From Chrysopilus asiliformis (taxonomy: Eukaryota > Arthropoda > Insecta > Diptera > Rhagionidae), in NCBI GenBank assembly GCA_964034945.1, contig OZ035960.1, forward strand, positions 15,657,403-15,721,402: DNA of 64,000 nt. Direction: 5' to 3'. Of this stretch, positions 1 through 64,000 are shown piece by piece. A program made the translations under genes and the position numbers. The first letter of the stretch is position 1; every line of letters begins with the position of its first letter. The notes under the pieces are model-generated. The model saw only the letters and a program-made list of their open reading frames with translations, was not told where the DNA came from and ran no database searches.

Positions 1-847
1 ACAATTTTAATGATTTTCTTTCAAATCGGAAGCCACCTCTATACAAAAATCTAAAAACTCCCGATTTTCACTTCTGTCTACTATATTTATTTAGATTTTT
101 CGTATCCAGATAAAGTACACACCAATGACAAAAAACGTCACCACATAGAACAAATTTGAAACGGAGGCCCTATAACCGAACAAGATATATTCGATGATAG
201 GGCCTCAGCTATAGATTAGTACAGAACTCACATCACTAATTAGTAGAGAACCTCTATGCCGGAGTATTGAATCTGTCATTTAAAACCGAGCGCGAATATT
301 GCTTTAATTCTTACTAATTCTTTACAAAATATTTTCAGGGACAAAAAAGTAATTGCTCTAGGTCCCTTATTTAGGATAATTCCCTAAAGCCCTATAAGAG
401 TAACGCCGAAATCTTTTTTTTCCACTTTTTACTCGGGAAAACTGACATTATATTTTCGAGATCACTAAACATGAATCTGATGTTGGTATTGCAAAATTCG
501 AAACGAGTAGCCCAGTTAAGAAAGTGATTTGTGGACTTTCTCGGTTTTTTCAACACAGATACCAAATCTGTACCTCATCAGCGATAGATCCACATTCTAG
601 ACTTCATATAAAAAACATTTTTTTAACTCTTCATTGATTCCGGGATTATCCATATAAACTACACTTAAAACCACTTTCTTCCAGGTTGAACACCTTATAA
701 AAATATACTGATATTTAAAGGGTCCTTTAGGATACTATTCCATAAATACACTTTTAATATATCAAACATTTTGAACAAAGAATAGACATTATTATTTTCT
801 TCCCTATTTAGAACATTGATAAAATTGACACGAGAAAAGGCGTTATC
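1..847. other. Non-coding AT-rich sequence
   Basis: No gene, RNA or convincing repeat was seen. Open frames are short and biased to A/T codons. Confidence 0.6.
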
Positions 848-1259
848 ATATCGCACATGGTCCCGTAGACTGTAGTATCTCAAAATCGGCCATTTTGAGA
901 AAAACGCATTCAAAGTTTTCATTTCAAAATAATTGTTTATGAATAATTGTTTTTTCTGTTGTCTGTACAGTAATATTTCAATTTATTACTCTTTTGATAA
1001 CAATTTACAGATCATTTGCTTCATTTTTTTTTTTTTTTTGCAATAATAAAAGATAGAGATAGGTTTGTTTTCCACAAAATCAATTTAAATTTTAAAAAAT
1101 GGGAATTTAAAAAACCAAAAAAAAAATAAATTTTAGGACTACGTTTACATTTAAATTTGTTTTTCATTTGATTCAGTCAATTTTCCTTTACATAATGGAA
1201 TAATTACTCAAAAACACATTTTTTTGAGATACTACAGTCTACGGGACCATGTGCGATAT
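848..1259. mobile_element. 412-bp element with 37-bp terminal inverted repeats
   Basis: Positions 848-884 and 1223-1259 are perfect or near-perfect inverted copies, starting ATATCGCACATGGTCCCGTA and continuing with the TGTAGTATCTCAAA stretch. The 338-bp interior is AT-rich and non-coding. No clear target duplication was found, so the superfamily is unknown. A non-autonomous MITE is the likely reading. Confidence 0.6.
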
Positions 1260-1793
1260 CTTAACAGACCATTTATATTTATGGCAAAGTTCATACGTAG
1301 AAATGCATGAAAAATTTATCAAAAAATTCTACATTCATGTCTTCTGACAATCATATCATTTTGTTCTGTGGAAAATTTTGTTTTTTTTTTTTGTTATTCT
1401 TTGAACGGTTGTCATGTTTTTTGTATCATATTATTTGTAGGTAGAAAAATATGCAGCTTCTTTGATGTAAATAAAATACGCCTTCTTTCCATTCAAACAA
1501 TTTTTATTAAGAAAATGTCCAATTTTGACGTCTACGAAGTACAGCAGAAATATCTGTATCTAATTTTTTGTTTCTCTGCTTTTTTTTTTGTTCATTAAAT
1601 GTCTAGTAACAAAGACCATTAAATGCATCAGTAGCTTTTTCTACACATTCTTTTGAACAGTTGCTGCCCTTTTCAAGGCTTTAATCAATATTCAAGTACG
1701 CAGGTATGCAAAATTTAAAACATAAACATATTTTGCTAGAAAGTCACGTAAAAACCATGAATCAGAAATGGTTCAATGGTAAAACATAAAATA

Positions 1794-2369
1794 AACATAA
1801 CAAAAGCTATAATTGCCAATCTGGCAATCATTGGAGACCCGTATGGTGATATTCGTATCAAAACTCGAACACTTGTACCAAAATTCCACTTTGAAGTCAA
1901 ACTTTCCAATAAGATTTTTTAAAATTTATTCCAATCAGATTTTGATGTATGGGAGTTTTATGTAGAATCATATCCTAAATAACTTTTGTTCTTGGACTTT
2001 TTTGATAAGATGCACCGTTTTTGAGATATTCCGAAAAAAAGTTTTCGTTCGTATGGGGGGTACCCCCCCTAATGGTCCATTTTTGCCCATTAACGAACTT
2101 AGCCTCGCATTTTACGAAAAACGGATCCACGCAAAATTTCAAGTCTCTAGCTCAATCCGTGCGCCCGCAATCCGCGCCACAGACAGACGGACAGACAGAC
2201 GGACAGACAGACGGACGGACGGACAGACGGACGGACATGCTAAATTCAACTTTTTTCATCATTCTAAACACACTGGTGTAATTCATTTTTGTGTGCGATG
2301 ACGAGATCTTGGCGTTACAAACGGTAAGGCAAAGTTAATATACCCTTTGGTTTCACCATACGGGTATAA
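1794..2369 (+). mobile_element. DINE-1-like non-autonomous Helentron, copy 1
   Basis: One end is CATAACAAAAGCTATAATTG with a short hairpin (ATTGCCAATCTGGCAAT); the other is TTTCACCATACGGGTATAA. Inside are a GGGGGGTACCCCCC palindrome and a GACAGACG/GACGGACA tetranucleotide array near 2180-2235. Short hairpin, tetranucleotide array and a TATACCC-type end are the known layout of Drosophila DINE-1/INE-1 elements. The frames it carries, rich in Thr-Asp-Arg, come from the array and are not genes. Confidence 0.7.
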
Positions 2370-2641
2370 TAAACATATTTTGTTCAATTCTTTTTCGAAA
2401 AATTTTAACAAGCCATTCAATCAGATGTTTTTTGAAGAATTTTTACGAACTAAATAATTATTTTCAAGATTTTTTTTTTTTGGATTTGAGAAAAACGCTT
2501 GATTTGCCGCGGAATTTTATCAGCATGTCAGATGTTAATCTATTTAATATAAAGATTTACCATAAAACACAGCTTAATCCACCTAATGGTAAGATGACAA
2601 CTTTCTTACACAATCAAACTGCATATGATGAATATAAGTAA

Positions 2642-3139
2642 TCATACTAATATATAAAAATGAGTTGGTGTCTGTCTGTCTGTCTGTCTGTTCCTCTTTC
2701 ACGCAAAAACGGCTGAACCGATTGATTTGAAATTTGGCATGAGTGTCTGTGGTAGTTCTGGTTCCAACATAGGCATACGGAAAAGTATCGCGAGGGCTGG
2801 GGGGAGTAGGGGGAGTAAGGGAAGGGGGTAAAGTGATTTCGAAACTTGGTTTTTGCGCTATGTTACTGTTTCGCGGGGAAACTACTGAACCGATTGTCCT
2901 GAAATTTGGCATAGATGTTCGTCGGGGTTCTAGCCCCAACATAGACCCATTAAAAAGTGGCCCGAGTGGTGGGGGAGTAAGGAGAGGTGGTAAAGTGATC
3001 TCGAAACTTAGCTCTTCCTCTATGTTACCCTTTCGCGGGGAAACTACCGAGCCGATTGGCCTGAAGTTTAGCTCCAACATAGATCATAAAAAAATTAATT
3101 GAAAAAACTTAACCCGGCAACGACGAGTATGCAAGCTAG
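2642..3139 (+). mobile_element. Non-autonomous Helitron, copy 1 (complete)
   Basis: The element starts TCATACTAATATATAAAAAT and ends with hairpin CCCGGCAACGACGAG, then TATGCAAGCTAG. It sits between A (2641) and T (3140). TC at the 5' end, a hairpin about 10 bases before CTAG, and A/T insertion are the defining Helitron features. Inside is a repeated unit with ACTACTGAACCGATT and GAAATTTGGCATAGATG. Confidence 0.8.
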
Positions 3140-3539
3140 TTGAGTATAATATAGATTGTTTTTTATACAAAAACATTGAAAATTTCGAGAACTATTTGAT
3201 GTAGAAAATTAAAATTTGGCATGGAACAGGCTTTTATCATAAGAAAAACCTCTTCCGAAAATGGGAAAAATTCAACCACCCCTTCCCTTGTTCCCAAAAA
3301 AAAAGTGGAAAAGATTTTTGCGGTTTTTGCGAAAACGGTTCGCTTTTTCCAAAATCTTGTTTCTATGGGACGATAAGAGCTTTCGAATGCAAAAAACAGC
3401 CTCAGAAAAGGAATTCGATCATCCAAATATCGTAACATCCGAAAACACGAAAAGAAGAATACACACACATACAAACATGTTGCGGACTCCTCGAACTTAC
3501 GAGTACACATACGAACCTCCATTAAGAATACAGTATTTT

Positions 3540-3860
3540 CACTACTTCGTCCTTCTAAGGATTTCGGAAGGTCCTGTTAAGATAGTGTGATTATCGTTTT
3601 TCTCAAATTTTCCGGTAAAGATCTCATCTGAGGGTTTTTGGAATCGCTGAATTTGATTTTCACGTAAATAAGTCTTGAAGGATAACAGAAGGTCCTGTTA
3701 GGATAACGTGGTTATCTTTTTCCTCAAATTTTCCGGAAAAAATTTCATCTGGGGAGTTTTCGGGTCGCTGATTCCGATTCTGAAGTCAAAAAGGCTATAA
3801 CCCTGTCTCAAAAGTAAAGATATATATTCGAAGACCAAAAAGTATATATAAGCGTGCCGA
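3540..3860 (+). mobile_element. Helitron-related fragment
   Basis: Two divergent copies of a unit with GGTCCTGTTAGGATAACG, TTTTCCGG, and a TCATCTG-GGG-TTTT stretch followed by TCGCTGA lie here. The same unit lies inside the Helitron at 41437-41935. No ends are preserved, so this is a decayed remnant. Confidence 0.45.
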
Positions 3861-6569
3861 AAGACCGATGTTATTTTGGATTTTTAATCATACTAATCAA
3901 ACACAAAGTAACTAAGTGGCGTTTGCATCAACGAAACTTAGCAACTTATGTACAACTTAAGTTACTAAAGTCCCAGAATTTCTACGGTTTAATTAAGCTT
4001 ACCGTAATTTAAGTTTTTAAGAATAGTTACGCGCAAATGAGCCTAAGAAGAATAAAATAAAAAACTTTAAATTTAAAAAGATGTATTTACTAAAAGGGAA
4101 AAATAATTTTCTGAGTGTTTTGTAACAGCAATAAAAGCGAGATGAAAGAATAAAAAATAAAATAAAGTAAATATGTATCTCGCTTTCCATTCTGACACAA
4201 AGCACCCAAAAAATCATTTTTTCCTTTTAGTACATTTAGTTAAGTAGCTTTTTTTTCAATTTTTTTTTTCATAACACATTTCTTTGACACACATCATCAC
4301 AAACTCTGAAATTATTTATTTAAGCATCTTATGAAAAAAATTTCTATGTTGTCTTTGAGTAATTGCGATTTCTTTCAAAAATGTAAAATGTAAAAGGATT
4401 AGAACAAACACACAAAATTTTAATGAAAGACCTAATAGAGCCATCTTTAACTAATTCCATAAAATTCAAAGAAAGAAAACTTTCTCACTCATGCCGAATA
4501 CAGCTCATATCAAAAATTTAATTATACTTTAAATAGAGGAATATTTTACGAACCCTTCACCTGAAGTATACTTTTCAGATTCAGTGCATCAAGTTAATGG
4601 TGCCATTTCATCCTTTCGTTTCATACGAGTATACTCTTTGATACATCATACTGCAACTGCCAATAAGTATAACTTTCAATGCTAAGAAAATAAGTTTAAC
4701 TATCTAAGACTAAGACTGAGTGCATTCTTCAAAAATTCTTCGTACACACCATTCTCGTCTACATGCATACATGATTTTTTGTGAGTACTATCAATCCATT
4801 CCCCGTGCATCATTATTATATGCCAACATCAAAAGTTTGTATGTTGAAGGACTTTCAGGCCAAGAAAATGCTGTAACGTATTCAGCTAGAACCGTACGAC
4901 AACAGCGAAGATACTGGCAAACAGCATATAAAAATATAAAAAGAACTGAGGTAGTTGCATTAACGGTAACGTTTCTCATATTCTTTTTTACAGGTCATAC
5001 GGAAGTTGAATCCGCCTGCATTATCTGAGACGATAGTAATTCGAGAATTTGTATCTTTTTCATTCAGCCCTTGACACGCTACAAGGCTGGGGGCCTACCG
5101 TGGATCCTGCGAAGGCCATATTAAAATCAATGTGGAGGAAACCAAGAGGGTGTTGGTTTGACGGTGTTAAGATGTTGTTAGTCTTTTGATGTCATTAAAT
5201 TATTTATGCTTGTTATCTTCTTGTTCATATTATTAGTTTCAAGTTTTTTCCTCAGAGTCTTTTACTATGAATCTTGTACTGGTAGTATACGATCTAACTT
5301 ATAGCAGTACGGAGAGAGTAGTATTGCATGAGGCCAAATTAACAAGGTCTCTCGGCCACCCACTGACTACCCAACGACCACCCAGCCATTTGCGTATTTA
5401 TTCAGTACCTACTTGTACTCTAAAGTCTGAATTTTTATTTGCATTTACCTTTAGGTTCTTGTAGGTGTACTGTACATATTATACAACCCCATGAAAACAA
5501 GGGATGAAATAACGTCTCCGGCTACCCCAATTGCTACAGTGATTCAAATCTCCCCCCTCCCCCCACTCCCATCCTCTCACAATATATAAGCGGAAGATGG
5601 AATTCAGGTGAAACAGAACCACCTCAATTCAAGCAAATGTTATACATATGATTTTTATCCGTTTTTACATGTTTCGCCCTACGAGTAACTTGTGCTGTTT
5701 CAATATTTCGCGGGATGATACCCGGTTCTAAATTGGTTCTTCCTTCGTGTTTCTATAGTTGTTTTTGGTTCCAACGGTATATTATAGCATGTAAGATGGC
5801 TTGTTGTACATGCTAAAGAACATTATGATGGGTCTGGCTGGCTCCTTATACTCGATTTCCTTTCGTCCTACCTCCGGTTTTGATATGTTGGTGGTGGGCC
5901 GAGTTCACTACGCCGTACTAGCATCATATACTCATTTATACAGACTGCTATCTTAGTATCTATCTATTATGTGAAGGAATATCTACATGCATGTCGATTT
6001 TATTTTGGTTTCCTAAGACCATTTATTTGTGTTGGAACCGTAAAGAAGCTTAAAAAGGATTTCTTGTTTCCTATATATGACTACTTACTACACTCGTACA
6101 CTTGTTTTATTTCATTTGGTTTCTTTCCTTTCGATTTCAACTTTGCCATCGTTACTCGTGGGTGGCACCTGAACTCAAACCATGTGCAAAGAGTAAAATC
6201 TCCTCTACTCCAGGTATAGCAATTATACCAGATTCGTCCGAACTCTACCTACGCTATTAGGCCTTGTATTTCGTAACAAAAATTTATAGCATATATATAA
6301 ATATGTGTACCATTGAATACAGAACGCACAACTTAATATAAAAATGTATACTTATGTGATCGACTTCAGGCCGATCCTACTTGCTTCGCATTATTTGTCC
6401 AATTTAATTAAGTTGAATTTCTTGAATATGAGCATAATAAATTAAACCCCATAAGCGAATATTTCATGAAAAAGTTTTATACCTACTCTTAGATTATGTG
6501 AATTATTAACTTTTCAAATTATTTTGCAACGGAACAATTTTTTTTTTCATTGCAGACTCCACGTCGGAT
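3861..6569. other. Intergenic sequence without recognisable gene
   Basis: The longest frames are about 100 codons and show no domain, signal or codon bias. No repeat shared with the rest of the window was seen. Confidence 0.5.
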
Positions 6570-7192
6570 TTTTTATACCCGTATGGTGAAACCAAAGGGT
6601 ATATTAACTTTGCCTTACCGTTTGTAACGCCAAGATCCCGTCATCACACACAAAAATAAATTACACCAGTGTGTTTAGAATGATAAAAATAATTAATTTT
6701 TGCATGTCCGTCCGTCTGTCTGTCCGTCTGTCCGTCTGTCCGTCTGTCCGTCTGTCCGTCTGTCCGTCTGTCCGTCTGTCCGTCTGTCTGTCCGTCTGTC
6801 CGTCTGTGGCGCGGATTGCGGGCGCATGGATTGAGCTAGAGACTTGAAAGTTTGCACAGATCCGTTTTTCGTAAAATGCGAGGCTAGGTTCGTTAATGGG
6901 CAAAAATGGACCATTAGGGGGGGTACCCCCCATAGGAATGAAAACGTTTTTCGCGAATATCTCAAAAACTGTGCATCCTATCAAAAAAGTGCAAGAACAA
7001 AAGTTATTGAGAATATGATTCTACATAAAACTCCCATACATCAAAATCCGATTGGAATAAATTTTAAAAAATCTTATTGGAATGTTTGACTTCAAAGTGG
7101 AATTTTGGTATAACTGTTCGAATTTTGATACGAATATCACCATACGGGTCTCCAATGATTGCCAGATTGGCAATTATAGCTTTTGTTATGTT
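6570..7192 (-). mobile_element. DINE-1-like Helentron, copy 2 (longest array)
   Basis: Reverse orientation relative to copy 1: it begins TTTTTTATACCCGTATGGTG and ends ATTGCCAGATTGGCAATTAT then AGCTTTTGTTATG. The tetranucleotide array at about 6706-6806 is roughly 100 bp of GTCCGTCT repeats, the longest of all copies. Confidence 0.72.
6706..6806. repeat. GTCCGTCT tetranucleotide microsatellite
   Basis: An almost uninterrupted run of GTCC/GTCT units inside Helentron copy 2. Array length differs strongly between copies (absent at 22538, about 55 bp at copy 1), as expected for slippage. Confidence 0.85.
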
Positions 7193-7289
7193 TATTTTTG
7201 TTAAAGTGAATTTCCTGGTACATAGAGAATAGTATCTAAAAATTTTAAATTAAAATTTTCAAATTTTTTTATTTGCAGAAGAACATTAA

Positions 7290-8484
7290 TGCCCGAGGTC
7301 TTCATATTTAGTTTTTCTGTCAGATAGCTATACCGCAGATAAAGATATCTCGGAGATATCTTTAACTTGGGCATCTTCATGAAAATTCCAACTCGGTATA
7401 GCAACTCTCGAAATAAGGTTCCACAACTCCTGCACACTGGATACAATAAAACACCACCTTGATACAAACTATCGTGACGTCACATAAAGAGGTATTTTCT
7501 ATAATTGTGTGTTCTTATTAAAGGATTTTCGAAGTGAAAGGTACGATGTAAATTATCCGTTATAGCTTTCGAGTAATTCACCACCTTTATATCTTGTTTC
7601 GCGAAGCAAAGAACCGAAGAAATCAATGAAATCGTGGTCGAAATAGTGACCTTAAATTTATAATCAAAAGCAGCATCACGGCTTGTTTCTCATCACGAAG
7701 GCTATTGTTTTGAATGTTTTATTATCCGGTCGTGGCGCTGATAGCACTTCTGTCAAATGGAAACGATTTTCGGATTTCTTGTATGGTGTTTGGGATTTTT
7801 ATCATATCATGATCCAGCGCCGCAATAACTTTTGAAACCTTAGCTACCACACGACCAGTGAGACTAGCCGAAACTTTTGAGAAATCAGAACACGCCCTTA
7901 AAAAAACAACCTGTCGCATAAAACCGTAAAGCCAACAATGGTTGATCTCTGGGTGGCATTGCTCTGCTTCTGAAAATATTTAATAACAATAAATAACAAA
8001 TTTCGTTTTTGCCTATTATGATTAATACAGATTTCAGCTTCAATTCTAGGCAAAAGTGCTTGAAATGTTGCTTTTGTTAAGCGAAATCTCATAACAAATT
8101 CACTTTCACTCCAAGTATCAAAATGATTCACCCTTATTTGCAGTACGTAGGGTCTTGAAATGATTGCTGGTTCATCACTGTCAGAGTCAGAAAAAATATT
8201 CACTTCCATTAACGAATCCATAGGTTTTTTCATACATTTTAACTTTCCGATTTCAATATTTTAATTTTATTCTATAACTGTCAACAACTGCTTTAAAAAA
8301 GGAGTGGTGGCGCTGGGGTAAAAATATACAGATATCTCGACCTCAGACAAAGAGATAACTTTACCCGAGAGATATCTTTATCTCGATGTTTTTTGCTACG
8401 AAGACTTCCATTTTTTTAGATATACTTAGTATATCTCCCAATTGGTGTTATCCGCAGTATATCTGGGACTGAAGACTTCGGGCA
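7290..8484 (-). mobile_element. Harbinger (PIF/Harbinger) DNA transposon, degenerate
   Basis: The ends are inverted: TGCCCGAGGTCTTCA at 7290 and TGAAGACTTCGGGCA at 8484. They are flanked by TAA at 7287-7289 and 8485-8487, the TWA target duplication typical of this superfamily. Inside lie two minus-strand pieces of a HARBI1-like transposase. At 1195 bp it is far shorter than an autonomous element, so it has lost sequence and cannot transpose by itself. The same TAA/TTA duplication is seen at many MITEs in this window. Confidence 0.8.
7722..8233 (-). pseudogene. HARBI1-like transposase remnant
   Basis: Two minus-strand frames together resemble the N-terminal half of HARBI1-like nucleases. The first (8233-7898) has RPYVLQIRVNHFD and EFVMRFRLTKATFQALLPRI. 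The second (7919-7722) has SLTGRVVAKVSKVIAALDHD followed by MIKIPNTIQEI. The segment between them is shortened and the DDE catalytic half is missing, so it is a broken gene. Confidence 0.72.
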
Positions 8485-8757
8485 TAAGTCCAATATTTTG
8501 TATACAGTTTAGAAAAACGGAAAAAACGGTTTGGAAATACGGGAAAAATACAACTTTTGACAAAAAAAAACGTCAGTCTCAGAGGACCTTCGAAAAAAAA
8601 TAAAAGTTTTAATATTATTTTATTAGCATTTTTAGTGTATGGCACGTATCTGCCACTAGACGTGTATGTTGCTTTAGTCGCAGATACGTGCCATAGATCC
8701 TAAAGTCCTAAATGTTGAGTAAATCCTGTTTACAATCTGGTTGTATGTAAAAACTGG

Positions 8758-9143
8758 TCACAAAACTAATATATAAAAATGAGTTGGTGTCGGCCTGTCT
8801 GTCTGTCTGTCTGCCTGTTCCTCGGCTGAACCGATTGTCTTGAAATTTGACATGAGTGTCTGTGGTAGTTCTGGTTCCAACATAGGCATACGGAAAAGAA
8901 TAGCGAGGGGTGGGGGGAGTAAGGGGAGTGGGTAAAGTGATTTCGAAACTTAGTTTTTGCGCTATGTTACTCTTTCGCGGGGAAACTACTGAACCGATTG
9001 ACCTGAAATTTGGCATAGATGTTCGTCGGGGGTCGAGCCCCAACATAGACCCATTACAAAGTTTTTAAGTTCTTTCCGGTTTTCTTCGTATTCTAAAACT
9101 TAGACAAAAAGCTTAACCCGGCATCTACGGGAATGCAAGCTAG
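8758..9143 (+). mobile_element. Non-autonomous Helitron, copy 2
   Basis: It is a close relative of 2642-3139: ACTAATATATAAAAATGAGT near the 5' end, CTGTCTGTCTG tract, GAACCGATTGACCTGAAATT inside, and a 3' end CCCGGCATCTACGGG then AATGCAAGCTAG followed by T. The 5' boundary is less certain because the TC is not preceded by A. Confidence 0.7.
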
Positions 9144-10645
9144 TAGTAGATAAAAGTAGTAGTAAAATAGTAGTAGATAAAAGTAGAAATTGCAACTTTT
9201 AGATTTTTACGCAAACCTTCATATTGGCAGCTGTCGATTGAAATCGGTTCGACCATAGACAAACCTCTAAGATACCACGAATGGAACAAATAAAAGTGGT
9301 TCTTTTCTGAATCAGTGAGCTTTCAAGTTTTAGAAGAAGCTTTTAGTAACAATTCATATTTTTTTGGGATGTTAAATATATTTTTTAGTTATTTACGCTT
9401 TAATTTTTTAAGGCGATTCTTTTAACAAAAAAAATCAATTCCGGGTGTTTTAAACATAATAATGCGAAATTATGGAAAATTAAATTGAATTTTCGATTCA
9501 AAAATCCTTTGTTGAACTGCATAAACTCTTTGCAAACATAAAAGTCACGGAACTCCAACGTGTACAAAATGAAATTAAATAAAGTTTTTTTTTCTTTGTA
9601 GTCGTTGATTGAAAAGCTTAACATTAAGATCTACTGGTCATTCGAATTGTCAATAAAAAACTGCATTAAATTAATTAAAGGCGCAATGGCAAGCAGCAGA
9701 CTGATTGTTAAAAATGACATCAAAACCGTCAAGTTACCTCATTTGACATTGATTATACACCAAGCCAAGCCCAAAAATGTGTCGAAACAAAAAAAAAACA
9801 TCAGCAAGATAGAAGGATACCCTATTTTACCGCCCACTAACATTGAGATTCTTACATATATTCGTCAAAAAACGACCTTTACCATCTCATACATGCATAC
9901 GCGATGACAAAGTACATATATGGACAATGAAACAGGGAAATAAATAAATCCATCAGAAATAACTAAAGATCTAACTTACCATACCAACCCCATGTAAGTC
10001 CATTTAATCCCTTTAGAAAACAAACGAAAAGGATATCAACAAACAAGCGGCCAAACATATTAATTAAAATCACGCGAACTGAATCTATTCACTTCTATGG
10101 CCCATTCCATCCTATAATATATACATTGACACTGTGACCTGATCCGATTTCATACAAAATGGGAGAACAATATACATAGTTGAAAAGGCCGTCCGTTCGA
10201 GGCTGATAATATTCCATCTTACCCGGAATCCGGAGTCCTTGATTTCCATCATTTCATTTCAAGTTGAAAGAGTGAAGCCGCTAATCCTAACTACACGATT
10301 TTAGAGATATTCACGTCCGTACGTAGTAAAATAATATACAGGCAGTTCGGAATATACAGAGAGAACGGATGGATGAACCCATATAGACAAATGATAAAAA
10401 TGCTAGCAAGATAAATTTTCATGATATCACCCGGACACATGCAATCGTATATGAGTTTAGAGATAGTCCTTCGCCACAATCGGAGGAGCTAAAATCACGT
10501 CGTCTATAAGAAAAACCATGGCAACGTTTTTTGTACAGTCGAACCCGGATAAAAACAATTAAAAATATCCTCGGGTGTGAAATGAAAGAATTTTTTCAAA
10601 ATCACAATCTATATATATAGTAAAAAAATGTGAAAAAAATTTCAA
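9144..10645. other. Intergenic sequence without recognisable gene
   Basis: There is a small AGTAGTAGATAAA tandem just after the Helitron end (9143-9190) and otherwise nothing that can be named. Confidence 0.5.
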
Positions 10646-10649
10646 TTAA

Positions 10650-10835
10650 CACGTTGACTGCCAGACCAATTTTGCAAAAATGTAAGGGAGATGCCAATAC
10701 ATGTAGACGTATGTAGAATGTACGTATGTATGTATGTATTGATGTAGATTGTAGACCCAGCTATCGAAAATGATAGCCTTGGCCGCTCATGAATCATAGT
10801 GCCAATCAAAAATGATAGCCATGGCAGTCAATGTG
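10650..10835. mobile_element. piggyBac-type MITE A (186 bp)
   Basis: Inverted ends CACGTTGACTGCCA and TGGCAGTCAATGTG are flanked by TTAA at 10646-10649 and 10836-10839. TTAA duplication with C-starting ends is characteristic of the piggyBac superfamily. A TATG microsatellite lies inside. Confidence 0.72.
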
Positions 10836-10839
10836 TTAA

Positions 10840-12661
10840 AAAAATAACTTCGGTGACGAATTGATTTTTCGATTTATTTTAATTTAAAAAAATCAATAAA
10901 TGTCTTCAAAATTACATTTTATCTTATAACTATTTTGGAAAAATAAAATTAAAAATCTTTTTGAAATTTATCTTGTTTTCGTAAAATATTTTCAGTGCTC
11001 TTTACATTTTTATAAAACGATTTTTGCCAATTGCAGCAAATCGGAAATGCTGCTCAGAATTACGGCACGACTTCTAAGTGTTAACGTATTTCTGTTTGAC
11101 ATATTACATGCAACAGGGCCAAACGAAAGCAAAGCGGCGACCGCTCCAAAACTTGTAGTTGCTCCCCTCCCCGTTCTCATTTAGAAAAAAAAAATATGAA
11201 ATTGAATTTTTGTGTGCCTAAATGTTTCAAAAGACCGATCATAAGAGAAAGAGATTGTTTAAATTTTGGGTTATATTTAAAATGTTTAAAAAGTCAAATT
11301 TTCTTTCAATAGAAAACCATAAAAATCAATATGCCACAGGTAAAAATATTTCTAAGCCCTTCTCAGTACGGTTCTGTCTATGTAGACATCTTCTTCCGGG
11401 TTAAACTGTAAAACTCTATTCAAATATTCAATTATGTCTATGATAGAGTAAAACTTTTAACTTGGATCGATAGTACCACGAAAGACAAGATTAACTCTAG
11501 ATACAAATATGTATGGTTGTCCCAAATTACTGCAAAAATCTCAGCGACCTGCTAACATCCACAGCAAGGCACAGATCCTGAATCCAAGAAAATCAACTCA
11601 TATCAAATCCCAGGAAAATCAAAACAATAATAGTTTATCTAGTTTGAATACCATTAGACTGAAGAGTTTTGTGCAAAAGAATAATCTACACAACTTCAAT
11701 TTGAAAAACAAATTTTCCCATGAATTGAAAACTTTCCAACAACGTCCCGGTCCCCGAAATTTTGAATTGGGGGCGAAATGTTTTCTGTGATTTTCAAATT
11801 CTTACACATGACAAGTTAAAATTGGATATACATAGAATGGCAATGAATCGTCCATCGTATGGGAATGAATCCTTTAACAAATTTTCATTTATAAACAGAA
11901 TCTAACCTTTAACTCGACAAACGAATGCTATCTAACCTAAAGATCTGACATGTTAATTGTGTACGTCTGCCCTATTCAAAAGGGTAAAACGACCAAAAAG
12001 TATCCCATGAACGAAAAACATATACTAGACTTGATTGTAATGAATGGATGATACGATAAGAACCTTGTGCATTAAAACGAACGAAAACGAAACGAAATGA
12101 AACGGACAGGGCAGGACAGGATAGGCCTATTAATATAGTCAATGGTAGTAGACTTGGTTGGCCCCATAGTATTTAGAGTCCTCAGAGGATCCTGGTGGTC
12201 TCTTAAAAACTACCTACACACGAATCCGTAAACGGTACAATGTATTGTACTATGAGTGCTTTTTGGGACGAACTGATTCTGGGTGTGTTTCACAAATAGC
12301 GAATTGTTCTCGTTTTCCATGGCATGGCCGGAAAGGATATCCGGGGCACAGTATAACGGATTCAAAACATTTGTCCAGATTACAATCTCCAAATGGTGAA
12401 TTTGAATTTTACTATTATGCTGAATTCCAATCTAAAGCAAATAAGCAAAACAATATAATGAAAATAAAATGAACTTAAACTGATCGCTGCAAGTTGGGAT
12501 AGACTTTGAAATTTAAATTTAAACTGACTAATTTGATTAAATGTACACGCTTCCAATCAGAAAATAAAGGCACTGTAATTAGATCCACTGCACCTGCATT
12601 GACACAAAATCCTGGCAGTTTATTTTAAAACAGTTTGATTAGTCGAAAGCAAATTTTTTTT
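10840..12661. other. Intergenic sequence without recognisable gene
   Basis: Short frames only. An ACGAAAACGAAACGAAATG tract near 12080 is low-complexity. No element ends were found. Confidence 0.5.
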
Positions 12662-12773
12662 ACTATCATTCTGTTTGTGAAAATAAAATCGTAAAATATT
12701 CAATCTATCTGAATTTCTTTTTTCAGATAGATTGAATATTTTACGATTTTATTTTCACAAACAGAATGCTAGT
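12662..12773. repeat. Nearly perfect hairpin, about 51-bp arms
   Basis: ACTATCATTCTGTTTGTGAA onward is mirrored on the other strand ending TTCACAAACAGAATGCTAGT, with a loop of about 10 bases. Arms are too long and too perfect for a typical animal miRNA precursor; a foldback MITE is more likely. Confidence 0.75.
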
Positions 12774-13277
12774 AAAAACAACAACTTGTTTGAAAATACC
12801 ATTAAATTGCAATCTCATTTACACCTCGATTCTGGTAGACTTGTCACTTGAAAGCCAACACCTTTCTTTCAAATCGTGATTTGTGACTTCTGCTTCTACG
12901 GAAAAAACTTTTTTAACCCTAAAAACAGGAGCTTTTTTTGCCTCTCATGCACACACACTTTATTTTGAATTTTATAACCTTCAGATTTTCGGGGGCGCGG
13001 AAGCGATTGAGTTAAGTTTCAAGTGTGCCAAAATTCATATAAATCCTGTAAGGTTAACGCGAATATCCTAGCCGGTTTTTGGATCTAATGATCGCGAATG
13101 TCCAAACGTCGTGCCTTTTAGGGTTTATCGAATTTTCTTCATTAAAAAGTTTTCTGTTTATAATATTTTTGCCCAAATTTTGATAAATAAATTGCGAAAA
13201 AGCCCACTTGATTTCACACTAGTCGATTCGCTTGACATTTTTCGAGTAACAAGTCTATCGTTCTACATCTTTGGAGA

Positions 13278-13391
13278 ATAATAAAAAAGATTTGCTTCGA
13301 TATTCCCCATTAAATACATCAGATATTTAGGGAAATATAAGATTTGTGTCGAGATTCCCCGTTAAATACATCAGATATTTAGGGTGATATC
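13278..13391. repeat. Two-copy tandem repeat beside a hairpin
   Basis: TTAAATACATCAGATATTTA occurs twice within about 60 bases, each followed by GGG. A third partial GATATTTAG lies at 13532, just beyond the hairpin at 13403-13531, so the hairpin may have inserted into this array. Confidence 0.5.
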
Positions 13392-13402
13392 AGAAATAAG
13401 AT

Positions 13403-13531
13403 GGGGTCCATTGTGGATAACGAGCGTAATCGCAACGATCGAGATTCACCTGTTGTTGTTGGTATAAAACACTAACAACAACACACAATTTCTGATCGTT
13501 ACGATTACGATCGTTATCCACAATGGACCCC
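13403..13531. repeat. Core-sharing hairpin 1
   Basis: Arms GGGGTCCATTGTGGATAACG and its inverse surround CGATCGTAATCGTAACGATC-type sequence and a central palindrome with TGTTGTTGTTGGT and ACTAACAACAACACA. The centre is shared with hairpins at 15276, 49747 and 62878, while the outer arms differ. Confidence 0.75.
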
Positions 13532-15275
13532 GATATTTAGTTAACTGAAATATTAACTCCTATACAAAAAACCGTGAAAAAAGCTTCACGCGAAGGGAGA
13601 AGGGTTCGAAATGTCGAAAAATTAGCATGGCGTATTTTATGAACAGCCCCTCATTATCAGTTTTTCAAATTCAGATTTGTTAATCTTTCGAAAGCTTCAA
13701 ACATTAAACACGATTACCGAAAAAGCTCCTTTTTTATTGTTCAAATATAAAATGTTTGAAGCATTTCTAAATACCTAATGTATACATGAATAAGGCATTT
13801 TGTTTACTCTGAAAAATATTCCAATTTCCATCCTATCCACTTAACTGTAAGGACACAACAATTTACATAATATATTAATGTGTATTAATGCCAATGAAGA
13901 CCACCTTAGACAAACATTGCGCAAGTTTTATTGGTTGTAGCTAAAAACAATACATCCGCCACACCACAAAATTTCCATTAGTAAAATATTCAAAAGTTCT
14001 CATTAACCGGAAGCCATCATAGCTCTTAAACTCTCAAAGCCACCATATCCATACACCTAATAAGACTCAATGGGCTGACCGGCAGTTAACTGAAGCTTGT
14101 CACAACATAATTGCAAGCTCCATTTAACACAATTTCTGTTCTCCATTAAAAAAAAGAAGAAACCGGAAAACCAAAAGAGAGAACATAAAAGCTCCACAAT
14201 AACAAGAGAAGCCACGTCTCACATGAACAACCCTTCACCAGAATAGAAACGACGGATAAGTACCTGTCACTTAATACGCGATGTTCAACATATTATTCAG
14301 CCGGGCGACAAACAGACGGAAAAAAATTTCATTACGGAAATACAGATCCTATGCAGTACTATAAGCACAAAAAACCATCAGTAGAGTGCTTATGGCAGTT
14401 GTTCGTGGTCATGATATCCGTTCTGTTGGGTTACTTTCCATTCAATGGCCAAACGAAGCAATCCAGCGACGGTAAAACTATAAAAACCATTGAAAGCACC
14501 TCTAGAATCCAGAACCCCGTTGGTAGGTGAAGGAAGGATTAAACGGGTTCTACTCATCGATGTTCATGCTCAATATACTTGTGGATGATCCAACTGCCAC
14601 CTCTTCTCTACCAGTCGAATTAAGTAAACTGTTGTTTCTGCCCATAGCTTTCGATATTTTAACATACATATCTATATAGCTGTCACCTATCTCTTTTTTC
14701 GAAGCATCATGTTGATGAGCTTAAAATTCTCCTTTATAGTCGTCATCCAATTCGAGCAGCCTACGCAGCCATTTGCTTCTCAGGTACTAATCATTTATTA
14801 GCCAAATTAAATGTAATTGTTTTAATTGCTTGTAATGAATTCTGATGAAGAGTAAATTCATTCAAAAAGCTCTTAACCACAATAGCATAACCACATGGAA
14901 TGGTCAAAAAGCAGTTCCATTTTTTTTAAACAATCTTAAATTCGTTGAATTTTTTTCTAACTAGAGGGTGCACCCATCGCTGTCTGGCTGAAGTATTTTG
15001 CATACGTTTTGGAAATATGGAAAAAAACTATAAATTTCTTTCTTAACATTTGAGAAAATCCCGTACAATACCTTCGGTTATAAGTTTCAAAATCTCGCCA
15101 TTTAATTCGTGATCAGAAACCACAAAAGTTGCCGTATACTAATTTTTGTTATAAGTTTACGTTATCTTTACTGGACTTAAATGAATTGCACTGTAGGTTA
15201 AAGTAGTACAATCGCTCATCTGTCCCTGAAAGCATTTTCGTGTTCGTTTTTCAATTACCAATTAATTATCTGGGT
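13532..15275. other. Intergenic sequence without recognisable gene
   Basis: No convincing coding frame, RNA or element ends. Confidence 0.5.
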
Positions 15276-15387
15276 GCATATTATGGAATACGATCGTAAT
15301 CGTAACGATCGGGATTTGCATGTGTTGTTATTAACAACAACACACAAGTTCCTATCGTTGCAATTACTATCGTATTCTATGATATGC
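15276..15387. repeat. Core-sharing hairpin 2
   Basis: Arms GCATATTATGGAATACGATC and inverse GATCGT-type sequence, with CGATCGTAATCGTAACGATC in common with hairpin 1 and a central TGTGTTGTTATTAACAACAA. Confidence 0.72.
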
Positions 15388-15634
15388 CGCCTTATTGATT
15401 ATAGGTTCTCTTCTTCAATTTTATGTGGTGACGATCATTATGCGTACTTCGAGTTTTTGAAAACAAACAATTTTGATGTGTAGAAGAATTATGTAAAATC
15501 ACATTCTAAATAAATATCTTTATGATATTTCCAATACGATGCGGCGTTTTCTATGATGCAATGTTGTCTAATGTTGATTGGATTTTATTTTCCAGGAACC
15601 ATCTCTATGAGGTGTAGAAAAAATAATTAAAAAA

Positions 15635-16170
15635 ACATAACAAAAGCTATAATTACCAATCTGGCAATTATTGAAAACCCGTATGGTGATATGGCATTGT
15701 TCGAAGTTTAAGTGAACAGCGAACAGTTGTATCAAAATTCCACTTTGAAGTCAAAGTTTCTAAAAAGATTTTTTTTAATTTATTCCAATCGAATTTTGAT
15801 GTATGGAAGTTTTATGTAGAATCATATCCTAAATAACTTTTGTTCTTGCACTTTTTTGATGAGATGCACCGTTTTTGAGTTATTCGCAAAAATCGTTTTC
15901 GTTCTAATGGTCCATTTTTGCCCATTAACGAACTTAGCCTCGCATTTTACGAAAAACGAATCTGAGCAAAATTTCAAGTCTCTAGCTCAATCCGTGCGCC
16001 CGCAATCCGCGCCACAGACGGACGGACCGACGGACATGCTAAATTCAACTTTTTTCATCATTCTAAACACACTGGTCCAATTCATTTTTTTGTGTGATGA
16101 CGGGATATTGGCGTTACAAACGGTAAGGCAAATCTAATATACCCTTTGGTGTCACCATACGGGTGTAAAA
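15635..16170 (+). mobile_element. DINE-1-like Helentron, copy 3
   Basis: Same orientation as copy 1, from CATAACAAAAGCTATAATTA to TGTCACCATACGGGTGTAAA. The tetranucleotide array is reduced to GACGGACGGACCGACGGACA and the GGGGGTACCCCC palindrome is deleted. Confidence 0.7.
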
Positions 16171-16837
16171 AAATTAAAAATTTGAAAAACTACAAAGAAA
16201 TACTCGTTTTGTTTTTCTGATTGATCAATATATATTTCATCAGTAACATATTTCAATGTAAATTTAGGACTCTTAATACCTCTACAAATTCCAATCATTT
16301 CATACGATATAAATATTTTTTTATTTTAATATAAATAAAACAAACATGTTTCCAACCTAAATATTTTTAGTAGTAATTAATTGTCTCATAGTCTGTTAAC
16401 AAAATATACCTTATCAGTATCTATATAAATATATTAGCTTTCATTTCGATTAATTCAATTAAAAAGCTTCCTCTCAGTACCAAATTCACTTCTTTCTCTA
16501 TGAGAAGTCTATATCTAAATTCATTGATATTATTATCATCATTTTCAGTTAAATTCTACATGGAATGCTATTTGAAAAACAGAAAATTGAGGAAAAAATT
16601 ACAAAATCAAATTAAAAAATTAAGGCATTCTTAGCAAAAAGTGAACGCTTTCGTATACTTTGTAAAATTAAGAAAAAAACAAAATTATCCAATGGTAGAA
16701 ATAACTTTAAGCAACAAAATTCATTCCAAAATTAGTGATTAACTTGCAAAATTTTGTGACTACGTTAAAATTTACAAAAAAAAATTAAGCCGCTGTTTAA
16801 AAGCAAAAATATTATCCGCGATAAATTGCCATTCTTA

Positions 16838-16843
16838 TTTATT
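16838..16843 (-). promoter_or_regulatory. Possible KIF21 polyadenylation signal
   Basis: AATAAA on the minus strand, about 270 nt beyond the second TGA. In AT-rich DNA this hexamer is frequent, so position is the only support. Confidence 0.3.
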
Positions 16844-17110
16844 ACTCTTAAATTAAATCGAAGAAAAATATCGCAACTTGTATCTTAAATTTACACAAAA
16901 TTAAACTTAAGTTTTTTGCTCGATAGCGATAAGTTGTAAAAAAAGAGATAAATTACAAATATTTTTCATAAATACAAAATATGTAATCAAAAATGATATA
17001 CGCATAAAAAACAGGATGAAATTGAAATATGAGCATAAGATTTGTTATGATCAAATGAATATCATAAAGCAAAGCGAAATAATAAAATAATAGTAGTAAT
17101 AAAATTGGAA

Positions 17111-17713
17111 TCATAATTTTTTACTAAACGATTGAAGGCTAGAGGAGAAAGCATTCAGTCGTGTTCTATCTAATAGCGTTCTGTTTACACTTCTATTAAT
17201 CACAGTGTCAGGCCTGTGTCTAAGCCGATTTATTAGTCTTAAATCATTCTGGAATTTTTTATTATGATGTTCTTGATGTTGACTCAGCCCCTGATGCTGA
17301 ACGGTATTCTGCTGATAGATTTTTTGATGTTGTAGCAATCGCTGATTCCGATATAGGATATGCGATGAATGTGGATATTGCTTCTGTATCTGTAGTTGCT
17401 GCTGAAGGTGTTCATCTCTCCTGGGTCGTTGCTGTTGTTTCCGTTGTCGAGAATCATCAAAATCATCCCCATCGTACACGTCATCATCATCATCGTCGTC
17501 GTCATCATAATCATCGCCATTACGATTATATTTTATATCCTTTAAGCTATTACATCGACTTGTTGTGGGGCTGGTTGATGCCAACTGACTGAGTGCCGAT
17601 GTTGATGTTGAAAAACGCTTGAAGCTCGAGGCTATGGAACTATTTGGACCGAAAATGCTACTTCTTCTTCTGCCTGTGGCCTTTCCACATAATTCATCTT
17701 CGGAGCCGCAATG
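17111..17713 (-). CDS. In-frame 200-codon extension after the KIF21 stop (candidate readthrough)
   Basis: Directly after the KIF21 TGA, in the same frame, 200 sense codons run to a TGA at 17113-17111. The first residues are HCGSEDELCGKATGRRR, then a Ser-rich part (SIASSFKRFSTSTSALSQ), an acidic run with nine consecutive Asp, a Gln/His-rich part with QQQLQIQKQ, and a basic tail ending SSLQSFSKKL. No known domain is visible; most of it would be disordered. In a genome this AT-rich such an open stretch is unlikely by chance, though GAT and CAG repeats help keep it open. If translated, it would extend KIF21 to 1752 residues plus the residue inserted at the TGA. Otherwise it is unusually open 3' UTR, or the TGA is a sequence error. 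Confidence 0.6.
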   Translation of the reverse strand, partial: HCGSEDELCGKATGRRRSSIFGPNSSIASSFKRFSTSTSALSQLASTSPTTSRCNSLKDIKYNRNGDDYDDDDDDDDDVYDGDDFDDSRQRKQQQRPRRDEHLQQQLQIQKQYPHSSHILYRNQRLLQHQKIYQQNTVQHQGLSQHQEHHNKKFQNDLRLINRLRHRPDTVINRSVNRTLLDRTRLNAFSSSLQSFSKKL

Positions 17714-17783
17714 TCAGCTATTTTCTAGCGAATACTGCCGTTTCAACGATGATGTAAATCGCCACATCCGTACCTTCCCATCA
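17714..17783 (-). CDS. KIF21: KIF21 exon 18 (coding part): final WD40 strand and stop
   Basis: The acceptor AAAATAG is followed by [17 protein letters not shown], the closing strand of the WD40 propeller, then YSLENS and TGA. Only 70 nt are needed to complete the protein, and they restore phase exactly. The next base after TGA is C, a context associated with readthrough in insects. Confidence 0.88.
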
Positions 17784-20700
17784 CTATTTTATCGTTGAGA
17801 ATAAAAATTGAAGAAAAAGCAGAAAATAAAAAAGGAGATACTTTTGCTAAATGAAAATTAAATATTGGTAAAAAAAAATGAAAATCATAAAATTTGTGAA
17901 TTTTTCAATAACAATAAAACATAACACACAGACAAGAAGAGAGGCAGAGACAACATTTTTGACATAATTAACACGAAGACATTTTTTGCGATTAAAATGG
18001 AAAACAAACATAAATGACAAAAAAAAAATGATTGAAGATTAACAGAAGCGAAGGAAGTGAGATTAATTTGTTAATAATTGTGATGGACTTTTAGATATGC
18101 AAAAAAAAAATGTTTTTTTGTTTAAAATCAATTATTTTTAATTAAAAAGCGGATATTATAAACAAATGAAATTTACGTATGTTAACTTTTATTGGATTAT
18201 GGCAAAAGCAAATGTACAAAATTTCGTATAAATTTTCAATCAATAGTGATGTTCTCTAGTTGGTATTTGAAGAAAAAAATCTTTCGCATAATTTATATGC
18301 AAAATTACTTTAATACTGCGGAACCGCCATAAAAGGAAATCGCTAATAGAGCTAAACAATATCGTTGTGTAGAGAATTTCGCTATAATATAGAGGTTTCG
18401 TTATATTATGGAGGTTCGACAGTACTTGAAAATATAATCAGAAACCAATTAATAACAACCGCAAAACTTATTTATTTAATTACTTTTAGCGTGATTTATT
18501 CACTTTGTATTTGCCGTTGTTGATTTAGCGCTTGAAATTACATCAGAAAATCGTTATACAGTGAAAGCTGTCTTCGCGGTATCATGGATACGCCAAAAAC
18601 TTACCTAGGCAAAAAAAAACAAAGACTCATGATTTTGTGTAAGACTGTGTTTACATTAAGATTCATTTTGAGGCGACACGTCTTTCCTCATTTCTCTGCC
18701 GTGTGCACACGGTTCGCTTCATCTTCATTCGCTAAACCAGTTTCATCAACAAAACTAAACAAAACAGGTCTCAACAACCATACTCAACCCGGTTTGCGAC
18801 TGAAAATTTTAAGTGAATCTAAACTTCGTTCGCTCTTTTTGGTTTCCCTCCCCACTGCGTCCCTCACCCTCACTTGGCCGGAGCGAATGACGTGCCGCCT
18901 CAAAGTGAGTCCTAATATAAACACAGTCTAAACGAACTCGGATGAAAACCTGTCTAACTGGCGACGTACACGAAGCAACTTTCGGTCATCAGCATGCCTC
19001 AGCCTCACCAAATTGTGGGAAAGAAACGAGTGCGGCAAGGGGAGAAAAGTCGCCACTCGAAAAGTGTTCTTCACGTCTTCTTTTACGAACTCTAACGAAG
19101 TCGCTCGTGTAGCACACATGTGTGCGTAATTTCATTGAGTCAGTCGGTGCTTAGCCACCGACTCGTAAACATATCCCAAATAAAAAAAATTGAATCCCAA
19201 TTGCAGATAGTTTTATTTTTCAGGTAGGTGGGAAAGAGTAAATGCCATAACAAATTACCAGTCCTTATTCTTCTATTGTTGGCAGTTTCTATTTTGGCAA
19301 TTGATGTTGCCTCGGTGCTAGCTAATAAAGGAATGAGCTGGAAATACAACACATATATGAGAACCACACACACATGAGCGATCGCTTGTTGTACACAAGA
19401 TTTTCCTACTAAAAAGTGAAGAAGCGTGTACGTCGGATAGGCCTTTTGAGGACTAAAAGTCGCCGCGACGAGAAGAAGCGTGTGCGTTCACACTAAGACG
19501 ATTCAATTTTCTAGGTCTGTGCCACTCAAGCTTATACAGGTTTCACAGTTCTAACAAAAATTCTGAAAAAGTTATTCACGCGAGTGAAAATTGTACCCAA
19601 ATATCATATCTTTCAACTGCTAACGATTTTCATTTTTTAAATTTTATAAAATTTGACTATTTTCCCAATTTTTGAAGCTGAATAGCAACCACCGCTTCAA
19701 AACCGGCTCCCGTAACCGGAACGGTGTCTGAATGAGCGCGTTTTAAATAATTTAATACACATGCAAAACCACCTTAATTAACCCTTCTATTATGTTGAAA
19801 AAATACATATAAATATAATGTTTGGACTCATGTGTATTTCTCCGTATAATGCATACAAAATAATCGTAAATTACAACTTTTACATGATCTTCGCAATAAG
19901 TATTTCACTGTGTGCTCCACTGTTCAAAAGAAATTTGAACTCATAGAATTTTTAATAACGAAAATTTTGGTTTAAATTTCGTTGGGTCATGAAATGGCCC
20001 GAACATAATAGAAGGGTTAAGTCTTTAGTTGTAACCAATATAACTTTTCCTGAAATTATTCTAAAATATAAGTTGTGTTGATGCGTTTGTGACATTCCTC
20101 ATCTTTAATTACTAATTGGGATGCATCGGCACGCGACGGGAATATGGCTAAGACCGGAAAATGGTTGTAGCGTCGAAGAAGAAGATTAAATATCGGAAAT
20201 AGTGTCCTTGTCACAAAATAGTGTAAATGTGACAACCAATGAAAATTTATTTACAAAAATATCGAAAAAACTTCTCTATATCCAATAAATTTTAATAAAC
20301 TGCTGATGACGCATGCAATACGATGATTTTTTTTCCAATTTCTAAATATTGCAATGTTACAGTGAATGAAATGAGAAAATTTTTTTGAATATAATGTGCA
20401 TGTGAGAAAAAAATATATTGATGAACAAATTTCGAATTGAGAGAAAACCATTTATATGCAGAACGTTTCTGAAGCATCACCAATAAACAATGAAACGTTT
20501 GACCAATAAGAAGCCGAGCATTACAAAACAAACGATCATAACAAGCGTATAATAATTTTTATTAAAATAAAATAAAGTTGAACAGAATGAAACTTACGCC
20601 AATCAATTTCGAATTATGTACAAATTCGTTTAATGTTGACTTTTAGATAGGAAAAAAGTGTTGGTTGTATGCAAAATTTATGCAACACTTTTTTATGCCA

Positions 20701-23700
20701 GTAATTCTGCTTATGATTTTTTTTATATTGTTTTATGTTCGAGAAGTACTTTTTGTCTGACTAGAATGATCAAGCACGACTATCTACAGTTTGTTCTGAA
20801 CCTTTTACAAAATGGAATCGAACATGATGACTAATGATTGAATTTTGACTAGGAAACATATCGATATGGATGCATTTGAGGATCACATAAATGACATCGC
20901 ATTAAATTGCAGCAGTATGCCAAGTATTTTGACATAAGCAGGCGCATTGGCATTGGCATCGCGGGCATAGTCTGATAACACCAAATATTCTCAGCAGCAA
21001 TACTATAAACATTGTCCACAATATGACACGGAACCAAAATCTAAGATTGTCAATAATCATTTCTTTTATATAGTACTCGTATATATGATAGTTTGGTTGC
21101 ATTTATCAATTTAATAATACAAGAAAAATATTTAAAATAAAATAAATAATATGAATAAAATATGTTTAAAAAATATAAGGTAATAAAAGTAAATAATAAG
21201 TCGCCTTGTAAATTGTGTGCTTTGTGGAAATTTTTGAAATTGTAAAATTGACTTGATTTTTAATTGCTGAACTTTGTAGTGAAAAGAAAATCGTCAGTCC
21301 ATAACAAATTGATTTCTTTTCAACCATTGCTAATAATAATTTTAACACAATAAATGGATATGTTCGCCGGTAACTCTTTTAATTTAAAATTTGTTGCTAA
21401 ATTAGGACGTGATAATTTTAAACGCAATGCCCTTAGAGGAGCTATTCTCGGCCTTTTTTTGCGACGCTTTTTTTTAAAATTTAGAGTTGTGTAAAAGGTT
21501 TCACGGTAACAAAATACTTTGAAGACTTTTTAACCCTTAGAGGCTTGGTGGTACACGCGAAATACCACTTTTTCCGTGACAATTGCTGGTGGTACCAATA
21601 TTGAATCACTGATTAAATCGACTTCCATTGCTGCATAATACCCTTGAAATGGATACACTAAAAAAAATCCGTATGCAGCACGGGTGGAAATATTTGCTAT
21701 TTTTTTGTGTCTCTAAAGGTGCCGCTCCACATGAGAATAAATCCGCGAGTAACTCTCAAAAACTCTCGAGAGTTACTCGTAGGAGGTTGTCCATTTGAGA
21801 GTAAATTTCGGCGATTTTTCTCTTTTCAAGACCAATATCTTGATTTTTTTGACATTTTGCTTTGGCGAGTTCTCGAGAGCTACTAGCGAAGTTCAAACGC
21901 CGTTCGTATCTGGCGAGTAACTCCCCGAGAGTTCAGTGGGTGCGTGTCAACTAGAGAGTAGAATCACTTTTGACAGCTCGCAGAAACTAGCTCGTTTTTG
22001 CGTGTTTCTCTGCGAGCGACTTTCAGAGACGTGTCCATTTGCGAGTAGCTGCTAGCGAGAAGTTCTCGCCGGCATTTACTCTCATGTGGAGCGGCACCTT
22101 AAGGGTTAAGAAAAATGCGCCGCAGGCAACGGTTGCTGTAAAATATTACAAATTATTGGGATTTCTCGACCTCTAGGATTTTAATACTTTTCTTTTAAAT
22201 AATTTCGAGATACAGCACATATAAATGTGTGTTGGATCAAGAATCTTGGAACAACCATCTGCCATCAAAACATTTCCTCCCTGCTATAACCATGAACCTC
22301 TGATATGTCCCAGGCTTTTGAAGGGGTTTTGATTGGAGTTCCACTATTAGATAGATCATGCGTTAAACAAAATTCGTTCTAAATTAAATCTATTCACTCC
22401 CTCCCCTTTCGCAAAAGACTTTATTCGCATTTTTAAAACGTATATAAAGTATTTAAATCGGTAAGGACGGACCACATTCTATTTTCGAATACGAAGTACG
22501 CTACGTTTCACCCATGAAATACAATTATACTCGATTAGTTTTTATACCCGTATGGTGAAACCAAAGTGGGCGCACGGATTGAGCTAGAGACTTGAAATTT
22601 TGCGCAGATTCGTTTTTCGTAAAATGCGAGGCTAAGTTCGTAATTGGGCAAAAATGGACCAATGTGGGGGGGGGGGGTACCCCCATACGAACGAAAACGT
22701 TTTTTGCGAATATCTCAAAAACCATGCTTTTTATCGAAAAAATCCAAGAACAAAAGTTATTTAGGATATGATTCTACATAAAACTCCCATACATCATTGG
22801 AATAAATTTAAAAAAATCTTACTTCAAAGTGGGATTTTGGTACAACTGTTCGGTTTTCAATAATTGCCAGATTGGCAATTATAGCTTTTGTTATGTTTTT
22901 CTTTACAGATTGATTTCAAAAGTGTGATTCCTCAAAATTACAGTCAGCTTCAATTTAAAGGAAACCGGTAATGTTTTCATATGATGTTTAATTGACAAAA
23001 ACTCACGTTATTAAAACCTAATTAATATCGAACGAACAACAGCAAAATTGCTACAGACTGACCATTTAAAAGGTAAAATAAATAACAGTTGATATAATAT
23101 AAAAACTCGCTCGAAAATTAACAAAGCACACAAACAAGTAAAAAATATAAAAGTCATTAAAATAAATAACAATTTAAATATCCCTTGAAATAAACTGAAA
23201 AAAAAATCATTAATTTGTGTATCCTGCTGTTCCCCTATTTACATAAAAAAAAATTTAAGAGATCTTATGAAAAAATAGAACTGCGACCAAATAACTAACA
23301 AAGAAAACGACACCAATTTATAAAAATATAAATATTGGATAAAAAACGAATACTATCTAAAGTGCATGGTGTTTGTGTAAGTGCATAATGAAAGCATCAA
23401 AATAAACAATTTCGTAACAGAACTGCATTTGAATAATAAATTTTATCACATTTTCAGCAGCGAAATAAAATTTTAATTATTCAGAATATTTCGAAATCGA
23501 ATCGATAGATATTCAAATGAGAGAAGAATAAGCATAGTAACATAAAAAAAAGTTCAATATTTAATATGTCGAGACTAGGGGGGCGGGCGTGTGTTGCAAA
23601 TGGGGGTGGCGAGTTCGTGGTAGGCAAAACTAAATGAAAACTTTTACTTGAATTTTAAATTTCATCGAATATTCAATTTTTATTTCATATATAGATTTTT

Positions 23701-26700
23701 TTTTTAATTTCTATCAAAAAAAAGTTTTTACTGTTCATTACGTTATCGTTACGTTTTTTCTCATTGCTTTTGTGAATTCTCGATATTCTCTGAATTGAAA
23801 AATTTGATTATATTGATTGCCTATAATAGACAAAGGGCAATTACAGATTAATCTTGTTAAATTTTTATTTATTTTTTATTTCACAAAATAATTGCGCTTT
23901 CTTCACCAATTAAGTCTTTCTATCGTCATGGAAAAAAAATCAAATCCGTATAATTTCTCTTTTCGTATTCAAATTACGAAGATAATAACGATTGCAATAT
24001 TTTGTTTTGTAATTGTTTTATAATAGCAATAAATATATTAGTAGTAAGTAGTATTGTTCAATTGACAAAGAATATAATTCCTAATAAATATATTTGGATA
24101 CATTTATTTGTTAATAGCAGAGTTATTAGTAGACGTATTAGTAGCACAAATAGTAGTACAATTGGCGATTGATGTTAAATTTGTTATGAAATTGTTTTAT
24201 TTGCTGGCATTGACGACGATGAGGAGCTATCGAGAGGTGAAAAACGCCAAATCCTCACTTCACCAGAACTGTTTCGGAATAAAAAAAAGAGAATAAAGAA
24301 AACAAAAATATTTTTTCCTTTAACTTTATCGATTTGTTTTTTGTTTGTTCGTTTTTTATTTTTTTTTTGCTTGTTTCAATTTCAATTGATCAAAAAAAAA
24401 ATAAAAGCTACTAAAAATGAGAGAAAAACAAGTTAATTATTTATAGTTCATAGACTATTTCTAATATTAATGCACAGCTGGAAAGGGGGGATAAACTGGG
24501 AACAAATAACTAATCCAAATTATTCATATGGTAAAACTATACGAACAAAATGCGTTATTTATTCATCTAGTCAAAAACAATAATTATAGTACTTGAAATC
24601 AAATTAAAATCATAAAAGAAATATCGTTTAACTACTCACTTGGATGCTGTAAAGACGCGTTGTCCGGATGCCACAATATCATAGATTGAAGAGTCAGTTT
24701 TCATTTCAGCTAAACTTTCACAAGTTTTAACATTCCATAGGCGAATAATGCCACCACGGCAGCTAGAAAGCAGGACATCGCCAGATATTGCCATTCCCGA
24801 TACCCAGCCCTTGTGTGCGTTATTGAGTGACTAAAAGGAAAATCATTTTACTAACAAGAATGAAACATTTATGATATTTTAAAAAATTAGCAACAGAATT
24901 GCTCTCAGTTTTTTTTAACACAAGATTTTTTATTGATCAATCAGAGCTATAAAAAAAATCACGATACGAAAATCACAATGGACGCATTCAGCTGCAAAAA
25001 GCGCTCAGCTGAGCCGCTCAGCATGCCCTGAACGCACTGCTCAGTGCATACTGTTTGCAAACCATCAACAGCCTTGAGTTTTAATAAAACGGGGTCAAAA
25101 AGCCTTGAGTTTTAATAAAATTTTATAAATTTTTTTGATTTTTCGCACCGCTCACTAACTGAGCGTACTTTTATGCCGCTCAGTAAAAAAGCTGAGCTGC
25201 TCAGAAGGAACGATTGCATTCAGTAACTGAGCCAGTGAGCTGCTCAAAAAACTTCTGAGCGGCTCAGTTCACTGAATGCGCCCAATGTTTTGACATTTCA
25301 GAATTTAAGACATCGGAATTTAAATTCAATCGGCAACGCATCGTTAAAATAATTGATTTTTTCAAGAAAAACTAATATAAAGGTGCCGCTCCACATGAGC
25401 GTAAATACGCGAGTAACTCTCAAAAACTCTCGAGAGTTACTCGCAGGAGGTTGTCCATTTGAGAGTTAGTTTCGGCGATTTTTCTCTTTTCAAGACTAAT
25501 ATCTTGATTTTTTTGACATCTTGCTTTAGCGAGTTCTCGAGAGCTACTAGCGAAATTCAAACGCCATTCGTATCTGGCGAGCAACTCCCCGAGAGTTCAG
25601 TGGGTGGGTGTCGACTAGAGAGTAGAATCACTTTTGACAGCTCGCAGAAACTAGCTCGCGAGTTTTTGCGAGTTTCTGCGAGCGACTCTCAGAGACGTGT
25701 CCATTTGCGAGTAGCTGCTATCGAAAGGTTCTTGCCGGCATTTACTCTCATGTGAAGCGGCACCTTAAAAGTGTTGGATATATACATTAATTTTTTCTTG
25801 ATAATTTTGATCACAAATTCTTAGTTCAAATTAAGTCATTTATACAGAAATCGAAAATTTCCAGAAGGCAAAACCTTTTTTTTTAATTATTTTTACTTAA
25901 CAAAACTTATTTTTAAACAGACCCACTATGCCTACCTGTTTGAGCTCTCCGTTTCTGAGGTCCCATCGCTTGATACCTGAATCGCGGCTCCCGGAAAATA
26001 ACTCAGCATCCGCCCCTAAGGCATCCTGAGCAACTGCCAAAGCTTGAACACCATCATAATGCGGAGGTTCCAAATTCAGCAGTGGATAGACGACACCACC
26101 GGTTGAAGGAACTTCAAAAACTTTAACATAATGATCCTTGGAACCAGTCGCAACGAAATCTGTATTACCGGATCCCTCCCATGCTGTCACACACATAACT
26201 GCCGCCTGATGCCCACCAGAAAGTTTCCCCAAACATGTTAAACTGCGAAAGAGGAAATTCAATTGTTTGAGTGACATGGGTTTTGTTTAGTAATTAACCA
26301 AAAGTCATGTTAACATCAGATCTATATCGCCCCCCCCCCCCCTTTTCCCAATTTCAATTTCCGGAAATGGCAAGCATGCATCAATTTGAAGCCGAAATCG
26401 AAAATTGTCACCCCCCCACAAATTACCCTTCAATTTTCCGTTGATCCCTCAAACACTAGCAATTAACTTACTTTTTCAGGTCCCAGATTCTTACTTTATC
26501 CGATGCAGCCACATACAAATTACCGGATGCGCCCATGCATAAAGCCGTAATTGGCGATTCGCCCGGTTGTGTTCCAATCACATTTGCATTGCCGGCCATC
26601 GTCTGTCCCGATGAACATAAAGTCTTTATGGCCCTTACATTGCTAGCTCTTAGATCCCACACACGGACATATGGGCCGGATGCAGAGAATAGCAAATTCG

Positions 26701-29700
26701 TTTTACAATCGTATTCAACAGCAATTACAGGACCCGGATGCGTTGATAGACAATGCTGGGCCGTCTCCTTGGCCAAATCCCAAACTTTTACCGTTCGATC
26801 GGCGGCCGCCGTAAACAGTGTATTGTCCTCCACTTTAATCGATAGAACAGCATTATTATGGCCGACAACAGTGTGTGTACAGTAGAGTGGCACTCCGGCA
26901 CGTATCTGTAATCAAATGAATAGAATTTCTGTTATGGCAAAGTTATTCAATCAGGCAACAACATTCATTCTTTCAGATTAAAACGTCAATGCAAAAACAC
27001 TCTACGAATTATTATCTATAACATAAAATGGTAAGATACAAACCTTTCCAGTGAATTTCTGTATACTTCCGCCTGGCGTTGGATCCTGTATACCGGCTCC
27101 CAATCGAGAGAACACGTCACTATTACTGGCATCTTCCCGTGATGTCATCCGGCGGTAGACCGGTGGCGATTGAGTTGGCGTTGTTACATCATCCTCTCTA
27201 CGTTAATGCATCAGCGAATAGCAGCGAAAAGCAATTTATTAGTGGATTTTTGGGATGGTTAATGATTAAAACTTTTTCTGTTATAATTATATTGATAAAA
27301 ACAACCGGGTGAACAAGCCCATACTCAAACAGAATTTGCTACAAATGTGCATTTTGTTAGGAAAAAAATAAATTGTGTGTTGAGTGTAAATGTGATGAGA
27401 TTCATGCGTTTATGGAACTTTAACCAGACTGCATACACAAGACAGAAATACTGTACGAAAAACCAACATAGGAAATATAGTTTATAAAACGAAATTCCAC
27501 TTGCAAAATCAATGGATGAGTTTTTGATGTCGTAAAAGTCGCGACAAACAATTTTAGTATACCTGATTGACAACCTGTTAATTTTGACTGAAAAATTTAT
27601 TTGCAAACTGATAAAACATTTTTACCACTTCAGAGTTATTTTTATTAAAATTTGGAAAGTAAGAATTATGAGAGTATATGCGTTGCTTTGCCGGAGTGCG
27701 CCATTTTTAAACAATTTTAGATATTTTTGCCTATTCAAAAGGTTCTTTTTTGCGTTTGTCGTTATTTCATTTGCTTGGTTGTGCAAAAAAAAACCTTTTG
27801 TAGAAGGCAGAATAGCTAAATTTGTCTTGCTTTCTTCAAAAACCACGCAATACGGCGATGTAACGCAGTCGATATGCCACAGGTCGGAAAAATTCTATAT
27901 ATTTTTAATAATGTTTCAAATTTCTTGATTGAAAGCGCAGCTAAAAAATTTTTGATCAGTTTGCATAATAATTAAGCGCTAGACTAAAATTTCACTATCA
28001 ACAAAAAAAAAACAAATTGCAATTAAGAACAACTTCGAATGAAACAAACAAAACGGATAACAAAAAGTATTGTTAAAATACGTAAATTACGAAATCGTCA
28101 ATTTAAGGACAAAATTAAACTCGACAAACGAACACCAATTTAATCTTAAAGACATTGCTAGCAATTATACTTTTTTTTTCTTTTTTTCATTTTCAAGCCC
28201 GCAATAAGTCTTTCGCAATCAATTGAAAAAAAATCACAGAAAAAAATCTAAAACTTTTTATATTACTGTTCACGTAAATTAGTTTAAAAATTAAATTAAT
28301 TAACAAGTAAAAATCATTTCATCATTAAAATAAAATTAAGTCAATAGTATTTTTTAAATGCATAACCACATTATGTACGTTAATAATAAAAGATTTATGA
28401 ATAATAAATAAATTAGTAATAATAGTAATAATAAAATTAAGTATCGATTCTGTTGGTCTAGCTGTTGCCATTGTAGTAGCAGAAATATTAATAAATCGGT
28501 CGCAAATTCAACAACATCTGTTGTACGCAGTCTCATCGCTAAATTAAAAACTGTGAAAAATAAATAATAAAAAAAGAAAAGAAATAATATTCAAAAAAGA
28601 GTATAAATATCGTGTTTTGAATTTATATACAATGTGAATTCATTGCTTTGTGTTTGTGCTTGTGTTTTATCAAAAATTAAAATAAATTACAATAAAATAA
28701 GAAAAAAAAAGGATTTTTTTTTGTGAAATTAGACTAAAAAAGCATGCGCGAGGCGTGTCTCAAAATCCTGTCGTGGAAAGTCTATCTACACTTCAGTAAT
28801 TTTTATTTACGACTAGTTTTCTACGTTTGTAATCAACCTAAATGTTTATAAAGATATTTTCTTCGTATTCATAAAGAAATAAAGAGCTGAAAATTCGTGA
28901 TTATAGGAATATACTTACAACCCAGGTGACCCTTTAGTAGGAAAAGCTCTTCGGGACATTCGAGGTGATAGCGGAACCATTGTTGAGCCAACAGCATCGA
29001 CTGCTTTGCGCGTTAATGAAGGCGAGGCGATGTTATTCAAAGATTGCCTGTAAAAAATGCATCAGGGTTTAAAAAATTTATTTTTAACGGCTTGTTTCTA
29101 CAAACAAAAATGCATCAGAGTTTAAAAAATAGATTTTTTTAATGCCTTGTTTCTACAGACAAAAACTCGCAGAATTTTCACTCTCTTCGAAGTATTTTGC
29201 AAGGGAAAACACCTAAAATTCGCCTCGCAGTAGTTGTTTAAAGCTGCCGCTCCTCATGAGAGTAAATACGCGAATAACTCTCAAAAACTCTCGAGAGTTA
29301 CTCGCAGGAGGTTGTCTATTTGAGAGTTAATTTCGGCGACTTTTCTCTTTTCAAGACTAATATCTTGATTTTTTTGACATCTTGCTTTGGCGAGTTCTCG
29401 AGAGCTAGTAGCGAAATTCAAACGCCGTGCGTATCTGGCGAGAAACTCCCCGAGAGTTCAGTGGGTGCGTGTCGACTAGAGAGTAGAATCACTTTTGACA
29501 GCTCGCAGAAACTAGCTCGCGAGTTTTTGCGAGTTTCTACGAGCGACTCTCAGAGACGTGTCCATTTGCGAGTAGCTGCTATCGAGAGGTTCTCGCAGGC
29601 ATTTACTCTCATGTGGAGCGGCACCTTTAAACAACTACAGCGAGGCGAATTTTAGGTGTTTTCCTTTGCAAAATACTTCGAAGATAGTGAAAATTCTTAA

Positions 29701-32700
29701 CCACAAATTTTACGAGCTGGAAACGAGGCCGTGTAGTTTTAATTACTAGGAAAATATAAGTTTTCCTCTGACATATTGTGTCGAGTTAGAGTATTTGTAT
29801 TCGTTTTTAATAAATTAGCGTGTTTTTTACAGGATGTTCGTCAAAATTTGAGAAGTGTCAAATTTTTGTCCTTAGATTGGTGAATGAGAACATCAAAAAC
29901 CCTTTACCGCTAATTTTCCCGAGAATAATGGGAAAAATTATATTTGCGGTATGCTCCGCTTGGAATCTTGAAATCCTTTTAAAAAAGAATCATCTAGATC
30001 GGTTCGGCAGAACTCAATAACTAAGAATGTGTGAAAATCCTTTCTTTATATAATTAAAATACTTACTTCAATGAACCTGGTGCACTTGGAACTCGTGCCA
30101 GTGGAATAAAACTACGATTCACTGCTTCTTGTTGTGTGAACGATCGAGTCATTGAATCATCCTGGAAAAATATTTTTTATTGTGTTATTAATTTCGAAAA
30201 AAAACCTTCCAATTGAATGAGAATTTACTCACCTTATCATTAACACTGTTAGTAATTGAATCACCAAACAGAAGATCTTGAGGTTGAGCAGTTCTTCTAC
30301 GCACTTTGCTATTTCTGTCTCTAGAATTGAAAATGATTTTATTACCACAATACATCCAAGTTTCTTGAAAAATTAATATATTTTTCAACAAACAGCAAAA
30401 CCCAATAATACGAAAATAATACTCACGCATCAATATTTGGTGCTGGGGACGGACTCCGACTTGAGCCAGAGCTGTGATTCGGATGATGATCACGATCGCC
30501 AGCGCCGAGCAAAAGGCTATTAACATTATGCACATCGGACGGAATGTCATAGGTACTGTTGCTGTTCAACGTATTACCGGAGCTGCTCCATTGGTTCGAC
30601 AAAAGCAATGCATTCGAGAGATTCGCGTCACCAAGGGCGGCTGTTGGATTTTGTGCAATTATGTGCTGAAGCAACTGCTGCTGAATGCTACTGTCCTGCT
30701 GAACCTCCTTCAATAACGCTTCTCGCTCCAACAATCTAGTCTGGCTTAGTGCACTATCACACGTCTGAGAAATGCTTATCTCAGAAAGTTTCTCCAGCAG
30801 GAATTTCGCTTCATCCACCGAACGGACATTCTCGATCAAGGTTTGCAACGATTGAGCTTCATTAGCGGGCTCCTTGCCCTCCTCAAGCTCCATAATCGAA
30901 TGCTGAACTTGTGTAATACTCTCCTGAATGTAATTCAGATTCGCCTTGACGGTGTCCTCTTCGTTCGCTAATTCTACACTATCGACATGCTTCTGACGAG
31001 CTTTCACATTTGCCAGATCTCGACTTAATGCCTCGCGTTCATGAATCAGTCTTTCGAGTTCACGTTCCAACTCCACAACGGCTTGCTTGCTGCGAGCTGC
31101 CCGGCCAATTGTACGTTGTAGGTTGTCCCATTTGAGACGCGCCTGTCTTGGACTAAAGATCAACGGTGATCTCTTCTGCGGAACACGTCCAGAAGCCTTC
31201 ACACTCAACATACCCCGCTGAGTTTTACGTAATGCCGTAACTTGTTCGTTCTTTCGCTTTAGAATTTGATCTTTGGCTGCCCCTTGAGCTTGCAGGGATT
31301 TGATTGTGTTTTGCTGTTTTCTTGACTCTTTGCGAAGCTGGGCAATTTCACGGGCTTTTTTACTCTCCTCCTCTTTGTGACGACTGCTCTCTTCGGTCAT
31401 TTTACGCATTAATTTTGTCTAGAAAATGTATTAGAAGTTATAAGGAATTTTTTTATCAACATTTTTAAATATTTTTCTTGGCTTAAACAAAATGAAAAAC
31501 TAATAGCAGGTATTCTATCCATGGTAATACATCCCAAAGAGGGATTGGGCCTCCTTAATTTAAGTTTCTAACAATTTTCCTGCTCTGCTACGCACCTACA
31601 ACTTTACATGGATGGCGAACCATGGATGAATTGCAACATTTTTAATGTTTTTCATATCAAACCTTCAACAGCCAGGGGTCGTAATAGCAGACTGATGGTG
31701 TCATTAACACCAAGCATTAACTATCACTACTCATTTTTTTAGAACAAGTTAAATGAACTTGAAGTGATTGCGAGCTGCAGGCTCAACATTGCCAGCAAGG
31801 ATTACTACGATAACGATTTTCTCACAATAAACCAAATTTTAATTACCTTCATTGCTTTAAGTTCTGACAATTCATTTCTTAGATTTCTCAGTTGCGCTTC
31901 CTGCGAATGAAGCGCTCTTTGCTGACGAATGTGCTCCTTTTGCGCTGATTGCAGTTTCCTCAGTTCCCTCTGCATGTCAGAAATTTTTCTCTCGTATTCG
32001 TCACGGACTTTCTTGACCTTATCACTGGGCTGGGATTGATTTGATGCTAAAGTAAAACATTGTTCATAATTCATCATCAACAAAAAAGGATTAATAAAGC
32101 CAACTTACATCCCATATTAGACAAAACTTGATCTCTCTCCCGCTGTGTGTTGAGAATTCTAGCGTTTAATACATTTAACTTTTCCTCATAATGCTGTCGC
32201 ATAACTTGCAATCGCTGCTGCGATAATTCCAATTGCTCAATCAGTTTTGTTTTCAACTCAATATCTGAACTTATATCGTTTAATTCAGCTTGCATTTCAC
32301 CAGCTACAAAAAAACGATAAATTTGAGAGTTAAAAATTTGTTTTTTTAACTTTTTAACAAAAAAAAAACTCACTCTTATCATCGGATTCTGTGTCGCTGT
32401 CACTGTCCGATTCATTGTCCACATTTGAATTATTAGCGTCTTCATTAAAACCAGGCAACGATCTGGACATTAAAAGTTCGCGTTCCTTCTCCAGCTCTTT
32501 CTTCGCTATGCTAATTATGGCATCAGGACCTTCGAAGAACAAAAATAATGTCAAAATCTTGACAAATTGGAAATTGTCTCTCCTCAAACTTACCCTCCGT
32601 AAACGACATATTCATTTTGAAATTATTTCGCGGACTAGACATTGATTTCTTTAGCTGCTGATACATTTGTTCGGATTCAATTAGTTTCGCCTGAAGTTTC

Positions 32701-35700
32701 TCGATCTCCGTCAAATACCCGCCAATAAGATCAGTGACCGATTTATCTGTATCGGCCGCGGTCCATCCTATCGTCGCTTTTTGCAACATCAAATCAGCAT
32801 TCTTTTCAGTCAATGAATTAATAGTTTCCTGCATAGCTTTTAGCCGCTGCTGTAGTCGTTTATTATCGGCCATTAGCATAGCATTTTCATGGAAGGTGTC
32901 CGTCATGGATGCATTTCCTTCCGCATCAATGCTTCGTTTTCCCTGCAATTTTTTATTGAAACAATGAAAATTAAGAAAAAAATTGATATCTTTTAGGACG
33001 CAATACCTGTTTATATTCTAATAATTCTAACTGTAAAGCCGCAATCTCACGACGTAGCTGCGATATTGTCCTAGAGCTTTGGTCTTGATTAAGTTGTACT
33101 TTATTCTTAATATTTCGGGCACGATTTGCATATTTCAGGGTGTTCAATGTCTCCATGAAGTCACGATCGCTTGGCGAAACGCATGCAATCATCAGAGTTT
33201 GACTATTGCCTGAAAAAAAACAACATTATATGAAATTTCCATTTATTACATCAATCATTTATCATGATTACATAGTAAAAATAGAAGCAAATATAATGAG
33301 ATAACTTACCGCCAAGAGAATCTTGTAGTAATCGTGTGAGTTTTGAGTCACGATATGGAACATGTGTGACACGTTTTGATTTATCTCCTAATGCTGAAAT
33401 TACATTGCCCAACGCTAAAAGGCCACAATTAATAGAAATCCCCTCACGGGCACGTTCCCCGGTCGCCCCAGTCCTCTTCAAGCGTTCTGACCCGGCCAAA
33501 TCAACAAAATGAAACTTTGACGTCAGCGTTTCCAAGTCACCTTCAGGCATTCCACACTCCTCCACCGACATTACGCGCTGACGTCGTATCAAAATCGTGA
33601 ACAGTGCATGACTTCGTGAAGATTGAGCATTCATTTGAGTCGATGCTGTGGTCCTGGCCAAGGCGCCCTGCTGTAGACACCTAAACAATTTTTTTAAAAA
33701 ATCCCATAAAAAATCAATTTCCAACTCAAAGTGATGATTATATACTTTAAGGCATCCTGAGGTCCATTAATTGGTTTAATAGTTGCTCCCGACACGGATA
33801 TCCCGCCAGCGGGATCTTCATGTATTTTAAAAATTCTACTCTTATTGTACGGATCGAGCAGATCAATAATTTCTTCGTTGTAGAGTTCCATAAATTGTGC
33901 AGCGACACTGAATTGAACACTTCCCATACTAATTCCGTTCTCCTGGGATTTCCCAGTTTGTAAATTATCAATACCCGAAAATATATGGCGTACGGCACGC
34001 GGTATAATGCCCTCCTGAATCTCTTCAAGGTCTCTATCGAATCCTGTTCCCATTGTGTATGTTTTACCCGATCCCGTCTGACCATATGCTAATACAGTCG
34101 CATTGTACCCCTTGAGGGCACCCTCAACGAGTTTTTCAACACATTTTCCATAGATTTCAAACTAAAATAAAATTCCAAATGAAATGAAATAAAAAAGAAT
34201 TCTTAAGGAACAAACGAACGAACGTACCTGATCTGAATTTACATCGAAAACGAAGTCAAAGGTGAAGGCCTTATCAGCTCCTAAAATCACTTGTGGTTCA
34301 CCTGGTGTCACTGTCGTGCATATACGACACATATCGATTATCTCTCTGGGTATTTGCGGTCGTATCCTGAAAGAGAAAAAATCCGTATGGTTAAAAAATT
34401 TTAATGTGTATCTAAAGCGATTAACAAAATATTTTCTATGGTAATATCTGGGTTTGGAAGGATCAAAAATCCGCATACGAATCTCATTTTTTTTAAACCA
34501 ACAAAATCACACCAAAAAAAATCTTTTTGTAAAAAAAACGGTATTTTTTGCACCCCAAAATTGAACTGTTTTCTAAAAATGATGCACTGGTTCTTCGAAG
34601 CGAATCAAATTGATTGTTGAGTGGAAATTTTAGTGAACCAAAATCAAACCAATAACCGAACTATTTCAAGCAAATCCAAACACATTTTTAATATTACAAA
34701 AATCGAACCAAAAACCAAAAAATTTTTAGTGGTTTTTCGTTAGGTTCGTATTTGATTTTTTAAGGTTGAAAAATTCTCATTATTTTTCAAATTCCACCAA
34801 ATTTTGCGTCCGAAAAGCACTCTTCCTATCCTGTATCTAAAAAAAATTGAATTTTGATGTACGGAAAAGTTTTGTAAAGCTGTATTCTAAACACTTTTTG
34901 TCTTAACTTTTTTTCCGTACTATAAACTGTCGAGAAAATTGCAAAAGAAGGTTTCTTGTATGTGACAGGGGGAACAGGGTTGTCCAAAAAAATATATAGC
35001 CTATTTTATTATATTCATTTTTTTTTCAAAAGCGCATAGATTTTAGGAAATTTTCAAAAATAACTGTACCCCTTACAGCTACCGTTAAGGTAGAAATACA
35101 CGACGAGAGACTTTGGTCTCTGGTCTCCAGGGTACAAAAGGCAAAAATCTCCAAAGTGTATACACGATCACAGACATTTAAGTCTGGAGATCAAAAAATA
35201 GATCTCCGGAGACGTTTACTAAAGTCTCTAAAAGCAAAGTCTCTGGAGTGCATACGCGACGCAGGTATCTCGTCTCCAAGCATAACAACAATATCACTAA
35301 TCTAAAATATAAAATAAGTAAAAACACTTTTTTTCTTTATAAAAACTGACCTTTAATCTCAAAAAAAAACGAAACAAATTCTCGTTCCCACAAAACAATT
35401 CCCTGAAATGTCAAAATTCGTCTCCGGAGACCAAGAGATAGATATCAAAACGTTTTGAAGACCGGAGACGTATTAAAGAGACTCTCTCATTAGTAGCTAC
35501 ACGGCAAGAAACTTAAGTCTCCCAGAGACCTTAGAGACTTGATATTTGGAGACAAATCTCCGGTCTCCGAAGTGTATACACAGGTCTCTTTGTATGCAGA
35601 GGCGAAATTTTTGGTCTAAGAGACCAAAGTCTCTCGTCGTGTATTTCTACCTTTACTTTTCTTTCGTAATTTTCGTAAAACTCATTTACAAGAAATTTCA

Positions 35701-38700
35701 AGCCGCTAGCTCAACGCGTTTTCCAATTATTAACCCCCGTTGCACACTTAAGCTAAGCTATGTGAGCGAGGCTAGCTATAGTTACATAGCTTAGCTGTGT
35801 TAGCTCACCTCGTTGCACACTTGAGCTAAGCTACGCGGCGATATTTTCTGTAAATATATGAATTTTTTCACTTTATCTGCAGACATTTTTAGATATAAAT
35901 TATTTAACGCGATTGAAAATATTCCGCAAAAAAAATCAATTTTCACGTTTTCCTTACACTTTTATGTCCACAAAATACTACACTTTTGCAAACACCGATT
36001 CTACACTGTATAACGCCGAAAATATTTATATGTGAGTGTCAGCGATGCCAGCGAAGTCGTTCGCGTAGTTGAGGTCTGAACTACGCAAGCGAGCTTAGTC
36101 CGCGTCGCCCATGACTACGCGATGTAGTTTCATAGTTTCGCTGAAGTGTGCGGTTACCAATGCAAATGCTAAGGATTTTACTTTCAGCGATAAACTTAGC
36201 TCACGTAGTTAAGCTCGCTTAGCTGAAGTGTGCGACGGGGGTAAAGATACGTAAAATATACAGACCGACAGACATATGCATAGACATATTCAAAATTTTC
36301 CCTGAAACGGATTTCGTACTGATCAGAAAGTTTCTATCAGCTCCCCTTTCTCGAGTCGATCGATATCATGAATACAATACTTTCCCTCTATAACAGAGGA
36401 AAGTAAGAACAGACATACACGCGAAAATGGAATTGAACTCATTTTTGGTAATAACTCATCTGGGTCGGCGTAAATTCGAAATAATATAATAGCCTTGTGT
36501 GTCCGATTGCGTAAAACTCGTGAACCACTAAACCGATTTGAACTAAACTTTCTACTCGCTCGCATCAAGGAGCGGGTTTAACGCCACCAGGTGACTCTTC
36601 CCTGAGAAAATTCTCCAATTTTCTGTTTTCTGGCAAGGATATGATCAAAAATTGCAAAAACGCGCTTTTGATAGATACAAATATCTATAAGATCGAATGG
36701 CTACGAGTTTTATAAATTGGTTATTTGGCTTATTCTCTTGATATTTTTGGTTATCGTTTAATGTTTGACAGGATAGTAAATTTGGTTTTGAAATTTTGAA
36801 GGAATTTTTGATTTAGTATAGTGCGTGGTCGGAGGTCAAAAAAGGGTAGGGGTTAGACCGCAAAGAAGTGTTGAAATAAAAATTGCCAGTTAAAAAACTG
36901 AAAAAATTGCTTAACCCTTTCGGCACGTCTGGTACCACCAAAATTTCAAACATTGTTAAAACCAAGAAATAACTGTAATTACCGTTTTGTTTCTTGCTTT
37001 CTTGTCTCATATTGTCCAGTTTTGTGAAGGAAGTTACATGTCAAGTAGCACGAATGGTACAAAAGAGTACCACCTAACATCCCGACTGGCACATTTGTGT
37101 ACCACCTCCCACCATGTAACCACCCCTACGAAGGATCAAGATCTTTGCGCGGATAGTATCTATAGCGGCTAATAAACATATGCGGAACATTTAAATTCGA
37201 GTCCTACTCGGCTACACGAATTGCGTGCCGAGAGGGTTAAATATTATTAGCTAAATTACAGATAATAATCCAAAAAAGTAATTTGACCGCGAAAATCAAC
37301 CAAATGTGACATCCAAATTGTTGTCATTTTAGGTTTTACGCCATCAAAAAGCGAATATTAAACACAAAGTGTTAATTAAATTATCTGATTAACTTAATTA
37401 AAAAGCTTTGTATGCAAAAATTTCCTATCAAGCAAAAATTATATACCCTTGCAAAAAAAAGGGCTTGTCCATGTATAACAATTTTCGTAAATTAATTTTT
37501 GGAAAACATGTACAACTGAGGGCATCCCTTTATAATAATACTGATGTATATCCAAAAAATGCCAGTGCCATGCCACTCACAAACCCTTCAACATTAATCA
37601 AATCAATTGTTATCATTGCTGTTAAATTTTGCTAATTATTTTTCCACCGAAGCACATTTTCGTTGAAATTCCGCAATCAAACATGGTTAACAGAAATTGC
37701 CTACAAATTAAACCAATTTAAATAAATGCACACCCGCCGATGCCATTTACATTCAATAACACTAAAAAACCACCAGCTACCACCGACGGTAGCATATATT
37801 CGACCCAACATAGCAATAATAGGTGGTTGATTCCAAATCATCCTCCCCCAAACATCCTCCACATAAAATAAAAAAAAACTATCTACTTTAAACAGGAAAA
37901 CCATCCTTGCGAATAACACACGCCATCCCACTAATTGAAATCCACTAAACTGAATTTCAAATGGGAAAAATTATATCAGTGGACATGGGAAAAAACGAAA
38001 AACAAGTGAAATACATTATTTGTTTTACCTTTTTCGGTTAAACGCAGGACACATGTAGAGCATAATGTGCTTCCATTTACATCAAAATCAATTGCGACCA
38101 TACGAGATGCAAAAAACAAAAAAAAACAAAAAAAACTTTGGAAAACACGCATAAAAAGCATTCCATTTCGCTAGCAAACCATGCAAAATATTGAAAATAT
38201 CCGAATGAATTTTATTTTTAATTTCTCACACAACAATAATTTACTATACTTTTGTATACAATTCAAGGGACGAAAATGAACGTGACATAAACGGATCTGC
38301 CGACGACATGAATTCCCGGTATGATTAAATAAAATCATCCAGTCAACAGTCCTTTTGACAACCAACCACTATAATAAAAAGCAACACCCACCGTAGATGA
38401 GAATGGCATCATTTGTAATGTGCACAGGATAACAGAAAAGTGGCTGCTGATTCCTGATCAAATGATTACTTTTGCATATTGCATCTATTTTACCTGCATA
38501 AATTCCAATATTCACCATCCCCACACGCCCAACTATGTAGATTTTTACAATTCCGCCACGCCCGACACAACGCAACGCAGTGAATTAAATTTCGACCAAA
38601 TGCAAATTATTTACAAAACAATTTTCATAGACAATTTAATTCAATTACAAATTTTAACAAAATATCATCGGTCGAAACAATATAATTTAATAAAATGTGT

Positions 38701-41700
38701 TTTTCATCTCAACCCACCAATCGCATCAGGGAATTTCCCCACATTAGAGGGGGTGGAAGTTTAACAGGTCGTTCCCAGCAAAACTTTAAAATCCTGGGAA
38801 CAAATATTCATCAGAATGTTATTTTGCTTCGCTTCGCTCTGGTTGTAGTTACAGCCATTAGATGAATTTCGATCTCATGGTCCCATGATGGCCATATAGA
38901 AAACATCCGCTATCCGCCAATTTCCTAAAATTTCCCGGATTTTCCTCAACTGCCCGCCTAACCCGCATTCATATGTGGATGTGTCCAACAAGCGAATTTC
39001 TAATAAATGTCGATATGTTGCAACTTTCATTGATGTATTTCAATAAAGTTTAGCCAGCATGGATTTTATGCTGTCGATTTCAACTATGAACATACGAGCA
39101 TATTATGATTATGGCGATAGTTAGATATTTACATGCTGTTGTTCAAATTTCATTTTGATTTACCTTTTTTATGCAAACATCCTGAAAATGTTGTAAAATC
39201 AAAGTTAATAGATTTTGACCGATCAATATTCACACATATTTCAATAAATTGCTCAATAGATGAAAACCGAAATTTTATTTGTAGTATGTTATGGTTTTCC
39301 AATATTAATTTATAACTTTGTTATTTTTGTGCTTGTGAATTTCATGTCATTTCCCACTCTTACGTGTGGTGACAAAATAATGTGCCCCGCAAGATATTTT
39401 ATGAAATTTTCGGATAAAACTTGCTGTAGCATGGATTTTATTTTATTAACGAAGTGCACTTCACTTTCTGTCACTTCCAGCAGCGATATTTGAATGGAGC
39501 TGCACTAAGCTTCCGACACAGACAGATTTGTTTTGAAAACTAGAACAAAAGTTCATTTTTTCCCCATTATTCCGAGACTACTTGCAATTTTCATATAAAG
39601 GGTGTTTTTTTAGACGTGTGGTTTTCAAGAAAAAATAAAACGCATATAATTTAATGTTATGGCCAAGAGTTTAGCTTTATTATGAAGATAAGGGTTTGCC
39701 ATTATGTTTTAAAAATGATTTCGGGCAAGTGGCCGCCGCGGCTGGCTCGAATAAATTCTAGCCGAGAGGCCCAATTTTCGACCACTTTTTGCAGCAATTG
39801 GGGCCGTATGTCAGCAATAACGCGCCGAATATTCTCTTCCAAGGCGTCAATCGTCTCGGGCTTATCTGCGTAGACAAGCGACTTCATATTGATTGTTTCG
39901 TTGGCTGTATGGCATGTAGCGCCGTCTTGTTGGAACCAAAGGTCGTCCACATCAACATCCTCCAATTCAGGCACGAAAAAGTCATTAATCGAGAAAATGT
40001 TTTATTAAAAACAAGAATGTGGGCACGCCGTTGCATATATTTCGAAATATCGTTTTTTGTATAAATTTTAGAAATACGGAAAAAATCCGGAAATCGCTTT
40101 CTTGACAGTTTTTAAAAAAATAGCGTTGAGTACAAAGAACCATGCAAGAAATAGCGTTTTTTGTGCCCATGGGTTTACTTTGGTACCCGTGTAGTTTTCA
40201 CTACACAGTTTTCACTACAAGGGTTCAAAAGTTAATCCAGTGGCAGAACTTCCATTTATGCCATGATTTCTGTGAAAAATCACGAGAAAATTCGTTAACC
40301 CTCACCATCCCCCTGCAATCCGGTGGGTCTTGACGCCATATATGGATGAAACTAGAGACTGTGCCCTTTCCAAAAAGTGCTCAACCAAAGTGAAAACTAC
40401 ACTGATTCAAAAGTTAGTTTAGGGGGGCAAAATCGTGCATCGTTCTTTTGATATCAGATTCGCAATCGGAGTCCTCTAAAACCTTTACGACAAATTTTCA
40501 GAAAAATAAAGAATTTTGTATTATCCAGACAGGACTTCCCTGCCGTCTCCCTGTCTCCGTCGGTATGTGGTCTTGTCATCCTTCTCGGCCTTCGGTCTCA
40601 CGTTAAACACAATTGTAAAATTTAACAATTACTATTGGTAAAACCATGAAAATGGCTTTACCGGTTCAGAAGATAGCAGGCCAGAAGTTAGGGAGGCTTG
40701 GGATGGTAGTTTTTAGGAGTTTGAAAATTTGTCTTAGGCCCCTGTTACACGGGGCAACTTTAAACCGATATACGATACAAAAAGTTGCTCGCCTGTGCTA
40801 CACGCGGAGACAAGTTGACGGAAACTTCTGTATATTACACAGTGAGTGTTTCATGTGTGTGTGAAGTTGTGTGAAGAACGAACCCGTTCTTTGTGATTTT
40901 GTGCTTGTGTGCGTATTTTGTCGCCTTGTCTCTACGTTCGGAACTGGCGACATTAGCCACCGCTTCCCTCACTTCTCGCCTATACTTAAGAAAAGTCGCC
41001 ACTTAAAGTTGCCCCGTGTAACAGGGGCCTTAGGGGTAGTGGAAATACAATCAAAATCCATTTATCGATCTAGGATTAAGCAAGAAAGGGGTGAACGCGC
41101 AGAGAAGAGAAGAAATGTTTTAATGGCAGATCCTTGCCGGAGAGACCGTTATTTCACCCCACATAAAACCTCACCCCATTTGGTCGAACAAGTTTTAGCT
41201 TTACAAGAGAGGTATTTCAAAAACAAGGGAAGAAGGGATTAATGAAAAATATCCTTTATTATGGAAGTAACTCTGGCCGTGGTAAAGTTACATTGAAATC
41301 GGGTAAGCCGTTTTCACCTGATGCCCTCCGGAACAAACATTCAGGTAAACAAGCAAAAAAGTTAAATTACTACGTTTATACGATGAAGAAAATTTAGATT
41401 TTTAGACCAAATTCCCCATAATTCAATTTAAATATGTCGTATATATAAAATCGTTTAACCTGCTTGACTGACTGACTAACTCATCAACGCCTAGCCCAAA
41501 CCCCTGGAGCTAGAAACTTGAAACTTTCACAGAAATTTTACCGCTAAGGGGGTAAATGGGGGTAAAGGGGGTTTGAGTGTTTTTAAACCGTGATTTTCGC
41601 CATGAATCCTGCTCAATAGGAGGCTGAAAAGTTTCACTCGGGGGTGTTCGGGGTCGCTGATCACGAATCCGGTGTTAGATTCCCAAAATTAGAAACGGAA

Positions 41701-44700
41701 GGTCCTGTAAGGATAACGCAAATACCCTTTTCCCCATTTTTCCCGGGAAAAAATTGCATTTGGGGTTTTCGGGGTCACTGATCACGAATACGGTGTTAGA
41801 CTAATTCGCAACGGAGAGTCCTGTCAGGATAAGATTTTTCTCCAAAGTTTTTAAGTTCTTTCCGGTTTCTAAACTTATACAATTCTAAAACTTGTACAAA
41901 AAACTTAACCCGGCAACGACGGGTATGCAAACTAGTTTCGTATAAACAGAGATAAATAAAAATTGAGTTGGAACACAAATTCGAATTTCCTCTTGCATAT
42001 AAACAAGTTCAATGTTATTTTTGAGACAATTTAAACCTATAAAAATACTACCTGCCTTACAGTTTTCTTATTAAAAAAATTTCAATCGCGCTTCAAAAAA
42101 AGAACATTTTATTTGTTCAAAAAAGCTGTATCTTTGATTGATAAATTTATGTGGCCAAATTTATAAATATAATACCCAAAATTACGTTTAATCTCAAGCT
42201 CTCCTTTGGGCATAAATTGAAAGTTTTTTTCGCGAAAATTTCGATAGACGAGAATCTTCAAAAAGAAATCACATAATGGAGTGTTTGTTGATTTAATAAA
42301 CATTTTCAAGCGTAAATTTCGCAATTCTTTGAAAACTTCACATTAATATTAGTCATTGCGAACAATTTCCAGAAACAGCAAAACAAGTATTTTGTTTATT
42401 TAAAAGTTTTAAATCGGATCGAGAAGAAAACTTAATCCACCCCCTCATCCTGACTCAGCACATCGAATGACGGTAAAGTTCTTCATCGATATGTTAACAG
42501 ACATGATTCAGACGAGCGTTTTCGTCATCTCGTTACCATAACCGAAAAATCCATCGAGATCACTCAAAAGATCAAATAACCAAATTAAGTCGTGAAGGTA
42601 AATAAGAATTCAAGTAGCACAAGGATGAAAATTAATTGAACTTCATAGAGCAGGCACACTAAATGACAATATTGTCGTTGGTCCCCAATAATGCAAAGTC
42701 ATATAAAAGTATGTACTTGTTGGGATTTCACAGACAATTTTACAAAGGAAATTTCCTAAGACGATTATAAAAATGCACAAAAATTTAATTTACTAGCGTG
42801 AAAATTTATTTGGGAGATAAATTTCATCGAAGCTGATTCAAACGAGTGACGGTGGTAATCTTTCCATTTTATTGGTGGATAATTTTTGGCTTTGCGGACA
42901 AGGTTAAATCTACTAGGAACCACATTTATGGGTGTGTCGTCATTTTGATATTTACTGAATATCAAATTTACATCGCCATAAATCTTATATGGACACACGA
43001 TCTATGATGCATTTCTGGTTTCTGATGGGCATTTTCGGAAATGCGGAGGCAAAAATTTCTACTTTACAAACAGAGGCAAAAATCGTAATCCTAGTAAGCG
43101 GAGGAAATTTTTATAAATTCATTTTTTTAAAAGTCAATCACATATTTAATAAAAATCAAAATGGTATTCACAACCGAGGATATAATTAACAACGAACGTA
43201 ACGAGTTTAATCTTCGACCGTGGATGAATGTTGCGTTTTGTGTAATATTTGCATGCTTACCAATTGTTTGGTACGTCAATCCAGGAAATATGTTTAAATT
43301 ATCTCTGCAGAAAATAATATTCGAAGATGGCTATAAGGAGTTCAAACTCTCGGAGGTTTCTTTAGTGATTATAAACATTCTGGGCTTGTTGGGCTTCTTT
43401 TACCTTAGAAGATTACGTTTAGAAGAAAATCAGCAGCGATTTGAAAAGTTGACAAATTCGAAGCCATTGATCCAAAAATATTCCAATGAAGTAAAAAAGA
43501 TGTTGAATGATATTGATATGACAATGTTGAACAGGGAATGCTTGACTGAACAAACAAATCAGGCGAATAGAAGACGTAGATCAGCATTGAACTTGATAAC
43601 CGACGATGATGATACTTTGGATTCTAAGCAAGGACGAGATGAAGATCAAGGTTCAGATTCAGATTCAGATTCCGATCTAGATGAAGACAAAACTGGTAGA
43701 AATGATATCAAAGTCGAAGAAATAAAAATAGAACATCATGATAGTGAAATACGATCAGTTAACATTGAAGATTGTCACTAATGTACGGGGAACTAAATCT
43801 TACGATCACCTTTGAATGTCAGTAAGAAAATGGGCTACAATTAGAATTTTTATTTTAAAAGAACTGCTTGTGGAAATACTGAGTCTGAAACACAAAAAAA
43901 AATCTTGTATTTAACACCTTAATTTCCTTGTATTATATCCTATCTAATTTTTATTTCAAGTTTTTTTTAATGTCTTTATAATATTTAAAAATATATTCTT
44001 GTCAGTTTTTGTGTTATTAATTCAATATTTATGATTTCCCAAAAAAAAATTACATGCGTTCTGTTGTCGCTATCTAAAAGCCCTATCACACCTAAAGGTG
44101 CCGCTCCACTTGAGAGTAAATGCCGGCGAGAACCTCTCGATAGCAGCTACTCGAAAATGGACACGTCTCTGAGAGTCGCTCGCAGAAACTCGCAAAAACT
44201 CGCGAGCTAGTTTCTGTGAGCTATCAAAAGTGACTCTACTCTCGCGTCGGCATGCACCCACTGAACTCTCAGTGGGCGAGGGAGTTGCTCGACAGATACG
44301 AACGGCGTTTGAAGTTCGCTAGTAGCTCTCGAGAACTCCCCAAAGCAAGATGTCATAAAAATCAAGGGCGAGGGAGTTGCTCGACAGATACGAACGGCGT
44401 TTGAAGTTCGCTAGTAGCTCTCGAGAACTCCCCAAAGCAAGATGTCATAAAAATCAAGATATTGGTCTTGAAAATAGAAAAACCGCCGAAATCAACTCTC
44501 AACTGTACAACCTCCTGCGAGTAACTCTCGAGAGTTCATGTGGAGCGTCACCTTAAGGACATATATTATCTATTTTAATTTTTTAGGCTCTTTTCTTAAA
44601 AACAGAGATGCAAACCAAAGGTTTTTTGAGTCTGGTTCGGTTTTGGTTCAAGAGTGAATTGGATCTCTGGTTTTGGTTTCGAACATAGCCAAATTAACGA

Positions 44701-47700
44701 ACTTAGCCTCACATTTTACGAAAAACGGATCTGTGCAAACTTTCAAGTCTCTAGCTCAATCCGTGCGCCCGCAATCCGCGCCACAGACAGACGGACAGAC
44801 GGACGGACGGACAGGCGGACAGGCGGACAGACAGGCGGACGGACGGACATGCTAAATTCAATTTTTTTTATCATTCTAAACACACTGGTGTAATTCATTT
44901 TTGTGTGTGATGATGGGATTTTGGCGTTACAAACGGTAAGGCAAAGGTTATATACCCTTTGGTTTCACCACACGGGTATAAAAAACCCCTTTAATTTCAG
45001 AAAACATTTATCAAATTCGCCTTTTGTCAATCACGGCCAACACCAAACGCGAGAAATTTGCAACGAGTAATTCTAACCTCAAAGAGTTACCCGATCGAAT
45101 CGCAGGATAATAAAAATTGAGTAGAAATGAATGGTTTGCTGTGCGTCATACGCAATCGAACGGATGTGAAACGCAGCGGATTCAAGAATAAAAATTTCGT
45201 GAGAATCAAACAAACTAGCGCAACGTAGGATTCCAGAATAGCCATGAATAAAGCAGAAAACTGAAAAATTAATTGTACCAAATCCACACTCTTGGCGAAT
45301 GCAGGCGAATCCAGTCACAGTTGCCAAGATGGTAGCATTTCTTTTTTTTTCTATGGTTTTGTTTTTGCGCGCAAATCGCAAATTTTTGAATTTTTTAAAT
45401 TCTTATTTTATATTCCGATAAAAAAATATTAAGCAAAAACTCTACAGTTTGCAATCTGTAGACTACCTTCTGGCAGACTGGTGCAAATATGTAGACTACC
45501 TTCTGGCAGAATTCCAGGTTCCATCGTACTTGTAACAAGTTTATGATAGATTTGTTGTTTTTATTCTTCTCTATTAAATATTTTTTCTAGAAATGCGGAA
45601 CTCCCAGCCAAAAACGTCAAAAATGCGTTCGTCTTAAAACTTTTAACTATGCAAAAAAAAATTTTGCCTGTTGTGAATAAAATATCTAATAATAAAATAT
45701 CCATTAAAATTCTTTTTTTGCGAATGAAACTGGTTTCAGTTCAAAGCTGATCCAGCTTGAATCGCATCAATAAATTTTTATCTCTGAATTGTGGCTCCAA
45801 TGTCAAAAATTTTATAGATCGACGAGAGATTTCTTCTTTTTTCATCCAAAACATGTTCCGCCATCATCAAATCTTTTGTGCCCAAATTAGTGATGATATC
45901 GTCAACGTCATGACTTGCGATTGAATCTCAGCGTGGACACAACAAAAATGTTTAACACTAATCGCGTAGCCAATTTAACACTTTTCATCTAACGATTTAG
46001 ATTAGATTCGCGACTTAAGTGAATTTCTAATTGGTTATGAAGAGGAGTAAATCTGTGCCATGTACGATAGTTTGTTAAAAAAAAAAAAAAATCGTCACGG
46101 GACTGTGATTTTTCACGCCACAATGTTTTGTGTTGGAGTGCTGATATTTTGTCCGAGAGTGACAGATGACCAACACGATGATGGTGGACAAACAGACAGA
46201 AAGTTCTCTAAAAATAGCCAAATGTGGGAAACATGAGAAACTATCTCAGTGAAGCAGAGCTGGAACGGCTAGCTGGAATTGAACGCACAAAACTCGGGAT
46301 CTCAGCATATTTCAAACGTGCGCGGGTCTCCGTGGGTTTTAGTCCGACACAAACATACTGAAACGAAAACTGGACGTCCTTGACCAATTAGCATTGCTGC
46401 CCGATGTTGGATAGACATAGTGACCACTTGGAAAAATTGTCAGCTTGTTTGCCTGCCGCATGCATGAATTTGAAGCAAAACCACAACATTTGTCGCGTCA
46501 CTCATGTGGACTTTATGCTCATTTGGTGATCATTATGATGTGGTCACTCATTAAATGCGATATGATGGATGGATGTGGATGTCATATAAAAATACAGCTG
46601 GTAATCTGATATTTTGATCTTATAAAGCCATATTCACTCGGCTTCTTTTCAATTCTGCTACAGTAGAACCTTCAATGGTTCTTCTTTTGAGTTTCCAATA
46701 ACAAAACGCTCAAAAACTCAATTATTTTCGAGAAAGCGCTGGTTAAAAGTAAATTTCATTGACAACTTAAGTAAGATAAATTTCAAATAAACATTAAAAC
46801 CTTCAAAATTTTGTAATAATTCAAAAATTTAACTATCGAATTTTTTTACCCATAAAAGGCTTTACTGTATTTGTTTTTGTATCATTAAATTACCATTGCC
46901 AGTTGTTAACCCGGCCTTTTATTGCTACTCTATGATATTTTCTAGTTTTTGTTCCTACGTAAGTTTAACTTCCGTGAATTAATTTTTCGCATGCAAACAT
47001 AGAACAAATATGTGGGCGATTTTTTAACAGTGTCCATATGGTGGCCCGCATTATTTATTTGATTTTTTTTTGTCTTACTTTTCTTTTCAGTGAACATACA
47101 GTGGAAGTGTTTCATTATTCTTGTGCATAAAAATGAAATTTAATAAGGCAAATGCGTATTGCACGACATTTAGAGCAATCAAGACGACATTAGACCAAGG
47201 GAGAGATTTTTTTTGGTTACATACTCACACATTTATGTGACCACTACTAGCAATGGACGGACACTTTTCCATACAAAGCAGAAAATTTATGGAAAACGAG
47301 GAAAAAATAACATTAATAAATTAATTTTTTAATGTGGAAAAGCTGGAAAAATTAATATTAATGGTGTGTCAAGCTGTTACCCTAATTACATAAGAGCACC
47401 CCCTAAAAAGCTAACAGTCAATGTTCAACCCTTTTGGATGTTCAAATGGGAGCTTTTTCGAGAGATGGGCAACATTCCAGAAAAACGAATCCGGTCCACA
47501 TTTTTCCATTGCATGGAACTTCTTAAATAATGCAATACAAAATAACTGCAGACGAACCATTAGTTGGTATATCGTAATAACTTCGATAGTAACACATTTT
47601 TTCCTGGAAATTCCGAGATTTGTAATCATTAAGAAATTACGAACAAATTTTAAATTTCAACTTTCAGTTTCGGTTCGTTAGGATTTTAGCTTGTTTTTCT

Positions 47701-50700
47701 TGCTTGTAGTTTTATGCATCTGTATGCAAGTTTTTTCACATTCCACCTTAGCAACTGATTTACTGTTCACTAATTTCCGGACTCTGAAATTAGTACAAAT
47801 TAAATAAAAATTCATCTGCTGTGAATTCCTAGTAAAAATTTGCATCATTTTATTAGAGTGGCTGATAAATAATTAGCAAGTTTTAAATTTTCAAGCACTC
47901 AATATCGTTGTATAGTAATTTTCTTGATTTCCTCATGAATATGGGCTTTATTGCGTCAACCAAATGTCATTTTGGAAAGGTCTATTAATTTTTGTTGAAA
48001 AAAAATTAAAACTAGAATGTGGCGAGGTTAAACTATTTTGTTAGATTTTTCTGAAACCCTACAAAATAGTAGCTTCCGATTAAAAAAATGATCATTCAAA
48101 TCGGTCCGGTAGAACTCCATAACTAAGATTGTATGAAAATCTTTATTTTTTATGAAGATGACTTTTTGCTATTAAAGGGCTTCTGATTTTTAAACTATTT
48201 CTATATCTAAAAAGGTTATATCATCAAACTTTGATGATCATCAAACTTTCAAATCTTATCAAAATGGTCTAAAATTTATTGATGCTTAGAATCAAATTTG
48301 AATGAATTAGCAATCATCAGAGAATAAAATAAATCACGCATAAAATTAACTAAGCTATTAGTATTCAGATCTTCGCAAATTAGCAACTTTTACGTCTTAC
48401 TATTATCTTATAATCATTTCTCATCCTTCTTCAACATTTCTGATAATCTGCGTGCTTAATTCACCATTAATTCGAATCAAAATCTCTGCATGCCAAACCT
48501 TTTAACGTTAAAAAGGCGAAAAATCCATGAGAACTTTAACAAATATGAGAATAACATTAAAAGCATAATAAAATCAAGTTATGCAAATTCCGAGTTCTTT
48601 ACATAATATGCCTCTAATTTCGTTATGAACTTCAACGATGATACATAAAACTCATTTAATAACAAGAAGACTAAAAACTAAAGAAATTTCAAAAATTTAC
48701 CGCCAGAAATGAATAATTCAATGTTTATATCGTATTAACAAGAATATTACAAAAAAAAAAAACATTTCTGTTGAGCTCTTATCAGTGACGTCATTAACCT
48801 ACAAAACATTGGTCTTGCATTCCTCTTCAACAAAATTTTCTCTTCAACAAAAAGTACAGAAAAAATGTGTTTTTTCTGACAAAAAACGGCTCAAAAAACT
48901 CTTTTCAGTTCTGTAATTTTTTTCAACTTGAGATATTTTATATTGCAAGCTTTCATTATTAGGGGATTCATAAAAAAATCCAGTCGTAAGAATAGTTATT
49001 GCGTATTAGTTAACATGAAACCAGTTGCTAGTGGACAGTAGCTGGCAATTAGAACATAAATTGGAAGTTCCAACTAGCTTGATGCTAGTTAAAAGTGCGG
49101 CTAACATTAAGGTAATGCCTGCGAGAACCTCTCGATAGCAGCTACTCGCATATGGACACATCTCTGAGAGTCGCTCGCAGAAACTTGCAAAAACTCGCGA
49201 GCTAGTTTCTGCGAGCTGTCAAAAGTGAGTCTACTCTCTAGTCGACACGCACCCACTGAACTCTCGGGAAGTTGCTCCCCATATAGGGCTGACCGGGGTT
49301 AGTTGGCTATAGGGGTAAGTAGACTCATTGCGGTTAAGTCAACCACGGTTGAAAACAAACCTGCGTGAATTGGACGGTTTATTCAGTCGACTGACAGCTA
49401 TCAGTGAACCAATGTCGTTAGACTACAGTGCTCTTGGAACGAACTGTGAGGGGGAAAAACGAAATTTCAAGCGTGTGAGTAATTTTTTTTTCTTGTTAAC
49501 TAAATTGTTTTGTAGCTTACACTTTCATTGTATTGAACTCGTCAGTGATTTCAAGTGAAAATTTATGTATGAGTTAACAAGTTAGTGAAGCATTTTCTGA
49601 CCCATACTTTTTCATTTTTTTTCACGAGTGTGTTAAAAATAAAATGGCGCCTTGGGGCTAGTTGACTCACAGTATACTGGGGTTAAATGACTCGATATGA
49701 ATTACCTATATTTTTTTGTTAATTAATTTTATTTTTTTAAATTAGATGAAATTTACACCCCGATTGCGAGTGTCGTGTCGTTTTCGACAAGAGTCGTTTT
49801 ACGTGTTGTTGTTGGTAGAAAAACACTAACAACAACACGTAAAACGACTCTTGTCGAAAACGACACGACACTCGCAATCAGGGTGTTAATTTATGTTAAT
49901 CTGAAATGTTATTAATTTTTTAAAGAATATATTTTTTCAGAATTAATATAGTTTTTTAATATGTTCCAACACATTTTCCCCATAAAAAGTATAGAGTCAA
50001 ATAACCCCGTTCACAGAGTCAACAAGCCCCAGACACGGGGTTAGTCGACTCATCGAACAACTTTTTTTTAAAATGAAAAAAAATATTTGAAACACTTATA
50101 ATTAGTCAAAATAAAAGATTGACTAAGAAACACAATTGAATAAACCAACCAAAAACGTTTTTACTACACCAGAAACAATTACAGTAAAACTTTTATAAAG
50201 TAGATTATAAAAAGTGGATCTACTAGCCCCGGTCTACCATACGAACGGCGTTTGAATTTCGCTAGTCGCTCTCGAGAACTCGCCAAAGCAAGATGTGAAA
50301 AAAATCAAGATATTGGTATTGAAAAGAGAAAAATCGCCGAAGTTAACTCTCAAATGGACAACCTCCTGCGAGTAACTCTCGAGAGTTTTTGAGAGTTATA
50401 CTCGCGTATTTACTCTCATGTGGAGCGGCACCTTTATATAACTATAGTGTTATAGCCTAGTGTCAACTAGGCATTAGATGTAATAAAATTTTGAAATTTT
50501 GAAAGTTTACACAAATTATGAATAATGTTTTAACTGATGTACGTGTGTTTAACCTACATAGTCAATTTATGGTAAGTAAAGGTAATATTTTTAAACAACT
50601 TGTTGTTAGATGAAACACAAAGTAAACTTTAAAATCTAAAGCATGGCGTTATCTAAGAGTTCTTTTCCATTATTCATTCATAGAATAAATAAAGCGAAAT

Positions 50701-53700
50701 GTATTCGTTGGGTGAACTCCACCTCAACTCATACTCACGTTTACAGTCATGTTCGATTTCTTAACTTTTTTCATTTGGATGTTGTTAGGGACTTAAAAAA
50801 AAGTTACCCGTATTTTTTTGTTTGGCGGAATAACGTCCGGTAGGCGGAGGGGAGGGGGTCAAAGTCGGCGAAAACTGGAAATCACAAAAACTTTAAAAAT
50901 TTGTAACTTCTGAACGGCTTTACCGATTGAGATGATACTGAACATTTTGGAAAGGTAATTAAATTTTCTTGTCACAAAAAAATATTTTTTGACTCCCTCC
51001 CCCTTCCGTCATATTGTAAAATTCAATTTCGTGACAAAATTTAAAATATCTCGAGAACGGCATTTTTTTTTCTTTTGAATTTTTTTCTGTAAATACCTAC
51101 CATTATACCATACAAATTCGCTAAATAAAATTTGGGGGTAAATGCGTTGTTGATTTTTAAAAAAATTTCAAAAAAAATCGAATACAAGAAAATTTTACAT
51201 ATTCTACTGATTTTCGATTGGTTTTTATGTTCTATGTACATAATATTAATGCAAAAGTTTTAGGAGATTGAAATTAATTAAAAATTTATTTAAAAGAAAA
51301 AGTTTTAAATATATCACCATTAGAAAATTTTTTACTTTGGGAAAATTTCCATCTTGAATAGATCCGTGAAAATTTTGAGTTCCTGGAAGTGTTTTGACAC
51401 TTTCAAACCTTCTTTGAAGTTGTTGTTTTACCTCATATTCTCTCTGTGTTACAAATTAAACATAACAAAAGCTATAATTGCTGGCAATTATTGAAAACCC
51501 GTATGGTGATTGACGGCGAACAGTTGTATCAAAATTTCACTTTGAAGGCAAACTTTTCAATAAGATTTTTTTAAATTTATTCCAATCGGATTTTGATGTA
51601 TGGGAGTTTTGTGTAGAATCATATCCTAAATAATTTTTGTTCTTGCACTTTTTTGATAAGATGCACCGTTTTTGAGTAATTCGCAAAAAATGGACCATTA
51701 GGGGGGTACCCCCCATATATTTAAAACTTATGCGCGTGTTGCATGGATTGAATGGATTTCGTGGCTTATATGAAAATTCATAATTGATGATATGGGATGA
51801 ATTCTTAATTAAAAACTAATGTCATAGGAAATGGATTCAAAAAATTATTTTATATTCTGTTTTACTTTTTTATGCAAAGTTTATTCCATAAGAATTTTCA
51901 AGTTTTTGTCTCAAATATTGAGAAAAGTTGCCTTTTAACCGACTTCGGGAAAGAAAAAGGTTCTTAATTCGATTCATATGTATTTTTTATACCCGTATGG
52001 TGAAACCAAAGGTCATATTAAATTTGCCTTACCGTTTGTAACGCCAAGATCCCGTCATCACACAAAAAAATGAATTACACCAGTGTGTTTAGAATGATAC
52101 AAAAAAGTTGAATTTAGCATGTCCGTCCGTCCGTCTGTGGCGCGGATTGCGGGCGCACGGATTGAGCTAGAGACTTGAAATTTTGCTCAGATTGGTTTTT
52201 CGTAAAATGCAAGGCTAAGTTCGTTAATGGGCAAAAATGGACCACGAACGAAAACGATTTTTGCGAATATCTCAAAAACGGTGCATTTTATCAAAAAAGT
52301 GCAAGAACAAAAGTTATTTAGGATATGATTCTACATAAAACTTCCATACATCAAAATCCGATTGGAATAAATTTAAAAAAATCTCATTGAAAAGTTTGCC
52401 TTCAAAGTGAAATTTTGATACAACTGTTCGCCGTCAATCACCATACGGGTTTTCAATAATTGCCAGCAATTATAGCTTTTGTTATGTTTAATTTGTAACA
52501 CAGAGAGAATATGAGGTAAAACAACAACTTCAAAGAAGGTTTGAAAGTGTCAAAACACTTCCAGGAACTCAAAATTTTCACGGATCTATTCAAGATGGAA
52601 ATTTTCCCAAAGTAAAAAATTTTCTAATGGTGATATATTTAAAACTTTTTCTTTTAAATAAATTTTTAATTAATTTCAATCTCCTAAAACTTTTGCATTA
52701 ATATTATGTACATAGAACATAAAAACCAATCGAAAATCAGTAGAATATGTAAAATTTTCTTGTATTCGATTTTTTTTGAAATTTTTTTAAAAATCAACAA
52801 CGCATTTACCCCCAAATTTTATTTAGCGAATTTGTATGGTATAATGGTAGGTATTTACAGAAAAAAATTCAAAAGAAAAAAAAATGCCGTTCTCGAGATA
52901 TTTTAAATTTTGTCACGAAATTGAATTTTACAATATGACGGAAGGGGGAGGGAGTCAAAAAATATTTTTTTGTGACAAGAAAATTTAATTACCTTTCCAA
53001 AATGTTCAGTATCATCTCAATCGGTAAAGCCGTTCAGAAGTTACAAATTTTTAAAGTTTTTGTGATTTCCAGTTTTCGCCGACTTTGACCCCCTCCCCTC
53101 CGCCTACCGGACGTTATTCCGCCAAACAAAAAAATACGGGTAACTTTTTTTTAAGTCCCTAACAACATCCAAATGAAAAAAGTTAAAAAAACAGAGGTGA
53201 CTTCCAAGCTCTATACAAGTCGAGTATGAGTTGGTGTGGAATTCACCGTTGACTTTTTCCAGTGTGACGGTAAATATTTAGTTTTAACCAACCGACTACT
53301 ATCCCTTGTACTTAATATGGGCATTGTATATATTTTTATGTATATTTGCTATTATGATTTTTAACACCTGATTATCGTGTCATGCATATTTTTTCCTCCA
53401 TTGCCCATTTTATTAACTTTGAAAATGGTTAAATATAAAATACTTGGTTTTTATGTCCATAAGATTTGTTTTTTTGTAGTTTTATTTCACAAAAAAAGAA
53501 TTTAACGGATGGTTTTTTAAATTCACAATCAATTTTCTAGGTCCAGAAAAATCCTTGAAGATAAAAAAGACAACTTCACAAAAATATTTCCATTAACAAA
53601 TGTTTGTTTTACATATTTGTGAAATTATTTGAACTAAAATATAGTTTTTGAAATCGAACCTTGGATTGTAATTTGAATTTCATAATTTTGCCAATGGGTT

Positions 53701-56700
53701 AATTATTTAGTTAAAGCAAAAATAAAATTGGTGAGATGTTTTTTCACGAAATAAGCGCTAAACCAGACAAATATGATGTCACTGAATTGGACATGCAAAT
53801 AAATTTTGTATACAACAGGTAAAAAAAGATAACACACCCTCTTTAAGCTTCAGGGGACTTTAATTGGTTTTTGCATCGGTTTTTTTAGATATCTTTTATA
53901 CAAGTCTGTTGGTAGCGCAACATAGCAGAAATTTGATAGAAAAATTTGCCCGAGATTTGATTTTCGTGCAAATAATTTGGTTTTGTTTGAAAAATGCTGC
54001 AGTAATAAAAAAAAAAGCTTTGAAAATTGCTGTAGTAATAATTTTCAAATTTTTTTTTACAGTTTAGGAAAATGTTGTCATCGCTTTTTACTTTTCTCTG
54101 CTATACAGGCAAAATATTGTATTCATTACGGGGGTAGACAGGAACTTTTTGATCAGTACGAAATCCGTTTTGGGGAAGATTATGAGAATGTCGGTCTGTT
54201 TGTCTGTCAGTCTGTCTGTCGGTCTGTCCGTCGATCGGTCTGTCTGTCTATTAATCGGTCTGTCCACTCTACATATCTTAAATAACTCGAGTGTGCGTTT
54301 AGCTAGCGACTTGAAATTTTTCGTAAATTGGTTTTTCGAAAATCGTAGTTTTCTATCAACTTTTGAAAAAGTGGCGTCAGTTATAACGGGTACCTCCCAT
54401 ACAATTTTTTTGAAAAAATACAAGTATTTTGAAAATTTCACAAAATTTGTGCGCTTTTCGGAAGAAATGAATATAACAAAATTTAAAAGACATAAAATTT
54501 TTTTTTTGTGTCTAACGGTTTTCAAGATATTTGAAAAAAAAAAATTTTTTTAAATCCCTTGAAAACTAGGCCCTTTTTGCAAAAATGCGCATAGCCAAAT
54601 TTGTAGGAAATAAAATTTTCTACTTTCTTTTCTTTAACGGTTTTTTACGTATCTTTAACGATTTCTCTTGAAAAAACTATTATTTTTTACATATTTTTTC
54701 CGAAAATATGGAAAGTTTACTATTGATAACAACTGATATTTTTCGACATTTTTTACACCTGGGCAATTTAGGGAAATAAACATTTGATGAACGAATTTTT
54801 TTTTTGAGACTAACAAAAATTTGGTTGTAGCAAGAAAAAAAATATGTTTTCACTAAATATATTCAGGGTATTCACAGTCCTCTTTTAATTTTCGGTATTT
54901 TCGGTAATATTAAAAGACTGAAAATATTCTGCTGTGAACATCCCACAGCACAGATTTGAGAACAGCGCTTTTATTTGATACGTGACCAAATCATGAACTG
55001 CGAATTTGATTGTAAAATATGTCACATACCTTTAAATCCATATTTGATGTATTCTTTTGAATTTCTATTGTGGCAACGGCTATCAAAATTGAAAAAAATT
55101 GGAGTCCGATGAGATAACCAGCGAGAAAATTTGACAACTAAAAACATTACTAGCGCCACTCGCGGTTGATTCTTGATACCGAATAACCGGGCCGGAAAAC
55201 ACGACTCAAGGCATGTCTACAATTACCGAATCCGGTAATTCATTTTTACATGAACCAAATTACCGTCTCGGTAAAAATCTGTTAAATTTGACTGAATTGC
55301 CGAGCAGTAAAATTACTCTCAATTTAAAAGAGGAGTGTGAATCCCCTGAATATGATGACAGCATCTAGAATTATTTCTTTTCGAATGTAGGACTGCTACA
55401 AACTTCGTGCAAAACATCCTGTAGAGCACGAAATTGATTTTCATTCATTTACAAGTTTTTCTGCATTCACCTGCGGCTGCGGATGTTTTTTTTTTTTTTG
55501 TTAATTTAACCATTGAATTTGATGGAACAATAAAAACCGCAATCAAATTGTTTTCCTCGCAAGTCATTAAAGTCGATAATAGTCACATTTCATGTAATTG
55601 ATATTGTTAAGAAAATAAGCATTTTAATTGCTTGATTATAGCCCATTGAGAATAAAACACTGCGCGGTAGGGGCCACCGCCACTTGAATGGCCACACCGT
55701 TCCGGTTGTGTCGGGGGTATAGCGGAGTGTTTTTGGAAGGAAGGTGCGGGTTCATAGATTTATGTGCTATCAAGCATAGCCAGCGAAACTTACATTAGGC
55801 TGAAAAAACAGAGGTGTACATTCAGTTTGATGTTCATATAGACTTATGTAACTTCGGATAGGAGTATAGAATCCGAAACTATTAGCATTTTCAACAAGTT
55901 CGAGTTAAAGCAACATAGACTCGAGATAATCAACTTGACTTTTGACGCATGTTCGGCTATTGCGCTGAGCACACACTTTGGAAACTCTCAGCGCGATGGC
56001 CAGTGATTTTATCTTAGAGATATACGACAAAACTATACAAAACTGCATCGTCAGAGATGGTCGTATATCGAGTGATTCGTATTAACACATGTTATGTCAT
56101 TCGGTGATCATCAATGAAAGGCTGTCGCGTAAATATTGCTGACATACGAAAATAGAAACGAAATTTAAAAAAAAAAACTACCACGTTCGGAATTATACTT
56201 ACCTGAAGAGAATTGGTAGGTGGCTAGTTTTGTGTTGCCTACCATAATACCCGTCGCTGTAACGTATATGAATATATTATTATTGTGGATGTACGTAGAG
56301 ATCTACAACATTGTGTGTATAGATTTATAAATTGCACGCCTCAGGAATAACAAGTAACCGAGGCGGATGACATGAAAGCCTCAGTCAATTCATGAGATAA
56401 GTTGACAGAAGCGGCGGCGGCGGTTAATGTCAGCTGGATCTTTGAACGTGTCGTGGGACGTACGTTGACTGGTTTTTACCCTTTTTGTTTATTCAGTAAT
56501 ACACTCACTAAAAATCGATTTTTTTCTATCTATTTCTGTGTTTTTATTTCTATACTACAAACTGCTCAATGAAACATTCATAGAACGCAACGCAAATCGT
56601 TGTTTGATTAAAAGATACAGACCTGTACAGACGAGGAATATGACATTTAAGAGAGCAATTAATCGAAATATTTCTACCATGACTCGGGCGAATTAAAAGT

Positions 56701-59700
56701 TCTTAAAATGTCTGTCAACTCATTGGATTATGAATTTTAATAAAAGTTTTGTTGATCATAACGAGATCAACGTGGGCAGACAGAATTTCAAACATTTAAT
56801 CCATTTATGGATAGCATGTGTATCATTATTTCGTTGAAGCGCAAAAAAACACGACATTTTTTTTAAAATTTTTGAAATTAAACACGGATTTGCTGGGAAT
56901 AAATGAGTTTAATTTATTTATTTTAGCGTTTAAATTATGAAATTATTGGAAAATGCAGTTTGAAAACAATTACCAAAAAAAAGCAATTCAATGAACGTTT
57001 ATCTGTAAAACTCTTGTAACTTCCAGCCGATCATTCATAGATAGGATGACCTTTTTTATGTCAATTCCGGAGGAGATGAGCGGGAGAGAGAGTAACAACA
57101 AATTTTTTGAACAAAAATTTTAAAAATTCCCAAGCAACAACGCCATTTTATTAAGACAAAAAAGTTACCAAATATTCGCCGCAGGTAAATTTACTTTAAA
57201 ACAGAGTGTGTCGCATTTCTGAAACAGAATGTGGCGCATTTCTTAAACAGAATACGACACAGCATTTCCTAAACATGCGGCAAATCAAGAACCACTCAGT
57301 GTCAAGAAAAAAAAACTACATTTCTCTTTTAGTTTTTTCAATAAATGTTAATAAAATTATGAAAATGTCACCAATATAAATGCGCCCTAGGGGAAAATTT
57401 TAAATATATATGCATGCATCCTTTCATTAAAAAAATGGACCGAGGCAGGAACCAGTATGTTTTAAAGTAACAGGAATGAGATAGAGTATGTTCTAAATAT
57501 TAAGTGAGCACTTTTTTAAACCGAATTCGCACGGTCAACCCAAAATGGTGAAAATACGTTGACCGTCATCGAAGTTTGTCATTCTAACCTCAATTCAACA
57601 TGTTCTATTCACCGTATCGGTTGAGGGCCAACATTTCAATGTGTTACTGTTTTTCGGCAATCTAGTGCCGTGGTAATACAAGGACAACCGTTCACAGGTT
57701 GATAGTAGACGGTTAATACATTTTCGGTTGATCAGGCATTAGTGTTCAATAAATTATAATCCTAAAGTGGGAATTACAATGGTCTGACAGCAACAACGAC
57801 AGTAAAAACAAGAATGCTGTCGTGTGAAATACATTGAATTGACGACAGCAAGAACTTTGCGTTTTTTTGTTTTCACTGAAATTTACTTCTTGGTGTTTTT
57901 TTTAAAATGGTTTCATTAAAATGTACCATTATTAATAATAATTCGTTGAATTGACTTCCGTGAAACTAAAGACACATAAAACCAGTTGTCAAACATAACA
58001 AAAGCTATAATTGCCAATCTGGCAATTATTGAAAACCCGTATGGTGATATTCGTATCAAAATTCGAACAGTTTTATCAAAATTCCACTTTGAAGTCATAC
58101 TTTCCAATAAGATTTTTTTAAAACTTATTCCAATTGGATTTTGATGTATGGAACTTTAATGTAGTATCGTATCCTAAATAACTTTTGTTCGTGCACTTTT
58201 TTGATAAGATGCACCGTTTTTGAGATCATTTTCGTTCGTATGGGGGGTACCCCCCCCCCCCCCTAATAGTCCATTTTTGCTCTTGAACGAACTTGGCTTC
58301 GCATTTTACAAAAAACGGATCTGCTCAAAATTTCAAGTCTCTAGCTCAATCCGTGCGCCCGCAATCCGCGCCACAGATGGACGGACAGACGGACGGACGG
58401 ACATGCTAAATTCAACTTTTTTTATCATTCTAAACACACTGGTGTAATTCATTTTTTTGGGTGATGACGGGATCTTGGCGTTACAAACGGTAAGGCAAAT
58501 CTAATATACCCTTTGGTTTCACCATACGGGTATAAAAATGCTGAACAGCAAGGACAGCAAAATTAGAATTAGAGATGAACACGACAGCGAGAATTCTTTC
58601 GCTGCGACTATGACGTCAGGGTGTTATTACCTAATGAAATCATTTTGATGTCGCTGTGACTGTTGGGCCATAATTCGTTATTTATTCCTACATTTCAGTT
58701 AAACCAGTTTTTTTTATTCATTTCAATCCCCTATAACTAGAGTGACCATACATCCCATATTCAGACATGTTCTTCCGGCGTACCGGAAACTTAACGAAAG
58801 ATAAGTTTCCAACGAAAGATAAGTTTCAGGTACCCCGGAAGAACATGTCTGAATATGGGACGTATGGTCACTCTAGTTATAGGGGATTGAAATGAATTAA
58901 AACCGACGGTTTAACTGAAATGTAGGAATAAATAACTAATTATGCCCAGTTGCCATTAGGCTATTTGATAGTTGAAAGTAGCCGACAAAGGACATAAGTA
59001 ATTTAATGTCAGCTACTTTTTAAACTAGCATCAAACCCGTTGGAAACGTCGAAGCTACTTTCAACAAGAAACTAGCCAAATGTCAACTGGGCATTAGAAA
59101 AAATATACCCATAATTCAAGGAGCATTAAAATTAATTATTCAAACTTCTAAACAACGAAAATTGCCATTTTAAATGGTTGCTCCCAAGATAACAAAATAA
59201 AATATAAAAAATTCAATAATTCCCCAAATATTTCAACTAAGCACACACATCAACCATACCCACAATGAATTTATTAATTTTTAATACTTTCACAACCTAC
59301 GAAATTCACTACTGTGGGCTCGCTTCGAAAATTACTGTGCGTGGAATTTTTGTAACTCGATATTGGCGCCAAAATGTTACATTTCTCTACAATGCAGGCG
59401 TTAAATTAGTCAATTCAGTTATATTTAATTTGCCGATTTTCTGCATCGAAAGTTTAATTTATGCTTGACTCAGGCCATAATATTTTTAAGTATCATTTTG
59501 ATTCATTTATTAAACGATTCTTTTTTTTTTATTTGAAAAGGCTTTGCAATACAGAAAAATACAAATTCAAATGAATGACCATTTTTATTTGAATCTAGCG
59601 AAATCATCATGCAACGAAAACGATAATGTTTTGAAAAAGATTATTTATTTTTACTTTTAGTCAGTCAGTCAGCTGAAAACGAAATCATAATAAAAGCATT

Positions 59701-62700
59701 ATATCGAAAGGCATCATGCGGTGGTTATGTAAATTTAAGTTTAGATAAACAATTCTTAAGTCATGGCCGCGTCGCGTCCATTTAAGTGGCAAACAAAAAT
59801 CAAAATGATGACAACGCGCGTCGGTGACAAACTGGCTGATGGTGAATAAAAAAAGAAGAAATTTAAAACGAATGGATATTAAATTTTTTTTATTGAAAAT
59901 TCACTGACAAAACTTTGGTGGGTTTTTTTTCAAAATCTAAATCTGCCTTCTGATGGTGTTGCAGAATTACTTCATATATCAAACTGGCAATTGACTGAAA
60001 TGGTCAGAGTATTTATTTATCCTTCTATCTTTGGCAATGGCTCAAGTACCTTTTTTATTGATCCGTCAGATTAATTTAATATCTTGGAACTGAAGCTGAA
60101 GTAAAGGAAAAGCAAAAAAAAATTGCCACTTTTGGAGAGCTACACAGTTTTTGAGCAAGTGGTCAAGAAACTCTTTAAATGTGATTTGAATGTCAAAATA
60201 AATATAAATAAAGCTACATATTCTTGATTGTCTCGGCAATTCTGTAAAATCAATTAAATGTTATTAAGTCAAGTGTGAATTAATCATTTTTCCGAGAGTA
60301 TTTCTAAAACAGTGGATGATCCGCCTGGGGTACCTCAAGGTTACCATCTCGGTCCTTTACTGTTTATTTTATTTTTTTAATGACGTTTAAATAGTGATTA
60401 GGAATTGCCATGGAAAAATGATCTCTTACAAAAGTGATTCATGTATTCTTTCATTGCTATAAAGTGTCCGGCCCGGAAAGTGTATGGAAGCAGAATTTTT
60501 GTAAGCCAAAGCGGAAGCAGGCCCTGCTTCATGTGGAGCGACGAAATAAGCCAGGATGCAAGTGATTTATTAGAGAATTCGATGACCACGACGTAAGACC
60601 GGGTCGTCTAGAAATTGTTATTAGGTAGGCCTATACCAGACCCCGGTTGCTGCGTCGTTGATGATGATTACGTGTCCCAACATTCAATCATTTTTATTCC
60701 TAATGAAATATGAAAAAATTTGATTTTAATCGACAAAAAATTACTTACTAAAAATCGATCCAACATACGAACTTTAGAATTTCAGTCAGATTTTGAGAGT
60801 CATAACAAAATTTCCCCATCACAATTCGAACCCAATCACATTAAGATCAGATGTTTTTCTATTATTGACTCCTTAATGACTTTATGAATGTTTCCCCTAC
60901 ACATATTAAGTAGATACAAGAATTCAAGTACAATTAAAGAGTTAAACAATTTTATGTTTTGTTGCTAAACAATAGTTGCGTTACTGTTAAACAATTTGAA
61001 CAACTATTTGATCGACTCAGATATCTTTCTAGAATGTTTTTTTTTTTCATTTGTTTCTAGTTTTCGTTAACTGTGACTAAAACTTTAACAAAACGACTAT
61101 CTGGTGGTCTTTCGAAAGTAATTTCGTGTTCGTGGAATCTATCCATGTAACAACGGAACGCCGGCAATTATTTCTTCATTAAAAATTTACCACACAAAAC
61201 CAACTATGCTCGAATACCGTATCAAATGGAAGTTTCATGTCAGATGCCTTTGGCTTTACCTTTTATAACTATGATGTATTTTTTTTTTACGTTACCGGCG
61301 ATTTTGTTAATGTTTCGTTATTTTGAGAGGTCCAGTTCCATGACAAGAGTTTAATAACACCTGGCTAGACATTTCAGGGCATTCCAATTCCAGTTTCAAA
61401 ATCATTAGTTTTAAATAGCGCAAATTACCCAGTTCTATGCTATGGCATGAAGCTTATGCAATCTTCAAAGTGATGAAACATATTTCAAACTGTCAAAATT
61501 ATAATTATGGATTAGTGTCGGATGACGGACAAGAAGTAGAATACACAAACAAAATACTATAGGACAGACAAATTTTTACTGTATAAAATACCTATTGTAA
61601 AATGGTAATGTTATAAATGTAGTTTAAATAAATTGAATCCGAGTAAATTTATTTGAAAGGACAGGAATTTGTTTAATTCACGCCCTCATTAAATTAAATC
61701 CAGAACTTGTCGAATTTTCTTTTTTTTTCAACGTGATTTTTTTTTTAAATCCTTCTCACATTTTTTTTTTACCAAAATCCGATTTTTTTTTTTGACGTGC
61801 CCGTAGTCAAGCTTATAAGACTCAACAGACTCCTCGAATGAGTGAAATTGACCCGGCTTGGAAAGTCTTCTGCGGTAGGTTATTAACAACAAGGCCACGA
61901 GGAAGATCCAACCTCAGATGGCAAGACGGCGTTGACCAGGACGCGAAGAGAATTGGGATGCAAAACTGGAAGACATCGGCCCGTGACCGGGACCTCTGGC
62001 GAGAGACATTGCGGCAGGCCAAGAGCAGAAACCGGTTGTAGTGCCGAGAGAGATATATAGAGAGAGAGGCAGAGAGGGAGAGAGCGAGAGAGAGTGAGAG
62101 AGAGAGACAGAGAGAGATAGACAGAGAGATAGAGAGACAAAGAGAGAGAGAGAGACAAAGAGAGAGAGAGAGAGACAGAAAGAGACATAGAGAGAGAGAG
62201 AGGATATTTCGAAGAGCCTATGCTGAAACTAATCCTCCGATAGGTATACCCACGGCATAGAGACAAACAAGGTATGCTGTAAACTCAAATCTGACATTTC
62301 GTTGCTACGTCACTTGTGCCGATTAGTTCGTGAAGTGCAGAAGGAATTTTGTATTCTGGATGGTTTTTTTTTAAATTTGTGCGATTTAAATTAAATATTT
62401 GTAAATTAGTGGACTGATTGCATTAAATAGTGATCAATAAACATAAAAATTAATTAAAAAAAATCGGCACAAATGACGTCACACCTGACTATCAAAAGTT
62501 TACAGCATACCTTGTTTGTCTGTATGCCGTGAGGTATACCCATGCCAAATTTGGCGTCAATTGATTAATGAGATATCGATAAAATACGTCACGCTATTTT
62601 TAAGTTTATCACTCCCCCTCCTTTTTCGAAATTTTTTGTATAGAGTTTAGTACTGCTTTCATACGTGTTTTATGGGCAGCCCGCCCCTAAGGTGTTTTTG

Positions 62701-63397
62701 CGTGAAAGTGTAATAAGAAACACACAAAGTACCGTTCCGGATTAGCCTGGGCTCTCCCGTAATTTGGCACTCTTTGCTTAGAACTGTATTGCTTTTGATT
62801 TAATTCATTACGTCGGATTCGGTAATATAAAATATTTCACATGCGGCGTATATTCTTATAAATTGTTTATGCTCAGATGAAATTTACACCCCGATTCTAA
62901 TAGTCGCGCCATTTTCGACTAGAGTTCTACCAACAAAAACACGTAAAACGACTCTTCTCGAAAACGCCACGACTATCAGAATCTGGGTGTTAATTTCATG
63001 ATTTTAATTCAACTTTACGTATTTTTTTTCAAACAATTTTTGAAAACATTTTCACTTTTTTGTCATGTGCAGTTTTTTTTCGATCGAATGGATAAGAAAA
63101 CTTTTTCTCATAAGCTCTTCTCATTCTTAACAGAATTGACACAGATATTGTGATACCAAAAGTTTTAAAAAATATTTATATATTTCTATTTTTTTTTAAT
63201 TAACATTAAAAATCCAATTGAACTTACCGTAGGGCAACACGCACAGAGGTGTCCTTGTCGTCGCCACCATCAGAAGACATCTTCCTTTCAAAATTCACAT
63301 CTGAAGCATCTTCCACGGCATTTGAGACCACCATTTCCATGCCATCGATCATGGGGGAATCTGCTATTGCGTCCAATTCGGCGGACGTCGTTTCCAT
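17714..63397 (-). CDS. KIF21: Kinesin-like protein KIF21 (KIF21A/B family), 18 exons
   Basis: This is a plus-end microtubule motor of the kinesin-4/KIF21 group; family members act on microtubule plus ends and pause growth. I joined exons (high to low coordinate) 63397-63228, 34366-34228, 34161-33746, 33680-33310, 33209-33007, 32942-32594, 32529-32374, 32303-32109, 32046-31847, 31418-30427, 30320-30233, 30161-30067, 29047-28919, 27197-27044, 26905-26472, 26242-25936, 24830-24640 and 17783-17714. All introns are GT-AG, and the sum is 4659 nt, exactly 1553 codons including the stop. Motor domain: about residues 52-402, with P-loop GQTGSGKT (130-137), switch [10 protein letters not shown] (259-267) and switch II DLAGSE (302-307). 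Coiled coils cover about 403-1000, a Ser/Pro-rich linker follows, and WD40 repeats run from about 1225 to 1540. Vertebrate KIF21 proteins have about 1640-1670 residues. The start could instead be the Met at 63280 (1513 residues). The frame reopens after the TGA (see 17111-17713). Confidence 0.93.
18643..18928. mobile_element. MITE with TAA duplication, GACTGTGTT ends (286 bp)
   Basis: Left end GACTGTGTTTACATTAAGAT and right end ATATAAACACAGTC are inverted over about 38 bp. TAA flanks both sides (18640-18642, 18929-18931). Harbinger-type non-autonomous element by duplication; located in KIF21 intron 17. Confidence 0.72.
19782..20016. mobile_element. piggyBac-type MITE B (235 bp)
   Basis: Ends CCCTTCTATTATGTT and AACATAATAGAAGGG flanked by TTAA on both sides (19778-19781, 20017-20020). 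Confidence 0.78.
21534..22105. mobile_element. piggyBac-type MITE C, split by a nested MITE
   Basis: The outer left end is TTAA/CCCTTAGAGGC at 21530. The outer right end, CTCTAAGGG/TTAA, is interrupted at its TAA by the 383-bp element at 21717-22099. Removing that element and one TAA restores the inverted end, so the piggyBac-type element was there first. Confidence 0.75.
21717..22099. mobile_element. AGGTGCCGC MITE family, copy 1 (383 bp)
   Basis: Ends AGGTGCCGCTCCACATGAG and CTCATGTGGAGCGGCACCT with TAA on both sides (21714-21716, 22100-22102). The interior is a chain of GCGAGT/ACTCGC motifs with a self-complementary block near 21755-21785 and no coding capacity. Confidence 0.85.
22538..22897 (-). 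mobile_element. DINE-1-like Helentron, copy 4 (array deleted)
   Basis: From TTTTTATACCCGTATGGTGA to ATTGCCAGATTGGCAATTAT. The whole tetranucleotide array and its flank are missing: the sequence jumps from AACCAAAG to TGGGCGCACGGATTGAGC. It has an expanded G run beside TACCCCC. Confidence 0.7.
24640..24830 (-). CDS. KIF21: KIF21 exon 17: WD40 blades 6-7
   Basis: It encodes [31 protein letters not shown] and the start of the last blade ([15 protein letters not shown]). The donor AA/GTGAGT leaves two bases completed by exon 18 after a 6.9-kb intron. Confidence 0.94.
24981..25282. mobile_element. CTGAGC-rich MITE with 5-bp duplication (302 bp)
   Basis: Ends GACGCATTCAG and CTGAATGCGCC are inverted with one mismatch, flanked by CAATG at 24976-24980 and 25283-25287. 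The interior repeats GCTCAGC/GCTGAGC many times, so it is strongly self-complementary. Lies in KIF21 intron 16. Superfamily unknown. Confidence 0.62.
25381..25765. mobile_element. AGGTGCCGC MITE family, copy 2 (385 bp)
   Basis: Full-length copy in KIF21 intron 16 with TAA flanks (25378-25380, 25766-25768). Small sequence differences from copy 1 scattered along its length show independent ageing. Confidence 0.85.
25936..26242 (-). CDS. KIF21: KIF21 exon 16: WD40 blades 4-5
   Basis: It encodes [15 protein letters not shown] with [14 protein letters not shown], then the KIF21-typical [12 protein letters not shown] and [16 protein letters not shown]. The close match to vertebrate KIF21 WD40 (EPPHYDG, SGSRDNGIKKWDL) is the best evidence for subfamily. 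Confidence 0.95.
26472..26905 (-). CDS. KIF21: KIF21 exon 15: WD40 blades 1-3
   Basis: It has WD40 signatures [11 protein letters not shown] with [18 protein letters not shown] with YVRVWDL, and [17 protein letters not shown] with KVRIWDL. These form the first propeller blades. The donor AAA/GTAAGT leaves phase 2. Confidence 0.95.
27044..27197 (-). CDS. KIF21: KIF21 exon 14: linker before the propeller
   Basis: It encodes [20 protein letters not shown], then [18 protein letters not shown]. The acceptor (ACGTAG) has a weak pyrimidine tract but is the only AG that restores phase. The donor is AAG/GTTTGT in phase 0. Confidence 0.85.
28919..29047 (-). CDS. KIF21: KIF21 exon 13: linker
   Basis: A strong TTTTTTACAG acceptor is followed by [17 protein letters not shown], then [20 protein letters not shown], a Ser/Pro/Arg-rich linker. 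The donor is GTT/GTAAGT in phase 2. It fits phase on both sides. Confidence 0.85.
29048..29165. repeat. Two-copy imperfect tandem repeat next to exon 13
   Basis: AAAATGCATCAGGGTTTAAA and AAAATGCATCAGAGTTTAAA begin two adjacent copies of about 53-56 bp, immediately upstream (in gene direction) of the exon 13 acceptor. Confidence 0.6.
29171..29697. repeat. Palindromic element split at its centre by a MITE
   Basis: The flanks 29171-29241 and 29627-29697 are inverted copies with few mismatches (AGAATTTTCACTCTCTTCGA versus TCGAAGATAGTGAAAATTCT). The AGGTGCCGC MITE sits exactly at the former centre, TTTAAA. Confidence 0.75.
29242..29626. mobile_element. AGGTGCCGC MITE family, copy 3 (385 bp)
   Basis: Nested inside the palindrome described for 29171-29697, in KIF21 intron 12. 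Left end AGCTGCCGCTCCTCATGAG has two changes; right end CTCATGTGGAGCGGCACCT is intact. The flanks read TTTAA and TTAAA, so the exact duplication (TAA or TTAA) cannot be told from this palindromic site. Confidence 0.82.
30067..30161 (-). CDS. KIF21: KIF21 exon 12: linker
   Basis: This 95-nt exon follows a TTTTTCCAG acceptor and encodes [19 protein letters not shown], then RVPSAPGSL. The donor is GAA/GTAAGT in phase 2. It was too short to stand out as an open frame and was found from splice sites and phase. Confidence 0.85.
30233..30320 (-). CDS. KIF21: KIF21 exon 11: linker
   Basis: This short 88-nt exon encodes a basic patch [17 protein letters not shown]. The acceptor is TTCTAG and the donor AAG/GTGAGT. 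It is supported by phase continuity (2 in, 0 out) rather than by a domain. Confidence 0.85.
30427..31418 (-). CDS. KIF21: KIF21 exon 10: long coiled coil and linker
   Basis: This is the largest exon (992 nt). It starts [19 protein letters not shown], continues with [14 protein letters not shown] and EQVTALRK as in the regulatory coiled coil of KIF21A/B, and ends in a Ser/Asn-rich linker with [11 protein letters not shown]. In KIF21A this coiled-coil region is autoinhibitory; the same role here is inference. Confidence 0.94.
31847..32046 (-). CDS. KIF21: KIF21 exon 9: stalk coiled coil
   Basis: It encodes a charged helix including [20 protein letters not shown] and [14 protein letters not shown]. 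The donor AAG/GTAATT is slightly unusual. It ends in phase 0. Confidence 0.92.
32109..32303 (-). CDS. KIF21: KIF21 exon 8: stalk coiled coil 2
   Basis: It encodes [19 protein letters not shown] and [17 protein letters not shown], which closely follow the vertebrate KIF21 stalk (ELENSQKRLQ, then TQLERDQVLQNLG, recalled from the family). Phase 1 at both ends. Confidence 0.93.
32374..32529 (-). CDS. KIF21: KIF21 exon 7: acidic Ser/Asp segment
   Basis: It encodes [20 protein letters not shown] followed by an acidic low-complexity run ([14 protein letters not shown]). Vertebrate KIF21 proteins have a similar acidic break between coiled coils. The acceptor is CGAAG with a poor pyrimidine tract, but phase and homology support it. 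Confidence 0.87.
32594..32942 (-). CDS. KIF21: KIF21 exon 6: stalk coiled coil 1
   Basis: It encodes helical, heptad-rich sequence such as [18 protein letters not shown] and [16 protein letters not shown], followed by a Ser-rich bend. The donor GGTAAGTTT leaves phase 1. Confidence 0.9.
33007..33209 (-). CDS. KIF21: KIF21 exon 5: motor end and neck
   Basis: It begins [18 protein letters not shown] and continues [16 protein letters not shown], the last motor helix and neck start. The remainder ([20 protein letters not shown]) opens the stalk coiled coil. It ends in phase 0. Confidence 0.94.
33310..33680 (-). CDS. KIF21: KIF21 exon 4: switch I and switch II
   Basis: It contains switch I (NAQSSRSHA) and switch II ([15 protein letters not shown]), plus the microtubule-binding loop stretch [19 protein letters not shown]. 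All catalytic motifs of a working kinesin are intact. Confidence 0.95.
33746..34161 (-). CDS. KIF21: KIF21 exon 3: nucleotide-binding P-loop
   Basis: It opens [14 protein letters not shown] and carries the P-loop GQTGSGKT, which binds ATP, followed by YTMGTGFD. The later stretch [13 protein letters not shown] is the conserved kinesin alpha-2/alpha-3 region. The exon is 416 nt and ends in phase 2. Confidence 0.95.
34228..34366 (-). CDS. KIF21: KIF21 exon 2: motor N-terminal part
   Basis: It follows a TTTCAG acceptor and reads [13 protein letters not shown], then [15 protein letters not shown] and [10 protein letters not shown], the conserved KIF21 stretch before the P-loop. The donor is CAG/GTACGT in phase 0. 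Confidence 0.92.
35088..35652. mobile_element. MITE with TTA duplication, AGGTAGAAATACACGAC ends (565 bp)
   Basis: Ends AGGTAGAAATACACGACGAG and CTCGTCGTGTATTTCTACCT are perfect inverted repeats, flanked by TTA (35085-35087, 35653-35655). The interior consists of many short GAGACC/GGTCTC and GGAGAC units facing each other. Confidence 0.85.
35735..36241. mobile_element. MITE with TAA duplication, CCCCCGTTGCACACTT ends (507 bp)
   Basis: Ends CCCCCGTTGCACACTTAAGC and TGAAGTGTGCGACGGGGG are inverted, flanked by TAA (35732-35734, 36242-36244). A second internal copy of CGTTGCACACTTGAGCTAAG lies at 35812. AAGCTAAGCT/AGCTTAGCT repeats dominate the interior. Confidence 0.82.
36915..37236. mobile_element. 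piggyBac-type MITE D (322 bp)
   Basis: Ends CCCTTTCGGCACG and CGTGCCGAGAGGG flanked by TTAA (36911-36914, 37237-37240). No coding capacity. In KIF21 intron 1. Confidence 0.75.
37241..39598. other. Intronic sequence without recognisable gene
   Basis: Short frames only, including a 114-codon one at 38420 with no domain or codon bias. No element ends were identified. Confidence 0.5.
39599..40005 (-). pseudogene. Tc1/mariner-type transposase fragment
   Basis: The minus-strand frame contains [31 protein letters not shown] and, directly after, [20 protein letters not shown] to the C-terminus. In intact relatives (from knowledge of the family) a block with the next catalytic Asp lies between CHTANETI and the KSLVYADKP motif; here it is deleted. 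GGGTGTTTTTTTAGACGTG at 39601 is probably the terminal repeat end. The N-terminal half is absent. Confidence 0.72.
40737..41029. mobile_element. MITE with TTA duplication, GGCCCCTGTTACACGG ends (293 bp)
   Basis: Ends GGCCCCTGTTACACGGGGCA and TGCCCCGTGTAACAGGGGCC are perfect inverted repeats extending about 28 bp, flanked by TTA (40734-40736, 41030-41032). The open frame crossing its right end is an accident. Confidence 0.85.
41437..41935 (+). mobile_element. Non-autonomous Helitron, copy 3
   Basis: Starts TCGTATATATAAAATCG and ends with hairpin CCCGGCAACGACGGG then TATGCAAACTAG followed by T. The interior contains two copies of the GGTCCTGTAAGGATAACGC / TTTTCGGGGTCACTGATCAC unit that is also present in decayed form at 3540-3860. 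Confidence 0.72.
41936..43160. other. Intronic sequence upstream of the nested gene
   Basis: No coding frame or element ends were seen. Any promoter of the nested gene at 43161 would lie here, but no TATA box or initiator stands out. Confidence 0.4.
43161..43781 (+). CDS. Unrecognised 206-residue two-helix membrane protein, nested in KIF21 intron 1
   Basis: This is a single-exon open frame on the strand opposite to KIF21. The start context TCAAAATGG is a good insect initiation site. Two hydrophobic segments are visible: about residues 22-41 ([17 protein letters not shown]) and 66-82 ([17 protein letters not shown]). Between them lies a 24-residue hydrophilic loop. After the second helix comes a basic stop (RRLRLEE), a helical stretch to about 120, an Arg cluster (RRRRS) and an acidic Ser/Asp tail ([12 protein letters not shown]). 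The topology suggests a hairpin with both termini on the same, probably cytosolic, side. No family is recognised. The lack of introns inside an intron-rich host gene would fit a retrogene or a young gene. No canonical AATAAA is obvious in the 250 bases downstream. Confidence 0.75.
   Translation: MVFTTEDIINNERNEFNLRPWMNVAFCVIFACLPIVWYVNPGNMFKLSLQKIIFEDGYKEFKLSEVSLVIINILGLLGFFYLRRLRLEENQQRFEKLTNSKPLIQKYSNEVKKMLNDIDMTMLNRECLTEQTNQANRRRRSALNLITDDDDTLDSKQGRDEDQGSDSDSDSDLDEDKTGRNDIKVEEIKIEHHDSEIRSVNIEDCH
44096..44553. mobile_element. AGGTGCCGC MITE family, copy 4 (458 bp, internal duplication)
   Basis: Inverted orientation relative to copies 1-3, with TAA on both sides (44093-44095, 44554-44556). 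It is longer because a 92-bp segment is repeated in tandem at 44274-44365 and 44366-44457, the two units being essentially identical. Confidence 0.85.
44690..44979 (+). mobile_element. DINE-1-like Helentron, copy 5 (3' half only)
   Basis: Starts in mid-element at AATTAACGAACTTAGCCTCA and runs through a GACAGACGGACGGACAGGCG array to TTTCACCACACGGGTATAAA. The hairpin end is missing. Confidence 0.68.
44980..49109. other. Intronic sequence without recognisable gene
   Basis: Includes a short two-copy repeat TGTAGACTACCTTCTGGCAG at 45459 and 45492. No gene or element ends are visible. Confidence 0.5.
49284..50236. mobile_element. GACCGGGG element nested in the MITE (953 bp)
   Basis: Ends TAGGGCTGACCGGGGTTAG and CTAGCCCCGGTCTA are inverted, flanked by CCATA (49279-49283, 50237-50241). 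GGGGTTAG/GGGGCTAGTTGACTC motifs recur inside (for example near 49650, 49678 and 50038). It itself contains the hairpin at 49747-49894. Superfamily unknown. Confidence 0.62.
49747..49894. repeat. Core-sharing hairpin 3 (148 bp)
   Basis: Almost perfect inverted repeat: TGAAATTTACACCCCGATTG to a mirrored CAATCAGGGTGTTAATTTA, with a centre GTGTTGTTGTTGGTAGAAAA then ACACTAACAACAACACGT. Third level of a nested stack. Confidence 0.8.
51460..51715 (+). mobile_element. DINE-1-like Helentron, copy 6 (truncated)
   Basis: From CATAACAAAAGCTATAATTG to GGGGGGTACCCCCCATA, where it stops; the array and the other end are missing. Part of the left arm of the inverted repeat. Confidence 0.7.
51983..52488 (-). 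mobile_element. DINE-1-like Helentron, copy 7
   Basis: From TTTTTATACCCGTATGGTGA to AATTATAGCTTTTGTTATG. It is complete at both ends but lacks the GGGGGTACCCCC palindrome. Its hairpin side forms the inner part of the right arm of the inverted repeat. Confidence 0.72.
53188..54084. other. Intronic sequence without recognisable gene
   Basis: Nothing identifiable; frames are short and A/T-driven. Confidence 0.5.
54085..54560 (-). mobile_element. Second-family Helentron-like copy with GTCT/GTCG array
   Basis: Contains TTTTCTCTGCTATACAGGCA, AATATTGTATTCATTACGGG, a GTCTGTCTGTCGGTCTGTCC array at about 54193-54265, and TAGCTAGCGACTTGAAATTT. It is the inverted relative of 34850-36560. Ends are not defined. 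Confidence 0.55.
54862..55350. mobile_element. MITE with TA duplication, TTCAGGG ends (489 bp)
   Basis: Ends TTCAGGGTATTCACAGTCC and GAGTGTGAATCCCCTGAA are inverted over about 27 bp, with TA on both sides. A TA duplication suggests Tc1/mariner. ATTACCGAATCCGGTAATTC is an internal palindrome. Confidence 0.62.
55353..57992. other. Intronic sequence without recognisable gene
   Basis: At 57200-57285 there is a loose threefold repeat of an ACAGAATGTGGCGCATTTCT-like unit. Otherwise no gene or element is visible. Confidence 0.45.
57993..58536 (+). mobile_element. DINE-1-like Helentron, copy 8
   Basis: From CATAACAAAAGCTATAATTG to TTTCACCATACGGGTATAAA. It has an expanded C run (about 15 C after GGTA), a short GACGGACA array near 58380-58402 and otherwise the standard layout. 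Confidence 0.72.
58665..58944. repeat. Foldback element with about 125-bp arms
   Basis: TTATTTATTCCTACATTTCA and TTTCAATCCCCTATAACTAG on the left are mirrored on the right by CTAGTTATAGGGGATTGAAA and TGAAATGTAGGAATAAATAA. Inside, CTAGAGTGACCATAC faces GTATGGTCACTCTAG. The centre has two copies of AACGAAAGATAAGTTTC. Confidence 0.75.
58943..59093. mobile_element. Short MITE with TTA duplication, TGCCCAGTTG ends (151 bp)
   Basis: Ends TGCCCAGTTGCCATTAGGCT and AGCCAAATGTCAACTGGGCA are inverted, flanked by TTA (58940-58942, 59094-59096). It abuts the foldback element. Its first bases TGCCC equal those of the Harbinger element at 7290. Confidence 0.7.
59097..61800. other. Intronic sequence without recognisable gene
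   Basis: No coding frame, RNA or element ends could be supported. Confidence 0.5.
61800..62040 (+). pseudogene. 3' end of a non-LTR retrotransposon (reverse transcriptase tail)
   Basis: The frame reads [37 protein letters not shown], then [20 protein letters not shown] before a stop at 62041. This is the recognisable C-terminal tail of insect LINE ORF2 proteins (RGRPxLRWxDGV and NWRxxAxDRxxWRxLLRQAK pattern). Only the tail remains, as expected from 5' truncation. It is followed at once by a GA-rich tract. Confidence 0.72.
62045..62204. repeat. GA-rich microsatellite
   Basis: About 160 bp of AGAGAG with scattered C and T, directly after the retrotransposon tail; it may descend from its simple-repeat 3' end. 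Confidence 0.8.
62251..62531. mobile_element. 281-bp MITE with 9-bp target duplication
   Basis: Ends CACGGCATAGAGACAAACAA and TTGTTTGTCTGTATGCCGTG are inverted over about 35 bp. AGGTATACC flanks both sides (62242-62250, 62532-62540). A 9-bp duplication points to Mutator-like or Merlin-like transposases. Confidence 0.75.
62878..62998. repeat. Core-sharing hairpin 4 (121 bp)
   Basis: Starts TGAAATTTACACCCCGATTC and ends AATCTGGGTGTTAATTTCA, nearly the same outer end as hairpin 3. ACGTAAAACGACTCTTCTCG in the right arm matches hairpin 3, but part of the left inner arm is deleted. Confidence 0.72.
63228..63397 (-). CDS. KIF21: KIF21 exon 1: start codon and first motor strand
   Basis: The exon encodes an N-terminal leader and ends in SVRVALR, the first beta strand of the kinesin motor, split after the second base of the Arg codon (donor GTAAGTT). 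The ATG at 63397 begins METTSAELD and has an in-frame TAA eight codons upstream. A second in-frame ATG at 63280 begins [10 protein letters not shown] and would give a leader closer in length to that of vertebrate KIF21. Exon 2 supplies the missing base and continues IRPQIPREI, which proves the join across 28.9 kb. Transcript data would decide the start. Confidence 0.85.
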
Positions 63398-63673
63398 TGT
63401 GAAAGACGTCGCTTCTACTTATCGCACAAACTACTTTCGCGAACGCCACTGTCCTATATTTTATAAGAATTTGTGTATATCTCAAATGTGTTTTGTTTTA
63501 TTTTTAAACAGTCTGTCGTCGTATCTCAGCTAAGGATCAAATGTTTGACGAAATAATCTCGCGTTTCCACTTCCGACGCTCCCGCCGAAACAGCAGGTAG
63601 AGGCGAAAACAGCAGCTGGATCGCTCCTCGTCACTTCTACGGCATCAGATGTGGGAGAGGTACGGTACCTGAA
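63398..63673. promoter_or_regulatory. KIF21 5' UTR and possible bidirectional promoter region
   Basis: The interval is relatively GC-rich for this window (for example GCTCCCGCCGAAACAGCAGG near 63578) and lies upstream of the KIF21 start. A minus-strand TTTTCATTTCAG ends at 63669 and could be the acceptor of a 5' UTR exon, which would place the real promoter outside the window. No TATA box or initiator can be assigned with confidence. Confidence 0.35.
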
Positions 63674-64000
63674 ATGAAAATAGAACAGGTTAGCTTCATG
63701 TCAACCGGAATTCAGTTTTTGGTGGCCGCTTTGACGGATTTTCGTTTTGGCATTTATTTGGATAAAAGACTCCGGCGCGTTTTGGAGGCGCTTGCTCCCT
63801 CCCTTGACAAAATCAAAGAATTTATATTATTTTTAGCTCAGCATACGCGCAAGCATATTTTGGGAGTTTTCAAAGAAAGCACCGAAGCAAGGGGAAATAC
63901 CGATACCGGGGATATATTCGCGCTTAATGTAAAAGAAATTTTGGGAAGAAACTTAGAAGAAAAGCGACAGTTCAAAAGGCCAAACGGATGCGTCAAAATC
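63674..64000 (+). CDS. Partial open frame of unknown function, runs off the window edge
   Basis: From the ATG at 63674 (or 63698) the frame is open through the last base, 109 codons; without a start requirement it is open from about 63558. It reads MKIEQVSFMSTGIQFLVAAL, then FRFGIYLDKRLRRVLEAL, KIKEFILFLAQHTRKHILGV and NVKEILGRNLEEKRQFKR, which looks like amphipathic helices. It is less AT-rich than its surroundings and uses G/C third positions more often. It would be head-to-head with KIF21, 277 bp between start codons, so a shared promoter is possible. No family is recognised; a transposon gene, a foreign fragment or a chance frame remain possible. Confidence 0.35.
   Translation, partial: MKIEQVSFMSTGIQFLVAALTDFRFGIYLDKRLRRVLEALAPSLDKIKEFILFLAQHTRKHILGVFKESTEARGNTDTGDIFALNVKEILGRNLEEKRQFKRPNGCVKI

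Follow-up and report, generated by a model that had tools for sequence, protein, structure and literature searches.

A candidate leaky UGA-C stop codon in the distal last exon of a fly KIF21 gene

Our analysis of 64,000 nucleotides of Chrysopilus asiliformis DNA (the window) suggests that one isoform of the kinesin KIF21, which ends in the distal of two alternative last exons (15B), probably undergoes readthrough of a leaky UGA-C stop. Readthrough is the best-supported explanation because the frame behind the stop is coding-like, the stop is a UGA followed by C, the extension holds no in-frame ATG, the place of the stop is kept in the proteins of other flies, and the coding signal is lost past the second stop. 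The case is likely a single-genome instance added to a phenomenon already known in insects. A sequence-only reading of the same DNA had proposed readthrough yielding a short and a long KIF21; readthrough is likely on the evidence above, but the two forms have to be narrowed: readthrough would touch the 15B isoform only, since 15B is one of two alternative last exons.

In the mechanism we propose, KIF21 transcripts would choose exon 15A or exon 15B, presumably in a mutually exclusive manner; on 15B transcripts most ribosomes would halt at the UGA at 17716-17714 (minus strand), giving a short tail; and a presumed minor fraction of ribosomes would decode UGA-C as an amino acid, adding 200 residues up to a second UGA.

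The KIF21 gene and its two last exons

Chaining of exons at GT/AG boundaries joined exons 1-14 (24640..34366, minus strand) into a single open frame, in a model that leaves out the gene's 5' end and, near 30.3 kb, what is probably a cassette exon. These exons encode the motor domain, the coiled coils and most of the WD40 propeller (Pfam Kinesin PF00225, E 4.8e-106; WD40, E 5.9e-30). The motor is of the kinesin-4 type: its top match among solved structures is 7x4n (E 1.2e-121, ‘Kinesin-like protein’), which we take to be KLP-12, followed by KIF4 and KIF7. The WD40 E-value and the names of the nearest proteins identify the C-terminal domain as that of KIF21, and the layout of motor, coiled coils and C-terminal WD40 is shared with the kinesin-4 proteins KIF21A, KIF21B and KLP-12. 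The nearest proteins among the matches listed (the best 120 of 1111), both named KIF21A, come from the long-legged fly Condylostylus longicornis (87% identity) and the hoverfly Episyrphus balteatus (86%), these identities spanning 81-83% of the region used as the query. Of the 1111 WD40-region matches, the 120 listed, some without a name, include none named as coming from Drosophila, a tephritid or a muscid; that higher flies may have lost the WD40 form is a lead from these comparisons, not a result. Between model exons 9 and 10 lies an ORF (30191-30565, minus strand) that has no Pfam match and carries a 16-residue stretch found also in Condylostylus KIF21A; it is probably a cassette exon omitted from our model.

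Exon 14 (24830-24640, minus strand) ends at TCCAA|GTGAGT in phase 2, closing with two bases of a codon, and two downstream exons fit that phase. The proximal one, exon 15A (24184..24268, minus strand), ends in TAA and completes the WD40 propeller with a tail of its own; a pattern scan places an AATAAA at 24108, downstream of it. The exon from 24268 thus contradicts the sequence-only reading, which had taken the distal exon for the only 3' end of KIF21. The distal one, exon 15B (17714..17783, minus strand), ends in TGA (17716-17714) and also supplies the last WD40 strand plus a short tail, its stop lying 15 residues past the last WD40 Trp. Its acceptor scores poorly (-3.2) on a crude matrix. 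Adjoining this weak acceptor, within the conserved GKVR codons of 15B, is a donor-like site, AAG|GTACGG at 17774 on the minus strand (score 7.2), which may be a mark of regulated splicing. The first AATAAA past the second stop (16838..16843, minus strand), a motif match from the pattern scan, may serve as the poly(A) signal for 15B transcripts.

Both kinds of last exon recur in other species. Sorting 120 protein records by tail pattern gave 49 A-like, 67 B-like and 4 others, with loose patterns that make some A/B calls outside Diptera doubtful; by eye, the 47 Diptera records divide into 33 A, 12 B and 2 odd ones (Wyeomyia). The records were clustered at 90% identity, so that further isoforms may be hidden. 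A and B types apparently share a contig in Anopheles stephensi, Sitodiplosis mosellana and the mayfly Cloeon dipterum, which makes it very likely that a single gene carries both. Judged from these protein comparisons, the 15A/15B-type pair probably goes back a long way, at least within insects.

The B tails end 11-18 residues past the last WD40 Trp in all 12 B-type Diptera records, which represent 9 genera with four records from Anopheles; in two of them, from Clunio and Chironomus, the last WD40 residue is Tyr instead of Trp. Because this end position is kept in these records (11-18 residues, against 15 here), the TGA is probably an old stop rather than a sense codon lost by recent mutation, as far as the place of a stop can be read from proteins, in which the identity of the codon as TGA is not visible. 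Protein records alone can thus suggest the age of a readthrough candidate's first stop.

The 200-codon extension and its coding signal

Direct reading of the minus strand bears out what had been claimed of the sequence itself: a TGA followed by C, 200 open codons in the same frame, and a second TGA. The stop context is TGA CAT (17716-17711), with the C at 17713 that makes it a leaky context. The second ORF (17114..17713) continues the 15B frame for 200 sense codons and closes at a TGA at 17111..17113, beyond which the coding score drops and stays low. It encodes no Met and contains no in-frame ATG. The Ser/Arg-rich parts and the Asp and Gln/His runs noticed earlier are present: the extension is Ser/Arg-rich, has an Asp run and a Gln/His-rich part, and finishes with a basic end, its charge falling into blocks of net +5, then -12, then +13. 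Its composition has the look of a disordered region, and it holds repeats of TCA and of a 21-base unit. The long form would end in SKKL (17114-17125, minus strand). C-termini of the SKL kind are peroxisomal signals; SKKL is loosely similar, its last three residues are KKL, and the likeness is probably a coincidence.

Length alone is hard to obtain by chance. Among 20,000 second-order Markov sequences from each of three models, none reached 200 open codons; the longest runs were 145 (extension composition), 139 (3'UTR) and 165 (whole minus strand). With a three-periodic coding model trained on the exons of this KIF21 gene, the extension reaches 60.9 bits in frame 0, while the other two frames give -56.8 and -132.1 bits; the frame-0 score falls within the range of seven held-out, cross-validated 600-nt blocks of KIF21 CDS (37.7-70.9 bits). 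A 3'UTR block from outside the training set scores -197.9, -147.5 and -234.6 bits, and 10 non-coding blocks, which belonged to the training set, score no better than -68.5 in whichever frame they are read. The frame contrast of the extension is 117.7, compared with 56.9 +/- 22.7 in open composition-matched simulations, of which 7 of 2000 are as high. When the repetitive middle is left out (codons 1-62 and 151-200 kept), the contrast is 77.9 against 29.0 +/- 17.4, with 9 of 2000 simulations as high; scored by themselves in frame 0, these non-repetitive parts are unremarkable for their composition, 864 of 2000 simulations having as high a raw score.

The local coding signal is uneven, and weak beside the stop, because other frames top frame 0 in some 30-codon windows: frame 1 is slightly ahead at 17782 (0.0 vs. 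-3.1), a window that is partly real exon, and at 17722 (4.0 vs. 1.6), and frame 2 leads at 17362 (12.6 vs. 10.8). Base composition, in 50-base bins, runs at a G+C of 0.28-0.52 over 17750-17151, with 0.28 and 0.20 around the second stop and 0.14-0.22 upstream of 15B. By score per codon, the extension ranks fifth among the 82 stop-to-stop ORFs of at least 80 codons in the 64-kb window; three of the four ranked above it overlap KIF21 exons, on which the model was trained, and the remaining one is an ORF at 61796-62038 on the plus strand.

Two candidates for a separate gene were considered. An antisense ORF at 17224-17589 exceeds the extension in contrast per codon (0.698 vs. 0.588) and falls below it in score per codon (0.172 vs. 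0.305). Over that interval the antisense strand scores 21.0 bits against 49.5 for the sense strand, and the shadow opposite a real KIF21 exon scores 33.8 against 78.7; each of the three antisense frames scores below zero when the extension is taken in full. An antisense gene was rejected, its score being shadow-sized, as opposite a real exon. An independent ATG-started gene within the extension was likewise rejected on the absence of Met, a non-AUG start being possible.

Searches for relatives of the extension found none. Pfam returned no family for it. With region 1390-1635 of the long model as the query, just two proteins were found, covering 17 and 18% of it and both ending at the first stop; the 200 residues alone gave no homologue at E <= 10 among 196 candidates; and a third protein search, whose query reached 65 residues into the extension, gave none among the 120 listed of 1111 matches. 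No homologue was found in viral contigs, and exon 14, used as a probe for insect DNA in viral and genome contigs, yielded no confirmed relative. Such a lack of homologues is expected if annotators end their models at the TGA; still, it gives readthrough no support.

Alternatives to readthrough

The strongest rival is splicing past the TGA: the 200 codons would be coding but reached through an acceptor beyond the stop, or with the stop cut out as part of a small intron. We consider this unlikely. Scoring of 17850-17050 with a crude matrix built on 15 acceptors, and consideration of the 14 best AG sites, produced sites past the TGA in frame with exon 14 at 17570 (0.6) and 17588 (0.5), and others near the end of the extension at 17138 (5.3), 17189 (2.9), 17219 (2.3) and 17213 (0.5). 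The good-looking donor within 15B at 17774 and the weak coding signal in the first codons past the TGA also speak for splicing, and sites inside the extension may be real despite low scores, since some of them outscore the acceptor of 15B itself. However, the acceptors that are in frame just past the TGA are weak (held-out real KIF21 acceptors score -1.7 to 11.7); the better-scoring in-frame sites would leave fewer than 37 codons; and the site at 17673 (2.7) is off-frame and would need a donor of a phase other than that of exon 14. Moreover, splicing that discards the first codons of 15B would cost the protein its last WD40 strand, and that strand is present in each of the 12 B-type Diptera records.

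Slightly less probable again is a recent nonsense mutation, a polymorphism, a pseudo-tail or an assembly error, in which case the tail used to be, or elsewhere still is, an unbroken part of KIF21. Such an event would leave what is seen here, a coding-like frame with one stop ahead of it, and the evidence comes from a single assembly. The comparison with other flies argues against it: all 12 B-type Diptera tails, including that of Condylostylus, the nearest relative found, end almost where this one does (11-18 residues past the Trp or Tyr; 15 here), and a tail near 200 residues occurs in none of the 47 Diptera records, the longest being 63 residues past the Trp and of A type, although these records are database gene models that end at stops by construction.

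It is improbable that the stretch is untranslated 3'UTR, kept open by chance or by its repeats. The TCA and 21-base repeats do lower the rate of stops, the protein searches found no homologue of the extension, and the non-repetitive parts have an ordinary raw score. Yet no simulation under any of the three models attained the observed length, the coding score equals that of real exons, the frame contrast is matched in 7 of 2000 simulations, and the G+C content (0.28-0.52) exceeds that upstream of the exon (0.14-0.22).

Recoding of the UGA by other means, i.e. selenocysteine insertion or A-to-I editing to UGG, is the least credible: a UGA could in principle be converted to Sec or Trp, but Rfam matches up to E 5 over 15500-18000 (four, all under their gathering scores) include no SECIS element, and ADAR disfavours a 5' G neighbour. 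An ATG-started gene, an antisense gene and selenocysteine are all poor explanations of the coding signal.

Readthrough in insects and the kinesin tail

Readthrough by leaky termination at UGA-C has ample precedent. According to Jungreis et al. (2016, PMC5100048), most of the insects tested have abundant readthrough, with a preference for TGA followed by C; the 8-mer CAGCAGCA occurs in 23% of Anopheles readthrough candidates vs. 8% of other transcripts; and TGA-C, CAGCAGCA in the second ORF and a low coding score past the second stop are among the listed properties of candidates. The KIF21 gene resembles these Drosophila and Anopheles genes in each respect: it is long and has many introns, its stop is TGA with C next, CAGCAGCA lies within the second ORF (17397..17404, minus strand), and that ORF is coding-like and ends at a second stop. 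It differs in that those genes were supported by codon conservation across several species, whereas the KIF21 extension was judged in a single genome, and in showing no RNA structure. After the first stop, predicted folding does not exceed that of shuffled sequences (z -0.13, -0.07, -0.03, +0.91), the 100 nt past the stop included. Structure is not a required feature; it is predicted in 9% of the Anopheles candidates in the portion of PMC5100048 available. The available text of PMC13170385 describes a stem-loop near the stop of Drosophila dfr that promotes readthrough; nothing like it is evident at the 15B stop.

The size and make-up of the extension are also familiar. Most fly extensions have 8-300 residues, and low-complexity stretches are frequent in the longer of them (PMC4528330, available portion), and predicted disorder is enriched in Drosophila extensions (PMC4999894, likewise). 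The portion of PMC4528330 also reports two Drosophila genes, Oamb and CG34377, with readthrough at two sites within alternative exons, and a 240-residue extension of Caps; the KIF21 case shares with them the tie to an alternative exon and a long low-complexity C-terminal tail, respectively. These are different genes, and their FlyBase annotation is mainly comparative according to the same text. No word beginning with kinesin, Klp or KIF occurs in the main text of PMC5100048, whose candidate list sits in the supplements. The open-licence literature searched gave no report joining KIF21 or Klp31E with stop codon readthrough, or Klp31E with KIF21; where it brings up KIF21 together with alternative last exons, the available portions deal with such exons in other genes, or with the splicing of Kif21a, whose exon 30 is alternative.

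If the reading is correct, a motor protein joins the readthrough genes of insects, and readthrough occurs within one of two old last exons, so that the tail of a kinesin would depend on splicing and translation together. If higher flies (Drosophila, tephritids, muscids) lack 15B, the case could have escaped the Drosophila surveys. We give an even chance to the fuller proposal of two stacked switches, in which the choice of last exon is followed by leaky termination on the distal one only, and which would produce three tails: 15A, 15B short, and 15B plus 200 charged and probably disordered residues. In the mammalian relative KIF21B, microtubule growth is paused with the help of the WD40 tail. 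Because the WD40 domain and a neighbouring basic linker of KIF21B bind microtubules jointly, and neither does so robustly alone (PMC5383399, available portion), a charged tail beside the WD40 domain would be a plausible modulator of microtubule binding. The sequence-only reading had supposed that the long tail could change contacts with cargo or microtubule tips, which is conjecture. The linker of KIF21B precedes the WD40 domain, whereas the fly tail follows it, and the available part of PMC5383399 describes no readthrough tail.

Three further ORFs in the window drew our attention. One (43131-43778, plus strand) has 216 codons with acidic Ser/Asp repeats, a coding-like frame contrast and no Pfam match; another (7901-8260, minus strand), of 120 codons and also without a Pfam match, has by impression the look of a piece of a transposase. 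The ORF at 61796-62038 (81 codons) ranks third in the window by coding score per codon and lies opposite a Ser/Leu repeat, and its score is probably repeat-driven.
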